Shown here: positions 1-64,000 of the stretch, piece by piece
Position numbering within the stretch: position 1 is the stretch's first letter
Layout of the letters: each line of letters starts with the position of its first letter
Assembly: GCF_913063105.1 (NCBI RefSeq)
Contig: NZ_CAJXYQ010000006.1
Coordinates: forward strand, 1-64,000
DNA: 64,000 nt
Source of the DNA: an uncultured Draconibacterium sp.
Lineage (GTDB): Bacteria > Bacteroidota > Bacteroidia > Bacteroidales > Prolixibacteraceae
Direction: 5' to 3'
The notes under the pieces: generated by a model
Databases searched by the model: none
The model's input: only the letters and a program-made list of their open reading frames with translations
What the model was told of the DNA's origin: nothing
Program-made: the position numbers and the translations under genes

Positions 1-213
1 TGCTATTTGGTAACTTTGAAAAAACACAAAGGTTATTTTTGACTTGATTCTTTGCTTCGTTTCTCATCTAAGGAGAATTGGAGCGCAGCGGAAATCAGCC
101 TTAGCTAAATGAAGGCCTGCCCGGCGAGGGTTTAAGCTTATTAATTGATTCGGCTTTCATATTATAGCAAGCTAATTAAATGAGTTGCTCCACCTGAAAT
201 TCTAACTGATCCA
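1..213. other. Intergenic, no gene seen
   Basis: No supported coding region lies before the fucosidase end. An imperfect inverted repeat, CTAAGG near 68 and CCTTAG near 99, is visible in a stretch more GC-rich than the flanks. It may be a 3' end structure or an intergenic repeat. Nothing more can be said. Confidence 0.4.
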
Positions 214-1701
214 CTATTTAATTCGAAATACAAAAGCATGCTCACAAGGCTTTGTTTCGGGTAATTCAATCTCCAGGGCATTTTTATTCTGTTTCCATTT
301 TAAATCAGCAGCTGAACCTATCAACTCTACTCCTTCAATTTTTCCGTTATAAAAGCTTGCCCCCAATGATTTTATTGCCAAAACTCCCGATTCGGGCCAT
401 CCCATGGCTATGGCATACAACTGCCCTTTGCGTGTGGTAAAGCGGATATCCTCATCGCCAAAACCCTTAAATTTCATGTCGGCCAGGTGTCCTTTTAGGG
501 TTTCTGTCGGGCCTTCGCCATAAATTAACCAGGGGCGACTTTCGTATATTGCCTCACCATTTAGTTTCAACCATTTTCCCATTTCACGCAGGCGTTGTTT
601 TTGCGTTTCAGGAATATAACCATCGGGATGCGGTGCAACATTTAACAAGAGGCAGCCATTTTTACTTACAATATCAACAAGGTCGTCTATTAAGCGGTTG
701 GTTGTATAACATTCCAAGTCGGTTGACCAGGTCCACGAAGTGTTCGATACCGAATTGTCGGTTAACCAGGGCTCCGGGTAAATTTCAGGCATACGCGCAC
801 GCTCCAGGTCAACTGTACCGGTGCCCAACGGAAAATCAGGACGTTTAAAAGTCAATACAAATTCCTGCTGCTTTTTCTCGGCATGATTGTAGGCATAAGC
901 CATCATCTGGCGGCGCACTTCCTCCGAAAGAATCTGTATGCGGTTATCAAACCAGAGCAAGTCGGGCGAATAACCATCAACCACTTCTTTCACTTTTTCA
1001 AGCCAAACGCGCTCAAAATCAGCACCTGGCATCGGACTTACCTGGTAATAATTTTTCGAATCTTTTGTTTGCCAGGCCGTTTCAGGCACTTTTTCGCCAT
1101 AAAACGAGGCATTGGCTGGGTCGGCACAATCGGTGTTGGAGTCCCAAACCGGAAACCAGCCCCACAACCACGAATGATGCAAGCTTACCACGTATTTCAG
1201 ACCACGTTTTCGAATGGCCTTTTCCATCTCAGCCACAATATCGCGTCTTGGTCCTTTGTCTACTGCATTCCACGGATTTACATCCGAATCCCACATGGCA
1301 AAGCCATCGGCATGTTCGCCCACCGGGCCTGCAAAACGAGCCCCTGCCTCTACAAATAAATCGGCCCACTCGTCGGCGTTAAACTCTGGTGCAGTAAAAA
1401 GCGGCACAAGGTCTTTATAGCCAAACTCATCCACAGCCCCATAAGTTGCAACATGAAAAGTATTATTGGGATGCCCCTCAACGTACATATTGTGGCCGTA
1501 CCAATCGGGAGTACCCGGGCATTTGGCTGTGGAATACACCCCCCAATGTGCATAAATCCCGAATTTGGCATCCTGGAACCATTCGGGGCATTCGTATTGT
1601 TTTAACGACTCCCATGTAGGTTCGTATGTTTTTTGCGCCCGGGCAAAATAAAAATTGAAGCAAATAATTGCCATCGTAATTGCTGCTGTCAGTTTTTTCA
1701 T
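214..1701 (-). CDS. Secreted alpha-L-fucosidase, GH29
   Basis: Glycoside hydrolase family 29 enzyme expected to release L-fucose from glycans with retention of configuration. Residues 1-22 form a Sec signal peptide ending ARAQ, so it is probably periplasmic or exported. The GH29 entry motif KFGIYAHWG lies at about 46-54. WFDN near 250-253 supplies the probable nucleophile Asp252, in the place of the usual WFDG. The segment GEHADGF at 129-135 replaces the common KHHDGF, an unusual variant of a substrate-pocket motif. The 495-residue length is normal and no carbohydrate-binding module is obvious. It follows the UroD-like gene on the same strand after 63 bases and probably shares its transcript. 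Family is secure. The exact sugar linkage is unknown. Confidence 0.9.
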
Positions 1702-1764
1702 TGCAAGCTTTTTAAGTTTTAATTTATTGATTTGAATTTTCGCAGTAAAACAAAACCGGAAGCG

Positions 1765-2937
1765 CTACAATTTTAAGGGATAGTTACCGTGCTCTCTTAC
1801 CAGTTTTATTATAAAATCGTATGTTGAGCCTGAAACCTGGCTCGTTACCGAATGGTCGGACTGAAAAATAAAACTACCTCCTCTGGCAGCCTGCAGTTTT
1901 TTAAGCACATCGGCTTTAATCTGGTTTTTATCACCAGTTTCCCAATCCATAACGTTGTTGTTGCCACAAAAACCAATTGCATGACCATATTTTTCGCGCA
2001 GGCAATTTACATCCATATTCGCTTTTGCTTCAAGGGGGTTATAAAAATCTACCCCCAGCTCAATGTAATCCCCAAAAATTGCATTTACGTTTCCACAACC
2101 GTGGTAAATCACCATCAGGCCTTTTTCGTGGCAATAGTCTACCATCTTTTTCACCCAGGGTTTAAAATGTTCACGCCAGTATTCGGGGTCGAAAAACAGG
2201 CCGTTTTTATAAGCCACATCTCCCCAAATTACCATACCATCGAGCAGGCCGTCTGCTGCTTCAACCTGCGCCTTGCAAATGTCAAAATAAAACTGCCCGA
2301 TTTTAGCAATGGCATTCGGAAAACTGTCGTAGTGCATCATCGACCACAGCATGGCATTTTCCTGCCCTATTAATCGGGTAAGACACTCGTTAATTTCGCC
2401 AACACCTCCAAAAACAGCAAAATCGGGATAAAACGATTTTACGCGGTCAATCCAAGCCGGTATATTTTGCTCGAAAGTGTCGCCAACTCCATTAATATGG
2501 TCGTCGCCCGCCGCAAAATACCTGCGTTTATCATAGGGGTTATCAAACGTAAAGTCAAGTAATTTTTCAATGGTGTCCACCTTCCATTTTATCATTTCAG
2601 GCATCGGAAAATCGTGGCGTTTTCGCATTTCCACTTCGTAGCCCGTTTCCACTTGCACTTCCTCTTCGTTGTTAAACAACACTTTAAAGTTCTTTATGTG
2701 CGGATCCATATTCGGATTAACAACAATCCAATCCAAATCGTAATGATAATACGGATTGGCATCTTTTGGCAAGCCCAGTTCGATTCTCCAGCGATTGATA
2801 AAACTGTTCCAGAAAAACTCACCGATGGGAATACGGTCGGGTTCCTGGTGACCTGCTGCCATCTGCAGGCGCTTCACTTTTTTTTGTGCATTTTCGCTTC
2901 GGTCAAGCGAAGTTGATTTTCCGGTATAATTAAACAT
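1765..2937 (-). CDS. Uroporphyrinogen decarboxylase-family protein, probable methyltransferase type
   Basis: A 390-residue protein of the URO-D superfamily (TIM barrel). It carries His279-Gly-Cys281-Gly and a later Cys324 in GFCGNNN. This resembles the His-x-Cys...Cys zinc site of the MtaA/CmuA-type corrinoid methyltransferases, so a methyl-transfer role is more likely than heme decarboxylation (inference). Such genes are common near glycoside hydrolases in Bacteroidota, where their role is unclear. It leads the probable operon with the downstream fucosidase gene and is divergent from an AraC regulator. A -7-like TAATTTTG on the minus strand (2969-2962) lies just upstream of the start. The substrate is unknown. 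Confidence 0.75.
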   Translation of the reverse strand: MFNYTGKSTSLDRSENAQKKVKRLQMAAGHQEPDRIPIGEFFWNSFINRWRIELGLPKDANPYYHYDLDWIVVNPNMDPHIKNFKVLFNNEEEVQVETGYEVEMRKRHDFPMPEMIKWKVDTIEKLLDFTFDNPYDKRRYFAAGDDHINGVGDTFEQNIPAWIDRVKSFYPDFAVFGGVGEINECLTRLIGQENAMLWSMMHYDSFPNAIAKIGQFYFDICKAQVEAADGLLDGMVIWGDVAYKNGLFFDPEYWREHFKPWVKKMVDYCHEKGLMVIYHGCGNVNAIFGDYIELGVDFYNPLEAKANMDVNCLREKYGHAIGFCGNNNVMDWETGDKNQIKADVLKKLQAARGGSFIFQSDHSVTSQVSGSTYDFIIKLVREHGNYPLKL

Positions 2938-2941
2938 TGGT

Positions 2942-2969
2942 TTTTGGTTCTAATTCAAAACCAAAATTA
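2942..2969 (-). promoter_or_regulatory. Putative promoter with overlapping inverted repeat
   Basis: The perfect inverted repeat TTTTGGTT (2942-2949) / AACCAAAA (2959-2966) overlaps a minus-strand TAnnTTTG element (2962-2969), 5 bases upstream of the UroD-like start. This geometry fits an operator, perhaps for the divergent AraC regulator. That assignment is inference only. Confidence 0.4.
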
Positions 2970-3097
2970 CTACCGGAAGCCACATTATTGTTTCACAAAA
3001 CAAATATATAGTTGCACTTTTCAATCATTGTTAATTTTTAAGTCAATTATTTGCCGGGTTTTATACTATTTTTACTTTGTTATTTTAAAACACAGGC

Positions 3098-3955
3098 ATG
3101 GATAGCTCAGAACTTTTAAAGAGCATAACTTTTAACCTCTCGTCAGTTGCCTACTGTAAGGTTGGCGCCGAATGGAATTATAAAAACATCATCAGTTCGT
3201 TTAGCCGGTTATATTTAGTTACCGCCGGAGAAGCGCACATTTTTACAGCAGATAAAAAAATCCATTTGAAAAAAGGCCACCTGTACCTGGTGCCCAGCTT
3301 CACCCCGTGCAGCTACACCTGCAAAGATGAAATGACACACTTTTATGCCACATTCACCATACAGCTTCCTAATCACCTAAGCATTTACCAGCTGTTTAAC
3401 TTTAGTTTTGAAATTGAAGCTACCGATGAGCACTATGCCTATTTTAAGCAACTGTGGAAGGCAAATCCGAATATGGAACTGCCTGCCAAAGACCCAAACA
3501 TTTACCAACGCCTAAACAGCAGGTGTTGGAACCATGGCCTAAAAGATGTTCAGCGCAGTTTGGCATCATCGGGCTTACTTTACCTCTTGCTATCAAAATT
3601 TATTGGTGCCGCAAAAATAGATTTCGGGACCAGCGATTCAGGCAATATTTTATCTGCAGTTACATTCATTCACCGTCATTTAAACGAAAACCTTGCGATT
3701 GAAGAACTGGCAAATATGGTTCATTTATCACCTGCACATTTTACCCGAAAATTTAAGCAGCTAACGCATTTGACACCTCGCGATTACATTAATACCCAAC
3801 GTATTGAAAAAGCACAGTTGCTTTTAAATACCACATCGCAATCGTGCATTGAAATTGCCGAATTGTGCGGCTATAAAAGCAATGCCTATTTCTGCAAAAT
3901 TTTTAAAAAATACATTGGTCAATCGCCGCGCGAGTATCGAAACAACCAGGTTTAG
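3098..3955 (+). CDS. AraC-family transcriptional regulator
   Basis: A 285-residue cytoplasmic regulator. Residues 1 to about 150 form a cupin-like ligand-sensing domain (the stretch around AEAHIFTADKKIHLKKGHLY fits an AraC_binding fold). Residues about 185-285 hold the double helix-turn-helix DNA-binding domain, with IEELANMVHLSPAHFTRKFK as the first helix pair and the typical ending GYKSNAYFCKIFKKYIGQSP. It is divergent from the UroD-like/fucosidase pair with a 160-base shared upstream region, so it probably controls that pair in response to a sugar. The inducer is unknown. Confidence 0.88.
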   Translation: MDSSELLKSITFNLSSVAYCKVGAEWNYKNIISSFSRLYLVTAGEAHIFTADKKIHLKKGHLYLVPSFTPCSYTCKDEMTHFYATFTIQLPNHLSIYQLFNFSFEIEATDEHYAYFKQLWKANPNMELPAKDPNIYQRLNSRCWNHGLKDVQRSLASSGLLYLLLSKFIGAAKIDFGTSDSGNILSAVTFIHRHLNENLAIEELANMVHLSPAHFTRKFKQLTHLTPRDYINTQRIEKAQLLLNTTSQSCIEIAELCGYKSNAYFCKIFKKYIGQSPREYRNNQV

Positions 3956-4003
3956 ACTTTTCTTTTAGCGTACAAAACTTACTGCCCCTGCTGTGCAATA
4001 AAA

Positions 4004-4032
4004 AAAAGCTCCAACCAATGGCCGGAGCTTTT
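4004..4032. terminator. Bidirectional Rho-independent terminator
   Basis: Perfect 9-base arms AAAAGCTCC (4004-4012) and GGAGCTTTT (4024-4032) lie between the convergent AraC gene (+) and carB (-). There are A/T runs on both sides, so it can serve both strands. Confidence 0.85.
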
Positions 4033-4052
4033 CTATCGTTAAAACTGCAATT

Positions 4053-7000
4053 TTATGCTTTATATTCATCCCAGCTTTTTACCTGAACATCATCCAGGTT
4101 GTACCTGCAAATTCCGTAAAGGAAAGCACTTGCCACACGGGCATTGGTTATAAGCGGAATGTTATAATCAATGGAGCTTCGTCTGATTTGGTAACCATTT
4201 TTCAGCTCTCGCTTGGTATGGTTTTTCGGAATATTAATTACCAAATCAATTTTCTTTTCCTTGATCATTTCAATGGTATTTGGCGACTGATCTTCTTCAT
4301 CAGGCCAGTATATCAGGGTGTTCTCAATGCCATTTTCGCGGAAGAATTTGTGTGTTCCCTCAGTGGCAAAAATGTTGTATCCTTTTTCAACCAACATTCT
4401 TGCACTGTTTAGCAACTCCAGTTTACCACGAGATGGCCCCGAAGAAATAAGAATATTCTTTTTCGGGAAATTGTAACCTACCGATAACATGGCTTTCAGC
4501 ATGGCTTCATAATATGTCTCGCCAATACAGCCAACTTCTCCGGTCGACGACATATCAACTCCTAAAACAGGATCAGCTTTCAGTAAACGTGCAAACGAAA
4601 ACTGCGGTGCTTTCACCCCCACATAATCCAATTCAAAAAGCGATTTATCCGGCTTCGGCACATCAATTCCCAGCATCACCTTGGTGGCAATTTCAATCAG
4701 GTTAAGCTTCATAACCTTCGATACAAACGGGAAGCTTCGCGATGCACGCAGGTTGCACTCAATAACTTTAATATCGTTATCCTTTGCCAGAAACTGCATA
4801 TTAAATGGCCCGGTAATTTCAAGGCCTTTGGCAATTTGTCGGGCAATTTTTTTCACCCTGCGAATGGTCTCAACATACAGTTTTTGCGGTGGAAAAACAA
4901 TGGTTGCATCGCCCGAGTGCACACCGGCAAACTCTACGTGCTCCGAAATGGCATAAGCCACCATTTCTCCTTTATTGGCCACTGCATCAATTTCAATTTC
5001 TTTGGCTTGCTCAATAAATTCGGTTACAACCACCGGGTGCTCTTTCGATACGTTGGCAGCCATTTCAAGGAAATGTTCCAACTGATCGGGATTGGAAACC
5101 ACATTCATTGCAGCACCAGAAAGTACGTACGAAGGACGAATCAACACCGGATACCCTACTTCATCAACAAACTTGTGAATCTCGTCGATGGTTGACAGAC
5201 GTGCCCAGCGTGGCTGGTCTACTCCCAAATCATCAAGCAATGAAGAGAATTTCTCACGGTCCTCTGCATTATCAATCTTTTTGGCCGATGTTCCAAGAAT
5301 CGGAACATTTTGCCCGTCTAATTTCATTGCCAGGTTATTCGGAATCTGACCACCCATTGAAACAACCACACCATGCGGGTTTTCAAGGTCGTAAACATCC
5401 ATTACACGCTCAAAAGTCAACTCGTCAAAATAAAGTCTGTCGCAGGTATCATAATCAGTACTTACCGTTTCAGGGTTGTAGTTAATCATTACCGAACGAT
5501 AACCCTGCTCTTTAATGGTGTTTATGGTATTTACACTACACCAGTCGAACTCTACCGAGCTTCCAATCCGGTATGCACCCGAACCAAGTACCATTACCGA
5601 TTTATGATCGCCTAAATAAGTAACATCGTTTTCGGTACCGTTATGTGTTAGGTACAGGTAATTGGTTTGTGCGGGGTATTCTCCGGCCAGGGTATCAATT
5701 TGTTTTACCACCGGAACAATGCCGTTAGCTTTTCGGTAAGCCCTAACTTTTAACAAGTCTTCGTTAATGCTTGTCCCCTTACTGTTTAGAACCAGGCGTG
5801 CAATCTGAAAATCGGAAAAACCGGCTTGTTTTGATGCTTTTAATAAAGGAATTGGTAATTTTTCCAACTCGTTTATCTCCTGCAACTCCAGCTTTATTTT
5901 ATGAATATTGCCTAGTTTCTGCAAAAACCATTTGTCGATTTTTGTTTTTTCATGAATCGCATCAATAGAGTACTCTTTATTGAATGCTTCGGCAATGGCA
6001 AAAATTCGTCTGTCGGTAGGATTTGTCAGCTCCTCTTCAATACCCTCAATGGTAATTTCTTCTTTATTGGCAACAAAACCGTGCATTCCAAGTCCAACCA
6101 TTCGAATACCTTTTTGAATGGCCTCTTCAAATGTTCGTCCGATGGCCATAATCTCGCCCACCGATTTCATAGAGCTTCCGATGTTTTTTGAAACGCCAAC
6201 AAATTTGCTCAAATCCCAACGTGGTATTTTAACCACACAATAGTCGAGTGCAGGCTCAAAACAAGCGGTGGTTACCTTGGTTACCGAGTTTTTCAGTTCG
6301 TGTAAACCATAACCCAAACCAAGTTTGGCTGCCACAAAAGCAAGCGGATAACCGGTAGCTTTCGATGCCAGTGCCGACGAACGTGACAAACGGGCATTTA
6401 CCTCAATTACCCGATAATCTTCCGAATGCGGATCGAGTGCAAATTGTACGTTACATTCGCCAATTACACCAACACGGCGGATAATTTTTATTGAAATAGC
6501 ACGAAGCTTGTGGTACTCCGAATTTGATAAGGTTTGCGAGGGCGCTACAACAATACTTTCACCCGTGTGAATTCCCAGCGGATCGAAGTTTTCCATGTTA
6601 CACACGGTAATACAATTGTCGTGTTTATCTCGAACCACCTCGTATTCCACTTCTTTCCATCCTTTAATTGATTCTTCAATTAAAATTTGTGGCGAATAAG
6701 AAAATGCACTTCCGGCCAGTTTTTCCAGTTCTTCCTCGTTTTCGCAAAAACCAGAGCCCAGGCCACCAAGCGTATAAGCTGCTCGAATAATAATAGGAAA
6801 ACCAACCTCTTTAGCAGCTGCTTTTGCCTCTGCCATGTTTGATGCGGCTATACTTTTACAGGTTTTCACATCAATTTCGTCGAGCATTTTGGCAAAAATG
6901 TCGCGGTCTTCGGTATCAATAATGGATTGAACAGGTGTACCCACCACTTCAACATTGTATTTTTCAAGTACTCCCGATTCGTATAGTGCAACCCCGCAGT

Positions 7001-7286
7001 TTAATGCAGTTTGTCCACCAAATGCCAGCAAAATACCCTGTGGTTTTTCTTTTTTAATCACCTCTTCAACAAAATGAGGCGTAACAGGCAAAAAGTAAAT
7101 TTTGTCTGCAATATCTTCTGAAGTCTGAATGGTTGCAATATTCGGATTAATAAGAACCGTTTCAACTCCTTCTTCCTTCAGGGCTTTCAGGGCCTGAGAC
7201 CCGGAATAATCAAACTCACCGGCCTCGCCAATTTTTAGTGCTCCCGAACCAAGAACAATAGCTTTTTTAATGTGTGTATCTATCAT
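4053..7286 (-). CDS. carB: Carbamoyl-phosphate synthase large subunit
   Basis: Makes carbamoyl phosphate from bicarbonate, ammonia (channelled from CarA) and two ATP, for arginine and pyrimidine synthesis. The 1077-residue length is standard. The protein has the two homologous ATP-grasp halves: the first begins VLGSGALKIGEAGEFDYSG near 12 and the second begins VLGSGAYRIGSSVEFDW near 570. A C-terminal MGS-like allosteric domain begins about residue 940 (ILISSGPSRGKLELL). It lies 27 bases downstream of carA in one transcription unit and ends at a bidirectional terminator. Nothing is truncated. Assignment is secure. Confidence 0.97.
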   Translation of the reverse strand: MIDTHIKKAIVLGSGALKIGEAGEFDYSGSQALKALKEEGVETVLINPNIATIQTSEDIADKIYFLPVTPHFVEEVIKKEKPQGILLAFGGQTALNCGVALYESGVLEKYNVEVVGTPVQSIIDTEDRDIFAKMLDEIDVKTCKSIAASNMAEAKAAAKEVGFPIIIRAAYTLGGLGSGFCENEEELEKLAGSAFSYSPQILIEESIKGWKEVEYEVVRDKHDNCITVCNMENFDPLGIHTGESIVVAPSQTLSNSEYHKLRAISIKIIRRVGVIGECNVQFALDPHSEDYRVIEVNARLSRSSALASKATGYPLAFVAAKLGLGYGLHELKNSVTKVTTACFEPALDYCVVKIPRWDLSKFVGVSKNIGSSMKSVGEIMAIGRTFEEAIQKGIRMVGLGMHGFVANKEEITIEGIEEELTNPTDRRIFAIAEAFNKEYSIDAIHEKTKIDKWFLQKLGNIHKIKLELQEINELEKLPIPLLKASKQAGFSDFQIARLVLNSKGTSINEDLLKVRAYRKANGIVPVVKQIDTLAGEYPAQTNYLYLTHNGTENDVTYLGDHKSVMVLGSGAYRIGSSVEFDWCSVNTINTIKEQGYRSVMINYNPETVSTDYDTCDRLYFDELTFERVMDVYDLENPHGVVVSMGGQIPNNLAMKLDGQNVPILGTSAKKIDNAEDREKFSSLLDDLGVDQPRWARLSTIDEIHKFVDEVGYPVLIRPSYVLSGAAMNVVSNPDQLEHFLEMAANVSKEHPVVVTEFIEQAKEIEIDAVANKGEMVAYAISEHVEFAGVHSGDATIVFPPQKLYVETIRRVKKIARQIAKGLEITGPFNMQFLAKDNDIKVIECNLRASRSFPFVSKVMKLNLIEIATKVMLGIDVPKPDKSLFELDYVGVKAPQFSFARLLKADPVLGVDMSSTGEVGCIGETYYEAMLKAMLSVGYNFPKKNILISSGPSRGKLELLNSARMLVEKGYNIFATEGTHKFFRENGIENTLIYWPDEEDQSPNTIEMIKEKKIDLVINIPKNHTKRELKNGYQIRRSSIDYNIPLITNARVASAFLYGICRYNLDDVQVKSWDEYKA

Positions 7287-7313
7287 GATATTTTTAAAAA
7301 TTTCGGTGAATGA

Positions 7314-8393
7314 TTATTTTTTAGAAGCTTCAATATTTTTGATAAACTCATCAAACAAAAATTCGGTATCTACCGGCCCACTTGCTGCTTCAGGGTGAAA
7401 TTGCGTAGAGAAAAACGGAAGGGTTTTATGCCTTATTCCTTCGTTTGTTTCATCGTTAACATTGGTAAACAATGGCTCCCAGTCGGCTGGCAGTGTTTCA
7501 GTTGCCACCGCATAACCATGGTTTTGCGAGGTAATGTAACACTTGTTGGTGCCTTGCAGCAATACCGGCTGATTATGGCTACGGTGTCCGTACTTCAATT
7601 TGAAGGTGTCGGCTCCGGCAGCACGTGCCAGCAACTGGTTCCCCAAACAAATCCCCATTATCGGCTTCTTATCGCCAATTACCTTTTTTATGTAGCTAAC
7701 AGTAACATCGCACATCGCCGGGTCTCCCGGACCATTTGATATAAAGAGTCCATCAAATTCTTCGTTTGAAAAATCATAATCCCATGGCACACGAATTACG
7801 GTAGCTCCCCTGTCAATCAGGCAACGCATAATGTTGTTTTTTACTCCACAGTCGATTAACACTACTTTGTGTTCGCCATTGCCATAAACCTCACGCTCTT
7901 TGCAGCTTGCCACTGCCACAAGGTTTTCTTTATTCGGGTCGTAAAAGTCTATTTCCTCCTCAAATTCAATTTTGCCCAACATCGAGCCTTTCTCACGTAA
8001 AGTTTTTGTTAAGGCTCGCGTGTCAATATCAAAAATACCCGGAACATCATATTCTTTTAACCAGTCGCTCAAACTTTTTTCAGCATTCCAGTGACTGAAT
8101 TCAAACGAATAATCAGAAATTATTAATCCGGAAATATGCAACTTATGCGATTCATAAAACTTATGTATCCCATTTTCTTTTTGATTAAAAGGAACACCAT
8201 AATTCCCAATCATTGGGTAAGTCGACACCAGGATCTGGCCGGTGTAAGATGGATCAGTCAAACTTTCCGGGTACCCAGTCATTGCGGTATAAAAAACTAC
8301 CTCTCCGGCTACCGCTTTCTCGCTTCCAAACGATTTCCCTATAAAAACGGTACCGTCTTCAAGAGTTAATTTTGCCTGTTTTACTTTATACAT
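7314..8393 (-). CDS. carA: Carbamoyl-phosphate synthase small subunit
   Basis: Glutamine amidotransferase subunit that hydrolyses glutamine and passes ammonia to CarB. It has 359 residues: an N-terminal CPSase_sm_chain domain, then a class I amidotransferase domain with the nucleophile Cys249 in GICLGNQLL and the partner residues His333 and Glu335 in QFHPEA. The gene is divergent from argR. The 220-base region between the two starts holds a promoter-like element on each strand and two ARG-box-like operators, which fits control by arginine through ArgR (inference). Confidence 0.97.
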   Translation of the reverse strand: MYKVKQAKLTLEDGTVFIGKSFGSEKAVAGEVVFYTAMTGYPESLTDPSYTGQILVSTYPMIGNYGVPFNQKENGIHKFYESHKLHISGLIISDYSFEFSHWNAEKSLSDWLKEYDVPGIFDIDTRALTKTLREKGSMLGKIEFEEEIDFYDPNKENLVAVASCKEREVYGNGEHKVVLIDCGVKNNIMRCLIDRGATVIRVPWDYDFSNEEFDGLFISNGPGDPAMCDVTVSYIKKVIGDKKPIMGICLGNQLLARAAGADTFKLKYGHRSHNQPVLLQGTNKCYITSQNHGYAVATETLPADWEPLFTNVNDETNEGIRHKTLPFFSTQFHPEAASGPVDTEFLFDEFIKNIEASKK

Positions 8394-8506
8394 TTTCCGA
8401 TTTAATAATTAAAAAAAATGCGCTTGCCCTAAAATAGTTCAAACGCATTTCAGTTATTCTTTATACTTATTTTCAAATACACTCTCGCAATCATAAATGT
8501 TAAGAA

Positions 8507-8524
8507 CATGAATTAAATATCATT
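8507..8524. promoter_or_regulatory. Degenerate ARG-box-like site
   Basis: Core TGAATTAAATATCA (8509-8522) matches 8 of the 10 fixed positions of the classical ARG box (TGAAT-4-ATTCA), with two mismatches in the right arm. It lies just inside the predicted carA transcript. It could be the second operator of an ArgR hexamer pair with the perfect box at 8598, but the 91-base spacing is long for that. Confidence 0.35.
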
Positions 8525-8531
8525 TCCGTCA

Positions 8532-8539
8532 CAAAAATA
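8532..8539 (-). promoter_or_regulatory. Putative carA -7 element
   Basis: The minus-strand octamer TATTTTTG matches the Bacteroidota TAnnTTTG consensus and points toward carA, giving a leader of about 130 bases. No good -33 TTG is visible, so support is partial. Confidence 0.4.
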
Positions 8540-8582
8540 GAAAATATTCTGAATTTCATACCTGCTTTTCTTAAAAAATGCA

Positions 8583-8590
8583 TATTTTTG
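8583..8590 (+). promoter_or_regulatory. Putative argR -7 element
   Basis: The plus-strand octamer TATTTTTG matches TAnnTTTG. Transcription would start about 8596-8598, at the left edge of the ARG box and about 17 bases before the preferred argR start. The -33 element is weak. Confidence 0.5.
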
Positions 8591-8597
8591 CATCATA

Positions 8598-8615
8598 AAT
8601 GAATATTTATTCAAT
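8598..8615. promoter_or_regulatory. ARG box (ArgR operator), perfect consensus match
   Basis: AATGAATATTTATTCAAT fits every position of the E. coli-type ARG box WNTGAATWWWWATTCANW. It overlaps the expected transcription start and the first codons of the longest argR reading frame. Binding here should block argR transcription, and perhaps the following arg genes (inference from position and family knowledge). Confidence 0.75.
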
Positions 8616-9099
8616 GAAGAATAAAATACAACGACAACTTGAAATCCGAAAAATAATTCAAAAAGGCAATGTACACAGCCAGGATGAATTATTGGTTGAA
8701 TTAAAGCGCCGGGGCTTCGACTTAACGCAGGCCACCCTGTCGCGCGATTTAAAAGTGCTACAGGTTGCAAAAGTACCACATCCGGTTAAAGGCTATGTTT
8801 ATACCATACCCGAAAACGGACTAACAGAAAAGCATAGTGCAGAACACATTAACCGCATTAATTACCTGGCCGACGGATTTCAGGATTTACAGTTTTCGGG
8901 CAATCTGGCCGTATTAAAAACGGTACCCGGATATGCCAGCAGCATTGCTGCGGTGATAGACACCGCCAGCCCCTGGGAGATTTTGGGAACAGTTGCCGGA
9001 GACGACACGATTTTAATTATTCAAAGGGAAGGAATATCGAAAAATGATTTGACCGAGGCATTATTTAAAATTATGCCAAAGCTAAAAGACAAATTGTAG
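8614..9099 (+). CDS. argR: Arginine repressor
   Basis: Arginine-responsive hexameric DNA-binding regulator. The N-terminal winged helix holds the recognition helix LTQATLSRDLKVL. The C-terminal arginine-binding and oligomerisation domain holds the hallmark GTVAGDDTILII. I place the start at the second in-frame ATG (8614), giving 161 residues that begin MKNKIQRQLEIRKII, as is usual for ArgR. The ATG at 8599 would add five residues and would put the ARG box inside the coding region. The GNAT gene follows after 8 bases, so argR probably leads the arginine operon and represses itself. Confidence 0.93.
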   Translation: MKNKIQRQLEIRKIIQKGNVHSQDELLVELKRRGFDLTQATLSRDLKVLQVAKVPHPVKGYVYTIPENGLTEKHSAEHINRINYLADGFQDLQFSGNLAVLKTVPGYASSIAAVIDTASPWEILGTVAGDDTILIIQREGISKNDLTEALFKIMPKLKDKL

Positions 9100-9107
9100 A
9101 TCGAAGG

Positions 9108-9770
9108 ATGAAGAGCTTAAATAACATCAAAGTATTAATTGCCGACGAAAATCACCTGAAATTCATCGACGATATAAACGATGCCATCGATAGTGCATCG
9201 AAACAAAGAGGTACGGGTATTGCACGCCGAACCTTTGAATACCTTGCTGATAAAATGAAGCAGGGGAAAGCAATAATTGCGCTGGAAGAAGGTGAAGTGT
9301 TCGCAGGTTTTTGCTACATAGAAACCTGGCAGGAAAAAGGCTTCGTGGCCAACTCGGGGCTTATTGTTGCCGAAGATTACCGCGGAATAGGACTGGCAAA
9401 AGCCATTAAAAAGAAAGCCTTTGAGCTTTCGCGTAAGAAATACCCCAACTCCAAAATTTTTGGCTTGACCACCGGACTGGCCGTAATGAAAATCAATCAC
9501 GAGTTGGGTTATCGTCCTGTTACCTTCTCGGAGTTAACCCTGGATGATCATTTTTGGAAAGGATGCACCGGCTGTATAAACCACGACATTCTGGAACGAA
9601 CCGGCAGAACAAAATGCCTTTGCACCGGAATGTTATACGACCCGGCGTGGGAAAAACCAACTTATACGAATGGTAATGGCATTAGAAAAAGAAGTTTACT
9701 TGATTTGATACCGAAGCGAAAGCCGGGGGTAGCAAAAAAGAAAAACAAACTATTAAAGAAAAACAAGTAG
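9108..9770 (+). CDS. GNAT-family acyltransferase, candidate N-acyl(succinyl)glutamate synthase
   Basis: A 220-residue acyl-CoA transferase-like protein. The GNAT acyl-CoA loop is DYRGIGLAKAIKKKA at 90-104, and NHELGYRPV at about 130-138 is the usual C-terminal GNAT strand. After the fold comes a Cys cluster, Cys153-x2-Cys156-x13-Cys170-x-Cys172, which could bind zinc. A very basic tail (about 203-220) ends the protein. Its place between argR and argG, with a succinyl-type argF' downstream and no argA or argJ in the window, makes it a candidate for acylating glutamate in the first arginine step. That function is inferred from context. The alternative is a regulatory or amino-acid N-acetyltransferase. 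Confidence 0.7.
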   Translation: MKSLNNIKVLIADENHLKFIDDINDAIDSASKQRGTGIARRTFEYLADKMKQGKAIIALEEGEVFAGFCYIETWQEKGFVANSGLIVAEDYRGIGLAKAIKKKAFELSRKKYPNSKIFGLTTGLAVMKINHELGYRPVTFSELTLDDHFWKGCTGCINHDILERTGRTKCLCTGMLYDPAWEKPTYTNGNGIRKRSLLDLIPKRKPGVAKKKNKLLKKNK

Positions 9771-9838
9771 AGTGACGGTAAATTATTCAACGGACAGCTA
9801 CAGACTTAACTTGAATAGTATAAGGCCGTCACTCTTTT
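9769..9838 (+). terminator. Long stem-loop between GNAT gene and argG, possible attenuator
   Basis: AGAGTGACGG (9769-9778) pairs perfectly with CCGTCACTCT (9826-9835), followed by TTT. An inner pairing ATTATTCAA / TTGAATA extends the stem. The left arm begins on the GNAT stop codon. It may reduce transcription into argG, protect the upstream mRNA, or be a mobile palindromic repeat. The loop carries a 17-mer found again at 21808-21824. Confidence 0.5.
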
Positions 9839-9852
9839 AAAGATATTTAGAC

Positions 9853-11046
9853 ATGAGTAAAAAATTGGTACTGGCATTTAGCGGTGGTTTAGATACCTCG
9901 TTTTGTGTAAAATACTTAAAGGAAGAAAAAGGATATGATGTTTACACAGCAATTGCCAACACAGGAGGTTTCTCTGACGAGGAACTAATAGAGATTGAAA
10001 AACGGGCACTGGCACTTGGAGCCGTTGAACACATTACACTTGATGTTACCAACGAATACTATGAAAAATGCATTCGCTACATGGTTTACGGAAATGTATT
10101 GCGAAATAACACCTACCCCATTTCGGTAAGTTCAGAACGCGCATTTCAGGCCATTGCCATTATTGAGTACGCCAAAGAAATTGATGCAAAATATATTGCA
10201 CACGGCAGCACAGGCGCCGGAAACGACCAGATTCGCTTCGACCTTACTTTCCAGGTTTTGGCACCTGAGATTGAAATAATAACGCCTACCCGCGATATGC
10301 TTTTAACCCGCCAGTACGAAATCGACTACCTAAAAAAATATGGTTTTGAGGCCGATTTTACCAAAATGGAATACTCCATTAACCAGGGGCTTTGGGGCAC
10401 CAGCGTTGGCGGAAAAGAAACGCTAACCACCAACAAAAATCTGCCCGAAGAAGCTTATCCAAGCCAGCTGAAAGCCACAGGCGAACAAACCATCGAATTG
10501 GGTTTTGAAAAAGGAGAACTGGTATCGCTCGACGGAGAATTTTACGAAAACGGTCCCGAAGTAATTCGTGCGCTGGAGACTGTAGCATCAAAATACGCCA
10601 TTGGGCGCGACACCCACGTTGGAGATACCATTATTGGTATTAAAGGCCGTGTTGGTTTTGAAGCTGCCGCCCCGCTGATTACCATTAAAGCACATCACCT
10701 ACTGGAAAAACATACCTTAACCAAGTGGCAGGCCTACTGGAAAGAACAACTGAGTAACTGGTACGGCATGTTTTTACACGAAGCCATGTACCAGGAACCG
10801 GTTATGCGAAACATCGAAGATTTTCTGGAATCGACCCAGGAAAATGTTACCGGAAAAGTAATCGTAAAACTTAAACCTTACCACTTTGAACTGGTTGGTA
10901 TTGAATCGGAACACGACCTGATGAACTCGGGATTTGGAGAGTACGGCGAAACCGTTGAAGCATGGACAGCCGACGACGTTAAAGGGTTTACCAAAATCTT
11001 ATCGAACTCCTTAAAAATCTACAACAAGGTAAATAACAAATTATAG
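9853..11046 (+). CDS. argG: Argininosuccinate synthase
   Basis: Joins citrulline and aspartate with ATP to give argininosuccinate. The PP-loop ATP site is AFSGGLDTS at about residues 8-16. The sequence GSTGAGNDQIRFD, typical of the citrulline/aspartate site, is present near 118-130. The 397-residue length is normal. argC starts one base after its stop, so the two are tightly coupled. In a succinyl pathway it uses free citrulline formed after a deacylase step whose gene is not in this window. Confidence 0.97.
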   Translation: MSKKLVLAFSGGLDTSFCVKYLKEEKGYDVYTAIANTGGFSDEELIEIEKRALALGAVEHITLDVTNEYYEKCIRYMVYGNVLRNNTYPISVSSERAFQAIAIIEYAKEIDAKYIAHGSTGAGNDQIRFDLTFQVLAPEIEIITPTRDMLLTRQYEIDYLKKYGFEADFTKMEYSINQGLWGTSVGGKETLTTNKNLPEEAYPSQLKATGEQTIELGFEKGELVSLDGEFYENGPEVIRALETVASKYAIGRDTHVGDTIIGIKGRVGFEAAAPLITIKAHHLLEKHTLTKWQAYWKEQLSNWYGMFLHEAMYQEPVMRNIEDFLESTQENVTGKVIVKLKPYHFELVGIESEHDLMNSGFGEYGETVEAWTADDVKGFTKILSNSLKIYNKVNNKL

Positions 11047-11047
11047 G

Positions 11048-12016
11048 ATGATTAAAGTTGGAATTATAGGAGGAGCCGGATACACTGCCGGAGAGCTGTT
11101 GAGAATTTTACTGAATCATCCGCAGGTTGAAATTGGCTTTATACAAAGCACGAGCAATGCCGGCAACCTGATTTCGGATGTGCACATTGATTTGTTGGGC
11201 GAAACGGAAATCACGTTCACCGATCAGATGCCTTTTGATGAGGTTGATGTTATTTTCCTTTGTATGGGACATGGCAAATCGATAGAATTTGTGGAAAAAC
11301 ACAATTTTCCTAAATATTTAAAAATTATAGATTTAAGCCACGACTTCAGGCTAAAAAGAGCCGGTAACGACTTTGTGTATGGCTTGCCCGAACTAAACCG
11401 CGAAGAAATTGAATCGTCAGAACGCATTGCCAACCCGGGCTGTTTTGCCACCGGAATTCAGCTGGCACTGTTGCCATTGGCTGCCAACAACTTATTGCAG
11501 GACGAAATTCATGTACAAGCAATAACAGGCTCAACCGGTGCCGGACAAAAACCAACCGCAACATCGCATTTTAGCTGGCGTAGCAGCAATGTTTCGGCTT
11601 ACAAAATTTTCGAGCACCAGCACGAGGGCGAAATCATCCAAAGCCTTACACAATTGCAAGCTGGTTTTGAAAAAGACTTCAACTTTGTGCCCATTCGTGG
11701 AAACCACACAAGAGGTATTTTTGTGGCTTGTTATACAAAATTTGAAGGCTCGCTTGAAGAAGCCAACGAAATTTATAAAGAGTATTACGCCGGCCACCCC
11801 TTTGTTTTTATAAGCGATAAAAACCCGGGAGTAAAACAAGTGGTAAACACCAACAAGGGCGTACTTTACCTGGAAAAACACGGCACCAAACTGGTTATAA
11901 TCAGTTTAACCGACAATTTAATAAAAGGTGCATCCGGACAGGCAGTTCAAAACATGAACCTGATGTTTGGGTTAGACGAAAAAGCCGGACTCAACTTAAA
12001 ACCGGTAGCTTTTTAA
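11048..12016 (+). CDS. argC: N-acyl-gamma-glutamyl-phosphate reductase
   Basis: NADPH-dependent reduction of the N-acylglutamyl phosphate to the semialdehyde. The nucleotide-binding start is VGIIGGAGYTAGELL (residues 4-18) and the catalytic Cys132 sits in NPGCFATG. The length of 322 residues is normal. It follows argG by one base and precedes argD. Whether the acyl group is acetyl or succinyl cannot be read from this protein, but the argF' type suggests succinyl. Confidence 0.96.
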   Translation: MIKVGIIGGAGYTAGELLRILLNHPQVEIGFIQSTSNAGNLISDVHIDLLGETEITFTDQMPFDEVDVIFLCMGHGKSIEFVEKHNFPKYLKIIDLSHDFRLKRAGNDFVYGLPELNREEIESSERIANPGCFATGIQLALLPLAANNLLQDEIHVQAITGSTGAGQKPTATSHFSWRSSNVSAYKIFEHQHEGEIIQSLTQLQAGFEKDFNFVPIRGNHTRGIFVACYTKFEGSLEEANEIYKEYYAGHPFVFISDKNPGVKQVVNTNKGVLYLEKHGTKLVIISLTDNLIKGASGQAVQNMNLMFGLDEKAGLNLKPVAF

Positions 12017-12035
12017 AACAATTGCACAAAGATAG

Positions 12036-12081
12036 CGCAGATTAACACAGACAAAATCAGCGTTTGTCAGCGTAATCTGCG
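12036..12081. repeat. Palindromic intergenic repeat between argC and argD
   Basis: CGCAGATTA (12036-12044) is the exact reverse complement of TAATCTGCG (12073-12081), with partial inner pairing of GACAAA and GTTTGTC. It resembles the CGCAGATTA-type intergenic repeats I recall from Bacteroidota genomes (from memory, not searched). It could fold in the mRNA but has no U tract. Confidence 0.6.
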
Positions 12082-12089
12082 AGAAAGAA

Positions 12090-13232
12090 TTGAATATGGA
12101 ACTATTTAACGTATATCCACTTTTCGACATTACCCCGGTAAAAGCCGAGGGATGTTACGTTTGGGATGCCGACGGAAAGAAATATCTTGACCTTTATGGC
12201 GGGCATGCAGTAATCTCAATCGGACACAGTCACCCCTGCTATGTAAAAAAAATTACTCAGCAGCTTCAGCAAATTGGCTTTTACTCTAACTCAGTACAAA
12301 ATCCGCTACAGACTGAATTAGCTGATAAACTAGGCAAAATTTCAGGATGTGAAGACTACCAGCTTTTCTTGTGCAACTCGGGAGCCGAAGCCAACGAAAA
12401 TGCACTGAAACTTGCATCTTTTATTACTGGTAAAAAGAAAATAATCAGTTATAAAAAAGGCTTTCACGGTCGTACATCGGCAGCCGTTGCCATTACCGAT
12501 AATCCGAAAATTATTGCTCCTGTTAACGAAACAGATAATGCTGTAATTCTTCCGTTTAACGACATAAAGGCTACCGAAGATGTTTTGAAACAAGGTGATG
12601 TTGCAGCAGTAATTGTTGAGGGAATTCAGGGAATTGGAGGAATTTACGTACCCGACACCGAGTTCCTTACCAAGCTAAAACAACTGACAGAAAAATATGT
12701 AGCAGTTCTTATTCTCGACGAAATACAATCGGGCTACGGACGAAGTGGCAAGTTCTTCGCTTACCAGCATACCGATATTAAACCCGACATTGTAACAATG
12801 GCAAAAGGAATGGGTAACGGATTTCCTATTGGAGGCGTGCTGATTCAGCCGGAAATTGAGCCGTGGTTTGGCATGCTGGGAACCACTTTTGGCGGAAATC
12901 ACCTGGCCTGTGCTGCTGCCATTGCAGTTCTGGACGTAATGAAAGACGAAAAGCTGGTGGAGAATGCAGAGTCAGTAGGAAATTACCTGATGGATAAACT
13001 GGCGGAGATAGATGCAGAGTTTGAGATCAGAGGAGAAGGATTAATGATCGGTCTGGAATTTAAACAACCAATTGCTGATATTCGCCGGAAACTGTTGTTC
13101 GATTACGGAATTTTCACCGGTGTTTCAGGACAAAATATCATACGGTTGCTGCCTCCGTTAAGTCTTACAAAAACACAGGCCGACGTATTTTTAACGGCGT
13201 TTGCAGAAGTACTTGATACCGTTGTTGAATAA
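12090..13232 (+). CDS. argD: Acylornithine aminotransferase
   Basis: PLP-dependent class III aminotransferase. It converts N-acylglutamate semialdehyde to N-acylornithine with glutamate as donor. The PLP lysine is Lys239 in TMAKGMGNGFPIGG. NSGAEANENALK (96-107) forms the cofactor phosphate loop and LDEIQSGYGRSG (209-220) is the aspartate loop. It is 380 residues long, rather short for the family but normal for Bacteroidota. A 73-base gap with a palindromic repeat separates it from argC. proC follows 38 bases later. Confidence 0.95.
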   Translation: MNMELFNVYPLFDITPVKAEGCYVWDADGKKYLDLYGGHAVISIGHSHPCYVKKITQQLQQIGFYSNSVQNPLQTELADKLGKISGCEDYQLFLCNSGAEANENALKLASFITGKKKIISYKKGFHGRTSAAVAITDNPKIIAPVNETDNAVILPFNDIKATEDVLKQGDVAAVIVEGIQGIGGIYVPDTEFLTKLKQLTEKYVAVLILDEIQSGYGRSGKFFAYQHTDIKPDIVTMAKGMGNGFPIGGVLIQPEIEPWFGMLGTTFGGNHLACAAAIAVLDVMKDEKLVENAESVGNYLMDKLAEIDAEFEIRGEGLMIGLEFKQPIADIRRKLLFDYGIFTGVSGQNIIRLLPPLSLTKTQADVFLTAFAEVLDTVVE

Positions 13233-13270
13233 ATAAAAATCAGAACCACACTTTTTCTAAATTAGACCAA

Positions 13271-14068
13271 ATGGAAAATAAAAAAATAGCAATTATAGGC
13301 GTAGGAAACATGGGAGGAGCCATAGCAATCGGACTGCTAAAATCGGGTTCGATTGATGCGGCCAATATCGCCGTTTCCGACAGAAAAGAAACCACGCTCA
13401 GAAAAATGAGCGATTTGGGAATTGCCACTTATCAAAACAACATTGAGGCGGCTAAAAATGCCGACGTAATTATTGTTGCTGTAAAACCTTACCATATTGA
13501 AGGGGTGATAAATGAACTAAAACCCGTTTTAGCACCCAATAAAATATTCATCTCAATTGTTGCAGGTGTAGGTATCGACGATTTAGGAGCAATGGCTGGA
13601 AACGACATTCCTATTTTTAGGGTAATGCCCAATACTGCTATTGCCTTGCAAGAATCGCTGACTTGTATTTCTGCCAACGGAAACACCGCCGCACATCGCG
13701 AATATGTAGTGGAGTTATTTGATAAACTGGGAAAAACAATTGAAATTCCGGAAGAATTAATGGCTGCTGCCACCGTACTTTCATCGTGCGGAATTGCCTA
13801 CGCCCTGCGTTACATCCGGGCAGCCATGCAAGGTGGCATTGAAATTGGCTTTAGCGCCGAAATGGCACAACTAATTACGGCGCAAACGGTTAAAGGTGCC
13901 ACTGAGTTATTGTTGCAATCAGGACATCATCCGGAACGCGAAATCGATAAAGTAACAACACCTATGGGCGTTACTATTACCGGCTTAAACGAAATGGAAC
14001 ACAAAGGCTTCAGTTCTTCACTAATCCAGGGAGTACTGGCTTCATACAAAAAGATAAAAGACAACTAA
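13271..14068 (+). CDS. proC: Pyrroline-5-carboxylate reductase
   Basis: Last step of proline synthesis: NAD(P)H reduction of pyrroline-5-carboxylate. An N-terminal Rossmann fold begins IAIIGVGNMGGAIAIGL (residues 6-22). The C-terminal dimerisation domain has the usual GVTITGLNEME-like motif near 236-246 and ends at residue 265. proB starts with GTG three bases after its stop, so proC, proB and proA appear to form the proline section of the arginine block. Confidence 0.95.
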   Translation: MENKKIAIIGVGNMGGAIAIGLLKSGSIDAANIAVSDRKETTLRKMSDLGIATYQNNIEAAKNADVIIVAVKPYHIEGVINELKPVLAPNKIFISIVAGVGIDDLGAMAGNDIPIFRVMPNTAIALQESLTCISANGNTAAHREYVVELFDKLGKTIEIPEELMAAATVLSSCGIAYALRYIRAAMQGGIEIGFSAEMAQLITAQTVKGATELLLQSGHHPEREIDKVTTPMGVTITGLNEMEHKGFSSSLIQGVLASYKKIKDN

Positions 14069-14071
14069 AAC

Positions 14072-15175
14072 GTGCAGTGCCGATACAAAAAAATAACTGT
14101 TAAAGTTGGAAGCAATGTGCTGGCCAAAGCCGATGGAACACTAAACGTTTCGCGCATAGCCCATCTTGTCGACCAAATTGCGCTTCTGCATAAAAATGGA
14201 GTTGAGGTGGTTTTGGTATCATCGGGGGCTGTAGCTGCCGGCAGAGCCGTAATGAGCGAAACAAAAAAATCGGACGCCGTTTCGCAGCGCCAGCTCTGGG
14301 CTGCACTAGGGCAGGTAAAATTAATTTCGCGTTACTCCGATTTCTTTCAAGAGGATGGTTTAACCTGTGCGCAGGTGCTAACTACAAAAGAAAATTTCTC
14401 GAGCCGCGGTCATTACCTGAACATGAAAAACTGCATTACCACGCTGTTGGAAAATAAAGTCATTCCGATTGTAAACGAGAACGACACCATTTCGGTAACC
14501 GAACTGATGTTTACCGACAACGACGAACTTTCAGGCTTAATCGCCTCGATGGTTGACTCGGAGGCCCTGATTATTCTTAGCAACATTGATGGCGTTTACA
14601 ACGCACATCCCGAAAGTGAAGGTGCAGAGTTGATTGAACGCATAGAAATAACAGAAAAAGGGCCCAAAAATGCCATCTCATCGCAGCGCTCAAACTTTGG
14701 GCGTGGCGGAATGCTAACCAAGTTCCGAATTGCCAAAAAAGTTGCCGGCGATGGAATTGGCGTGCATGTGGCCAACGGCACCCGCCCCGATGTGCTCATT
14801 GACTTACTCGATAAATCAAAAAACCTAAAACACACCTTCTTCGTACCTAATAAAAAACCATCAAGCGGTGTAAAAAAATGGATTGGCTATTCCGATGGTT
14901 TTACAAAAGGACAAATTGTAATAAACGAAGGCGCTGCAAAAGCGCTGATTTCCGACAAAGCGGTTAGTCTGTTACCCGTAGGAATTGAAAAGATTGAAGG
15001 TGAATTTAAAAAAGGTGATCTGATAAAAATAACCGATACAAATGGGCTTCTTGTTGGAATGGGAAAAGCTTCGTACGGATCGGACAAAATTGATAAAGAA
15101 AAACAAACAGAGAAACAAAAACCAGTAATACATTACGATTATTTGTACCTGGAAAACAGAACAAACAGTACATAA
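14072..15175 (+). CDS. proB: Glutamate 5-kinase
   Basis: Phosphorylates glutamate to gamma-glutamyl phosphate, the committed step of proline synthesis. The amino-acid kinase domain (about 1-255) begins ITVKVGSNVL and includes VSSGAVAAGR. A C-terminal PUA domain (about 275-360) is present. The length of 367 residues is standard. The start is a GTG at 14072, chosen because it is three bases after the proC stop and gives the normal N-terminus close to KVGSNV. It is not an argB: the PUA domain and motifs are those of ProB. Confidence 0.95.
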   Translation: MQCRYKKITVKVGSNVLAKADGTLNVSRIAHLVDQIALLHKNGVEVVLVSSGAVAAGRAVMSETKKSDAVSQRQLWAALGQVKLISRYSDFFQEDGLTCAQVLTTKENFSSRGHYLNMKNCITTLLENKVIPIVNENDTISVTELMFTDNDELSGLIASMVDSEALIILSNIDGVYNAHPESEGAELIERIEITEKGPKNAISSQRSNFGRGGMLTKFRIAKKVAGDGIGVHVANGTRPDVLIDLLDKSKNLKHTFFVPNKKPSSGVKKWIGYSDGFTKGQIVINEGAAKALISDKAVSLLPVGIEKIEGEFKKGDLIKITDTNGLLVGMGKASYGSDKIDKEKQTEKQKPVIHYDYLYLENRTNST

Positions 15176-15219
15176 ATATATATAGAAACAAAAACAGCTC
15201 AGAGTAACTCGTAACTAGC

Positions 15220-15239
15220 GTTTGTCGGCTCCGGCAAAC
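15220..15239 (+). repeat. Small hairpin after proB
   Basis: GTTTGTCGG (15220-15228) pairs with CCGGCAAAC (15231-15239) with one G-T pair and a two-base loop. It lies 45 bases after proB and ahead of the stronger hairpin at 15290. Confidence 0.5.
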
Positions 15240-15289
15240 ACCCTTACTCCCCTTTTTTTTGATGCCTTAATTTAAACTTATTCTGAGCT

Positions 15290-15327
15290 CCCTCTCCCTC
15301 CCCCGGGAGAGGGTTTTTTCTTTTTTT
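15290..15327 (+). terminator. Terminator-like hairpin between proB and proA
   Basis: CCCTCTCCC (15290-15298) and GGGAGAGGG (15305-15313) form a perfect GC-rich 9-base stem followed by a long T run to 15327. It looks like an intrinsic terminator, yet proA starts 15 bases later on the same strand. proA may therefore need its own promoter or read-through. Confidence 0.75.
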
Positions 15328-15341
15328 AAAAAACGTTAAAA

Positions 15342-16592
15342 ATGAAAATAAAGGAACAACTGCAAAAAACACTTGAAGCTTCGCGAAAGTTAAATCTGGT
15401 TGAAGAATCAACCGTTAGCAACTTGCTGCTCGAACTGGCCAAACAGGCTCGTGAAAATTCAGCATTTATTCTAACCGAAAACCAAAAAGATCTGGAAAGA
15501 ATGGATCCTGAAGATCCTAAATTCGACCGATTAAAACTTACCGAAGAGCGAATTGAGGGCATTGCATCCGATATGGAGAATGTGGCAAGACTGGAAAGCC
15601 CTGTTGGCCGAACACTCAAGGAAACATTACGGGACAATGGATTAAGAATAAAGAAAGTATCGGTTCCTTTCGGCGTAATTGGTATTATTTACGAAGCACG
15701 CCCCAATGTTACGTTCGACGTGTTTGCCTTGTGCCTGAAATCGGGAAATGCCTGTGTGCTAAAAGGTGGCAGCGACGCCATTTATTCCAACCAGGCCATT
15801 GTTTCCATTATTCGTAAGGTTTTAAAACAATTTAAACTTGATGAAAATACGGTTACACTGCTTCCGGCCGGTCGCGAAGAAACCAACGAAATGTTACGTG
15901 CGCATGGTTACATCGATTTAATTATTCCACGTGGCAGCCAGGGACTTATAAATTTTGTACGCGAAAATGCCACGATCCCGGTAATTGAAACAGGAGCAGG
16001 AATTTGCCATACTTATTTTGATGAATTTGGCGATGCCACCAAAGGTTGCGAGATAATTTTTAACGCAAAAACCCGACGTGTTTCGGTTTGTAATGCGCTG
16101 GATTGTTTGGTAATTCATAAAAACAGACTGACTGACTTAAGCAGCTTTGCCCAAAAACTGTCGGAAGAATACGTGGTAATTTATGCCGACGAACCAGCCT
16201 ACGAACAAATAAGAGCAAGTTATCCAACTGATTTGCTTTTTAAAGCAACAGAAGAATCGTTTGGCACCGAGTTTTTATCCATGAAAATGTCGGTAAAAAC
16301 CGTTGATACTTTTGAAGAAGCTTTAGCGCACATCAATAAATACACTTCAAAGCACAGCGAAGCTATTATTTCCGAAAATCAGCAACGCATTGATATGTTC
16401 CGCAAAATGGTAGATGCCTCATCAGTATATTCCAACACGTCAACAGCCTACACCGATGGTGCTCAATTTGGCCTTGGTGCCGAAATTGGCATCAGCACCC
16501 AAAAACTGCATGCACGCGGGCCAATGGCCTTAGAAGAGCTTACCAGCTATAAATGGATTATTGAAGGCGACGGCCAAACCCGTCCAAGATAA
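15342..16592 (+). CDS. proA: Gamma-glutamyl phosphate reductase
   Basis: NADPH-dependent reduction of gamma-glutamyl phosphate to glutamate semialdehyde, the second proline step. It is an aldehyde dehydrogenase-fold enzyme of 416 residues. The catalytic Cys250 lies in [30 protein letters not shown] at about 109-126 is the family signature for the cofactor region. A terminator-like hairpin stands directly upstream of its start. The next gene, argF', is 80 bases downstream. Confidence 0.95.
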
Positions 16593-16672
16593 AAGGAGTA
16601 AAAAACAGGCAAAATATAAACAATGGAAGCTAAAACATCTATCGTAGCACTTCCATCTTCAAACTTATAACA

Positions 16673-17620
16673 ATGAAAAATTTCACATCCGTAAAAGATA
16701 TTCCGGGCATTGAAAAAGCCCTTGCAACCGCTTTTGAAGTAAAAAAGAACAAATTTGGATTTCAGCACCTTGGCAAAAACAAAACCATGGTACTGGTATT
16801 TTTTAACTCAAGCTTGCGCACCCGTTTAAGCACTCAAAAAGCAGCCATGAATATGGGCATGAATACCATGGTGATGAATGTAAACGAAGACAGCTGGCAG
16901 CTTGAGTCGGAAATGGGCGTGATTATGGATGGGAAAAATGCCGAACACCTGCGTGAAGCCATCCCGGTAATTGGAAAATATTGCGACGTTATTGGCGTAC
17001 GTGCTTTTGCCAAATTTGAAAAACGCGAAGACGACTATTCAGAGAAAATACTGAGCCAGTTTGTAGAGTTTGCAGGTGTTCCGGTAGTAAGTATGGAAGG
17101 AGCTACCCGCCATCCGCTGCAAAGTTTTGCCGATCTGCTTACCATTGAAGAATACAAAAAAGTGGAAAAACCAAAAGTGGTGTTAACCTGGGCTCCTCAC
17201 CCTCGTGCATTGCCTCAGGCAGTGGCCAACTCGTTTGTTGAGTGGATGCGCGAAACAGATTATGAACTGGTAGTTACTCACCCAAAAGGATACGAACTGG
17301 CACCCGAATTTATGGGCGATGTAAAAGTAGAATACGACCAGCAAAAAGCATTTGAAGGAGCCGATTTTATTTACGCAAAAAACTGGGCCTCATATTCCGA
17401 TTACGGGCAGATTCTTTCGAAAGACATGAGCTGGACCGTTGATGAAGCAAAAATGGCACTGACAAATGATGCCAGATTTATGCACTGTCTGCCGGTACGA
17501 AGAAACATGGTAGTAAGCGATGCAGTTATCGACAGCCCGAATTCAATTGTGGTAGAACAAGCATACAACCGCGAGGTTACGGCACAGGCAGTATTGAAAA
17601 TGATTCTTGAAAATGCCTAA
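16673..17620 (+). CDS. argF': N-succinylornithine carbamoyltransferase
   Basis: Transfers the carbamoyl group of carbamoyl phosphate to N-acylornithine. It has 315 residues. The carbamoyl-phosphate motif is SSLRTR (46-51), and MHCLPVRRNM lies near 269-278. The protein matches the B. fragilis succinylornithine enzyme in layout from its first residues. Residue 90, in MDGKNAEH, is Ala. The Xanthomonas acetylornithine enzyme has Glu there (Glu92) and B. fragilis has Pro90. Published swaps of Glu92 to Pro, Ser, Val or Ala gave succinyl specificity, so Ala supports the succinyl substrate. A 7-base inverted repeat (16623-16629/16650-16656) lies in the leader. Confidence 0.92.
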   Translation: MKNFTSVKDIPGIEKALATAFEVKKNKFGFQHLGKNKTMVLVFFNSSLRTRLSTQKAAMNMGMNTMVMNVNEDSWQLESEMGVIMDGKNAEHLREAIPVIGKYCDVIGVRAFAKFEKREDDYSEKILSQFVEFAGVPVVSMEGATRHPLQSFADLLTIEEYKKVEKPKVVLTWAPHPRALPQAVANSFVEWMRETDYELVVTHPKGYELAPEFMGDVKVEYDQQKAFEGADFIYAKNWASYSDYGQILSKDMSWTVDEAKMALTNDARFMHCLPVRRNMVVSDAVIDSPNSIVVEQAYNREVTAQAVLKMILENA

Positions 17621-17634
17621 TTCTTTTACCTTTG
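17607..17634 (+). promoter_or_regulatory. Putative hisA promoter
   Basis: TTG at 17607-17609, 17 bases, then TACCTTTG at 17627-17634, a good Bacteroidota -33/-7 pair. It overlaps the end of argF' and would start a transcript near 17641, supporting separate control of the his genes. Confidence 0.6.
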
Positions 17635-17668
17635 CGCCCTCGCATTATTGCAAGCAATAAAAAGAAAT

Positions 17669-18400
17669 ATGACCAAAAAAATAGAAATAATACCTGCCAT
17701 CGACCTGATTGACGCCAAATGCGTGCGGCTTTCGCAAGGCGATTACAACCAGAAAACGGTGTACAACGAAAACCCGCTGGAAGTAGCAAAAATGTTTGAA
17801 GAAGCCGGAATTACACGTTTGCACCTGGTTGATTTAGATGGTGCCAAAGCCAAACACATTGTAAACTACAAAGTGCTGGAAACCATCGCCACAAAAACCA
17901 ACCTGGTAATTGATTTCGGGGGCGGTTTAAAATCAGACAAAGACCTTGAAATAGCTTTCAGCTCGGGAGCTGCCATGGTTACCGGCGGAAGTATTGCTGT
18001 AAAAGAAAAGGATACTTTTCTGAGCTGGCTGGAGAAATTTGGCTGCGATAAAATAATTCTGGGCGCCGATGCCAAAGACGGCAAAGTGGCAGTTAGTGGC
18101 TGGTTGGAAACTACAGAATTAGAAGTAATCGATTTTATTTCAAGTTTTCAGAAAAACGGCATCAGCAAAGTAATTTCGACCGATATTAGCCGCGACGGCA
18201 TGCTTAGCGGCCCGTCGTTTGAATTGTATGCCGACATTATGAACACACTGCCAACAGTGGAAATTATTGCCAGCGGTGGAATTGCTACCATGAGCGACAT
18301 ATTAAAATTAGATGAAATGGGAGTGCCGGGCGTTATTACCGGAAAAGCCATTTATGAAAATCGCATAACTTTGAAGGAAATTGAAAAGTTTATTGCGTAA
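17669..18400 (+). CDS. hisA: ProFAR isomerase
   Basis: Amadori isomerisation of ProFAR to PRFAR in histidine synthesis. It is a half-repeat TIM barrel with [15 protein letters not shown] at the N-terminus, the catalytic Asp in that strand, and the phosphate loops FGGGLKS and [12 protein letters not shown] chose the ATG at 17669 (243 residues). A TTG at 17648 would add seven residues that HisA proteins lack. It is separated from argF' by a promoter-like element. hisG, hisD, hisC, hisB and hisH are not in the window, so the pathway genes are split. Confidence 0.95.
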
Positions 18401-18412
18401 CAGCTACGCTGT

Positions 18413-18487
18413 CAATTCGAAACCTGAGGAACGAAGCTGAGAAAACTGTGGCATTAACAACAGGTTTCTCCTCGCATACTCGTCGAA
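18413..18487. repeat. Imperfect inverted repeat between hisA and hisF
   Basis: GAAACCTG (18419-18426) and CAGGTTTC (18461-18468) are exact reverse complements, with partial outer matches (GAGGA/TCCTC, TTCGA/TCGAA). The wording of the right part, ending CGTCGAAATGA, resembles dispersed intergenic repeats found in many genomes (recalled, not searched). Confidence 0.55.
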
Positions 18488-18507
18488 ATGATAAAACAAA
18501 ATAAAAT

Positions 18508-19263
18508 ATGCTTGCAAAACGAATTATACCATGCCTCGATATCCGCAACGGACAAACCGTTAAGGGAATCAACTTTGTTGACATCAAAGAAGTAGGCGAC
18601 CCGGTTGAACTGGGAGCAAAATATGCAGCCGAAGGTGCCGACGAACTTTGCTTTTTGGATATTACTGCCACACACGAAGGTCGGAAAACTTTTGTAGAAC
18701 TGGTAAAACGTATTGCAGCACACATTAACATTCCGTTTACCGTTGGAGGTGGCATTAGCGAAATTGGTGACGCAGAAAAGCTGCTGGCTGCCGGAGCTGA
18801 CAAAATATCCATAAACTCGTCGGCAGTTCGAAACCCAAAGTTAATAGACGAGCTGGCCCTGAACTTCGGAAGCCAGTTTGTGGTAGTGGCCATTGATGCA
18901 CGCGGCGACGAAAACCAACACTGGACGGTAACCGTTAATGGTGGTCGCATTCCAACCGACAAAGAACTGTTTTCGTGGGCAAAAGAAGCCGAAGACCGTG
19001 GTGCCGGCGAAATACTTTTTACATCAATGAACCACGACGGCACCAAGAATGGTTTTGCCAACAAAGAGCTGGCGAAAATGGCCGATATGCTAAAAATACC
19101 AATTATCGCATCGGGAGGAGCAGGCGCTAAAGACCATTTTGTAGATGTTTTTACCAAAGGTAAAGCCGATGCCGGGCTGGCGGCCAGTATTTTTCATTAC
19201 AACGAAATCCCGATCCCGGTTCTTAAGAAATACTTAAAAGAACAGGGCATTGTTGTTCGTTAG
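18508..19263 (+). CDS. hisF: Imidazole glycerol phosphate synthase cyclase subunit
   Basis: With HisH it converts PRFAR and ammonia to IGP and AICAR. It is a TIM barrel of 251 residues starting [20 protein letters not shown], which contains the catalytic Asp11. The second catalytic Asp is in [13 protein letters not shown] near 172-183. [20 protein letters not shown] is the phosphate-binding half. HisH, its glutaminase partner, must be encoded outside this window. Confidence 0.95.
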
Positions 19264-19346
19264 TCAATCAAAATAGTAAATTCGCAGCGCTAAAGCAGAA
19301 TTAAAAATTACGCCGGACCAAAGGCTCCGGAATTCATTCAACAGAT

Positions 19347-19964
19347 ATGAGACAGCTTACAGATATTTCGCAAATCGATTTCGAAAAAACCAATGGCCTT
19401 ATTCCTGCTATCATTCAGGATGCCGAAACACAAAATGTTTTAATGCTTGGTTACATGAACGATGAAGCTTTTTCGAAAACACAGGAAACCGGAAAAGTGA
19501 CCTTTTTTAGCCGCACCAAAAACCGTTTGTGGACCAAAGGCGAAGAATCGGGAAATTTTCTGAACCTTGTTTCAACAGCCATTGATTGCGATAACGACAC
19601 GCTGCTGATAAAAGTAAATCCGGTTGGCCCTGTTTGCCACAAAGGCGACGATACTTGTTTTGAAGAAAGCAACACCGCAAACGACATCCAGTTTCTGAGC
19701 TACCTCCAGGATTTTATCGACAAACGTAAAGCTGAAATGCCTGAAGGCTCATACACCACTTCGCTTTTTACAAAAGGTACACGAAAAATTACACAGAAGG
19801 TTGGCGAAGAAGCCGTTGAAACCATTATTGGAGCCATGGCCAACGACGATGAAAACTTTATGTACGAGGCCGGCGACCTGTTGTACCACCTTATAGTTTT
19901 GCTAACACACAAAGGTTACCGGATTGAAGATGTAGTACGCGAGCTTAAGAAAAGGCACAAGTAA
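19347..19964 (+). CDS. hisIE: Bifunctional PR-AMP cyclohydrolase / PR-ATP pyrophosphatase
   Basis: Fusion enzyme of 205 residues for two early histidine steps. The N-terminal cyclohydrolase domain (about 1-110) has MLGYMNDEAF, a metal-binding CDNDTLL near 77 and the paired Cys-His in GPVCHKGDDTCF. The C-terminal pyrophosphatase domain (about 112-205) has the MazG-like helices EEAVETIIGAMANDDENFMYEAGDLLYHLIV (described here by its EEAVE and EAGD motifs). It ends the hisA-hisF-hisIE run. A small GCCGGA/TCCGG hairpin is visible in its leader near 19312-19331. Confidence 0.95.
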   Translation: MRQLTDISQIDFEKTNGLIPAIIQDAETQNVLMLGYMNDEAFSKTQETGKVTFFSRTKNRLWTKGEESGNFLNLVSTAIDCDNDTLLIKVNPVGPVCHKGDDTCFEESNTANDIQFLSYLQDFIDKRKAEMPEGSYTTSLFTKGTRKITQKVGEEAVETIIGAMANDDENFMYEAGDLLYHLIVLLTHKGYRIEDVVRELKKRHK

Positions 19965-20128
19965 TTCCCATTTTCAGTACTTCCAAACCAAAAACCACCT
20001 AGTAAAAAAGTTTTACGCTTCACGCTGCTTTCACTTAGGTGAATGCCTGCTTTTTATATTCTATAACATGCTTATGAAACATAGTTCCATAACATAATTA
20101 TAAAACATTGTAAATAACCACTTTACAA

Positions 20129-20161
20129 TTTGGTATTTTTAATTAGTAGTCCGTAGCTTTG
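20129..20161 (+). promoter_or_regulatory. Putative promoter for the 20193 gene
   Basis: TTTG (20129-20132), 21 bases, TAGCTTTG (20154-20161): a close match to the Bacteroidota primary-sigma promoter. A start near 20168 gives a 25-base leader. Confidence 0.65.
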
Positions 20162-20192
20162 TTATATCTTCTAACTACAAAATACCGCATTT

Positions 20193-20873
20193 ATGGAAAC
20201 ATTAACCATTTGTCCTACCAGTACGGCAACTATTTTAGCGTGCCAGGAAATCGCGAAAACCTTTAAAGAAAACATTTACGAACTGTCCATTCTGCGCAAA
20301 GACTGGGATCCGGAATTTGCCACCTCGCTAAGTGTATGGATTGAGGATACGATAGACAAGCACTATATCGACAGTCTGGAAGTTCTAAAAGACGAACACT
20401 ACCGCGAATGGCATCAAATAATGGTTGAAGGGCTTCAACACCTGAAAGTACTTAGGGCTTCAATTAAAGTCGATTTCAAAAAAGACAAAGGTTTTCTTAA
20501 AGAGTTTTTTCAAAATACCGGCTATACCGACTACTTCAGCGATGCTAAAAACGGCGACCACTTAAGTCTTTTCAAGTTTCTTAAAACCTTTGCTGCCAAC
20601 CTAACAGAAAGTACAAGACAGAAAGTGGTTGAACATGGAACGCCTGATGTTTTATTTGATAAGATACTAATGTGCGCCAACCGTGTAAGTCAATTTGAAG
20701 ATTGTTTTGTGGCATTGGAAGGGGAAACTGAACTTGATAATTACGGGAAAAAAGAAGTTGCTGAGATTTATGAAACCATTCAGGATATTTGCCGTATTGC
20801 TATTGCTTATTATCAGTTTGATCCGAAAATGAGATGCAAATTCAACTATTACAAAGTGATGGTAAACCTGTAA
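20193..20873 (+). CDS. Uncharacterised soluble protein
   Basis: A 226-residue protein that I do not recognise. It has no signal peptide or membrane segment, is rich in charged and aromatic residues, and is predicted by eye to be mostly helical. There is no known catalytic motif; Cys residues are scattered (7, 16, 161, 169, about 202). It has its own promoter and a bidirectional terminator, so it is a single-gene unit and probably a real, conserved gene. Its function is unknown. Confidence 0.7.
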   Translation: METLTICPTSTATILACQEIAKTFKENIYELSILRKDWDPEFATSLSVWIEDTIDKHYIDSLEVLKDEHYREWHQIMVEGLQHLKVLRASIKVDFKKDKGFLKEFFQNTGYTDYFSDAKNGDHLSLFKFLKTFAANLTESTRQKVVEHGTPDVLFDKILMCANRVSQFEDCFVALEGETELDNYGKKEVAEIYETIQDICRIAIAYYQFDPKMRCKFNYYKVMVNL

Positions 20874-20909
20874 GGATTTTTTGTCAACTACTTAATAATT
20901 TACTTAAGA

Positions 20910-20947
20910 AAAAGCCTGTCGGTATTATTCGGCAGGCTTTTCGTTTT
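20910..20947. terminator. Bidirectional terminator
   Basis: AAAAGCCTGTCG (20910-20921) pairs with CGGCAGGCTTTT (20930-20941), one G-T pair, with T/A runs on both sides. It separates the convergent 20193 (+) and DUF4494 (-) genes. Confidence 0.85.
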
Positions 20948-20951
20948 TATA

Positions 20952-21548
20952 TTATTCTACTGCTTTCTCGCTATCGTCAGTATCAGTTTCATCAGCACCC
21001 GACTCAGTCTCAGGTTCTTCCTCAAACGGATTTACACCATCAGTAAATATCGGATTCTTCTGTTCCTCTTCGCTATTTTCTACCGGCACATAACCTTCAG
21101 GAATTTGAGCTTCCTCAGGATTATACGGAAAAACATCTACAATTGGGCTAACAGCCAACGAAGTAACAACGTATGGAATAACCAGGTATTCCAGACTTTC
21201 ATCCAGGCGGGCCAATGCTTCTTTTATATCATCGGCCATTATCAGATAATTAGTTTTTATCTTTTTCTCTTTGCCGGCATCCTCGTCAATTGTAACCAGA
21301 TTGATGGCTGCTTTAAACCACCACTCGCCATTTTCAAAAGGAAAAACTTCGGCAATACGCGACTTTTTTATGTCAACAATCTGAAACTCGCCACCGCGAA
21401 CCATCTGCTGCATTTGGCGAATAATTCTTGTTTCAGCATCGGTGTACGACACGGCATCCAATAAAAAGTTTTCGGTTACCATGTTTTCGGCTCCACTTTC
21501 AGAAACCTTCATATATTTTACTTTACTTTCAAACCAGGTCTGCATCAT
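20952..21548 (-). CDS. DUF4494 domain protein
   Basis: A 198-residue cytoplasmic protein. Residues about 1-150 match the DUF4494 family as I know it, common in Bacteroidota and of unknown function (the start WFESKVKYMK and GEWWFKAAINLVTIDE are typical). The C-terminal 45 residues are strongly acidic, a low-complexity Glu/Asp/Pro tail. Two ATGs start the frame (21548 or 21545). Upstream on the same strand is an orphan terminator, and the gene converges on the 20193 gene. Function is unknown. Confidence 0.8.
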   Translation of the reverse strand: MMQTWFESKVKYMKVSESGAENMVTENFLLDAVSYTDAETRIIRQMQQMVRGGEFQIVDIKKSRIAEVFPFENGEWWFKAAINLVTIDEDAGKEKKIKTNYLIMADDIKEALARLDESLEYLVIPYVVTSLAVSPIVDVFPYNPEEAQIPEGYVPVENSEEEQKNPIFTDGVNPFEEEPETESGADETDTDDSEKAVE

Positions 21549-21621
21549 AACAACTAATTTTTAGGGCAGCAAAAATAAACAAGCCTTTTATACTTTTCCT
21601 GCAAAGCTGTAATTTTTTTCA

Positions 21622-21653
21622 ACAAAAAAACCGGCTACAAATTGCAGCCGGTT
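21622..21653 (-). terminator. Intrinsic terminator, minus strand, without an obvious gene
   Basis: AACCGGCT (21629-21636) and AGCCGGTT (21646-21653) form an 8-base stem followed by seven T on the minus strand. It lies 118 bases beyond the amtB terminator and before the DUF4494 start, so it may end a short RNA or catch amtB read-through. Confidence 0.75.
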
Positions 21654-21772
21654 ACCGATTCTTTTAATCTAACTAAACTAACTATAAACTCCCTTGACCT
21701 TAATTAAACGTAAAACGAAATAATTGTATAGTTAATATCTTTGTTCTCTTTTTGCCAGAAGTCGTGTAGTTG

Positions 21773-21800
21773 AAAAAAGGCCCCGCCCAGCGACGGGGCC
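21773..21800 (-). terminator. amtB terminator
   Basis: GGCCCCG (21779-21785) and CGGGGCC (21794-21800) pair perfectly. On the minus strand the stem is followed by TTTTTT. It is 38 bases after the amtB stop. Confidence 0.85.
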
Positions 21801-21837
21801 ACAAACAGACAGCTACAGACTTAAAAGCTGAAGAAGA

Positions 21838-23052
21838 TTAGTTATAGGCACTCTCACCATGTTCGTAAACATCGAGTCCTTCTTCTTCAATGCGCTTAGA
21901 GACGCGCAATCCTATGGTTGCTTTTATAACCTTAAAGAGAATTAATCCTAATCCGAATGCCCATACAAATACAGCACCAACGCCAATTGCCTGAACACCT
22001 AATAAGCTTGCTCCACCGCCGTAGAATAAACCACCATCGGTAGCAAATAAACCTACTGCCAATGTTCCCCATGCACCGTTTACACCGTGTACTGAGATTG
22101 CACCAACAGGGTCGTCTACTTTTAATTTCTGGTCGATAAATTCAACACTGAAAACAAGTATAATACCGGCAATAATACCAATAATTAAAGCGCCGCCAGG
22201 GCTAACAATGTCACAACCGGCAGTAATACCTACCAACCCGGCCAATGCACCGTTTAATGCCAACGATAATGAAGGACGCTTATATTTCATCCATGAAGTA
22301 AACAGGGCAGCCATTGCACCACCGGCAGCAGCCAGGTTGGTTGTTAGAGCAATGTGTGCAATTGCAACAGCATTGTCGTTACCGGCAGCTCCCAACTGAG
22401 ATCCTGGGTTAAAACCGAACCATCCGAACCAAAGGATAAATACACCTAAGGCACCTAATACAAGGTTGTGACCCGGTATCGCTTTTGCTTTACCATTAAC
22501 ATATTTACCCATACGAGGTCCGAGAACGATAGCACCAGCTAAACCAACCCATGCACCAACAGAGTGAACAATTGTAGATCCTGCAAAATCAAGGAATCCA
22601 AGTTGATCAAGCCAACCGCCACCCCATTTCCAGTGACCAGAAATTGGATAGATAAATACGGTAATTACGATTGTAAAAATAATATACGCGCTAAATTTTG
22701 TACGCTCAGCAACTGCTCCTGATACAATTGTTGCGGCAGTAGCAGCAAACACAGTCTGGAACATTAAATCGGTTTTGTTGGCATAGTCGCCAATACCGTT
22801 ATCGTTAATAAACAAACTTGGCATTCCGATAAATCCGCCAATTGATTCGCCATACATTAAAGTATAACCAATTACCCAGAACAAAATGGCACCAACCGAA
22901 AAGTCTACCAGGTTTTTCGTTAAAATGTTAGCCGCATTCTTTTGTCTGGTAAAACCGGCTTCCACCATTGCAAATCCTGGCTGCATAAACATCACCAAAA
23001 AGGTGGCAACCAAAACCCATATATTGTTAATCGACATCGAAAGTTCTTCCAT
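21838..23052 (-). CDS. amtB: Ammonium transporter
   Basis: Inner-membrane Amt/Rh channel for ammonium, 404 residues, about 11 membrane helices. Family hallmarks are QPGFAMVEAGFTRQKN near 25-40, FQTVFAATAATIVSGAVAERTKF-type sequence near 95-115, and the His pair positions in DFAGSTIVHSVGAW and DDPVGAISVHGVNGAWG. Unlike E. coli AmtB, no cleaved signal peptide is evident. It lies 23 bases after glnB, the standard glnK-amtB pairing in which the P-II protein plugs the channel under nitrogen sufficiency. It ends at a clear terminator. Confidence 0.96.
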   Translation of the reverse strand: MEELSMSINNIWVLVATFLVMFMQPGFAMVEAGFTRQKNAANILTKNLVDFSVGAILFWVIGYTLMYGESIGGFIGMPSLFINDNGIGDYANKTDLMFQTVFAATAATIVSGAVAERTKFSAYIIFTIVITVFIYPISGHWKWGGGWLDQLGFLDFAGSTIVHSVGAWVGLAGAIVLGPRMGKYVNGKAKAIPGHNLVLGALGVFILWFGWFGFNPGSQLGAAGNDNAVAIAHIALTTNLAAAGGAMAALFTSWMKYKRPSLSLALNGALAGLVGITAGCDIVSPGGALIIGIIAGIILVFSVEFIDQKLKVDDPVGAISVHGVNGAWGTLAVGLFATDGGLFYGGGASLLGVQAIGVGAVFVWAFGLGLILFKVIKATIGLRVSKRIEEEGLDVYEHGESAYN

Positions 23053-23075
23053 GATAATTCAATTTTTTCTCGTTA

Positions 23076-23432
23076 TTATTCTTCTTTTCCTTTTATGTAA
23101 AGCGATTCATCTCCTGCTTCGCCCGTGCGGATACGGAATGATTCTTCAATTGGCAGGATAAATACTTTTCCGTCACCAATTTCTCCTGTGCGTGCAGATC
23201 CTAAAATGGCCTGAACAGTTTTGTCAACATTCTTATCACGAACAATAATGGATAATTTTATCCTTTCAATAGTACTGGTGTCGTATACAACTCCACGGTA
23301 TACTCTACCCTGGCGAGCCTGGCCAACTCCTCTAACATCCCAGAAAGAGAAGAATTCAATGCCTGCTTCATAAAGAGCATCTTTTACCTCTTCAAATTTT
23401 GTTTTGCGAATTACTGCTTCAACTTTTTTCAT
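23076..23432 (-). CDS. glnB: Nitrogen regulatory protein P-II
   Basis: Trimeric P-II signal protein (118 residues) that senses 2-oxoglutarate, ATP/ADP and often glutamine, and regulates AmtB. The N-terminus MKKVEAVIRKTKFEEVKDAL is typical. The T-loop (about 37-55) contains VYRGVVY with Tyr50 where uridylylated P-II proteins have Tyr51, plus Tyr45. GSARTGEIGDGKVFILPIE (about 78-96) is the family C-terminal signature. Genetic linkage to amtB would make it GlnK-like by function. Uridylylation cannot be decided from the sequence. Confidence 0.95.
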   Translation of the reverse strand: MKKVEAVIRKTKFEEVKDALYEAGIEFFSFWDVRGVGQARQGRVYRGVVYDTSTIERIKLSIIVRDKNVDKTVQAILGSARTGEIGDGKVFILPIEESFRIRTGEAGDESLYIKGKEE

Positions 23433-23469
23433 CTTATTTAATATTGTTTGTTTTTAAAGGATAAGATGT

Positions 23470-23496
23470 AACGAGTTCGGAATTAGCGAACTCGTT
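23470..23496. other. Perfect hairpin between porin gene and glnB
   Basis: AACGAGTTCG (23470-23479) and CGAACTCGTT (23487-23496) pair over 10 bases with a 7-base loop. The T run lies on the plus strand only, so on the operon strand (minus) it lacks a U tract. It may be a processing or partial-termination element that sets porin versus glnB-amtB levels. Confidence 0.55.
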
Positions 23497-23518
23497 TCAT
23501 TTTTTATAATATTCCGGA

Positions 23519-24208
23519 TTATAGTGAAATACCAACTACAACATGGAATGACTCATAAGATGGATTCAGGATAACTGCTCCTGACAAAGGAAGAGAAAAC
23601 GACTCCGAAAGTTTGATCTCTTTTGAAGTAGAAATTCCAATATTACAGATATCAAATCCGGCATCATCTTTCATAGAATATGCTCCGTTACCACCACCTA
23701 AGGTAATATCAACCGGACCGGCTGTTACTGCGGCTTCAACATACAAGTCGCCTGAAGCATCACCGTCTTTTCCGGCACCATCATAAAACATATATGCTGC
23801 TGAGAATGAGAATGCACCTACACCAAGTCCTACCATTGGCTCAAAAAAGTGATTGTCACCATCTGTCCACGATACTGGATCAGCTGTAGTTCCGGGGAAA
23901 TAGTAATCGGTTAAGGTAAAGCTTAAGGATGCATTTTCGCCTAAGTCAAAACCATAACTTGCATACAAGTCAGCTTCTGCTGCTTCATTATCCGAAACAC
24001 AGTACGACCCCCATGCTCCAATGGCAAAACCACCGGCACTAAATTCAACCCATGGCTGGAAGGCTGCACCTTCACCAAATTTAATACCACGCCATACATA
24101 ACTGCTGTAAATGTCTAAACCTGCATCTACCTCTTGTGCTTTTACTGTTGGTGCCGTAACGGCCACTAAAAGTAACATGCTTGCAAAAATCAGTAGTGTC
24201 TTTTTCAT
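23519..24208 (-). CDS. TorF-like putative outer-membrane porin
   Basis: A 229-residue exported protein. Residues 1-24 form a signal peptide cleaved after VKAQ. The rest alternates glycine-rich and aromatic beta strands and ends with a beta-barrel-like strand finishing VGISL. It resembles the TorF / CHP02001 family of putative porins (the early DIYSSYVWRG segment is typical). It sits directly upstream of glnB-amtB on the same strand, so it may admit ammonium or another nitrogen source across the outer membrane. That role is inferred from position. Confidence 0.75.
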   Translation of the reverse strand: MKKTLLIFASMLLLVAVTAPTVKAQEVDAGLDIYSSYVWRGIKFGEGAAFQPWVEFSAGGFAIGAWGSYCVSDNEAAEADLYASYGFDLGENASLSFTLTDYYFPGTTADPVSWTDGDNHFFEPMVGLGVGAFSFSAAYMFYDGAGKDGDASGDLYVEAAVTAGPVDITLGGGNGAYSMKDDAGFDICNIGISTSKEIKLSESFSLPLSGAVILNPSYESFHVVVGISL

Positions 24209-24584
24209 AATTGTAAATTTTAAAAGTTAAACTGCTATTATTTTATCTTCTTCTGTCGTATCCCTATTTTAAATGGTGTCTAAAAAATTTTTTATGCTTT
24301 TATTTTATATTGACCCCATTATTTTTTGTTTTCGATTCAAATTAATGCACTTTTTTTCATTCACACCCCTATTTTTTATTTTAAACACAATTCACTTAAC
24401 AAATTATTAATATCCGATGCAATATCATACCTTTTTGATATGTTTTTATCGTTTTTACTGCCGATTTTACACTTAAATACAAAATAAACAATCATAAATA
24501 TCAAATTCATTCAACATCCACATAAAACGCGAACTGAATAAAAAAGGGGTAAAAACGATAAGAAATGAGAAATACTTCCCTGAA
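24209..24584. other. AT-rich intergenic region, no gene seen
   Basis: 376 bases upstream of the porin gene and downstream of the first glycosyltransferase gene. It is strongly AT-rich, with no convincing reading frame, TAnnTTTG element, sigma-54 site or stable hairpin that I can see. It probably carries the promoter of the porin-glnB-amtB unit. Confidence 0.4.
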
Positions 24585-26228
24585 TTAGTTGAAAGCAGGG
24601 AAAATATGAACCAAGTGCATATTTTTTAAACGACTATGGCGTGTTGCAGGATTTATAAATCCCGGGGTGAATCCTGAAAGGCTACGATGTTTAAACGACT
24701 CAACCAACTCAAAACCTGCTCCGCTTTCAGCAATTTGCTGCAATCCTTCATCGTTAGTATAAATCCAAGTACTTTTTTGCCTGGTCAGGCACTTTTTCAA
24801 ATCTGCTGAATCATAGAGAAAGTATCCGGGCGTTTTTGCATAAAAAAACAATTCGCGGTGCTGCGAAAGATAGGAGTTCAACATTTCTCCTTCTTTTGCC
24901 CTATTATTAAATGTATTGCATGCAGGTATAACCGATTGGTATTTAAATACAGCCGGAAATAAATGCGCATTAATTGAAAAACTTAATGCAACTATTGCAA
25001 TTACCGACCTGAGCATTATTCTATTTATTTGGGTTTGTGGCAAGGGCAAAAGCATGGGCACCATCAAAACAATCAAGCCTCCCCAAAACAAAAAACTTTT
25101 CGACGGAAAAGCATACAGGCAAAGGCCTAATATCAACACCCACATAAATACAATAGTTATATACTGTATAACACTAAGAGCCTTTTTCATACCCCTATGA
25201 CGCTCTGATTGTAAAAAGAACACAAGCCACTTGGCTGATAAAACGGCCATAAAAGGCGACAACACCATAAAATAATGAGGCGACTGAGCCTGTGCAACCG
25301 AAATAACAATCCAGTAAGGCACAATAGCACCTAAACTATATAACTCTATACTCTTCTTTTTCAGCAGCGACTTAATTTCGAAAAACCACGATAGAAAAAA
25401 TAAAATTCCCCAGGGCAGAAAAATGTACAAGGCCGTATGGAAATAAAAGAAATAATCCACACTACTTCCTTTAATTCTTCCTGAAATACGGCCCGCATTA
25501 TTCTCCCAAAAGAAAAACCGGAGTCCTTCCCAGCCAAACTGATTATACAATCCGGTTAAACCAAGGGCGAGTATCAGTAAACAAAGCAGGACACCTGCAA
25601 CTATTTTTAAGTTAAACACATCTTTTAGGCGGCGGGTATAAATAAGATGTGCAAACACTGCAGTAACCGGAACAAAAACGCCAATTGGTCCTTTTGAAAT
25701 AAGGGCAAGGCCAATACCTAACCCCGCCAACAGCATATTAATCAACCTTTTTTGTTTAAAATAAGCCGCCAACTGCCACATGGCAAAAATTACGTTGGCC
25801 GTTAGTAACACATCGGTATGAATATCGTTGTGAAAAAGAAAATAAAATTCGGAAGTAGCCAGCATAATTGCAGCCAGCCGTGCTGTTTGCCTGCTGTAAA
25901 ATAATCGTGCAAAACGATAGGTAGAATAAATGGCAAGCACCGAGTACAAGAGCACCGGCAATTTAAAAGCAACTTCCGATGGCCCGAACAAGAAATAAAA
26001 CGGTGCAGTAATCCAAAAAAGCAACGGAGGTTTTTGAAGATAAGGCTCAAAATGAATGGTGAGATTAATCCAGTCCCCCGTTTCATAGATAATGCGGCTG
26101 ATTGCAGCATACTTACCGGCATCGCTTGTTACCGGCACAAAAAGTCCCAAAATGTAGGTTAGCATCAAAAAAACACCAATTACCAGCGATGTTATCTTTT
26201 CCCAATTAATCTTTCCGTTGTTAATCAT
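24585..26228 (-). CDS. ArnT-like membrane glycosyltransferase (GT-C)
   Basis: Polytopic inner-membrane transferase of the ArnT/PMT type, which moves a sugar from a polyprenyl phosphate to an acceptor on the periplasmic side. About 547 residues from the ATG at 26228; a longer frame to 26288 would add 20 residues without support. After the first helix come the GT-C signatures SDAGKYAAISRIIYETGDW and YLQKPPLLFW, followed by about ten membrane helices and a soluble C-terminal domain. It is last in a three-gene run on this strand. Donor sugar and acceptor are unknown; lipid A or a surface glycan is possible. Confidence 0.85.
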   Translation of the reverse strand: MINNGKINWEKITSLVIGVFLMLTYILGLFVPVTSDAGKYAAISRIIYETGDWINLTIHFEPYLQKPPLLFWITAPFYFLFGPSEVAFKLPVLLYSVLAIYSTYRFARLFYSRQTARLAAIMLATSEFYFLFHNDIHTDVLLTANVIFAMWQLAAYFKQKRLINMLLAGLGIGLALISKGPIGVFVPVTAVFAHLIYTRRLKDVFNLKIVAGVLLCLLILALGLTGLYNQFGWEGLRFFFWENNAGRISGRIKGSSVDYFFYFHTALYIFLPWGILFFLSWFFEIKSLLKKKSIELYSLGAIVPYWIVISVAQAQSPHYFMVLSPFMAVLSAKWLVFFLQSERHRGMKKALSVIQYITIVFMWVLILGLCLYAFPSKSFLFWGGLIVLMVPMLLPLPQTQINRIMLRSVIAIVALSFSINAHLFPAVFKYQSVIPACNTFNNRAKEGEMLNSYLSQHRELFFYAKTPGYFLYDSADLKKCLTRQKSTWIYTNDEGLQQIAESGAGFELVESFKHRSLSGFTPGFINPATRHSRLKNMHLVHIFPAFN

Positions 26229-26298
26229 ATCGCTTACACAGCTTTTCAAACGGCCACTACCCTTAATCCAAAATACAACAGTTGTCAACCGTTACCAT

Positions 26299-26967
26299 TT
26301 ATACTTTGGTTAATAGTACACTTTCTTTTTCATTATCGGGCTCCACAAAAACCAACATAAGCATCACAACAAACAGGGTCTCCCACAACTCCCAGATTCG
26401 AAGGTCGGGAATTATCAAAACAACACCTGTGCATACCAGCATTATAACGCTATGTTTAAATTTGGGGATTTGAACACCAAATAAATCAATTAAATTTCTG
26501 AAGAAATTCCAATTTCGATACAAGAGCAGCGACAGTACGAAATAAGAGCCAAAAACAAGCACCATGCCTTGCGAAAAAATCAACTTGTTAATTTTTACTC
26601 CATTTATTTCAAGGTTGTGCAAATTTGTTTCGTTTTGTAAATTATTCTGCGTAAAAAATTCACCTGATTCGATTGAAAAAATGCGTTGCCCCCACGATAT
26701 CTCTTCACCGAAACCAAAAAAAGCACCAATAATTATCAGGAGATTTAAAAGAATCCAGTATTTATTTCGTGTGCGCCAGGTTTTTAGAAAACGTACTAAA
26801 AACAACACTGAAATTCCCAGCAGCACAAGGGCTGTAACATTTTCAAAAATGCCGTCTTCTGCAACAAATTTATGATAGAGCTCTTCGGCATAATAAAAGG
26901 TAGAAGCAGCTATTAAAACCGACATTATTATAATGTATGACACTCCTCTTAACAGTTTACTCATCAT
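26299..26967 (-). CDS. Unnamed six-helix membrane protein
   Basis: About 222 residues from the ATG at 26967 (a second ATG follows at 26964). About six membrane helices are visible. Between helices 3 and 4 lies a conserved-looking loop: GEEISWGQRIFSIESGEFF, then Asn/Glu-rich sequence with NLQNETNLHNLEING. I recall similar EISWGQR...N-Q-E-N-HN proteins near glycosyltransferases but know no function. A perfect ARG box lies at 26981-26998, upstream of the ATG. A TTG at 26997 would put the box inside the gene and is not preferred. It is flanked by two ArnT-like genes. Confidence 0.7.
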   Translation of the reverse strand: MMSKLLRGVSYIIIMSVLIAASTFYYAEELYHKFVAEDGIFENVTALVLLGISVLFLVRFLKTWRTRNKYWILLNLLIIIGAFFGFGEEISWGQRIFSIESGEFFTQNNLQNETNLHNLEINGVKINKLIFSQGMVLVFGSYFVLSLLLYRNWNFFRNLIDLFGVQIPKFKHSVIMLVCTGVVLIIPDLRIWELWETLFVVMLMLVFVEPDNEKESVLLTKV

Positions 26968-26980
26968 AATCCTATTGTTT

Positions 26981-26998
26981 AGTGAATATTTATTCAAT
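26981..26998. promoter_or_regulatory. ARG box, perfect consensus match
   Basis: AGTGAATATTTATTCAAT fits WNTGAATWWWWATTCANW at every position and shares the 16-mer TGAATATTTATTCAAT with the argR operator. It lies 13 bases upstream of the ATG of the unnamed membrane protein. A rough estimate for this base composition is well under 0.1 chance matches per window. Confidence 0.6.
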
Positions 26999-27041
26999 TA
27001 AAGAAACTAGCTGCAACTACAAAAGCTACAGAAACAACGCA

Positions 27042-27049
27042 CAAAAATA
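27042..27049 (-). promoter_or_regulatory. Putative -7 element upstream of the membrane protein
   Basis: Minus-strand TATTTTTG matches TAnnTTTG. A start near 27035 would place the ARG box about 40-55 bases inside the leader. No clear -33 element. Confidence 0.35.
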
Positions 27050-27060
27050 ATAAAAGATAA

Positions 27061-28707
27061 CTATTTACGAGGTTTGCCAATCAAGTACTTCTTTCCATTC
27101 TTTTTCGCATCAGTAATAAGTTTCACCAATTTACCCGGAAATTTATTTACAGGAACTGCTGCAAGTGTTTCAGAGCCGGGATAAATATCATACCCACTTA
27201 AATCGAGTAGATGCCTTTCATTTTCCTTAAAAGCGATCAGGTGGTTTGGATTTGCAGGCATGATATAAACCGAATCCATGCTAACAATATTGAGCGCCCC
27301 TCCGCTCTGCACCCTAACATTAGCCGGAATTCCAATATGACCGTAAACATAAACCGGATCATTTTTTTCTTCAAGTAAATTTGAGATTGAAACAACTAAC
27401 TGTTTGGCGGGCACAGGCATTAGCACACTGCTTAGCAATACATGACCACTAAAATAAATCATCATAATCAGGTTGGCTATTATTACTTCGGCTCGAATAT
27501 TTTTTATTAGGCCCAGAAAATAACAAAGATTCACAAGCGCAATTACAAGCAATAAAACAAACCATAATATATTAAAGGAAATAAAAACCTGATAACCTAA
27601 AGCCAGCAGCAATGCCACTAAATTTATACCGCCAAAAACCGCTAACACTGCCTTTCTTGCCCGAACAACACTGTTGTCAATTAAATAAGCAAGTGCCATT
27701 GCAATTAAAGGAATACCCGGCAAAATATACCTGTCGTAAAATTTAAAAACCGAGGCGGCCATCACAACAATTAACAATATCCAGCCTAATATAAATCCAA
27801 GAATTGCTTTATCCTGCCTACCTGATGCAGCAACAACTGCCCGCACTTTTTTGGGCTTTAAAACCACCATCAACACCCAGGGAACAAAAAACAGCACCAG
27901 GTTTACAATCCCAAGCATGCCATTCCCGAATACCTGTGCAAATTTTGACGACACCCGTTCCCCAACCTGATCGGCAAAAAAGACATCAAGATAAGCAGAG
28001 CCATGTAGCACGTACATGATAATAAACCAACTCAAAGCTACCACAAGCGAAACAACAATTGGCAGCGGCTTTAACAATTTACCAGGCCCAACACGCCGCC
28101 ACGGATTAACAGCCAAAAACAACATACTTAATCCGGCAAATGCTGCCGCCGGAATTCCTTTGGTTTCAAAAGCCAATGCTGCCCCCAAATATGCCATCCA
28201 ATAAAAACGCCGGGCAGGCTTGTCGCTTACCATTATTTCAATGAAACCCCAGGCACTTACCGTTAAAAAGGTGACAAGCAATATATCCGGAATTGTTCTG
28301 CTGGCGCTCATCAAAACCAAAGGATTCGATGCTACAATAAAGGCAGTAAGCACTGCCGTTTTTCGATTTTTAAACAACGAATAAGCCATAAAATAGCTAA
28401 TAAGCACTAACAGCGCACCTGTTAGCCAGAAAAACAAACGAGCTCCAAATGGTGAAATTCCAAAAAGTCTGAAACCACTCATTAAAACCCAGTAGGTTAT
28501 AATTGGCTTTTTAAAACGTGGCGTTTCTCCATCCGCTTGATAGGGCGTAAAACAATCCCCTTTTTCCATCATAAAAACAACGGCATCGGTATATCTTTTT
28601 TCGTCTGCATGAAAAAAAAGATAGTCCAAAGCACTTGGTGCCGAATAAAACAAAAATAAAACCGGGATAAGAATCAATATATATTTCTGAAGTTTCGAAC
28701 TGTTCAT
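27061..28707 (-). CDS. ArnT-like membrane glycosyltransferase (GT-C)
   Basis: A 548-residue polytopic transferase related in plan to the 24585 gene. After helix 1 the signature ADEKRYTDAVVFMMEKGDCF supplies the Asp/Glu pair expected for the catalytic site, followed by RFKKPIITYW. About eleven membrane helices precede a short soluble C-terminal part ending in a Lys-rich tail. It heads the three-gene run and is divergent from argH with 223 bases between starts. The sugar donor is presumably polyprenyl-linked. The acceptor is unknown. Confidence 0.85.
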   Translation of the reverse strand: MNSSKLQKYILILIPVLFLFYSAPSALDYLFFHADEKRYTDAVVFMMEKGDCFTPYQADGETPRFKKPIITYWVLMSGFRLFGISPFGARLFFWLTGALLVLISYFMAYSLFKNRKTAVLTAFIVASNPLVLMSASRTIPDILLVTFLTVSAWGFIEIMVSDKPARRFYWMAYLGAALAFETKGIPAAAFAGLSMLFLAVNPWRRVGPGKLLKPLPIVVSLVVALSWFIIMYVLHGSAYLDVFFADQVGERVSSKFAQVFGNGMLGIVNLVLFFVPWVLMVVLKPKKVRAVVAASGRQDKAILGFILGWILLIVVMAASVFKFYDRYILPGIPLIAMALAYLIDNSVVRARKAVLAVFGGINLVALLLALGYQVFISFNILWFVLLLVIALVNLCYFLGLIKNIRAEVIIANLIMMIYFSGHVLLSSVLMPVPAKQLVVSISNLLEEKNDPVYVYGHIGIPANVRVQSGGALNIVSMDSVYIMPANPNHLIAFKENERHLLDLSGYDIYPGSETLAAVPVNKFPGKLVKLITDAKKNGKKYLIGKPRK

Positions 28708-28824
28708 TTTATCTATTGTATAAGACCTAAAAACTGGTTACTTACTATTGTATTGAAAAACGCTGTGCAAAAATCGTTATTTTTTTAATAACACGAAAGC
28801 TCCGATCAACAAAGCCCGGCTCTC

Positions 28825-28848
28825 ATTTCAATTGAAATCATATCTTTG
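28825..28848 (+). promoter_or_regulatory. Putative argH promoter with palindrome
   Basis: TATCTTTG (28841-28848) matches TAnnTTTG. Directly upstream is the perfect 14-base palindrome ATTTCAATTGAAAT (28825-28838), in operator position. It is not an ARG box. Confidence 0.5.
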
Positions 28849-28860
28849 CCTTTTTAAAAC

Positions 28861-28915
28861 AGACGAAACAAGCAAACGATGTCGGGAATTGTGCTTCAAG
28901 GTATCGTTTCCGTCT
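28861..28915 (+). promoter_or_regulatory. Structured argH leader
   Basis: AGACG (28861-28865) pairs with CGTCT (28911-28915), and AAACGAT (28874-28880) with ATCGTTT (28903-28909), leaving an 8-base bulge and a 22-base loop. With a start near 28855, nearly the whole leader is this hairpin. No U tract follows, so a role in translation or stability is more likely than termination. Confidence 0.45.
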
Positions 28916-28930
28916 TCCAACTCATAAAAA

Positions 28931-30262
28931 ATGAAACTCTGGGATAAAGGAACACCTGTAAACAAGGCAATCGAAGAATTTACTGTTGGCAAAGACCGCG
29001 AGCTGGATTTATACCTGGCAACGCACGATATTTTAGGATCGATGGCACATGTTACCATGCTCGAATCGGTTGGCCTTATTGAAAAAGATGAACTACCCGC
29101 ATTACTGGCAGAACTTAAAAACCTATACAAAATAGCCGAAGACGGAGATTTCAGCATCGACGAAGGAGTGGAAGATGTGCACTCGCAGGTCGAATTTTTA
29201 CTTACGGAAAAACTGGGTGATCTGGGCAAAAAAATACATAGCGGGCGCTCGCGCAACGACCAGGTTTTGCTCGACCTCAAGCTTTTTACCCGCGACGCGA
29301 TTCGCGAAATTGCAGAAACAACAGCCTTGCTTATCGACGTTTTATTAGCGCGTGCAGCCGAAACTAAAGATATTTTAATGCCGGGCTATACCCACCTTCA
29401 GGTAGCCATGCCATCGTCGTTCGGTCTCTGGTTTAGCGCCTACGCCGAAAGCTTATCCGACGACCTGGAGATTTTGCAGTCTGCATACAAAATCACCAAC
29501 CAGAATCCATTGGGCTCAGCAGCCGGCTATGGCTCATCATTTCCACTAAACAGGCAACTAACAACACACCTGCTGGGTTTCGAAAACATGAATTACAACG
29601 TAGTGTATGCACAAATGGGAAGAGGCAAGGTGGAAAAAATTGTTTCATTCGCCTTAGCTAACCTGGCAGCAACACTTTCAAAGCTGGCCTACGACGTATG
29701 TTTATTCATGAGCCAGAACTTTAATTTTGTAAGCCTGCCAACCGCATTTACTACAGGCTCGAGCATTATGCCGCACAAAAAAAATCCCGATGTATTTGAA
29801 CTAACACGCGCACGCTGCAATAAACTTCAGGGGGTTCCGGCACAAATTGGTTTAATAATTAATAATTTACCAAGTGGCTATTTCCGCGACCTTCAGATGG
29901 TAAAAGAGGTTTTTCTGCCTTCTTTTAAAGAAATGAACGACTGCCTGAACATTGTAAATCTGGCAATCGATAAAATGGAAGTCAACAATACCATTTTAAA
30001 CGACAATAAATACGACTATCTGTTTAGTGTGGAAGAAGTGAACAAGCTTGTTCTTCAGGGCATCCCTTTTCGTGAAGCCTATAAACAAATTGGCGAACAA
30101 ATTGAAAACGGCAACTTTTCGCCGGAAAAGAGCGTAAACCATAGCCACGAAGGGAGCATCGGGAATTTATGTCTGGATAGTATTACGAAAAAGAAAGAAA
30201 AAATCATGGACAAATTTCTATTTAACAAAATAGATGAAGCCAAAAGTTCCTTACTGAACTAA
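28931..30262 (+). CDS. argH: Argininosuccinate lyase
   Basis: Splits argininosuccinate into arginine and fumarate, the last arginine step. A 443-residue fumarase/aspartase superfamily enzyme. HSGRSRNDQ lies at 103-111. The superfamily signature GSSIMPHKKNP (276-286) contains the catalytic serine loop. It stands 11 kb away from the main arg block, behind the glycosyltransferase genes, with its own promoter and a structured leader. gltB follows after a separate promoter. Confidence 0.96.
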   Translation: MKLWDKGTPVNKAIEEFTVGKDRELDLYLATHDILGSMAHVTMLESVGLIEKDELPALLAELKNLYKIAEDGDFSIDEGVEDVHSQVEFLLTEKLGDLGKKIHSGRSRNDQVLLDLKLFTRDAIREIAETTALLIDVLLARAAETKDILMPGYTHLQVAMPSSFGLWFSAYAESLSDDLEILQSAYKITNQNPLGSAAGYGSSFPLNRQLTTHLLGFENMNYNVVYAQMGRGKVEKIVSFALANLAATLSKLAYDVCLFMSQNFNFVSLPTAFTTGSSIMPHKKNPDVFELTRARCNKLQGVPAQIGLIINNLPSGYFRDLQMVKEVFLPSFKEMNDCLNIVNLAIDKMEVNNTILNDNKYDYLFSVEEVNKLVLQGIPFREAYKQIGEQIENGNFSPEKSVNHSHEGSIGNLCLDSITKKKEKIMDKFLFNKIDEAKSSLLN

Positions 30263-30389
30263 AACGCCAAGTTGCTGAAAATGTGACAAATGTCACGTTT
30301 TTCAAAACACAGGCAGTTAAAGACTGCTTTTTCGATCATTTTCTCAAGGTTAATTGTATGTTATTAAACACAATTTGCCCATATCAGGA

Positions 30390-30420
30390 TTGCGAATACA
30401 CACCCGTTTGTTTATTTTTG
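30390..30420 (+). promoter_or_regulatory. Putative gltBD promoter
   Basis: TTG (30390-30392), 20 bases, TATTTTTG (30413-30420): a good Bacteroidota promoter. A start near 30427 gives a leader of about 100 bases containing weak hairpins GTAAG/CTTAC (30431-30456) and CAGCA/TGCTG (30481-30494). Confidence 0.65.
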
Positions 30421-30526
30421 ATTTCACTTCGTAAGTAAAATATGGTTTTCGCTTACAGTTTTGCAGCAAGTTGGTAACGACAGCACCAATGCTGCTTTAG
30501 TGCGAATTTTAAAGAGAAAGGAAAAT

Positions 30527-33500
30527 ATGATGCAGACAAAAAAACCTGTAGCAAAGGGATTGTACCGCCCCGAATTTGAACACGGGAGTTGTGGTATCGG
30601 GTTTGTTGCAAACCTGAAGGGCCGAAAAAAGCACAGCGTAATATCTGATGCTTTATCAATGTTGGCTCGAATGGAACATCGCGGGGGTACCGGGTTTGAT
30701 ATTAAAAGTGGCGACGGTGCAGGGATATTATCGCAAATTCCACACGAACTTTTTATGGAAGAATGCCCAAAAGAAGGCATAAAACTTCCGCAGTTTGGCG
30801 AATATGGAGTGGCGATGATCTTTTTCCCAAAAGAAGATCGAAAACGTTCAGAATGTAAAGACATTATTACCAGAAACCTAAAGAAGTTTAACCTTCCATA
30901 TCTGGGTTATCGAAAAGTACCTGTTGACAACTCAGACCTTGGTCGCGATTCGTTGGCAACCGAGCCGTACGCACAACAGCTTTTTATCGGCAAACCCGAT
31001 GGAATGAGTCTTGAGGAATTTGACCGCAAGCTTTTTGTATTCAGAAAATACACCGAACGCCTTGCTCGCGAGTCGGTTAGCGGCTTGGGTTACGATGGGC
31101 TCAACATCATTTCTTGTTCGTATAAAACCATTATTTACAAAGGTCAGTTAACAACCGAACAAGTTTCGCTCTACTTTAAAGACCTCACCAACCCATTGGC
31201 AGTAAGCGCAATTGCACTTGTTCACTCGCGCTTTTCAACCAACACTTTCCCTTCGTGGAAATTAGCACAGCCTTTCCGCTTTATCGCACACAACGGTGAA
31301 ATTAATACCAACAAGGGAAATATAAACTGGATGCGGGCGCGTGAAGTACTGCTGGAGTGCTCGGCATTTACCCGCGAAGAGCTGGAAATGATTTTCCCAA
31401 TTTGCGACCTGAGAGATTCTGACAGTGCCAACCTTGACATGGCCATTGAAATGTTGGTATTAAGCGGACGCTCGTTACCGCATGTAATGATGATGCTAAT
31501 ACCTGAAGCCTGGCAAAATGCACCGGATATGGATCCGAAAAAGAAAGAATTTTATGAATTCTATTCGGCCATGATGGAACCATGGGATGGTCCTGCATCC
31601 GTATGTTTTACTGATGGTGTTTTAGTAGGGGCAACACTCGACCGAAACGGTTTACGCCCATCGCGTTATTGCCTTACCGACGATGATACACTAATAATGG
31701 CATCGGAAACCGGAGCAATTGATGTTCCTCACGACCAGGTGGTTATTCGTGGACGTTTGCAACCCGGAAAAATGTTTGTTGCCGATTTAGAGCAGGGACG
31801 CATTATTTCGGACGAAGAAGTTAAAGCTGAAATCTGTTCAGGCCAACCCTACGGCGAATGGGTAAAAGACAATATGACTTATCTGGATGATCTTCCATCA
31901 ATTCCTGATTTGGAACTAAAAGATCCGGATACAAAAACACTTTTTAAACGCCAGAAAGCCTTTGGTTTTACGCACGAAGATCTTGAAGTAATTTTAAAAC
32001 CAATGGCAGCAAACGGTGGCGAAGCCCTGGGCTCAATGGGTGCCGACAATCCCCTGGCCGTGCTTTCTGACCGCCCAATTCATTTAGCTCACTACTTTAA
32101 GCAGTTGTTTGCACAGGTTACCAATCCACCAATCGACCCCATCAGGGAGCGTATTGTGATGGACCTGAGAACCTATGTGGGTGGTTTTAAAAATATTTTG
32201 ACTGAATCGCCGGAACATTGCCGACGTATTGCCATTCCTCAGCCTGTGCTTACCAACGAACAATTGGTAAAACTGGCTTATGTGGATCATACACATTTCC
32301 AAACTAAAAAAATCAGTATTGTTTTCCATGCCAACGGAAAAGAAGGAACTTTAGAAAACAAACTGGAGCGTTTGTGCCAGTATGTTGAAGATGCGATTGA
32401 CGAAGCTTATTCAATCATTCTGCTTTCCGACTTTGCCATTAGCACCGACCATGCACCAATTCCGTCATTACTAGCAGCATCCGCCGTTCACCACCACTTA
32501 ATTCGTGTGGGTAAGCGAGGAAAAGCCGACATTATTATGGAAGCTGGAGATGTTCGCGAAGTGCATCATTTTGCCACATTACTGGGCTATGGAGTCTCTG
32601 CAGTAAATCCATATATGGCCATCGACACCATTAAGCACATGGCAACTGATGGAAAACTTGGTGATTTATCGAAAGAACAAGCGATTCAGAATTATGTGAA
32701 AGCCATCGGTAGTGGCCTCCTGAAAGTATTCTCTAAAATGGGAATTTCTACGCTGGCCTCGTACCAGGGCGCACAAATTTTTGAAGCAGTTGGATTAAAG
32801 CAGGAAGTAATTGACAAATACTTTACCGGAACAGTAAGTCGTGTTGAAGGCTTAAGCCTTGATGACATCGCAAAAGAGGCAATGATGCGCCACCGGCAAG
32901 GATTCCCAACGCGCCAGGGCGGAGCCAAAGTTCTGGAGCCGGGAGGAGAATACCACTGGCGAAAAGATGGCGAACGCCATTTATTAAGTCCTGAGGCAAT
33001 ACAACTAATTCAGGAAGCCACAAGAAAAAAAGATTACGAGAAATACAAAAAATATTGCACCGTAGTTGACGAGCAGGCTGAAGCAGCGTTTACCCTGCGC
33101 GGACTGATGGACTTTACATCAGAACGAAAGCCTATTTCGATTGACGAAGTAGAACCGGCAGAAAGTATACTTACCCGCTTTGCCACAGGTGCGATGTCGT
33201 TTGGTTCTATCTCGTGGGAAGCACATACAACATTAGCCATTGCAATGAATCGCATTGGCTCCAAGTCGAACTCGGGTGAAGGAGGTGAAGACCCCGTGCG
33301 TTACACTAAATTACCCAATGGCGACGACATGTGTTCTGCAACCAAACAAATTGCATCCGGACGTTTCGGCGTTAACAGCTACTACCTGAGCATGGCAAAA
33401 GAGCTTCAAATTAAAATGGCTCAGGGTGCAAAACCAGGAGAAGGCGGTCACCTTCCGGGACATAAAGTAAACGGATGGATCGGACGCACTCGTAACTCAA

Positions 33501-35119
33501 CTCCCGGAGTAGGCCTTATTTCGCCTCCTCCACACCACGATATTTATTCGATTGAAGATTTGGCACAGCTGATCTTCGACCTGAAAAACAGTAACCGTGA
33601 TGCACGCATCAATGTGAAGCTGGTTTCTGAAACAGGTGTAGGTACTGTTGCCACCGGTGTTTGTAAAGCCAAAGCCGATGCAGTTCTAATTTCGGGATTT
33701 GATGGCGGAACCGGAGCATCTCCTATTAGCTCGATAAAACACGCAGGTTTACCTTGGGAGCTGGGCTTATCGGAAACACACCAAACCCTGGTGCGTAACC
33801 GTTTGCGTAACCGTATCGTTGTGCAGGCCGACGGACAAATGAAAACCTCGCGAGATTTGGCTATAGCTACCCTGCTGGGTGCTGAAGAATGGGGTGTTGC
33901 AACTATGGCTCTTGTGGTTGAAGGTTGTATAATGATGCGTAAATGCCACAGTAATACCTGCCCTGTGGGTGTGGCAACACAAAATGAGCGATTACGCGGT
34001 AAATTCAAAGGAAATCCGGACCATGTGGTAAATTATTTCGAATTCCTTGTTGAAGGACTTCGTGAAATTATGGCCGAGCTTGGTTTCCGTACCATTAACG
34101 AAATGGTTGGACAATCGCAATGCCTGAAATTTAAAGAAGATATTGACCACTGGAAATATAAAGGTCTTGACCTTAGCCCAATTCTATACAAAGAAACCGC
34201 AGGCGAAGAAGAAGGTCTTTACTGCAGCAAAGCACAAAACCACCAGATGGAAGAAATTCTGGATTGGAAATTTGTGGAAACAGCAGAAAAAGCGATCAAA
34301 AATGGGGAGAAAGTAGCGGCTGAATTTGAAATTAAAAACATTAACCGAAGCGTTGGAACAGTGCTGTCGCACGAGGTATCTAAAGTATACAAAGGCGAAG
34401 GACTTCCTGACGGAACCATTCATTTTAAATTGAAAGGCTCGGCCGGACAGTCGTTTGGTGCATTTGTTTGCAAAGGAATTGAGCTGGAAGTAGAAGGCGA
34501 TGCCAACGACTATTTCGGAAAAGGACTGTCAGGCGGACACCTTTCAATCTATCCGGCTAAAAACGTGCAGTTTATTCCGGAACAAAACATTATTGTTGGA
34601 AACGTAAGTTTCTATGGCGCAACTGGCGGCGAAGCATACATTCGCGGAGTTGCCGGCGAACGCTTCTGTGTACGTAACTCTGGAGCAAAAGTGGTTGTTG
34701 AAGGAATTGGCGACCATGGCTGTGAGTACATGACCGGTGGGACAACAGTTGTACTGGGTAAAACAGGTCGCAACTTTGGTGCAGGTATGTCGGGAGGTAT
34801 TGCATATGTACTTGATATCGATGGAACTTTCCCTGGCCTTTGCAATATGGGAATGATCGGACTTGAGAAAGTTACGGATAAACAAGAACAGGAAGAACTA
34901 AAAGCAATGGTTGCTAAACACCTGGAAAAAACCGGATCAACTGTTGCCGAGTATGTTCTTGCCGATTGGGAAGAAACAGTAGGCAAATTTGTAAAAGTAA
35001 TTCCAACTGATTACAAACGCATGCTGAACTACATTGAAGAAGCCCGTAACACGGGTAAATACGACAAAGAGTCTGATATTATTGATGCTGCATTTGATAT
35101 GCATCTGGCCAACTTGTAA
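30527..35119 (+). CDS. gltB: Glutamate synthase large subunit
   Basis: Transfers the amide of glutamine to 2-oxoglutarate, with electrons from GltD, giving two glutamates. About 1530 residues from the ATG at 30527 (or 30530); an upstream TTG at 30461 lies in the leader and is rejected. A short propeptide ends before Cys22 (HGSCGIGF), the nucleophile of the class II glutaminase domain. Then come the central domain, the FMN barrel (with GEGGEDPVRY), the 3Fe-4S cluster motif in CIMMRKCHSNTCPVG, and the C-terminal beta-helix. It links ammonium uptake and arginine synthesis by supplying glutamate. Confidence 0.97.
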   Translation: MMQTKKPVAKGLYRPEFEHGSCGIGFVANLKGRKKHSVISDALSMLARMEHRGGTGFDIKSGDGAGILSQIPHELFMEECPKEGIKLPQFGEYGVAMIFFPKEDRKRSECKDIITRNLKKFNLPYLGYRKVPVDNSDLGRDSLATEPYAQQLFIGKPDGMSLEEFDRKLFVFRKYTERLARESVSGLGYDGLNIISCSYKTIIYKGQLTTEQVSLYFKDLTNPLAVSAIALVHSRFSTNTFPSWKLAQPFRFIAHNGEINTNKGNINWMRAREVLLECSAFTREELEMIFPICDLRDSDSANLDMAIEMLVLSGRSLPHVMMMLIPEAWQNAPDMDPKKKEFYEFYSAMMEPWDGPASVCFTDGVLVGATLDRNGLRPSRYCLTDDDTLIMASETGAIDVPHDQVVIRGRLQPGKMFVADLEQGRIISDEEVKAEICSGQPYGEWVKDNMTYLDDLPSIPDLELKDPDTKTLFKRQKAFGFTHEDLEVILKPMAANGGEALGSMGADNPLAVLSDRPIHLAHYFKQLFAQVTNPPIDPIRERIVMDLRTYVGGFKNILTESPEHCRRIAIPQPVLTNEQLVKLAYVDHTHFQTKKISIVFHANGKEGTLENKLERLCQYVEDAIDEAYSIILLSDFAISTDHAPIPSLLAASAVHHHLIRVGKRGKADIIMEAGDVREVHHFATLLGYGVSAVNPYMAIDTIKHMATDGKLGDLSKEQAIQNYVKAIGSGLLKVFSKMGISTLASYQGAQIFEAVGLKQEVIDKYFTGTVSRVEGLSLDDIAKEAMMRHRQGFPTRQGGAKVLEPGGEYHWRKDGERHLLSPEAIQLIQEATRKKDYEKYKKYCTVVDEQAEAAFTLRGLMDFTSERKPISIDEVEPAESILTRFATGAMSFGSISWEAHTTLAIAMNRIGSKSNSGEGGEDPVRYTKLPNGDDMCSATKQIASGRFGVNSYYLSMAKELQIKMAQGAKPGEGGHLPGHKVNGWIGRTRNSTPGVGLISPPPHHDIYSIEDLAQLIFDLKNSNRDARINVKLVSETGVGTVATGVCKAKADAVLISGFDGGTGASPISSIKHAGLPWELGLSETHQTLVRNRLRNRIVVQADGQMKTSRDLAIATLLGAEEWGVATMALVVEGCIMMRKCHSNTCPVGVATQNERLRGKFKGNPDHVVNYFEFLVEGLREIMAELGFRTINEMVGQSQCLKFKEDIDHWKYKGLDLSPILYKETAGEEEGLYCSKAQNHQMEEILDWKFVETAEKAIKNGEKVAAEFEIKNINRSVGTVLSHEVSKVYKGEGLPDGTIHFKLKGSAGQSFGAFVCKGIELEVEGDANDYFGKGLSGGHLSIYPAKNVQFIPEQNIIVGNVSFYGATGGEAYIRGVAGERFCVRNSGAKVVVEGIGDHGCEYMTGGTTVVLGKTGRNFGAGMSGGIAYVLDIDGTFPGLCNMGMIGLEKVTDKQEQEELKAMVAKHLEKTGSTVAEYVLADWEETVGKFVKVIPTDYKRMLNYIEEARNTGKYDKESDIIDAAFDMHLANL

Positions 35120-35139
35120 TTTTTTATAGACGTTAAGAC

Positions 35140-36624
35140 ATGGGAAAGCCAACAGGATTTTTAGAATATAAAAGAGTTTCCAATCCTACTCGCAAGGTAG
35201 AAGAACGCCTTAAAGATTGGAACGAGGTATACACGCTACGCAATAAAGAAACGTGTGAGAAACAAGGAGCGCGCTGCATGGATTGTGGTGTTCCTTTCTG
35301 CCATCGCGGGGCACTATTGCATAATGGAGCATCGGGTTGCCCGGTGTATAACCTGATACCCGAGTGGAACGATTTGATTTACAAAGGACGTTGGAAAGAA
35401 GCTCTTGAAAGGCTTCATCACACCAACAATTTTCCTGAATTTACAGGAAGAGTTTGTCCGGCACCTTGCGAAGCAGGCTGTGTTTTAGGAATTAACGAAC
35501 CGGCGGTAACAATTCACGATAACGAAAGAACAATTATCGACAATGGTTTTGAACAAGGTTGGGTAGTTCCGGAGCCACCGGAGTGCCGCACCGGAAAAAC
35601 CGTTGCCGTTGTAGGTTCAGGACCGGCAGGACTGGCATGTGCCGCTCAGCTTAACAAAGCCGGGCATACGGTAACCGTTTTTGAACGCGACGACCGTATT
35701 GGCGGCCTGCTGATGTATGGTATTCCGAACATGAAGCTGGATAAAAAAGTGGTTCAGCGCCGTGTTGATATTCTGGCTGATGAAGGAATAATATTTAAAA
35801 CCAATACTGAAGTTGGTAAAGATATTCGGGCAAAGAAAGTGCTGGATGATTTTGATGCGGTTGTGTTAACAACAGGCGCAACAAAACCACGCGACCTGAA
35901 TGTGGAAGGCCGGGAACTGGAAGGAGTACACTTTGCCATGGAGTTTTTGGCAGCCAACACCAAAAGTTTGCTCGACAGTAAACTGGAAGATGGTAAATAT
36001 ATTTCAGCTAAAGATAAAAACGTAATTGTAATTGGAGGTGGTGATACTGGTACCGACTGTGTAGCCACATCGTTACGCCACGGGTGCAAAAGTGTAACCC
36101 AGCTGGAAATTATGCCTCAGCCACCAAAAGAGCGTAACCACGATGGAAACCCATGGCCCGAATGGCCGGGTAACGAAAAAACTGATTACGGCCAGTACGA
36201 AGCAATGATTTCAAAAGGCAAAGATCCGCGAAAGTATTCGGTAATGACCACTAAAATTGAAGGCGAAAATGGAAAAGTAAAAGCCATACACACCGTTCAG
36301 GTTGAGTGGGTAAAAACAGAAAACGGCGGTAGAATGCCACAAGCTATTCCGGGAACCGAAAGATACGTAAAAACCGACCTGGTGCTTTTGGCAATGGGAT
36401 TTTTAGGACCGGAAGACAAAATTGCTGAAGAGCTTGATATGGAACGAGATGCGCGTTCGAACTACAAAGCGGATTATGGGGAGTTTAAAACCAGTATAAA
36501 AAAGGTTTTTGCTGCCGGCGACTCACGGCGCGGACAATCGTTGGTGGTGTGGGCCATAAACGAAGGAAGAGCCGCTGCCCGCGAAGTAGACACCTTCCTG
36601 ATGGGAGATACCGTTTTGCCCTAA
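35140..36624 (+). CDS. gltD: Glutamate synthase small subunit
   Basis: NADPH-dependent electron-delivery subunit, 494 residues. The N-terminal Cys motifs ([12 protein letters not shown] at about 47-58, and CPAPCEAGC near 107-115) bind 4Fe-4S clusters. The FAD site is [15 protein letters not shown] (about 155-169), the NADPH site [12 protein letters not shown] (about 295-306), and [18 protein letters not shown] near 470 is the C-terminal FAD motif. It begins 20 bases after gltB and closes the operon. Confidence 0.96.
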
Positions 36625-36625
36625 T

Positions 36626-36645
36626 TGGCAAACAACTATTTGCCA
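36626..36645 (+). other. Perfect hairpin after gltD
   Basis: TGGCAAA (36626-36632) and TTTGCCA (36639-36645) flank a 6-base loop directly after the gltD stop codon. No T run follows. It could protect the mRNA 3' end. Confidence 0.5.
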
Positions 36646-36719
36646 GGCGTAACCCGGCAAACCGTTTAAAGTAAAAATTAGCAATAGTCTTTTATATTGA
36701 CTATGTGATTTTATAGTGC

Positions 36720-36867
36720 AGTTTTTTCAGGAGTTCCGGCGGGAGGAGGAAATATTATTATCCGAAACAAAATCACTTTCCCTTGACCAGAACGTGAAAC
36801 GTCGGTTCTCCTTTTTTTGGCAAAATTTTAATTCAGATAAGGGGTTCCCGTTCGGGGAGCCCTTTTT
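36720..36867 (+). ncRNA. Candidate structured RNA or gltBD 3' region
   Basis: AGGAGTTCCG (36730-36739 region) can pair with CGGTTCTCCT near 36811-36820 apart from a two-base internal loop, and this is followed by a T run. A second, stronger hairpin GGGTTCCC / GGGGAGCCC with TTTTT ends at 36867. Two terminator-like structures about 50 bases apart beyond the last gene suggest a small RNA or a long 3' UTR. No reading frame here looks genuine. Confidence 0.3.
36842..36867 (+). terminator. Intrinsic terminator after gltBD
   Basis: An 8-pair stem (36842-36849 with 36855-36862, one G-T pair) is followed by TTTTT. Confidence 0.75.
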
Positions 36868-36914
36868 GTTATCTACCAAATGCTACAAAAGAGAATAAGT
36901 ACAAGAGAAGTTTA

Positions 36915-37298
36915 TCATTGATGAATCCGAATCCATTCAACTGATGAATCGGGTTCAAATTTTACCACCATAAACTTGCTATGCAGTGGCCAAAAGAACA
37001 ATCGTTCCTGCTTAACCAGGTAATAAATATAATCTTCATTGCTACGGTCGGGTTGCCCCAACAAATCAATAATTTCGGTTTTTTTCAAACTTCTGATGGT
37101 ATCGTTGTAAACCACATCGTTAAGCATTTTATCTCGATACGGATATTTTTTTCCGTTTTTTTCAAGCCATAAGGTTTTGTCAAAAGTCAGTTCGCTGGGC
37201 GGTTTTTCAGTCATGCCCTTTTCGTAATTTTCCAGATCGGTACTACAAGCCAGACCTAAAACAAACACAATAATGCTCAGTAATTTTAGTAGTTTCAT
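36915..37298 (-). CDS. Small lipoprotein, possibly BamE/SmpA-like
   Basis: A 127-residue exported protein. Residues 1-17 are a lipoprotein signal peptide and LGLAC places the lipidated Cys at 18. The segment IIDLLGQPDRSNEDYIYYLV resembles the helix-strand motif of SmpA/OmlA (BamE)-type small outer-membrane lipoproteins, but the similarity is weak and by eye. It lies downstream of two lipid A acyltransferase genes on the same strand and may share their transcript, which fits an envelope role. Confidence 0.6.
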   Translation of the reverse strand: MKLLKLLSIIVFVLGLACSTDLENYEKGMTEKPPSELTFDKTLWLEKNGKKYPYRDKMLNDVVYNDTIRSLKKTEIIDLLGQPDRSNEDYIYYLVKQERLFFWPLHSKFMVVKFEPDSSVEWIRIHQ

Positions 37299-37328
37299 TT
37301 ACCTGAATTTTTGGCTTACAAAAAATGG

Positions 37329-38282
37329 TTACACGGTGAGTTCTATATCCTCAGGGCGCTTATGCTTCCAACGGCGGTGCGACCAAAGGTAAAACTCCGG
37401 AGTTTCACGTATAACTTCTTCCATTTTTCGGATGTAGGTAAGCAAAATATCTTTTGATTCAACCTTCGAAGGATCGTCGAAAAGCAAGGAGAACTCTGCT
37501 TCGTAGCGCCCCCGTCCTGTTTTCTTCAAATGCAAAAAGAAAATGGGCTGGTTTGTTTTTATGGCAATCTTTTCAGGGCCGGTAAAAAATGGCGCTTCCC
37601 GGTTTAAAAAGATGGTCCAGAACGGCGAATTGGCTGGTGGAGTTTGATCGGCAGCCAACCACAAAACCGCAGGCTCACCTCGCTTAACATACTGAATGGC
37701 CGTACGTGCCGATTTATGCACCGGAACCGACTCACCCCCCCATCGTCCGCGCGAATGTTCGATAAACTTTTCAAAGGCGAAATTGCCCCGGATAGGATTT
37801 ACAATCATCAGTAGTTTATGGGCCGCTTTACGTTGAATCGAGCTGCACCATTCCCAGTTATTGTAATGAAATCCAAGCAGCATAATGCTTCTGCCCTGTT
37901 TAGCATATTGCAAGGTGGGCTCCAAACCTTTAACCACCAGCCGCTTATCCATTTCTTTCGCACTGATACTGTGTAACTTTATGGTTTCCAACGAAAAATC
38001 GCAAAAATGGCGGTAATAACGAGCCATAATTTGTTTAATCTCTACTTCGCCTTTTTCAGGAAAAGCATGCCGCAGGTTATCAAGAATTACCTTTTTGCGG
38101 TAACCAATTACGTATCTTATAATGACATAAAAAAAATCGGCGATACCACAAATTATCCAAAAAGGCAACAAAGCCACCAACTTTAGCACCAATACTAACA
38201 GACCATTCACCAGGCGTTTAAAAAATCCCTCGTGATACCGTTTATCTTTTTTTCGTAAACTTTCATCAACCATGCCAACCAA
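37329..38282 (-). CDS. LpxL/HtrB-like lipid A acyltransferase, copy 2
   Basis: Inner-membrane acyltransferase (317 residues) of the late lipid A acylation family. It has an N-terminal membrane anchor (about 25-55), the catalytic His-x4-Glu motif in HYNNWEW (about 149-155), and AADQTPP further on, a typical conserved Asp-Gln site. The C-terminus YLWSHRRWKHKRP is the family ending. It starts three bases after its paralogue and shares the same plan and ending, a tandem duplication. Two copies may add different secondary acyl chains. Confidence 0.87.
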   Translation of the reverse strand: MVGMVDESLRKKDKRYHEGFFKRLVNGLLVLVLKLVALLPFWIICGIADFFYVIIRYVIGYRKKVILDNLRHAFPEKGEVEIKQIMARYYRHFCDFSLETIKLHSISAKEMDKRLVVKGLEPTLQYAKQGRSIMLLGFHYNNWEWCSSIQRKAAHKLLMIVNPIRGNFAFEKFIEHSRGRWGGESVPVHKSARTAIQYVKRGEPAVLWLAADQTPPANSPFWTIFLNREAPFFTGPEKIAIKTNQPIFFLHLKKTGRGRYEAEFSLLFDDPSKVESKDILLTYIRKMEEVIRETPEFYLWSHRRWKHKRPEDIELTV

Positions 38283-38285
38283 GTT

Positions 38286-39209
38286 CTATTGTATTAAAGC
38301 TGTGCCCTCCGGGCGTTTGTGTTTCCATCTTTTGTGGCTCCAAAGATAATACTCCGGTTCATTTTTTATTACTTCTTCCATTTTTTCAATGTAGCGTAAC
38401 AAAATCTCACCCGATTCGATTTTTGCAGGTTCTTCGGCAATCAATTCATAACAGTATTCGTACCTGCCCCTGCCCAAGCGTTTTGCATATTGAAAAAATA
38501 CGGGGTGATTGGTTTTTTGCGCAATTTTTACGGGTCCGGAGAAAAAAGACGCCTCGCGATTAAGAAACCTTACCCAGTACTGCGAACTTTCCAACGCACT
38601 CTGGTCGGCAATCAGACCCAATACCACCGGAATATTTTCAGCAACATACCGAAAAGCCACTTTTGCTGCACGTCCCATTTGCACCGCTTCACCTCCACAT
38701 TTTTCGCGCGACTGCAATAAAAAAGCATCCATGTACTGATTATCGCGCATTTTATTATAAACCATTAACAGTTTGCAATCCAGCTTTAGCTGCAGGGCGC
38801 TCGACCACTCCCAGTTACCATAATGAAAGGCCAAAAGAATAGCCCCATTATTTTGGATGGCTCGTTTATTTAAATCTTCTACTCCGGAAAATTTCAGTCG
38901 TTTTTCCAGTTCGCCTACTGAAAGGCTGTACAGTTTTATACTCTCGAGTGTTACATCGCAAAAGTAGCGGTAAAAACAATTTCGTAAGCGTCGGATTTCT
39001 TCCTCTGATTTCTCGGGGAAAGCAAACCGCAGATTTTCGGTAATTACTTTACTGCGGTACTTTATCAGGGTTTTAAGCAACAAATATAACACATCAGAAA
39101 TGCCGTAAAGCACGGCAAATGGCAAACGGGCAGCTGCTTTTAACAACAGCACAACCAGCTGATTACCTGTCTGACTGAAAATACTCTTTTTGTTGGTGTT
39201 TTTACCCAT
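38286..39209 (-). CDS. LpxL/HtrB-like lipid A acyltransferase, copy 1
   Basis: A 307-residue paralogue of the downstream gene. It has a membrane anchor near 20-50, the catalytic HYGNWEW (about 134-140), ADQSALES at the conserved Asp-Gln site, and the ending YLWSHKRWKHKRPEG. The divergence between the two copies is substantial in the middle while motifs and C-termini are conserved, so the duplication is old. It leads the run acyltransferase - acyltransferase - lipoprotein and is divergent from the GDPD gene. Confidence 0.87.
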   Translation of the reverse strand: MGKNTNKKSIFSQTGNQLVVLLLKAAARLPFAVLYGISDVLYLLLKTLIKYRSKVITENLRFAFPEKSEEEIRRLRNCFYRYFCDVTLESIKLYSLSVGELEKRLKFSGVEDLNKRAIQNNGAILLAFHYGNWEWSSALQLKLDCKLLMVYNKMRDNQYMDAFLLQSREKCGGEAVQMGRAAKVAFRYVAENIPVVLGLIADQSALESSQYWVRFLNREASFFSGPVKIAQKTNHPVFFQYAKRLGRGRYEYCYELIAEEPAKIESGEILLRYIEKMEEVIKNEPEYYLWSHKRWKHKRPEGTALIQ

Positions 39210-39322
39210 TAATTCACCTGAATTGCCTGTTAAAATAGCTTAAAAAACAGTTTCAAAACTACACTTTTAAGCTTACATTCGCTAAAAATATTTCTATATT
39301 CGACTGACGAAAAACTAGAAAC

Positions 39323-40096
39323 ATGAGAACAGTAATTTCACTTTTATTTCTTTTTATTGGAATAAATACCATGGCACAGAACACGTTTATCGCACATCGG
39401 GGAGCATCGTACCTGGCACCGGAAAACACGATTGCGGCAGCTAAGCTGGCCTGGGAATTGGGAGCCGATGCCGTTGAAGTTGACGTGCATCAGTCAAAAG
39501 ACAACCGGGTTATGGTAATACACGATAAAGATACAAAAAGGACCTGCAACGGTAAGAAAAATCTGGAAATTGAAAAAAATCCATCAATACTATTACGTGA
39601 TCTGGATGCAGGTGTTTGGAAAGGAGAAGAGTTTAAAGGAGAAAAAATTCCATTCATCACCGAAATAATCGAAACCGTTCCGGAAGGCAAAACACTGGTG
39701 ATAGAAATAAAATGTAATGAAGAGGTGCTACCGTCATTAAAACGTTGTATTAATAAAAGTGGCAAAGAAAGACAAATTGTATTTATCAGTTTTAGCTGGA
39801 AAACGATCTTAGAAACTCATAAAGAATTTCCACAAAATAAATGCTATTGGCTGAGTGCCTTAAAGCCAGGGTTAAAGAAAAAAATGGAGCAAGCTGCTGA
39901 AGAAGGGCTTTCCGGAGTAAACCTGAAACATTCAATAATCGATGAAGAAATAATGGCCCATGCCAAAACACTAAACCTGGAGGTACTTACCTGGACCGTT
40001 GACGACCCAGAAGAAGCCAAACGGCTTACTGCAATTGGAGTTACCGGGCTAACAACAAACCGCCCCAAATGGTTAAAAGAGCAAATGGATAAATAA
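39323..40096 (+). CDS. Secreted glycerophosphodiester phosphodiesterase
   Basis: Hydrolyses glycerophosphodiesters to glycerol 3-phosphate and alcohol. It has a signal peptide (residues 1-19, ending TMAQ), so it is periplasmic or exported. The GDPD catalytic motifs are present: AHRGASYLAPENT (24-36), metal-binding EVDVHQSKDNRVMVIHD (about 52-68) with the second catalytic His, and VIEIKC near 124. The length of 257 residues is normal. A monocistronic layout is likely. It could scavenge phosphate or glycerol from lipid breakdown. Confidence 0.9.
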   Translation: MRTVISLLFLFIGINTMAQNTFIAHRGASYLAPENTIAAAKLAWELGADAVEVDVHQSKDNRVMVIHDKDTKRTCNGKKNLEIEKNPSILLRDLDAGVWKGEEFKGEKIPFITEIIETVPEGKTLVIEIKCNEEVLPSLKRCINKSGKERQIVFISFSWKTILETHKEFPQNKCYWLSALKPGLKKKMEQAAEEGLSGVNLKHSIIDEEIMAHAKTLNLEVLTWTVDDPEEAKRLTAIGVTGLTTNRPKWLKEQMDK

Positions 40097-40551
40097 AACA
40101 ATCGAGCTTACCAGAGATCAACAACTAATTTCAACGTTTTCTTGTATCCCCTTATTAATTGGGACTGATTTAACGCGTTATACTTTCATGAAAAAAGGAG
40201 CCTCGGCAGCTGAGACCCCTATGGCAATCATCTTCAATCACTTAAAGGTGATATTGCCTATTGATTGATGCAGTACTTTTGCAAATGCCGCTCCAAATTT
40301 TGTTAAGCGTTACTAACAAAGTGGAACAAGTGTTAAGACGGGCATAAAAAAGGGCTGCCTCCGCTAAAAGACAACCCATGTTTCTGACGTTTTCTGAATA
40401 CTGTTTATTGTACTCATTCAGCTTTCATTTCCTAAGCACATTTCAAAAATAAAGGATAACTCTGTTAAGACGGATTAACAAAGACAAATTATTGTTAAAC
40501 AAAATTTATCAATGTTAAAAGTGTTAATTCCTGGTTATGGAAAAAATGAAC
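40097..40551. other. 455-base intergenic region with a hairpin
   Basis: No supported gene. At 40223-40258 GGCAAT pairs with ATTGCC and ATCAC with GTGAT, separated by an 8-base bulge, giving an 11-pair structure with a 6-base loop. Further on, GGGCTGCCT and AGACAACCC (about 40351-40378) are partly complementary and recall terminal repeats of some insertion sequences, but I see no transposase remnant. Confidence 0.4.
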
Positions 40552-41160
40552 TTACGCCTTATGATTTTGTGCACGCACCAATTGAAAAGCACCTTTCCCG
40601 ATATGTTTCGATCGTTGAAGAGTAAATCCATTTTCCGGCAAAATAGTTGCCAAACCTCCAGCTTGTGTGTAGCTTTTAAAGTTTCGGTTGTGTTCTGCAC
40701 CCGCCATAAACTCAGCAATTTTACTTCCCACACCCGCATAATTTTTTGGTAAGGGCACAGCATAATCCAGCATAATAATTTTATTGGCAATCTTTTTAAT
40801 TTCGGCAAGAATGGTTTTATGCAGATGGAGAGGGAACTGGTGAAGAGCCATGGACAAAATGGCTACATCGAATTGTTGCTTGTAGAAGTAGCTCAAATCG
40901 GTGGCATCGCCTACCACAAACGAAACATTTTTTAGCTGTTGTTTTTCGGCTTTTCTGTTCGCAAAACTCACCATCGATTCGGAAAGATCAACACCGGTTA
41001 CCCATTTTACTTTTGCCGACAGCTCCAACACTTGTGCCCCGGTTCCACAAGCAATATCAATTACCGTATCGCCATATTCAATTTCAAGCGCCAGGCGTTT
41101 TCGTAAATTACCCAGCAGCGGATCAATAATTGTACTGTATACAAAACCTGTTTCTAACAT
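40552..41160 (-). CDS. SAM-dependent class I methyltransferase
   Basis: A 202-residue soluble protein with the Rossmann-type methyltransferase core. Motif I is VIDIACGTGAQVLEL (about 33-47), acidic motif II is VTGVDLSESMV near 54-64, and the motif around VVGDATDLSYF near 82-92 follows. The substrate is not evident: UbiE-like proteins and many small-molecule methylases share this plan. It begins six bases after the esterase gene, so they are probably cotranscribed, but I see no functional link. Confidence 0.8.
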   Translation of the reverse strand: MLETGFVYSTIIDPLLGNLRKRLALEIEYGDTVIDIACGTGAQVLELSAKVKWVTGVDLSESMVSFANRKAEKQQLKNVSFVVGDATDLSYFYKQQFDVAILSMALHQFPLHLHKTILAEIKKIANKIIMLDYAVPLPKNYAGVGSKIAEFMAGAEHNRNFKSYTQAGGLATILPENGFTLQRSKHIGKGAFQLVRAQNHKA

Positions 41161-41166
41161 CTATTT

Positions 41167-42093
41167 CTACTTTATTGCTTTAAAAAACGACCATATTTCG
41201 TCACAGCCATTCATATCCTGGTTCACATTACCAATAAATCTTTTAGGCAGATACTGTCGGGTTCCCGGCCAGGTGTGTCCGCCGTTTTCAATACGAATGT
41301 TTACCACCTGAATAGCTGAATTATCGGGGTTTTTCCAAACAGTTTTATGAACTGTACAATCATCACTCGTATTTAAATCGGGATAATCCGTTTCTTCTGC
41401 CAATACAAGGCAGCTGTTTTCTTCTTTCCAAAACTGAATGCTTTCGTGTACACTTAGCACCTCCCCTCTTTGCTGATTAAAAACGGTAACCGGCCCACCG
41501 TTGTACGGAACCAGGGGGTCGGCTGTTCCGCAAATAAAAATTACAGGCACAGGCTGCTCCAGGCTCATAGCCTGCTGATCTTTACTCATATTTGCAGCTA
41601 CCACATCAATTGCTTTAAAAATTCGGGGGCGTTCAAGGGCCAAACGCTGCACCATAAAACCACCGTTTGAAATACCACAGGCAAATATACGCTCTTCATC
41701 AATCGATAGCTGCTTTTTAAGATCGTTAATCACCACATCAAAATAGCGAACATCATTAATTTTTAATCTACGTGCTTCCGTAAGCGTATCGCGCTCGCCA
41801 TCGTTCCATCCCTTTTTATAACCATTCGGGTAAACAGCAATAAAACCATCGCGTTCGGCCAGCTGGTTAAAACGGTACTTTGTAAATCGCGGCATCCGGC
41901 TGGCTCTTCCTCCGCCACCGTGCAAAATAAAAACCACAGGGTGGGCTTTTCCTTCAGAATAATTTTTGGGCACAAACAATTCGTAGTTCCGTTTTAGTCC
42001 TTCAACAACCACCGGCATAGTTTCCGTCCATCGTTGTGCCAAAGCGAGTTCAGCAAGAAAAACAAGCGTTATTGAAAGTAGCAATTTGTTCAT
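41167..42093 (-). CDS. Secreted LpqC/PHB depolymerase-family esterase
   Basis: A 308-residue alpha/beta hydrolase with an N-terminal signal peptide (cleavage after LALAQ at about 19). The oxyanion region is FILHGGGGRASRM. The nucleophile serine lies in GISNGGF (about 144-150), the acidic residue in CGTADPLVPYNGG, and the His in NGGHTWPG, the classical ending of the polyhydroxybutyrate depolymerase / feruloyl esterase (CE1-like) family. It may deacylate plant or algal polysaccharide or a polyester. The natural substrate is unknown. Confidence 0.85.
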   Translation of the reverse strand: MNKLLLSITLVFLAELALAQRWTETMPVVVEGLKRNYELFVPKNYSEGKAHPVVFILHGGGGRASRMPRFTKYRFNQLAERDGFIAVYPNGYKKGWNDGERDTLTEARRLKINDVRYFDVVINDLKKQLSIDEERIFACGISNGGFMVQRLALERPRIFKAIDVVAANMSKDQQAMSLEQPVPVIFICGTADPLVPYNGGPVTVFNQQRGEVLSVHESIQFWKEENSCLVLAEETDYPDLNTSDDCTVHKTVWKNPDNSAIQVVNIRIENGGHTWPGTRQYLPKRFIGNVNQDMNGCDEIWSFFKAIK

Positions 42094-42261
42094 TCCCGGC
42101 GAAAGTATTTACTTCATAAACTCAATGAAGTTTTTTTTGTTGTTATCTATGTCTAAAAATAATCATAATGAAACGAGCATGTAAAACATTACACCCGAGA
42201 GGATTATTAAAATACGTGCGAGTTCCATACTATACAGCTAAGAACAAATAATTTTAATAGC

Positions 42262-43128
42262 ATGAAAAACTATCTGATTCTAAGTATTCTCGCTCTACTT
42301 TTATTTTCCTCGTTTAAATCCGACAAGCCCGCTTATAACCTTTACAACAAAGAAGGGAAAGCTGTGAGATACGAAAAAATGCTAAAAGTGCTGGAGGATG
42401 CCGATATTGTTTTATTTGGCGAACTGCATGATAATCCGATTTCGCACTGGCTGCAGCTGGAGATAACAAAAGACCTGTACCAACAAAATGGTAAAAACCT
42501 GGTTTTGGGTGCTGAAATGTTTGAAAGCGACAACCAGGTAATTATGGATGAATACCTGACAGGAAAAATTTCGCAACGGAATTTTGAGGCTGAAATTCGC
42601 TTATGGCCCAATTATAAAACTGATTACAAACCTTTGGTAGAGTTTGCCAAAGACAGTGGCCTTTATTTTGTGGCCACCAATGTTCCGCGTCGTTATGCAG
42701 CCTTGGTAAATAAACAAGGATTTGAAGGGCTGGAAGAGCTTTCTGACGAAGCAAAAGCATTCTTGCCACCACTTCCGCCTGCTTACGATTCAACATTGGA
42801 ATGCTATGCCAGCATGATGAAAATGGAAGGAATGGGCAGCCATGTAACTCCGAATTTCCCAAAAGCGCAAGCCATAAAAGATGCGACTATGGCACATTTT
42901 ATCCTGAAAAACTGGGAGCCGGGAAAAGTACTTTTGCATTACCACGGTGCTTATCATTCGCAAAATTTTGAAAGTATTTACTGGTACCTGAAACATGAAA
43001 ACCCGAGTTTAAACATCGTTACTATTCACAGTACCATGCAGAAAGATGTTTCGGAATTAAAAGAAGAAAATACGGGTCTTGCTGATTTTACGATTTGCGT
43101 AGATGAAGATATGACCAGAACGAGGTAA
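42262..43128 (+). CDS. ChaN-like (DUF399) protein
   Basis: A 288-residue exported protein of the ChaN family, which in Campylobacter binds heme cofacially and is linked to iron uptake. The signature VLFGELHDNPISHWLQLEI (about 50-68) carries conserved His residues, and HYHGAYHSQNFESIYWYL near 228-245 is the second hallmark. The N-terminus is hydrophobic (1-18) but ends SSFKSD with no Cys, so this copy lacks the lipobox many relatives have. A second copy lacking its N-terminal part lies 1.4 kb downstream, beyond an AAA_14 ATPase gene. Confidence 0.83.
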   Translation: MKNYLILSILALLLFSSFKSDKPAYNLYNKEGKAVRYEKMLKVLEDADIVLFGELHDNPISHWLQLEITKDLYQQNGKNLVLGAEMFESDNQVIMDEYLTGKISQRNFEAEIRLWPNYKTDYKPLVEFAKDSGLYFVATNVPRRYAALVNKQGFEGLEELSDEAKAFLPPLPPAYDSTLECYASMMKMEGMGSHVTPNFPKAQAIKDATMAHFILKNWEPGKVLLHYHGAYHSQNFESIYWYLKHENPSLNIVTIHSTMQKDVSELKEENTGLADFTICVDEDMTRTR

Positions 43129-43185
43129 TTTGCTTTTTATGCAATTTTTATGCATTTTTGGAATTGAATTCCATATTTGCATAAT

Positions 43186-44349
43186 ATGATACAACGAGAT
43201 ATTGGAAATAAAATACTTGAAATCAAAGATAAAATGCCGGTAATTTGTGTTACCGGTCCAAGGCAATCAGGCAAAACAACCCTTGTAAAATATCTCTTCC
43301 CCGATTATAAATACTACAATCTTGAATTTCCGGAACACCGACAATTTGCCCAAACCGATGCAATTGCCTTTTTGGCAAACATTGAACAGGGAATAATAAT
43401 TGATGAAATTCAGCGTGTTCCTGAATTACTGTCTTCCATTCAGTATTTTGTGGATGAAAGAAAATTAAATGGCAGGATAATTATTACCGGCTCCCAAAAT
43501 ATTTTATTAATGCAATCGGTAAGTCAGACACTGGCTGGCAGGGTTGCTCTTTTTACTCTTTTACCTTTTTCTTTTTCGGAACTTGAGGGGACAAATTTTG
43601 AAGAAAAAGAATTTGAGAGCTATATGGTAAAAAGTTTTTTCCCCAGGATTTACGATGAAAACCTTGATGTAAATACCTGGCTTCAGGATTATACAAATAC
43701 GTATATCGAAAGGGATGTCCGGCAAATTACAGCAGTGAAAGATTTATCGTTATTTACCAAATTTTTACAATTGTGTGCGGGGCACACCGGGCAAATTATT
43801 AATTTTTCAAGTTTTTCGAACAACCTGGGAGTTGATGTTAAAACCGTTAAAGCCTGGATGTCAGTTTTAGAAACCAGTTTTATCGTTTTTCTACAACAAC
43901 CTTATTACCGAAATTTCAATAAAAGAGTAATAAAATCGCCACGTTTGTTTTTCTATGATACAGGACTGGCCTGCAACCTTCTTGGGATAAACAAAAAGGA
44001 AGATTTACTTTCTCATTATTTAAGGGGGGGGCTTTTTGAATCGTTTATTATCTCCGAGTTACATAAAACAATCTTCAATCAAAAAAATAACGGAAAAATC
44101 TATTTCTTCCGTGATTCAAATGGAAATGAAATAGATGCCCTTATTGAAATGGAAGGGCAATTAAAAACAATTGAAATTAAATCGGGGAAAACCATAATTC
44201 CTGACTTTTTTAAAAGCTTCCATTATTTCAATAAACTTTTTTCTGAATTAAATACACAGAATTTTTTGGTTTACGGCGGTGGCGATTTTCAGCAACGAAC
44301 TGCTGCAACAGTTGTTGGCTGGAAATATTTGAATAGGATATTTGAGTAA
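43186..44349 (+). CDS. AAA_14 / DUF4143 ATPase
   Basis: About 387 residues from the ATG at 43186; a TTG three codons earlier is not preferred. The Walker A motif is TGPRQSGKTTLVKYL (about 21-35), Walker B is GIIIDEIQRVPEL, and ITGSQNILL follows. The C-terminal DUF4143 domain has a restriction-endonuclease-like core, with EIDALIEMEGQLKTIEIKSG near the end. The family is abundant, sporadic and of unknown function in Bacteroidota. It sits between an intact and a truncated chaN gene, so it seems inserted. It is more AT-rich than its neighbours, which supports transfer. Confidence 0.88.
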   Translation: MIQRDIGNKILEIKDKMPVICVTGPRQSGKTTLVKYLFPDYKYYNLEFPEHRQFAQTDAIAFLANIEQGIIIDEIQRVPELLSSIQYFVDERKLNGRIIITGSQNILLMQSVSQTLAGRVALFTLLPFSFSELEGTNFEEKEFESYMVKSFFPRIYDENLDVNTWLQDYTNTYIERDVRQITAVKDLSLFTKFLQLCAGHTGQIINFSSFSNNLGVDVKTVKAWMSVLETSFIVFLQQPYYRNFNKRVIKSPRLFFYDTGLACNLLGINKKEDLLSHYLRGGLFESFIISELHKTIFNQKNNGKIYFFRDSNGNEIDALIEMEGQLKTIEIKSGKTIIPDFFKSFHYFNKLFSELNTQNFLVYGGGDFQQRTAATVVGWKYLNRIFE

Positions 44350-44361
44350 GTTAAGATTCAG

Positions 44362-44396
44362 GGAACCGTTCTCTTTTTAAAAGAATGGTTCCTTAA
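44362..44396 (+). terminator. Hairpin after the AAA_14 gene
   Basis: GGAACCGTTCT (44362-44372) and AGAATGGTTCC (44382-44392) pair over 11 bases with one G-T pair. The following T tract is poor, so terminator strength is uncertain. Confidence 0.65.
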
Positions 44397-44505
44397 AACT
44401 CAATCCGTTTTATTTATAGGGTGAAACAAAGAAATATTAGAGGTAATAGTATCTCAAATAGAGAAATATGTTTTTTTTGAAAATATGGTACCGATTACTT
44501 TAAAA

Positions 44506-44536
44506 GGCACGGATTGCAAATACGCGCCAGCGAGGG
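44506..44536. repeat. REP-like fragment at the chaN breakpoint
   Basis: The segment begins GGCACGGATTGCAAATACGC and continues GCCAGCGAGG. It resembles the GGATTGCAAATCCGCG-type palindromes I recall from Bacteroidota intergenic repeats (not searched). The chaN homology begins immediately after it, at about 44538. Confidence 0.4.
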
Positions 44537-45212
44537 GCAACTGGAACTCACCAAAGATATGTACGAAAAGAATGGGCAAGACCTGATATTGGGTGCAGAA
44601 ATGTTTGAAAGCGACAACCAGGTAATTATGGACGAATACCTCTCGGGAAAGATTTCGCAACGGAATTTTGAAGCGGAAGCACGACTTTGGCCCAACTACA
44701 AAACCGACTATAAACCCCTGGTTGAATTTGCCAAAGACAGCGGTTTATATTTTGTAACCACGAATGTTCCCCGACGTTACGCCGCTTTAGTAAACAAGCA
44801 AGGTTTCGAGGGTTTAGAAGAACTTTCGGATGAAGCCAAGACATTTCTGCCACCATTACCAGTTGCTTACGACTCTACGCTAAACTGCTACAAAAGTATG
44901 TTGGAAATGATGGGAATGGGCGATCATGTTAATGAAAACTTCCCAAAAGCACAGGCCATAAAAGATGCTACCATGGCACATTTTATTCTGCATAACTGGA
45001 AGCCAGGCAAAGTGCTTTTGCATTACCACGGCGCTTATCACTCGCAAAATTTTGAAAGTATTTACTGGTACCTGGAACATGAAAATCCCAACCTAAAAAT
45101 TGTTACCATTCACTCTACTCTTCAAAAAGACGTTTCGGAACTGAAAGAAGAAAACACAGGTTTAGCTGATTTTACAATTTGTGTAGATGAAGATATGACA
45201 CGGACCAGATAA
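44514..45212 (+). pseudogene. 5'-truncated second chaN copy
   Basis: The frame from about 44538 to 45212 encodes about 224 residues with 26 differences by my count from residues about 65-288 of the intact ChaN-like protein, roughly 88% identity, including the identical ending MTRTR. The signal peptide and the GELHDN heme-type motif are absent. The first eight or so codons come from the REP-like segment. There is no internal stop, so the loss may be recent, or the fragment may still be translated without export. I consider it a gene remnant. Confidence 0.75.
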
Positions 45213-45400
45213 AGAAAGCAGGATCCGGAGTCCTGCTTTATAAATTTCGTGTGACCGGAGAACTTCTTAATTCTCGTTTTTGCATTTTTTTAAATGCATC
45301 CGCAAGATACTTTAGTATGAGAAGAAATTAAATACCCTATTTTAGGTATTTTTTACGTATCTTGAGTCTTTATGGCAAAAGAGATGAATAGAACCTGAGA

Positions 45401-46174
45401 ATGGATGAGCAAAGTATTGATAAAATAAAAAAGGCTTGGGAGCCCAACAAAATTGCGCACCCTGTAAAGAGCGAATTATACCTGAACATCATTGAACAAG
45501 TGGCTAATTTATTCTCTGCCGGCAGTTTCTACTATTACATCATGAATTTTGCAAGCCTGCAAATGGAACATGTTGATCCACGAATTGAGGATGTTCTGGG
45601 TGTAAAACCAAAAGACTGGAACCTCGACAAAATGTTTGAACTGGTTCATCCTGAAGACCTGAAACAAATGCATAACAAAGAAGCCAAAGCGGTGGATTTT
45701 ATTCTGAACCACCTGAAAACTCAAGATATTTTAAAGTATAAAGTGGTTTATGTATTGCGCCTGCGCCATATCAACGGAACCTACAAAACTATTCTTCAGC
45801 AATCCAAAACCCTTACCCTTTCTGAAGATGGAAAAGTACAACAGGTTTTGGGCATACATACCGATGTTACCTACCTAAATATGCCGGTTGACCACAAAAT
45901 TTCATTTATTGGCGATGGGCTCCCATCATATTACTCCTTATCAACCGACAATGAATTCAGGCCAGAAAAGCTGGATTACCATACACTATTCACTGCACGA
46001 GAGAAGGAGATTCTGGCCAATGTTGCAAAAGGAAGAACCTTTGCTGAAATTGCAACCATTCTAAACATTTCGCCACATACCATTAATACGCACAAAAAAA
46101 ACATATTAAAGAAAACCGACTGCCACAATACTACCGAGCTAATTGCCCGTTGTGTTCGCGAAGGAGTAATTTGA
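45401..46174 (+). CDS. PAS-LuxR transcriptional regulator
   Basis: A 257-residue cytoplasmic regulator. Residues about 35-165 form a PAS_3-like sensor domain (FASLQMEHVDPRIEDVLG, then LRHINGTYKTILQQSKTL, and GIHTDVTYL at the end). Residues about 193-257 are a LuxR-type helix-turn-helix: FTAREKEILANVAKGRTFAEI then ISPHTINTHKKNILKK. It has no receiver domain, so it probably senses a ligand directly rather than phosphorylation. Its targets are unknown. It converges on nadD, with one base between their stops. Confidence 0.85.
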   Translation: MDEQSIDKIKKAWEPNKIAHPVKSELYLNIIEQVANLFSAGSFYYYIMNFASLQMEHVDPRIEDVLGVKPKDWNLDKMFELVHPEDLKQMHNKEAKAVDFILNHLKTQDILKYKVVYVLRLRHINGTYKTILQQSKTLTLSEDGKVQQVLGIHTDVTYLNMPVDHKISFIGDGLPSYYSLSTDNEFRPEKLDYHTLFTAREKEILANVAKGRTFAEIATILNISPHTINTHKKNILKKTDCHNTTELIARCVREGVI

Positions 46175-46175
46175 T

Positions 46176-46799
46176 TTATCGGTAAAAGTTCATTTCTTCA
46201 AGGTATTCCCAACTTTTTTGGGGAACAAAATGCCGAATATCTTTCCCCTCTTTTATGGCTCTCCGAATAAATGAAGAGGATATTTCCATTAAAGGAGCCT
46301 CTTTAGCAATGGTAATATTTTTATTGACCTTAACTTTTGCGGGGTTAAAACCTGGGCGGGGATAAACAATTATTCCATAATCCTCAACAATCGTTTCGAA
46401 ATTTTTCCACTTATGAAAGTTTTCCAGGTTGTCAGATCCCATCAATATTTTAAAATGATAATTGGGATGCTTCTCTTTTAGATAAGTCAATGTGTCAACC
46501 GTATAGCTGGGTTTCGGCAAACTAAATTCGATGTTTGAGGCCCGGAAGCGATCGTCGCCATCAACAGCCCGATGTACCATTTCAAGGCGATGATAGTCGG
46601 CTAACAGATTATTCTTTTTCTTGTGTGGATTTTGCGGCGAAACCACAAACCAAAGCTGATTGATATTGGTATACTCCACAATGTAATTGGCAATGGCCAA
46701 ATGCCCGATATGAATGGGATTATAACTTCCGAAATAAAGCCCAACCTTCAATTTAAGATTGGTTTTTGGAGCAAGTATGTCAGTTACCAGGTTATTCAT
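46176..46799 (-). CDS. nadD: Nicotinate-nucleotide adenylyltransferase
   Basis: Adenylates nicotinate mononucleotide in NAD synthesis. The nucleotidyltransferase motif is VGLYFGSYNPIHIGHLAIA with the HIGH signature, and the C-terminal ISSSFIRRAIKEGKDIRHFVP corresponds to the ISSTxIR motif. I prefer the ATG at 46799 (207 residues) to the one at 46823. It still carries about 18 residues before the core, more than most homologues. It is last in the probable operon mnmA-yicC-gmk-nadD, and gmk-nadD linkage is common in Bacteroidota. Confidence 0.93.
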   Translation of the reverse strand: MNNLVTDILAPKTNLKLKVGLYFGSYNPIHIGHLAIANYIVEYTNINQLWFVVSPQNPHKKKNNLLADYHRLEMVHRAVDGDDRFRASNIEFSLPKPSYTVDTLTYLKEKHPNYHFKILMGSDNLENFHKWKNFETIVEDYGIIVYPRPGFNPAKVKVNKNITIAKEAPLMEISSSFIRRAIKEGKDIRHFVPQKSWEYLEEMNFYR

Positions 46800-46859
46800 A
46801 AATTTCTTGGTCTCCAAAATCAATTTTCAGATTTATAAACTACTCCTCACAAATTGATT

Positions 46860-47435
46860 TCAGGATAATTCTGAACTCAAAAAGTCGGCTAATACATTTT
46901 CTGCCTCAAGATAAGCATCATCCAGTTTATCGTTAATAATAACCACATCAAACTGCGGTGCAAAGCTCAGCTCATGTTCGGCTTTGGCAACCCGCATTGC
47001 AATTTTTTCTTCACTGTCAGTCGACCGGCCAACCAGGCGCTTACGCAGCTCTTCAACCGATGGAGGCTGCACAAAAACAGCCAAGGCCTCATCTCCGTAA
47101 TATTTTTTAATATTCAGTCCCCCAACAACATCTACATCAAAAATTACATTTTTGCCTTGCTCACGAATCCGTTCCACTTCACTTTTTAAAGTTCCGTAGC
47201 TGGTTCCCTGGTACACCTCTTCCCACTCCAAAAACTCATCGTTTTTTACTTTTTCTATAAACTCGTCGGCCGATAAAAAGTAGTAGTCTTTACCATGCGT
47301 TTCGGTATGGCGTGGTTCGCGGCTGGTAGCCGAAATTGAGAATTCCAGATCAAAACCCTGTTTTAATAAATGCTTTACTATGGTTGTTTTTCCTGCCCCT
47401 GAGGGGGCTGAGAAAATCACTAGCTTTCCTTTCAT
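46860..47435 (-). CDS. gmk: Guanylate kinase
   Basis: Phosphorylates GMP to GDP. 191 residues with the P-loop APSGAGKTTIVKHLL (about 10-24), the GMP-binding ATSREPRHTETHGKDYYFLS (about 37-56), and VIFDVDVVGGLNIKK. It stops short of any fused domain. It starts 21 bases after yicC, and nadD follows 60 bases later. Confidence 0.96.
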   Translation of the reverse strand: MKGKLVIFSAPSGAGKTTIVKHLLKQGFDLEFSISATSREPRHTETHGKDYYFLSADEFIEKVKNDEFLEWEEVYQGTSYGTLKSEVERIREQGKNVIFDVDVVGGLNIKKYYGDEALAVFVQPPSVEELRKRLVGRSTDSEEKIAMRVAKAEHELSFAPQFDVVIINDKLDDAYLEAENVLADFLSSELS

Positions 47436-47456
47436 TACTTCTTCCTTTTGCCTTTG

Positions 47457-48332
47457 CTACAACACGTTTAACAATTGCTCTTTTACGCGCTCCAGGTGGT
47501 CTTTCATTTGCACCACAATTCGCTGAATATCGCTGTGGTTGGCTTTTGAACCAATGGTATTAATTTCGCGCCCAATTTCCTGCGATATAAAACCAAGCTT
47601 TTTTCCCGAGGCGCCTTCTTGTTTTGCGGTTTCAAAAAAGTACTCGCAATGGTTGGCCAAACGAACTTTCTCTTCGTTAATATCCAGTTTCTCCAGGTAA
47701 AAGATAAGTTCCTGTTCAAAACGGTTCTGGTCAACACTACCGTTTAGTTTTAAGGCCTCCAGGTTATCGGTCAGTCGCACTTTTAGCGCATCTATCCGCT
47801 GTTTCTCAAAAGGTTCAACGTCTTTCAACAGCTTATTTATGCTTTCCACATTCCCAAGGATATCGGCTTCAAGCGCCTGGCCTTCTTTTTGGCGGAAATC
47901 GTTAATATCGTCGAGTGCAGCCAGAATATTGGTATAAATAGTCTCCCACTCCAGTTCGTCGAGTGTTTCGTACTCGGTTTTAACCACATCGGGTAAACGC
48001 ATGGCGGCATGCAAGGTGGTATGGTCGGCACCAACTTTTAAATCTTTACTTATTTGTTCGAGATGTTTAAAATACCCTTTCAAAATGGGTTCATTAATTT
48101 TTGAATTGGTCTCATCTCCCAGGTTTTCCACATAAATATTAAAATCAACTTTACCACGTACCAGTTTTTCGGCAATAGCCTTGCGTATAATGATGTCTTT
48201 TTCGCGATAGAGTGCCGGCGTGCGTGTATTAATATCGATTTGCTTGCTGTTTAGTGATTTTATTTCGATGGTAACTTTTTTGTTGTTTACCTCGAATTCC
48301 GCTTTACCGAAGCCGGTCATTGATTTTATCAT
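47457..48332 (-). CDS. yicC: YicC-family endoribonuclease
   Basis: A 291-residue protein of the YicC family, whose E. coli and Bacillus members are endoribonucleases. The N-terminus MIKSMTGFGKAE is the family signature. The C-terminal DUF1732 helical region has GREINTIGSKANHSDIQRIV, and MKDHLERVKEQLLNVL ends the protein. It shares the usual linkage with gmk. A 16-base palindrome, TGAATA / TATTCA around TTTT (48335-48350), lies directly upstream and overlaps a minus-strand TAAATTTG (48356-48349). Confidence 0.92.
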   Translation of the reverse strand: MIKSMTGFGKAEFEVNNKKVTIEIKSLNSKQIDINTRTPALYREKDIIIRKAIAEKLVRGKVDFNIYVENLGDETNSKINEPILKGYFKHLEQISKDLKVGADHTTLHAAMRLPDVVKTEYETLDELEWETIYTNILAALDDINDFRQKEGQALEADILGNVESINKLLKDVEPFEKQRIDALKVRLTDNLEALKLNGSVDQNRFEQELIFYLEKLDINEEKVRLANHCEYFFETAKQEGASGKKLGFISQEIGREINTIGSKANHSDIQRIVVQMKDHLERVKEQLLNVL

Positions 48333-48449
48333 AGTGAATATTTTTATTCAAATTTAGTATAAAGTCTGTAAAAACTGCTGTTTACCCAAGTGATAGTTTC
48401 AGCCGCCAACCCAATATATTTTTTTACAGGTGGCTTAAAATATTTTTCT

Positions 48450-49628
48450 TTAGGCAATTACTCCCGAACCAATCAGTTCGTCATCGAGGTACCAGGCTGC
48501 AAACTGGCCCGAGGTAATTCCCCGCTGTTCTTTTTCAAACAAAAACCAGGCGCCATCTTCTTTCATGTGTATGCTTCCTTTTTCCAATGGCTGACGGTAA
48601 CGAATACGAATATCGAAATTACGTTTTTCGCCAATTGCCATTTCCAGGTCAGGGCGTATCCAGTGCATCTCTGCTTTATCAACAAATAAACCTTTGCGGT
48701 AAAGCCCCGGGTGTTCGGCACCTTCGCCCACGTAAATAATATTTCGCTTTACGTCGGTGCCAATTACAAATAAAGGTTCTTTACGGCCTCCAATATTTAG
48801 TCCCTTGCGTTGGCCCACCGTATAAAAATGAGCCCCCTGGTGTTCGCCAATTACTTTCCCATTCCAGGGTTTATACGGAAACTGGAAACACAGTTTTTTA
48901 TAGTTTTCCTCTGTAATTTCAAGATGTTTTTTCTTCTCCATAAATTTTGCAGGAATCTCGATTACATTTCCCACAGTGGGTTCGAGCTGTTGCTGTAAAA
49001 AGGTAGGTAAATCCACTTTACCCACAAAGCAAATGCCCTGCGAGTCTTTACGCTCGGCTGTTGGCAGGTTTTGGCTGCGCGCAATTTCGCGTACTTCGGG
49101 TTTTAGTAATTCGCCAACCGGGAACATTGCTTTTGAGAGTTGCTGCTGATTAAGCTGACACAGGAAATAACTTTGATCTTTGTTTGGGTCTTTCCCGGCC
49201 AGGAGTTGATGAATGGTTTTTCCATTTTTCTCTATTTCGCTTTTTCGGCAGTAGTGCCCTGTAGCCACAAAATCGGCATCAAATTTCAGGGCTTCTTCCA
49301 TAAAAGTATCAAATTTAATCTCGCGGTTACAAAGCACATCGGGATTAGGAGTGCGTCCGGCCTGGTATTCGGCAAACATATAATCGATTACCCGCTTTTT
49401 ATAGTCTTTACTCAGGTCTACAATATGGAAGGGAATATCGAGTTTTTTGGCTACCATTTTGGCAATCAGCGAATCTTCTTCCCATGTACACGAACTGGTT
49501 AGCACCCCTTCGCGCTCGCGGTAATTAATCATAAACAACCCAATAACCTCGTGCCCCTGCTCTTTTAAGAGCCATGCTGCTACGCTTGAATCAACTCCTC
49601 CGGAAAGACCTACGACTACCCTGCTCAT
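48450..49628 (-). CDS. mnmA: tRNA-specific 2-thiouridylase
   Basis: Thiolates U34 of Lys, Glu and Gln tRNAs. The PP-loop is VGLSGGVDSSVAAWLL at the N-terminus. Catalytic Cys residues are in PDVLCNREIKF and GICFVGK. The start at 49628 (392 residues) is chosen because a promoter TTTG-N19-TATTTTTG lies just upstream and a 21-residue extension to 49691 has no counterpart in the family. It probably leads the unit mnmA-yicC-gmk-nadD, although 117 bases separate it from yicC. Confidence 0.95.
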   Translation of the reverse strand: MSRVVVGLSGGVDSSVAAWLLKEQGHEVIGLFMINYREREGVLTSSCTWEEDSLIAKMVAKKLDIPFHIVDLSKDYKKRVIDYMFAEYQAGRTPNPDVLCNREIKFDTFMEEALKFDADFVATGHYCRKSEIEKNGKTIHQLLAGKDPNKDQSYFLCQLNQQQLSKAMFPVGELLKPEVREIARSQNLPTAERKDSQGICFVGKVDLPTFLQQQLEPTVGNVIEIPAKFMEKKKHLEITEENYKKLCFQFPYKPWNGKVIGEHQGAHFYTVGQRKGLNIGGRKEPLFVIGTDVKRNIIYVGEGAEHPGLYRKGLFVDKAEMHWIRPDLEMAIGEKRNFDIRIRYRQPLEKGSIHMKEDGAWFLFEKEQRGITSGQFAAWYLDDELIGSGVIA

Positions 49629-49647
49629 TTGTACATTTTTAGGGCGG

Positions 49648-49678
49648 CAAAAATACAATGAAAAAGTGTAAAGGCAAA
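49648..49678 (-). promoter_or_regulatory. Putative mnmA promoter
   Basis: Minus-strand TTTG (49678-49675), 19 bases, TATTTTTG (49655-49648). A start near 49641 gives a leader of about 13 bases and supports the mnmA start at 49628. Confidence 0.6.
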
Positions 49679-49831
49679 AGTAGCAGCGCAAAAGGCAAAA
49701 GTAGCTTTCCTCTTTTTTTCAAGATTTATGAACTGTAACGCCAGGCTCGCAAACTTAAGGCATATTTGAATAGCCCGGCAGTTTATTACTTCTGCGATAG
49801 CTTTTTAAGGTGCATATTTATGCTCTTATTG

Positions 49832-52774
49832 TTATGAGAGGGAAAATAGTTTGGAAATTTGTGCCAGCAATTCCTCTTTAACAATTGGCTTTGCCATAAA
49901 AGCATTACATCCTGCTGCCAATGCTTTCCGACTGTCTTCGGGCCTTGCAAAGGCGGTTTGAGCAATAATTTTTACACTGTTGTTAAAAGCCCGTATTTGC
50001 CTTGTGGCTTCAAAACCATTAATATCCGGCATTTTAATATCCATCAGAATAAGGTCGATATCGTTATTATTTTTGGCCATTTCAATAGCTTCGGGTCCAT
50101 TGGTGCCTACCATAATTCTAATTGCATAGGGTTTTAACACTACCTTTAACAGTTCAACCGATACCCCGTCGTCGTCAACAATCAGAATATTAAATTTTCC
50201 ATTTTTAATAGGCTGTCCATTTTCTGCCGACTTGGGCAAAGGATTTTCTTTTTTATGCGAGGGTCTTTTAAACGGAATTTCAACGGTAAACTCCGAGCCA
50301 AACCCAGGCTTTGATTTCACTTTAATTTTGCCACCAAGCATACTAACATACGATTGGGTTATGGCTAGCCCAAGACCGGCTCCTTCTTTGGCATTTTCAT
50401 CGGCAATATCGGCCTGTACAAAGCGCTCGAAAATTGCCTCAAGCCGGTTTTCGGGTATACCAATGCCAGTATCTTTAACAACAAAAGTGTAGTTTTCGTT
50501 ATTTACAGTTGCCTGCAGGTTAATTTGGCCCTTGTCGGTATATTTTATTGCATTTTTTAGCAGGTTGTTAAATACCGAGTCTAATTTTGTTTTATCGGTA
50601 TAAACCAGTTTATAAGCCTCTGGTATATGCTGTTGCATTCTGAAATCGATATTTTTACTTGTTGCCTCGGGTTTAAAGAACTCGTAAACTGTTTGTAATT
50701 CTTCTACAATGTCAATTTGTTCGAAATTAACCTTTACCTGTCCGGCATGAATTTTCGAAATATCGATAATATCGTTTATAGTGGCCAGCATACGCTCGCC
50801 ACTTTTCTGGATGATAGAAATGTAGCTTTGTTGTAGTTCGGTCTCCAGTTGTGGTTCCGACAACAATTCGGCAAATCCCATTATCCCATTCATTGGAGTT
50901 CGAATTTCGTGGCTCATATTGGCCAAAAATGCAGACTTCAGTCGATCGCTTTCCTCCGCCTGGTCCTTAGCCGCTACTAATTGCTCGTTTATGCTTTTTA
51001 GTTCCTGTTCCGATTGTTGAAGCTCGGAAAGTTTATTGGAAAGCTCCTCCTGCGTTTGTTTAATAATGGTTGTATCAACAATAGCCACAATACTTTTTGA
51101 TAGTTTTTCAAAAGTAAAAACATAAAGAATTGCGAAAATTCGTTCGCCTGACAAACTCACATATTCGGTTTCCTGAATAAAACGCAATTTATTATTGGCC
51201 AGCGCAACAAGCAATTTCTTAAAAGTTTCCAAGGATTTCTTATTAAAAGTAACACTCAGGTTATTTTTAAGATCGTTTTTATTTTTTGCACCAAACAGTT
51301 TTAGTGTAGCTTTATTTATTTCGGTAATGGTAACAGCTTCGGCACATTTTTGAACAAACCCGGGGTTATCATCCAAGTATTTTGGAAGGTCTTCGTATGC
51401 ACAAGGCACTTGTTTTACGCAGCTAATAAGTTCAGTAAAGTCTTCCTCCCACAACGATACCGGATTATTTTCGAATAAATGCCAAAAGCGTTTTTCATTC
51501 TCTTCCAGTTGAATTTGGGCAGCACTCAACTGTTCATTTTGTTTCAAATGTTTTTTATTAAGTGCTTCAAAATCTTTGTTTTGCTGCACCAAAATCCGTT
51601 TTATACGCTGTTGTTTAAAAAAACTATAACTAAGAACGAGGATAAAGGCTGTTAGCACAACAATAATAGCCAAAAACCACCCCAAAAAGGCTTTGTATTT
51701 TGTTATAAAACTAACCGGTTTATTTATAATAATGCTTTTATTGGGGAGTGTCCGTTCGGTTATCCCAAAGCGTACCAGTTGCTCGTAGTCGAACATTAAA
51801 CGATTGGGACTCGTGCTGTTAACAGCTATCTCTTCAATCTTTTCTCCGAGCCACATACCTTGTAAAATTGTTGCTGCGAATTTTCCCTGCTCGTGGTGCG
51901 AAATTATTTTACCACCCAACACACCATCGCCTAAACCGTGTTCCCACAAATGAAACAAGGGGGCTTTCAGGTTTTCATTGAGCAGTTGCATACACTGCCC
52001 AAAGTCGACAACCTGACCGGTACTGTCGAAATAAGCCGAAAGCAAAAGCACCGGCGTTTCCTCAGGTATTGCCTGAAGCTGCTGTTTATAACTATTGTAT
52101 GTGGTTTTATGTAGTGCTATTTCTTTAAACTCGACGTTTGGCATTGTTTCGGCCACTTTATAATAAGTTTTTAAATCGCCTTGACCACTACTGGTGCCAT
52201 CAACAATAGCATAAACGGTCTTGGTATCCGGAAATAGGTTTACCATTATTTTAACTGTTTCTTTTAACGAAACGGCTTCAACAACCCCGGTAACAAGTGG
52301 ATTGCTGTTTTGATTTAAGGCCACAGCAATATCGTTAACTCCACAAAAAACAACCGGAATACCGGCGAATAAACTATCCTGGTTGTCTACAACAAAATTC
52401 AGGGCATTATCGTCGGTAGTTATAATAGCATCATACGGAAAAGTATTGGCAAGTTTGTATTGCAGCAGTTCTTTAAACAAACGATTACTTTCTGCGGTAA
52501 AAAATCGTTTGCTATCCATACATTCAATATCAAGAACAACATTTTTGTCGTCGAGTACCGATTTAATACCTTCAACCTGCTGAAAAAAAGTGGGAAAACC
52601 GGAATTGTACGAACTAATTAAAAGCACATGTTTACTACCAGCCAAGGCACTCACGGCCATTAACAGCGAGAAGAATAACAGCAATAAAAAATTCCTCAGA
52701 AAAGGAGTTGAGCCCATAGCTGTTGTTTGTTGTGATGGTATTTTTTGAAGAGTATTCAACGGTTCTAATTTCAC
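49832..52774 (-). CDS. Hybrid histidine kinase with periplasmic substrate-binding sensor
   Basis: A 980-residue membrane sensor. An N-terminal signal/anchor (about 20-45) is followed by a periplasmic ABC substrate-binding-like domain (about 46-345, beginning KHVLLISSYNSGFPTFFQQVEGI). A membrane helix follows near 365-388, then a coiled coil, a PAS-like domain (about 425-580), a second coiled coil, HisKA with the phosphorylated His in FLANMSHEIRTPMNG (about 630-644), HATPase_c (NLLKNAIKYTDKG, DTGIGIP, GAGLGLAI) and a C-terminal receiver with Asp in LILMDIKMPD. It lacks an output domain, so phosphate must pass to another protein. The ligand is unknown. Confidence 0.88.
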   Translation of the reverse strand: MKLEPLNTLQKIPSQQTTAMGSTPFLRNFLLLLFFSLLMAVSALAGSKHVLLISSYNSGFPTFFQQVEGIKSVLDDKNVVLDIECMDSKRFFTAESNRLFKELLQYKLANTFPYDAIITTDDNALNFVVDNQDSLFAGIPVVFCGVNDIAVALNQNSNPLVTGVVEAVSLKETVKIMVNLFPDTKTVYAIVDGTSSGQGDLKTYYKVAETMPNVEFKEIALHKTTYNSYKQQLQAIPEETPVLLLSAYFDSTGQVVDFGQCMQLLNENLKAPLFHLWEHGLGDGVLGGKIISHHEQGKFAATILQGMWLGEKIEEIAVNSTSPNRLMFDYEQLVRFGITERTLPNKSIIINKPVSFITKYKAFLGWFLAIIVVLTAFILVLSYSFFKQQRIKRILVQQNKDFEALNKKHLKQNEQLSAAQIQLEENEKRFWHLFENNPVSLWEEDFTELISCVKQVPCAYEDLPKYLDDNPGFVQKCAEAVTITEINKATLKLFGAKNKNDLKNNLSVTFNKKSLETFKKLLVALANNKLRFIQETEYVSLSGERIFAILYVFTFEKLSKSIVAIVDTTIIKQTQEELSNKLSELQQSEQELKSINEQLVAAKDQAEESDRLKSAFLANMSHEIRTPMNGIMGFAELLSEPQLETELQQSYISIIQKSGERMLATINDIIDISKIHAGQVKVNFEQIDIVEELQTVYEFFKPEATSKNIDFRMQQHIPEAYKLVYTDKTKLDSVFNNLLKNAIKYTDKGQINLQATVNNENYTFVVKDTGIGIPENRLEAIFERFVQADIADENAKEGAGLGLAITQSYVSMLGGKIKVKSKPGFGSEFTVEIPFKRPSHKKENPLPKSAENGQPIKNGKFNILIVDDDGVSVELLKVVLKPYAIRIMVGTNGPEAIEMAKNNNDIDLILMDIKMPDINGFEATRQIRAFNNSVKIIAQTAFARPEDSRKALAAGCNAFMAKPIVKEELLAQISKLFSLS

Positions 52775-52874
52775 AGTTTAAATGTACACATATTTTTTTT
52801 GGATGATAAATAGGACAACAAAAATTATATTTTGCCTTTGTATTTAAATGTAACTACACATGGGCTTACAAGTG

Positions 52875-52907
52875 AAAAACCAGTGGCAATTTACCACTGG
52901 TTTTTTT
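52875..52907. terminator. Bidirectional-type terminator
   Basis: AAAAACCAGTGG (52875-52886) and CCACTGGTTTTT (52894-52905) pair perfectly with A/T runs on both sides. It separates the two hybrid kinase genes, which are therefore distinct transcription units. Confidence 0.88.
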
Positions 52908-52964
52908 ACAACAAAATTCATGATAAGGTTATTGTCTGATGATCCTACTCTTTTTTTCTACTTA

Positions 52965-55900
52965 TTATTTTAATTTCGCGAATTTTACTAATAACTCCAA
53001 AATGCTTTCCTTTTCAATTGGTTTTGATATAAAACCATCGCAACCATGTTGCAAAGTCAGGTTTTTATCGGCTTCTGTTGAATAGGCCGTTTGGGCAATT
53101 ACCGGCACATCGGGGCAAATTTTCTTCACTTTTTGGGTAGCTTCATAACCATCCATAACCGGCATTTTTATATCCATGAGGATCAGATCAATATCCCTGT
53201 CTTTTTCGCAAGCATCAACTGCCTCTTTCCCATTTTTTGCATGTATAACCTCGCACCCAATATCCGCCACCGATTTTAAAATGGTTTCCAGGTATAAATA
53301 ATTCACCTCTTCATCTTCGGCTACTAATATTTTACAATGTTGTTTTTTGGTGCGGCTCTTGCCTGTTGTTTGCTTATTGGAATCTGCCGGCTCTTCTAAT
53401 TCGGTTTTAAACGGCAATATTAACTTAAACGTTGAGCCCTTACCTTTTTCCGAATCCACCGCTATTTCTCCACCCAAAAGCTGAGCATTTTCTTTTGCAA
53501 TTGACAGGCCAAGCCCCAATCCTCCATGGCTTTGCGCAATGCCTTTGTTTTCCTGCGAAAAGCGTTTAAAAATCCGTTCCCGGTTTTCTTTTGATATTCC
53601 TGTTCCGGTATCTTTAACGTACAGTACAATGCTCTCTTTTTCGGGATAGTAGCCCAATTCCACAAAACCTTCTGAGGTAAATTTAAAGGCATTTTCAAGC
53701 AGGTTGCTAATAATTTTATTCAATTTGGTTTTGTCGCAAGTTATTGCACTTTCTTCATCAGCGAGTCCTTTTTTAACGTAAAACGGCAGCTTTCGGTCTT
53801 TTGCCTTTAGGTCGAAAATAGCAAACAACTCCATAACAAAATCGTTTAAAAGAAAACGCTTGTTAACCAACTGCTGTTGTTTGGTTTCAAGTATTGATAT
53901 TTCGAGAATATCATCGATAATACGTAGCAACTGATTGCTGCTGTTTTGTATTATTGAGGTGTAATATTTGCGTTGTTCTTCTGATGTTTCCGGCTCTTCA
54001 AGCAAATTGGCAAATCCCATAATTCCGTTCATTGGTGTCCGGATTTCGTGGCTCATGTTATGCAGGAATTCCGATTTCAGGCGGTTGCTTTCTTCGGCTT
54101 GCTCTTTGGCTTGCAGCAAATCGTTTTCAAATTGCAGGCGCTCGGTAATATTGTGGATTACCCCATTTACTTTCACAGGGTTTCCATTGGCATTTCTTTC
54201 GGCTATCGCTATCGAATGTATACTGATTCTTTCACCGGTTTTCCGGTTTATTATTTCAAAATCAATATCGTACGGAATATCTTTTTCTATTAAATCCATC
54301 AGTGCCTTGTTGGTACGTGCGCTGTCCGGGATTTGTTTTTCAGCATCTTCCAACGACACAAACTCTTGCTCTAAATCAAAGCCATACATTAGTTTGGCTT
54401 CATCGGATGCCCAAAAGGTCTTGTTATCGACATAATATTCCCAGTGCCCCACTTTACCAATCTGCTCCGCTTGTTTAAAGCGTTTTTCACTATTTTTTAA
54501 TTTATTTTCGGCTTGCTTTTGCCAACTTACATCTTCAACAAAGGCCATTCCGAACAGGGGCTCCCCTTCAGAATCCTGGATGGTTCCGGCATGAATTCGA
54601 ACGTCGACCTCGGTTCCGTCTTTTCGAATATACTTTTTGTCGATGGCAAAACCCGGCGCCTTATTGCTGGCCATGGTATCAAACAGTTCATGGTTATTCT
54701 CCAGATAATCAGGATGGGTGATGTCAAAAAAACTCATCTCGAGCAATTCTTTTTCGGTGTAGCCAACAATTTTTTCGTATGCTTTGTTAACCGAAATGTA
54801 TTGGCCCTGCATGCTGTTTAAACAAATTCCGAGTGGCGAGTTGTTAATGGCCAAGCGTAGTTTTTCTTCGCTTTGGCGAAGTTTATTTTCGGCAATTTTT
54901 CGCTCGGTAATATCGGTGTGTGTACCTACAATCCTGGTGGCTTTCCCGTTTTCATCAAAAAAGGCATCGGCACGCGAAAGGATTTCCACCCAATGCCCTT
55001 TCTTGTGCCTCATTTTAAATTCAATACGAAATTTATCGCGTTTTTTATTGATGAGCTCGTTCTGCATTTCCCACGAACGTTTAACATCTTCGGGGTCGGT
55101 GAGCGTTTCCCAAATAGAAAAGTCGTTGGGTAGTTCATAGTCCTGGTACCCCAACATGGCTTTCCAGCGTGGCGAGTAATAAATTTCGTTGGTTTTTAAA
55201 TTCCAGTCGAAAAGGCCATCGGAAGTAGCCTCCATGGCCTTATTAAAGCGATCGTTAATTTCTTCTTCCCTGCTTATAGCATTATATAATTCGTCGTTGG
55301 TTTGACGCAATTCTTCGTTTAAGGCTTCGTATTCTTCGTTTTGGTCCAGAATTTTTTGCTCTGCTTGTTTTCGTTCGGTAATATCGTACGCGGCAATTAA
55401 TATCGAATCTAATTTTTTCGCTGAAATAACAGGACTTGCCATAACATCGAGGTAGCGACTGGCTTCAGCACCACGTTCCAGTTCCAGTTCAAAATGATGG
55501 CGGTAGTTCGTATCCATATTTTCCCGGAATGCTTTTATCTGCTGGTTGTGTTCTGCTTTTGCACTATCTCCAATCAGTTCTTTTATATCCAGTCCAATCA
55601 GTTCTTTTTCAGGTACACCTAAATAGTTAAATGCAAATTTATTGGCGTAAGTTATTTCCCCATCGGGTCGGTGTCTTATAATTAAATGTTTGGCATTTTC
55701 TGCCAGCGTTTTATAATTTTCTTCTGATTTTAATAATTGTTCGTGATAAGCTTTTTGTTGCGTTATATCTTTGGCAACACCATGCAAGAGTTTTCCAGAG
55801 GTATTGAATATGGCAGACCACGCGAGGTTGATATAGTTCCCGTTTTTGTGTTTGTAACGGTTCTCGAAATAGAAGGTTGTTTTTCCGCTTTCCAGGTCTT

Positions 55901-58900
55901 TTAACTCATTAACAGTTGACTCTGCATCATCGGGATGGATAAAATCCATAATGTTTTTACCAAGGGTTTCTTCTTTGGTGTAGCCCAGTGTTTCTTCCCA
56001 GCCTTTATTAACCTTTAATATTTCCCCCTGGATTGTACCAATAAGGTGCATGTTCATGGGCTGGTCGAAGAAGGTATTAACAATTTCGTTGGCTCGTTTG
56101 CCTTCATGAATATCAATAACCAACGCAATGGTAAGGTCAACTTCACCCTTTGCATTTCTACGGCACGATATAGCTGCATCTAACCAGCGGTATTCACCGT
56201 TTTTCATCAATAACCTTTTCTCAAGGCGATAATGGTCGATTTCTCCTTTATGTAGTTGTTCAAATAAAGGCAATTCTTTAACGAGGTCGTCGGGGTGGGT
56301 AATTTCTGCGTAATTCAGGTTCACAAATTCTTCGCGGGTATAACCTGTTATTTTAAGGTATTCTTCGTTAACTTCTATAACTGTTCCTTTGGCAGAACCT
56401 AAGGCAATACCCACATTGGATTCTTCGAAAACGCCGCGAAATTTGGCTTCGCTGGCTTTTATTTTTTCTTCGGCATGTTTCTGTTCGGTGATATCCAGGA
56501 TTATACCATTGGCGTATTCAATCATATTGGGATCATCCCCATAAGGAATGCCATTGGCACGTATCTCTAGCCATTTTAAACCTTCTACCGGATGATTATA
56601 ACGTACTTCTATGTTCAATTTAAAAGGAGGGTTTATTCCGGCATTACTTGCTTCCATTAATTTTGGTAGGTCTTCGGGATGAACATATTGGAACCATTGT
56701 TGAAAATTTTCCCGATCCTCTTCGGATATACTTAATATTTCGGTACATGAAGGACTTACCTGCACAACCTCTATTTGTCCGGTTTCGCGATTAAAACGGG
56801 TTCGATAAATGATGTAGCCAACCGGATTTTCCACAAGAGAACTAAGATGTAATTCTCTGAGCCTGATTTTTTCCTCAGCGTCTTTACGTTCAGAAATATT
56901 AATAAAATTGATTATAAAATAGTCTTTAATAAGCGGAAAAGCTGTCACCCCCAGCGTACGGTCATATACATCAAAATACTGTTCGTAGTTAATTGTTTTC
57001 GAATCGGAAATAACTTCACCATATAAACGAACTAATTCTTTTAAGGTTTTCTCATCAACAATTTCTGAAGCTTTTTTCCCGGCAAGCTGTTCTATATCAA
57101 ATCCAGTCTGTTCATTTACAGACTCATTTAGCTGAACATGTAAAAAGTCGACAAATTCATTCTCCTCATTTCGAATCATTTGGCATATTGCTATGCCAAA
57201 TGGTGATTTCTCGTAAAGGTTTCTGAATTTCTCTTCGCTTTCAATAAGTGCTTCTTCTGCTTTTATACGTTCGGTAACATCCTGGAGTGTTCCTTTTACA
57301 TATTTTGTATTGAATTCATCAGTATAAAATTCGGCTTTTGTGCTTATGTATTTGTATTTGCCCGATGAAGGCATATGGATTTTATAAATGAGCGAATCGC
57401 TCTCGCCTGTTGAAATTACATGCTGCAGCAAGCGGTTTAGGTTGTCAATATCTTCCTGGTCCAAACGTTTTGAAAATTCCTCAATGGTAGGAGATGGCTT
57501 ATTGGCATCGAATTCCAGAATATGGTAGAGCTCCTCAGACCACCACTGTTCCTCGGTTTCAATATTGTACTCATAATAACCCATTGAAGCCATTTTTTGA
57601 GCTTCTTTAAGTCTTTTTTCGCTGTTTTGCAATTTTTGCCTGGCAAGTCTTTGTTCTGTTGTGTCTTTTACAAAGCCTAAGAAGCGAGTGTCTGACAATT
57701 TAACTGCTGCCACATGCCAAAACCTGTTTTCTCCGCTTTTGGTTACAAAACCAATTTCTTCATTGGATACTCCTTTTTCCTGTACTTCTTTAAAATGCCG
57801 GGCTCCTTTTTCCAGCTCTTCCTTTTGCAATAATTCAGGAATACTTAACTTGAGTAGTTCCTCGTTTGAGTATCCCGTAATTCGACAGGCGGCAGGATTT
57901 ACTTCAAGATATTTGCCCTTTTCGTTAGCAATAAAAATACCATCGGGCGCATTGTTTACATACGATTTAAATTTTGCTTGGCTTTGTTTTATTTTGTTTT
58001 CAGCTATTTTTCGTTCGCTAATATCGCGAGCAATGCCATAATAATAAGTTTTCCCATCCAGCTTATATTTCTTCCCGCTTATCTCAATGGGGACAACCCG
58101 TCCTGCTTTATCAATATGAGTGGTCTCAAAAATTCGTGTTTCATCGTAAGGAATAGGATTCCAAAAAGCCAAAAATGCATCAACCGGGAAGTTGGGGTCG
58201 ATAACTTCAACATTTTGACCGATAATTTCCTCCTTACTTTTTTCCAGCATTAAGGTAGCCTGATGGTTGGTATCAATAACAATCCCTTGTTCGTCAATCA
58301 GGTAAATGGCATCAACGGCAGTTTCTACCAACTGTTTGTAGCGGGTGTTGCTTAATTTTAGTTTTTGTTCGGTTGCTTTTTTTTGTGTGATGTCGTTCGT
58401 ACTCGAAAGTAATGAGATTACCTCCCCGTTTTCATTACGTATCGCTTTTATACGGGATTCAACCCAGATTACACTTCCATTCTTATGAAATAAGCGATAC
58501 TCCACTCGAACGTTATCTTCATTCTGTTTAAACTTCTCCACAACCTGTTTTAACAGATTATGGTCTTCCGGGACAACATTTTCTAAAGAATCAAATTTCA
58601 GATATTCATCGGCAGTATAACCGCTTAGTTCTTTAATATTTGGAGAAATGTAACTAAACCGGCCTTCAGGGGTTTGATACCGAATAACATCGGCGGTATT
58701 TTCTGTTAAGAAACGGTATAATTCCTCGTTTTTCTTGATTTCATCATGTTCTTTCTTCAGGTCTTGTTCCGAACGTTTCAGTTGGGTAATATCCTGATGT
58801 GTCCCAATCATACGAACGGCTTTATTCTCATTATCGCGAATAACAAGGCCGCGGCAACGTATCCAAACTATTGAACCGTTTTTATGGGTGTAGCGTACTT

Positions 58901-59186
58901 CCTGGTCGTAAGGGCGATTGGGGTTGGCCACATGTTTGTGAAAATTATCGAGTGCAACTTTTAAATCATCGGGGTTGATAATATCCTGCCAGGCACTGGC
59001 TTTGTGTGGCATTTCTTTGGGGTTGTAGCCCAAAACTTCCCAAAAACCAGGACTCATCCATTCATCTTCGGCATTTTCAAGGTCCCAATACCAGAGTCCG
59101 TCGAGCGATCCTTGCTGAATAAAGTCAAAAATAGTATCGTCTTTTTTTAAAAGCTCGTAAAGCTCCGTTTTTAGATAGTGCTCCAT
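52965..59186 (-). CDS. Giant soluble multi-PAS hybrid histidine kinase
   Basis: A 2073-residue cytoplasmic kinase without signal peptide or membrane helix. By eye I count 13 PAS/PAC units in tandem from about residue 17 to 1690, each about 120 residues, ending in DIT- or DIS-type PAC motifs with linkers such as ITERKIAENKLRQSEEKL. Then follow HisKA with the His in FLHNMSHEIRTPMNG (about 1715), HATPase_c (NLLENAFKFTSEG, DTGTGISKE, GGLGLGLSIAKE) and a receiver domain with Asp in LILMDIKMPVMDG (about 2000). It has no DNA-binding output. It is probably an integrator of several cytosolic signals; bound cofactors cannot be predicted. Confidence 0.9.
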   Translation of the reverse strand: MEHYLKTELYELLKKDDTIFDFIQQGSLDGLWYWDLENAEDEWMSPGFWEVLGYNPKEMPHKASAWQDIINPDDLKVALDNFHKHVANPNRPYDQEVRYTHKNGSIVWIRCRGLVIRDNENKAVRMIGTHQDITQLKRSEQDLKKEHDEIKKNEELYRFLTENTADVIRYQTPEGRFSYISPNIKELSGYTADEYLKFDSLENVVPEDHNLLKQVVEKFKQNEDNVRVEYRLFHKNGSVIWVESRIKAIRNENGEVISLLSSTNDITQKKATEQKLKLSNTRYKQLVETAVDAIYLIDEQGIVIDTNHQATLMLEKSKEEIIGQNVEVIDPNFPVDAFLAFWNPIPYDETRIFETTHIDKAGRVVPIEISGKKYKLDGKTYYYGIARDISERKIAENKIKQSQAKFKSYVNNAPDGIFIANEKGKYLEVNPAACRITGYSNEELLKLSIPELLQKEELEKGARHFKEVQEKGVSNEEIGFVTKSGENRFWHVAAVKLSDTRFLGFVKDTTEQRLARQKLQNSEKRLKEAQKMASMGYYEYNIETEEQWWSEELYHILEFDANKPSPTIEEFSKRLDQEDIDNLNRLLQHVISTGESDSLIYKIHMPSSGKYKYISTKAEFYTDEFNTKYVKGTLQDVTERIKAEEALIESEEKFRNLYEKSPFGIAICQMIRNEENEFVDFLHVQLNESVNEQTGFDIEQLAGKKASEIVDEKTLKELVRLYGEVISDSKTINYEQYFDVYDRTLGVTAFPLIKDYFIINFINISERKDAEEKIRLRELHLSSLVENPVGYIIYRTRFNRETGQIEVVQVSPSCTEILSISEEDRENFQQWFQYVHPEDLPKLMEASNAGINPPFKLNIEVRYNHPVEGLKWLEIRANGIPYGDDPNMIEYANGIILDITEQKHAEEKIKASEAKFRGVFEESNVGIALGSAKGTVIEVNEEYLKITGYTREEFVNLNYAEITHPDDLVKELPLFEQLHKGEIDHYRLEKRLLMKNGEYRWLDAAISCRRNAKGEVDLTIALVIDIHEGKRANEIVNTFFDQPMNMHLIGTIQGEILKVNKGWEETLGYTKEETLGKNIMDFIHPDDAESTVNELKDLESGKTTFYFENRYKHKNGNYINLAWSAIFNTSGKLLHGVAKDITQQKAYHEQLLKSEENYKTLAENAKHLIIRHRPDGEITYANKFAFNYLGVPEKELIGLDIKELIGDSAKAEHNQQIKAFRENMDTNYRHHFELELERGAEASRYLDVMASPVISAKKLDSILIAAYDITERKQAEQKILDQNEEYEALNEELRQTNDELYNAISREEEINDRFNKAMEATSDGLFDWNLKTNEIYYSPRWKAMLGYQDYELPNDFSIWETLTDPEDVKRSWEMQNELINKKRDKFRIEFKMRHKKGHWVEILSRADAFFDENGKATRIVGTHTDITERKIAENKLRQSEEKLRLAINNSPLGICLNSMQGQYISVNKAYEKIVGYTEKELLEMSFFDITHPDYLENNHELFDTMASNKAPGFAIDKKYIRKDGTEVDVRIHAGTIQDSEGEPLFGMAFVEDVSWQKQAENKLKNSEKRFKQAEQIGKVGHWEYYVDNKTFWASDEAKLMYGFDLEQEFVSLEDAEKQIPDSARTNKALMDLIEKDIPYDIDFEIINRKTGERISIHSIAIAERNANGNPVKVNGVIHNITERLQFENDLLQAKEQAEESNRLKSEFLHNMSHEIRTPMNGIMGFANLLEEPETSEEQRKYYTSIIQNSSNQLLRIIDDILEISILETKQQQLVNKRFLLNDFVMELFAIFDLKAKDRKLPFYVKKGLADEESAITCDKTKLNKIISNLLENAFKFTSEGFVELGYYPEKESIVLYVKDTGTGISKENRERIFKRFSQENKGIAQSHGGLGLGLSIAKENAQLLGGEIAVDSEKGKGSTFKLILPFKTELEEPADSNKQTTGKSRTKKQHCKILVAEDEEVNYLYLETILKSVADIGCEVIHAKNGKEAVDACEKDRDIDLILMDIKMPVMDGYEATQKVKKICPDVPVIAQTAYSTEADKNLTLQHGCDGFISKPIEKESILELLVKFAKLK

Positions 59187-59602
59187 AGCAAAAATTATTT
59201 GCTTGAAGATAATAAATTATTGCTCATGGTCTTTGTGGAATTTGCAAAACTCATGGCATACATTTCCTATAACATGTTTACCTCTGATTTTAGCTGCTAC
59301 CTTCAGAAACAGCACACTTAACTACCAGATAATCTGCACTATAAATCACTACCTCCAAACAATAGCTTTATGTATTCGCGATTGTGCATCTTCAATTCGA
59401 GGATAATTCTTTGGTAACACCAAGTTTCGAATCACCAATTTAAATGAACATAAGATTTTGTTTAGCACAAACAAAACAGCATGCTAATGCTGTGTTATTT
59501 GCTACAATTAGTTCTAAAATATAGCCAATTGAAGAGGCGTTTAAACAAACATTTAAATAATAAAAAAAAGAATCATGGTTGAAAACCGTTCCTTTCTACT
59601 TG
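59187..59602. other. 416-base AT-rich intergenic region
   Basis: Lies between two minus-strand genes. No supported reading frame. A perfect small hairpin ACAGCAT (59476-59482) / ATGCTGT (59487-59493), followed on the minus strand by TTTTGTTTG, may be a weak element. It presumably also holds the promoter of the giant kinase gene. Confidence 0.4.
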
Positions 59603-60856
59603 TTATTTTTTCTTTTTCTGCTGGTAGTTTTTTCGGTGTTTGCTTTGGTTGTTGTTACGCTTGTATTTATGAAATTTGCCGCGTTGGTTTTTTTTCTTTT
59701 TTGTAGGTGTTTTCCATTCGGGACCTTCTCCAAACTGTTCGGGTAGTGGTATTTTAAACACTTCGCGCTCAATCAGTTCTTCAATCCTATGAAATTTGTA
59801 CATATCATCTTCATTCACCAGCGTAAGTGCCACCCCTGTAGAGTCGGCACGAGCTGTACGCCCCACCCTATGCACATAATCTTCGGCATCGCCCGGCACA
59901 TCGTAATTAATAACCAGGTTAATGTCTTTTATATCGATACCACGGCTCATTACATCGGTAGCCACCAATATTCGTATTCGCCTTGACCGGAATCCGTTTA
60001 ATACATTCTCGCGTTCTTTCTGCTCTAAATCAGATGAAATTGCTTCAGCATCAAAACCTTTCTTTTTTAATTTGCGTGCCAACTCGTTGGTTACCCGTTT
60101 GGTAGAACAAAAAATAATAATACTGCTATACTCCGGGTTTTCTGTAATGAGGTGCGCAACCAGGTCGCCCTTTTGTTTATCGTAAGTAAGGTAAGCGGCT
60201 TGCAATACTCCTTCTGCCGGTTTCGACATGGCAATGTTTATCTGTTTAGGCTGGTGCAATATTTCGGAGGCAAGTTTACGTATTTTTGGTGCCATAGTAG
60301 CGCTAAACATAAGCGTTTGCCGCTTTTTAGGCAGGTACGAAATAATCTTTGTGATGTCTTCGTAAAAACCAATATCCAACATGCGGTCAGCCTCATCCAG
60401 TATCAGAAAATCAATTTTATCAAATTTTACATAGCCAAGATTGAGGTGCGAAATCAGCTTACCCGGAGTAGCAATAATTATATCGGCCCCTTTGGTAAGC
60501 GCCAGCTTTTGCTGCCCCCACTCGTCACCATCGCCGCCACCATACAATGCAATGGAATGTATCCCCATGGTGTAACCTATGCCCTGCACCTGCTGATCGA
60601 TTTGCATGGCCAACTCTCGCGTGGGCACTATTATAAGTGTTGATGTTTCACCACCGGGTAAATCGGCAATCAAATCCAATATTGGCAATAAAAAAGCTGC
60701 TGTTTTTCCGGTGCCGGTTTGTGCGCAGGCAATCAGGTCGTAGCCATCAAGAATTACCGGTATTGCTTGTTCCTGAATAGGAGTGGCTTCTTTAAAGCCC
60801 ATGTATTCTATGGCATCCAATAAATCGTAGTGAATACCAAGTTCTTCAAATGTCAT
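59603..60856 (-). CDS. DEAD-box RNA helicase
   Basis: ATP-dependent RNA helicase of the RhlE-like group, 417 residues. Motifs in order: the Q motif at FKEATPIQEQAIP (about 21-33), Walker A AQTGTGKT (about 45-52), PTREL, DEAD (Walker B), SAT, and HRVGRTAR in the second RecA domain. The last 45 residues are a Lys/Arg/Asn/Gln-rich basic tail likely to bind RNA. A minus-strand TACATTTG (60886-60879) lies upstream as a candidate -7 element. It could work in cold-shock RNA remodelling or ribosome assembly. Confidence 0.93.
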   Translation of the reverse strand: MTFEELGIHYDLLDAIEYMGFKEATPIQEQAIPVILDGYDLIACAQTGTGKTAAFLLPILDLIADLPGGETSTLIIVPTRELAMQIDQQVQGIGYTMGIHSIALYGGGDGDEWGQQKLALTKGADIIIATPGKLISHLNLGYVKFDKIDFLILDEADRMLDIGFYEDITKIISYLPKKRQTLMFSATMAPKIRKLASEILHQPKQINIAMSKPAEGVLQAAYLTYDKQKGDLVAHLITENPEYSSIIIFCSTKRVTNELARKLKKKGFDAEAISSDLEQKERENVLNGFRSRRIRILVATDVMSRGIDIKDINLVINYDVPGDAEDYVHRVGRTARADSTGVALTLVNEDDMYKFHRIEELIEREVFKIPLPEQFGEGPEWKTPTKKKKNQRGKFHKYKRNNNQSKHRKNYQQKKKK

Positions 60857-60919
60857 TAAATTCTTTTATTAAATGCTACAAATGTAGTTAAAATAAACGC
60901 ACAAATTTACTGTGGTTTT

Positions 60920-61780
60920 TTATGTGCGAACCAAACTATCAACAATTAAAAATATCATCATAAAAAGGTACAGGAAATTCAGTTTATAAAAGGAGGGCCT
61001 TACTTTAAATTCCTGTTGTGCAAATACCGCCAGGGTTAGCGATGAAAGTAAATAGAAAATATAGAAAAGAAGAAAAAACATAATAATCTTATTGCCAATT
61101 ACAAAAAAGATAACCAAAAATGCCGATGCCAGGGTAGTTAACACCCAGGTATAGGTTACCCGTTTAATTTGGGCGTCGGTAAACAGTTGGTTCAGGCTGG
61201 GCATGTTGGCCAGTTTATATTGCTCGCCAAACATAAGCAGCAGTAGCCAAAAATGCGGTATTTGCCCGATAAAAAAGAAAGTGGCAACCAGCAAAATTAC
61301 TTCTGAAGTCAGACTTCCTCCGGCTCCGGCCCAGCCAATCATTGGCGGCAAAGCACCTACCATTGAACCGGGTATTACCGCAAACGCCGATACTTTTTTT
61401 AACGGCGTATAAACCACATTATAAAAAAACAGGGTTAACCAGCTGATAAGCAAGGCCATTGGCGGATTACTAATCGCCAGTATTACTGTTCCGATAAGCG
61501 CAAACGCCAGGGCAAGCAAAAATGCGTTTTTCGGGCTAATCTTTCCGGTTGGTAGCGGGCGGTTTTTGGTTCGTGGCATTTTGGCATCAATATCGCGCTC
61601 TTGCCAATGGTTTAAAACACTTGAACTACATGCCATAAAAAACACGCCAATTGTTAAGAGCCAAGCTTGCGTGTCAACACTTTTTGTAAACAACACATAG
61701 CCCGTTAAAGCCGATAAGGCAATGGGTATGGAAATACGCACCTTACCCAGTTCATATATTATTTTTAACTGTTGTCTCAT
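60920..61780 (-). CDS. cyoE: Heme O synthase-like UbiA prenyltransferase
   Basis: Integral membrane prenyltransferase (286 residues, about nine helices) that attaches a farnesyl group to protoheme for the oxidase. The prenyl-diphosphate motif is NHWQERDIDAKMPRTKNRPL (about 57-76). The second Asp-rich motif expected in the family (about 180-190) is degenerate here: FTDAQIKRVTY. Its location just downstream of the cytochrome oxidase genes supports the heme O assignment (CtaB/CyoE) over other UbiA functions. Confidence 0.87.
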   Translation of the reverse strand: MRQQLKIIYELGKVRISIPIALSALTGYVLFTKSVDTQAWLLTIGVFFMACSSSVLNHWQERDIDAKMPRTKNRPLPTGKISPKNAFLLALAFALIGTVILAISNPPMALLISWLTLFFYNVVYTPLKKVSAFAVIPGSMVGALPPMIGWAGAGGSLTSEVILLVATFFFIGQIPHFWLLLLMFGEQYKLANMPSLNQLFTDAQIKRVTYTWVLTTLASAFLVIFFVIGNKIIMFFLLFYIFYLLSSLTLAVFAQQEFKVRPSFYKLNFLYLFMMIFLIVDSLVRT

Positions 61781-61876
61781 TTTTTAGAACCACATTCTAC
61801 TCCCTACACGTTTTAGTTATCGTCATGTACTTCCGCTCAATTCTTAAGCCCTTACTTTCCCAAGAGTAGAACAAGC

Positions 61877-62827
61877 CTATTTCACCGTTTTCAGATACTC
61901 AATAATATTTCCGATATCGTCATCCGATAGCTGCCCTTCGTACGACAGCATGAGCCCTTTACTAAAACCATCCACCACATCAGCATTCGGATCGTAAATC
62001 GATTTTCTGATGTACTCTTCATCAACTGTAACCTGACGTGTTTCGCGCCCGGTTTTAACGGTATGTTCTGCGCCCCAAATACCTTTAAAGCTTGGACCAA
62101 CGAGTTTTGTTCCGTCCAACGAGTGACAGGCAAAGCAACCAATATTTTGCATAATGCGTTTTCCGGTTGCCGCTGGCGACTCAATTTCAGCCACCGATCC
62201 GGAAACGTTAGTGGTATCGGCAATCCAGGTTTGAAAAGCCGAATCCTCCATTACCTTTACATACGAATACATATAAGAGTGTTGTAAACCGCAATATTCG
62301 GCACAATACAACTCGTAGGTTCCTATTTTTTGTGGTTCAAACCACATGTGGTTATCTTTTTTCCCTGGCACCATATCCTGTTTTACCCGAAATGCCGGTA
62401 TATAAAGGCTGTGTAAAACATCCATTGCAACCAGGTTTAGTCTTATCGGCTGATCTTTTGGCAAATACAGGGTATCTGTTCTGCGGCCATTTTCATACTC
62501 AAAACTAAAATTCCACATTCGTCCGTAAACCGTAATTTCCATGGCATCTTTTGGTGCTCTTTGCATGGGTTTCCAACCGGCCCAGCCATAATAAAACATC
62601 AGCATGGTGAGTAAAAAAGGAACAACAGTCCAGATAATTTCCAGCTTTACGCTTCCTTCAATCTGGGTAGCTTTCGGGTTTCTCTTTCGGTTGTACTTGT
62701 AAATAAAAACAAGCATAACTACGGTTAGTCCGATAAGGAACAAAAATGAGATGCCCATGATGACCAGGAAAGCTGTATCAACTCCCTGCACAAAATTCGA
62801 GGCTTTGGTTATTTCTGAGCTATACAT
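61877..62827 (-). CDS. coxB: Cytochrome c oxidase subunit II with fused cytochrome c
   Basis: A 316-residue subunit of a caa3-type oxidase. Two N-terminal membrane helices (about 18-42 and 67-87) are followed by the periplasmic cupredoxin domain. CuA ligands are visible: His in DVLHSLYIP and the cluster CAEYCGLQHSYM (Cys-x3-Cys-x3-His-x2-Met). The C-terminal cytochrome c domain (about 225-316) has the heme motif CFACH and a candidate Met ligand in KGLMLSYEG. The fusion lets it receive electrons directly. The start lies two bases after the subunit IV gene. Confidence 0.94.
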   Translation of the reverse strand: MYSSEITKASNFVQGVDTAFLVIMGISFLFLIGLTVVMLVFIYKYNRKRNPKATQIEGSVKLEIIWTVVPFLLTMLMFYYGWAGWKPMQRAPKDAMEITVYGRMWNFSFEYENGRRTDTLYLPKDQPIRLNLVAMDVLHSLYIPAFRVKQDMVPGKKDNHMWFEPQKIGTYELYCAEYCGLQHSYMYSYVKVMEDSAFQTWIADTTNVSGSVAEIESPAATGKRIMQNIGCFACHSLDGTKLVGPSFKGIWGAEHTVKTGRETRQVTVDEEYIRKSIYDPNADVVDGFSKGLMLSYEGQLSDDDIGNIIEYLKTVK

Positions 62828-62829
62828 AG

Positions 62830-63120
62830 TTATACTCTATAGAGGTAATCTAAAAAGGTTATCACAATTACAACCACAAAAATTAGAAATACAAAGGCCA
62901 CCATTATTTTTATGTATGGTTTATCGTATTTAAGGTGCATAAAATAAATGAGCACCAAAACAGATTTTACACCAGCCAGCAACAAGGCTCCGGCCACCGT
63001 AAATTTGCCCAATTCAATTTCAGTAATACCGATTGATGCAAAGGTTAGCGCCAGTAGCGCAACCAAAATAATTGCATATAAACGATAGGGAACAATATGA
63101 TGATGTTTATCTTCAGCCAT
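62830..63120 (-). CDS. Cytochrome c oxidase subunit IV-type protein
   Basis: A 96-residue protein with three membrane helices, of the prokaryotic subunit IV (COX4_pro) type. The His-rich start MAEDKHHHIVPYRLY and the central ...LVLIYFMHLKYDKPYIK are typical. It lies between coxC and coxB with 10- and 2-base gaps, so it is surely part of the operon. It probably stabilises the complex. Confidence 0.87.
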   Translation of the reverse strand: MAEDKHHHIVPYRLYAIILVALLALTFASIGITEIELGKFTVAGALLLAGVKSVLVLIYFMHLKYDKPYIKIMVAFVFLIFVVVIVITFLDYLYRV

Positions 63121-63130
63121 AATGACAGGT

Positions 63131-63763
63131 TTAATGGATTAAATAAAACAAGGGAAAAAGGAATATCCAGATAAGGTCGACCAGGTGCCAGTATAATCCG
63201 CAGTTATCGAGCAAGGATGGCCTTTGTGCATTTACTTTTCCGCTGCTGACTCCTTTTATGGCAAAAACCATAATAACAAGCCCCACAACAATGTGCAGTG
63301 CATGTAATCCGGTCATAACAAAATACAATCCGAAGAAAAGTATTTCGCCCTGACTCATTTCGTTTAGCATTTGCTCTGATCCGGGCCATATTCCGTGCGA
63401 GAATTTTACGCCCCATTCAAAATACTTATTCACCAAAAAAACCAGTCCGATAAGAAAAGTTACACTAACCAGCGCAATGGCTACTTTTTTATGCCCTTTT
63501 TGCAAAGCTGTTGTCGACATGGCAATGGTCATACTACTTACCAACAAAATTACCGTATTTAAGGCCCCAATAAATGTATTCAGTTCCTCAGCTGCCAAAT
63601 GAAAAGCATCGGGATTAAGATAACGATATACCGAATACACAATAAACAAACCACCAAACAGTAATAATTCGGTAAAAATAAACAACCACATCCCAATTTT
63701 CGACGATTCAGGATCGTACATATCGGGGTGTTCTACATGATGTGCATGTTGATGTTCACTCAT
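63131..63763 (-). CDS. coxC: Cytochrome c oxidase subunit III
   Basis: Membrane subunit of about 210 residues with five helices, of the short bacterial subunit III type. SKIGMWLFIFTELLLFGGLF (about 24-43) is the family's first helix, and TGLHALHIVVGL near 150-161 the typical His-containing helix. I chose the ATG at 63763, giving a His-rich start MSEHQHAHHVEH and a one-base gap after coxA. The ATG at 63790 would overlap coxA by 26 bases. Confidence 0.92.
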   Translation of the reverse strand: MSEHQHAHHVEHPDMYDPESSKIGMWLFIFTELLLFGGLFIVYSVYRYLNPDAFHLAAEELNTFIGALNTVILLVSSMTIAMSTTALQKGHKKVAIALVSVTFLIGLVFLVNKYFEWGVKFSHGIWPGSEQMLNEMSQGEILFFGLYFVMTGLHALHIVVGLVIMVFAIKGVSSGKVNAQRPSLLDNCGLYWHLVDLIWIFLFPLFYLIH

Positions 63764-63764
63764 A

Positions 63765-64000
63765 TTATTTGTAGTTATATGGTCCGTCATTCTCTTCCAA
63801 AACCGGTTCTTCGTCGAAATTTAAAACCGGAGGAGGCGATGGAACTGTCCACTCCAGTGTTTTACTGTGCCACGGGTTAACCTCGGCAGGTGCGCCTTTG
63901 CGAGCCGACCGAACCAGGTTTACAACAATGATGATAAAACCGGTAACCAATACCCACGAGCCAAAAGTGCTCAGGATATTTCCTCCATGGAATTCATCCA
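63765..64000 (-). CDS. coxA: Cytochrome c oxidase subunit I, C-terminal part (cut by window edge)
   Basis: Only the last 77 or so residues are in the window. They include the end of the final membrane helix (GSWVLVTGFIIIVVNLVRS) and the cytoplasmic tail with NPWHSKTLEWTVPSPPP, the usual ending of subunit I. The heme and copper ligands lie outside. The gene runs off the right edge at 64000 on the minus strand and leads into coxC, subunit IV, coxB and cyoE. Confidence 0.9.
   Translation of the reverse strand, partial: DEFHGGNILSTFGSWVLVTGFIIIVVNLVRSARKGAPAEVNPWHSKTLEWTVPSPPPVLNFDEEPVLEENDGPYNYK

Follow-up and report, generated by a model that had tools for sequence, protein, structure and literature searches.

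We begin by considering the gene at 9108 to 9770 of the window, by which we mean the whole stretch of 64,000 nucleotides that was analysed. The gene lies on the forward strand, starts 8 nt 3' of the argR stop (9099) and is followed by further genes of arginine synthesis. The genes and features needed for its interpretation are the following.

8599..9099, + strand: argR, arginine repressor of 166 aa (both Pfam domains, Arg_repressor N and C; TIGR01529 narrowly misses its cut-off at E 2.4e-37)
9108..9770, + strand: GNAT-fold glutamate N-acyltransferase of the BT3761/ArgA2 family, most likely N-succinylglutamate synthase, 220 aa (Pfam, family alignments, VIA-align, co-occurrence)
9381..9398, + strand: acyl-CoA (pyrophosphate) loop R92-G-I-G-L-A97 (R92 in every one of 62 aligned rows, G95 and A97 in at least 90% of them)
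9564..9623, + strand: four-cysteine module C153-x2-C156-x13-C170-x-C172 (identical spacing in 133/133 sequences; pLDDT 89-95 per ten-residue block, residues 141-180)
9663..9767, + strand: basic C-terminal tail, sign and length not conserved (pLDDT 59-82 per ten-residue block from residue 181)
9769..9836, + strand: intergenic hairpin between the GNAT stop and argG, stem GAGTGACGG/CCGTCACTC (-24.5 kcal/mol, z -4.4)
9853..11046, + strand: argG, argininosuccinate synthase (best NCBIfam model for argininosuccinate synthase at E 1.6e-90; none of these models reaches its curated cut-off)
11048..12016, + strand: argC, N-acyl-gamma-glutamyl-phosphate reductase (TIGR01850 above cut-off)
12090..13232, + strand: argD, N-acylornithine aminotransferase (TIGR00707 E 1.7e-113, below curated cut-off)
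16673..17620, + strand: N-succinylornithine carbamoyltransferase with A90, H176, R178, P181, R276 and V280 (best solved matches 1js1, 2fg6 and 2g7m, E 1.9e-146 or better; residues)
28931..30262, + strand: argH, argininosuccinate lyase (TIGR00838 above cut-off)

The preliminary description placed a GNAT protein with a clear acyl-CoA loop between argR and argG, and this is what the locus contains: the open reading frame is present with its 220-aa translation, the genes on its two sides are named by family models, and the loop is R92-G-I-G-L-A97. The GNAT assignment is made by Pfam (PF00583, E 1.6e-6, above the gathering score), and the Pfam matches of the protein are to acetyltransferase families of the GNAT type only. 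None of the NCBIfam models scores over its cut-off against the protein, and TIGR01890, the model of the classical ArgA, is absent from its NCBIfam matches. The RefSeq-type records label members of the family "GNAT family N-acetyltransferase".

The three ORFs between argD and the transcarbamylase gene are taken to be proC, proB and proA, and the solved structures that match the transcarbamylase best (1js1, 2fg6, 2g7m) are those of the B. fragilis succinyl enzyme. The ArgB kinase is encoded on a contig different from that of the window, where it adjoins an ORF that we take to be hisH. The histidine genes are split as well: ORFs taken as hisA, hisF and hisIE lie 3' of the transcarbamylase gene (17648-19964 of the window), and ORFs taken as hisG, hisD, hisC, hisB and hisH lie near argB on the other contig (8418-16764 of locus L044), mixed with arginine genes.

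Surroundings of the GNAT gene

The hairpin between the GNAT stop and argG recurs in the 14 same-genus loci picked for comparison; the loop word CAGCTACA is common to them, and at two pairs of the stem both partners have changed. The covariation in these 14 picked loci is only modestly above that of shuffles, and in more distant loci of the genus the loop word is changed or missing. The hairpin could be an attenuator or a terminator of the arg operon. A known structured RNA in this place was considered and rejected, the Rfam search of the GNAT-argG intergenic region giving no match near a gathering score. The 17-mer GACAGCTACAGACTTAA is found in the hairpin loop (9793-9809) and once more at 21808-21824, beside a GC-rich hairpin and just downstream of a minus-strand ORF (21838-23052) that is presumably an ammonium transporter. 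The 17-mer may be a small repeat or a binding site shared by two nitrogen-related loci.

The gene order argR-GNAT-argG-argC-argD-proC is also found in B. ihuae and B. finegoldii. Among the same-order or named loci, argG is present in the fetched stretch of 85 out of 93; the 8 without it include several in which a contig end cuts the locus. Among 20 loci from other classes, argG adjoins the GNAT gene or is fused to it in 9, and in 11 no arg gene was found in the stretch of 13-15 kb around the GNAT; the unlinked GNAT genes of ten of these form one clade (support 0.95). The labels of two loci call for a remark. A contig labelled uncultured Thalassobius (L101), the name of an alphaproteobacterial genus, has an arginine cluster of the kind typical of Bacteroidota and is probably mislabelled or part of a mixed metagenome bin. 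The other (L194, NZ_OY725909.1, B. finegoldii) is labelled plasmid 7; its arginine and rhamnose genes look chromosomal, and it is probably a mislabelled piece of the chromosome.

In three genomes, belonging to three genera of one family, the GNAT and ArgG are encoded by a single ORF of 588-630 codons from stop to stop, as listed below.

L127, 5857-7749, - strand: four-Cys GNAT fused to argininosuccinate synthase
L128, 7201-9006, - strand: four-Cys GNAT fused to argininosuccinate synthase
L129, 5736-7502, - strand: four-Cys GNAT fused to argininosuccinate synthase

In these fusions a linker of 17-19 residues joins the last Cys to the nucleotide loop of ArgG, with no Met past the last strand of the GNAT, and the C-terminal part of one of them was confirmed as argininosuccinate synthase. 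The three fusions form one clade (support 0.92), which makes a single fusion event likely; in a fourth genome of the same family (L130) the GNAT is not fused. The fusion ties the GNAT protein physically to arginine synthesis. Glutamate acyltransferases fused to ArgH and to ArgC have been described (accessible parts of PMC1382215 and PMC4490483), and none fused to ArgG was recognised in a literature search made largely without subscription journals.

Predicted fold and the four-cysteine module

The AlphaFold2 model built from 62 aligned rows has a mean pLDDT of 89.6, with values by tens of 89-95 over residues 141-180, the region for which the model built from 16 rows has 76-91. The predicted order of the elements is that of a GNAT, and in the model the Cys module, containing helices 147-155 and 159-164, comes after strand 136-138 and before the last strand, 173-177. 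VIA-align ranks the N-acetylglutamate synthase 2r8v first (Z 17.8, rmsd 2.8, 153 aligned) and 5yge, the M. tuberculosis ArgA, second (Z 16.6, rmsd 2.5, 145 aligned), the latter tied with many other GNATs; rows 2 to 50 for the first model run from Z 16.6 to 14.3. With the second model, made from the deeper alignment, the first two ranks are the same and the lead is less than 1 Z unit; its ranks 1 to 10 lie between Z 17.1 and 16.0 and include N-terminal acetyltransferases. By Foldseek E-value, PA2271 (9cr5) comes first and 2r8v second. A PDB sequence search up to E 1 gives no solved structure of the four-Cys GNAT family, the matches being to other GNATs only, of which PA4794 is the best. As far as the models go, the fold alone does not give the acceptor of the protein.

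The pattern Cys153-x2-Cys156-x13-Cys170-x-Cys172 had been singled out from the start, and the four residues are positioned exactly as claimed. The spacing C-x2-C-x13-C-x-C is kept without an insertion or deletion in all 133 sequences (a count that includes the window protein and some duplicates, with 127 distinct cores), and the four Cys are invariant in both alignments (16/16 and 62/62 rows), in which the relatives share 44-75% identity with the window protein. Cys69, the sole further Cys, is mostly conserved (105 of 113 rows). The relatives were taken from the same genus, from the same order, from named GTDB species (the best 80 contigs out of at least 581) and from 20 hand-picked genomes of other Bacteroidota classes. 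The cut at 80 contigs leaves the most distant relatives under-sampled. Of the 174 GNAT carriers considered below, the survey covers the 20 picked genomes, and a partial match in G004, further same-genus matches and weak second matches lie outside it. Judged on these alignments, the conservation of the pattern is far beyond chance. We infer that the four Cys hold a putative structural metal ion, most likely zinc.

The basic tail, which the preliminary description had named together with the Cys cluster, is borne out only in part. It is present in the window protein, whose residues 186-220 include 13 K/R and 1 D/E, and it is not a feature of the family. The tail is net negative in 28 of 130 relatives, the part past the last strand measures from 3 to 66 residues, and in the three ArgG-fused forms the ArgG part follows the last Cys after 17-19 residues. 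Because its sign and length vary in this way across the family, the tail was dropped as a functional element.

In a GNAT, the loop between the last two strands is part of the acceptor pocket. Because this loop shapes the pocket, we propose that the four Cys, which sit there in a helical insertion, would bind one metal ion, most likely zinc, and that the zinc would stiffen the acceptor loop, so that glutamate is positioned for the attack on succinyl-CoA.

Alternatively, the four Cys may form a site, iron-sulphur or disulphide, that responds to oxygen or redox state and controls entry into the arginine pathway, and not a passive zinc site. A GNAT-fold enzyme to which one can turn here is ATE1, which has a strictly conserved four-Cys zinc site required for stability, a site said to be reported with either iron or zinc (PMC10115844, in its accessible part). 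No row named ATE1 is among the 50 fold matches shown (Foldseek, and VIA-align with both models), which excludes nothing. A committing enzyme is the expected control point of a pathway, and the model places the cluster ahead of the last GNAT strand, a region that borders the acceptor site in GNATs. The cluster is, however, invariant in genera that we take to be aerobic (Gillisia and Pricia; loci L087, L106, L110 and L123) as well as in genera that we take to be anaerobic (Bacteroides and Odoribacter; loci L078 and L094), which makes a labile cluster less likely. We hold a redox-responsive site to be unlikely. The idea can be extended to a putative metal or redox switch in the glutamate-binding loop that decides whether the pathway is entered, in an enzyme that one lineage has joined covalently to argininosuccinate synthase. 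This proposal we regard as quite unlikely; if it were true, metal or redox state would take the place of arginine binding to the kinase domain, as in the classical ArgA, as the gate.

We keep a structural zinc as the preferred reading of the module. A literature search made largely without subscription journals found no description of the four-Cys module of the BT3761/ArgA2 family in the accessible parts of the papers, and in those parts the literature found on BT3761 does not mention the Cys cluster.

Partner enzymes and the acyl donor

We turn our attention to the reaction. The idea that this family contains succinylglutamate synthases is not new, as GapMind named it in 2020, giving BT3761 of B. 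thetaiotaomicron a role in arginine biosynthesis, "probably N-succinylglutamate synthase" (PMC7311316, accessible part). According to the accessible parts of the sources, BT3761 is required for growth without arginine (PMC7311316; PMC9026213), and a 2022 study names it ArgA2 and finds it in all 194 gut Bacteroidetes genomes where ArgA was missed (PMC9026213). A review of 2015 gives the succinylating gene as still unidentified at that time (PMC4490483, accessible part). In the accessible part of PMC9765024, a figure legend uses "BT3761" for the anchor of a 3-ketoglycoside hydrolase family, which is at odds with GapMind and with the 2022 study and which we take as a slip; BT3761 is absent from the main text of PMC5764234. 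The literature, in its accessible parts, yielded neither published kinetics nor a purified Bacteroidota homologue of the BT3761/ArgA2 family. The window protein is 62% identical to its homologue in B. ihuae (L094) over residues 5-189 and 61% identical to that in B. finegoldii over residues 5-179, and it is placed in the family by its homology to these two proteins, its position in the arginine operon and its co-occurrence with the transcarbamylase.

An argA or argJ gene had been found missing from the window, and the absence holds for the genome too, which is 91% complete, so that about 9% may be missing: the ArgJ model (PF01960) has 0 matches, and the ArgA model (TIGR01890) matches below its cut-off and only at the ArgB kinase. 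A different succinylglutamate synthase elsewhere in the genome had been named in advance as a finding that would speak against the assignment, and no other glutamate N-acyltransferase of the ArgA or ArgJ type was found in this assembly.

The co-occurrence of these genes was followed in a sample of 392 Bacteroidota genomes, of which 174 have the GNAT, 136 have ArgJ and 206 have a transcarbamylase like that of the window (E 1e-30 or better). One genome (G179), with a GNAT match at E 1.6e-4 taken as unrelated, is left out of the carrier counts. Such a transcarbamylase is present in all 174 GNAT carriers, in 154 as a close form and in 20 as a divergent form, the division being our own, placed at a gap between E 3e-84 and 7e-71. 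The knotted type of all 206 transcarbamylases is taken from the score, with the residues checked in 20 sampled genomes. The GNAT accompanies the close form in 154 of 156 genomes, the two exceptions with a close succinyl-type transcarbamylase and no GNAT being G413 and G450. Among the 50 genomes with the divergent form alone, 20 have the GNAT and 30 do not; the divergent form is not linked to the GNAT. ArgJ is found in 3 of the 174 carriers (G286, G439 and G442, which have both) versus 133 of the 218 non-carriers, and in none of the 20 carriers picked from other classes. The Fisher values of 3e-41 for ArgJ and 2e-83 for the close transcarbamylase ignore shared ancestry and are to be read only as "very strong". 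With the divergent transcarbamylase and neither GNAT nor ArgJ in 26 genomes, another acylglutamate route may exist in the phylum. By class, the GNAT is present in 100 of the 108 genomes of the window's class and in 74 of the 284 of other classes (the same sample, G179 excluded).

The next question is which acyl group is transferred, and for this the transcarbamylase is informative. N-acetylornithine carbamoyltransferase (AOTCase) is marked by Glu92, Asn185 and Lys302, where the succinyl type has A/S/P/V/Q, P and V/I/E, respectively, and in the B. fragilis enzyme H176, R178 and R278 hold the succinyl group (PMC4581275, accessible part). The window transcarbamylase has A90, P181 and V280 at the three specificity positions, all of the succinyl type, and H176, R178 and R276 at the places of the residues that hold the succinyl group. 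It passes the published three-residue test, and the succinyl type claimed for it in the preliminary description is confirmed at this level. The residues were then compared across 46 rows, which come down to 38 distinct transcarbamylase genes once the eight rows that repeat a gene from a second locus are merged. Position 90 carries one of the listed residues in 34 genes, Thr in 3, Gly in 1 and Glu in 0; the equivalent of Asn185 is Pro in 36 and Ala in 1 (L171) of the 37 genes with data, and Asn in 0; the third position is V/I/E in 35 and Lys in 1 of the 36 with data. The transcarbamylase is 38-47% identical to that of the window in 10 of the 20 sampled other-class genomes, and one such divergent enzyme was checked: by overall score the X. 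campestris AOTCase is the better match, and the three specificity residues are of the succinyl type. The idea that the divergent enzymes are acetyl-type, with the donor split within the family, was dropped because they carry succinyl-type residues, save for the one Ala (L171).

It is possible to read the GNAT as an N-acetylglutamate synthase, with acetyl-CoA as the donor and a transcarbamylase that acts on N-acetylornithine here. The window transcarbamylase does score over the NCBIfam cut-off for "N-acetylornithine carbamoyltransferase" as well, but the AOTCase markers are missing, with Glu at 90 in 0/38 and Asn at the Asn185 equivalent in 0/37, and according to GapMind BT3717 is misannotated in Swiss-Prot as an acetylornithine carbamoyltransferase, while for B. 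fragilis it cites an ArgB that is an N-succinylglutamate kinase (PMC7311316, accessible part). The best VIA-align matches of the GNAT are acetyl-CoA enzymes. Cabys_1732 of Caldithrix abyssi, which is more than 50% identical to BT3761 (PMC7311316), is the first gene of argAGCBEH and is called an N-acetylglutamate synthase on unpublished data (PMC5317091, both sources in their accessible parts), so the family may use acetyl-CoA or both donors. Taking these points together, we consider acetyl-CoA as the donor in the window very doubtful. That the GNAT is a protein or arginine-related N-acetyltransferase merely located in the operon, with some other enzyme acylating glutamate, is highly improbable: N-terminal acetyltransferases (Ard1) are almost equally close in fold and no arg gene is found near the GNAT in 11 of the 20 other-class genomes, but all 174 carriers have a transcarbamylase like that of the window and ArgJ is nearly excluded, the genetics of BT3761 show an arginine requirement (in the accessible parts of the sources above), the GNAT-ArgG fusion exists, and the genome itself has no ArgA over cut-off and no ArgJ.

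Our main reading, to which we give a probability of roughly 0.8, is that the GNAT is the committing enzyme of arginine synthesis, transferring an acyl group, most likely succinyl, from acyl-CoA to glutamate, with a four-Cys site that likely holds a structural zinc. The succinyl donor we infer from the partner enzymes. In the proposed scheme the stand-alone GNAT would acylate the alpha-amino group of L-glutamate, most likely with succinyl-CoA as the donor; ArgB, ArgC and ArgD would convert the N-succinylglutamate to N-succinylornithine, and this would be used by the window's own N-succinylornithine carbamoyltransferase. The role proposed at the outset, that of first enzyme of a succinylated arginine pathway, agrees with the published BT3761/ArgA2 assignment and with the genome tests given above. 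Arginine synthesis would then start with this enzyme in a large part of a phylum that is prominent in the gut and in the environment. What is added here is the invariance of the Cys module, the ArgG fusion, and a test of the published proposal at the level of residues and of the phylum. The invariant module and the fusion make a vague annotation testable, with respect to acyl-CoA, metal and control without the arginine-binding kinase domain of ArgA.

Relation to known systems

The window GNAT can be compared with BT3761 (Q8A1A5, ArgA2), a member of the proposed N-succinylglutamate synthase family with the same operon order in Bacteroides relatives; the kinship is judged via two Bacteroides homologues, at 61-62% identity. 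Cabys_1732, a homologue of BT3761, leads an arg operon and is reported to be of the N-acetyl type, the comparison being by description only, from the accessible parts of its sources. ATE1 shares the GNAT fold and four conserved Cys and is a precedent for a zinc site in the window GNAT, whereas its CX2CXnCC lies in an N-terminal substrate domain and the Cys of the window GNAT precede the last GNAT strand; no homology is claimed.

Among the N-acetylglutamate synthases (NAGS), the short form (S-NAGS), M. tuberculosis ArgA Rv2747 (5yge, 5yo2), is likewise a stand-alone GNAT domain and is close in fold (Z 16.6 and 16.4), but it is only 12-14% identical to the window GNAT and did not come up in the PDB sequence searches, which went up to E 1. 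The classical bimodular NAGS, represented by N. gonorrhoeae ArgA (2r8v), provides the best VIA-align match on its C-terminal part, at 18% identity, and differs in that the window GNAT is without the amino-acid-kinase domain. Finally, the H-NAGS of Moritella, argH(A), resembles the fused forms in joining a glutamate acyltransferase to a late arginine enzyme (accessible parts of PMC1382215 and PMC4490483), whereas the fusions described here join a four-Cys GNAT to ArgG, with the GNAT at the N-terminus.
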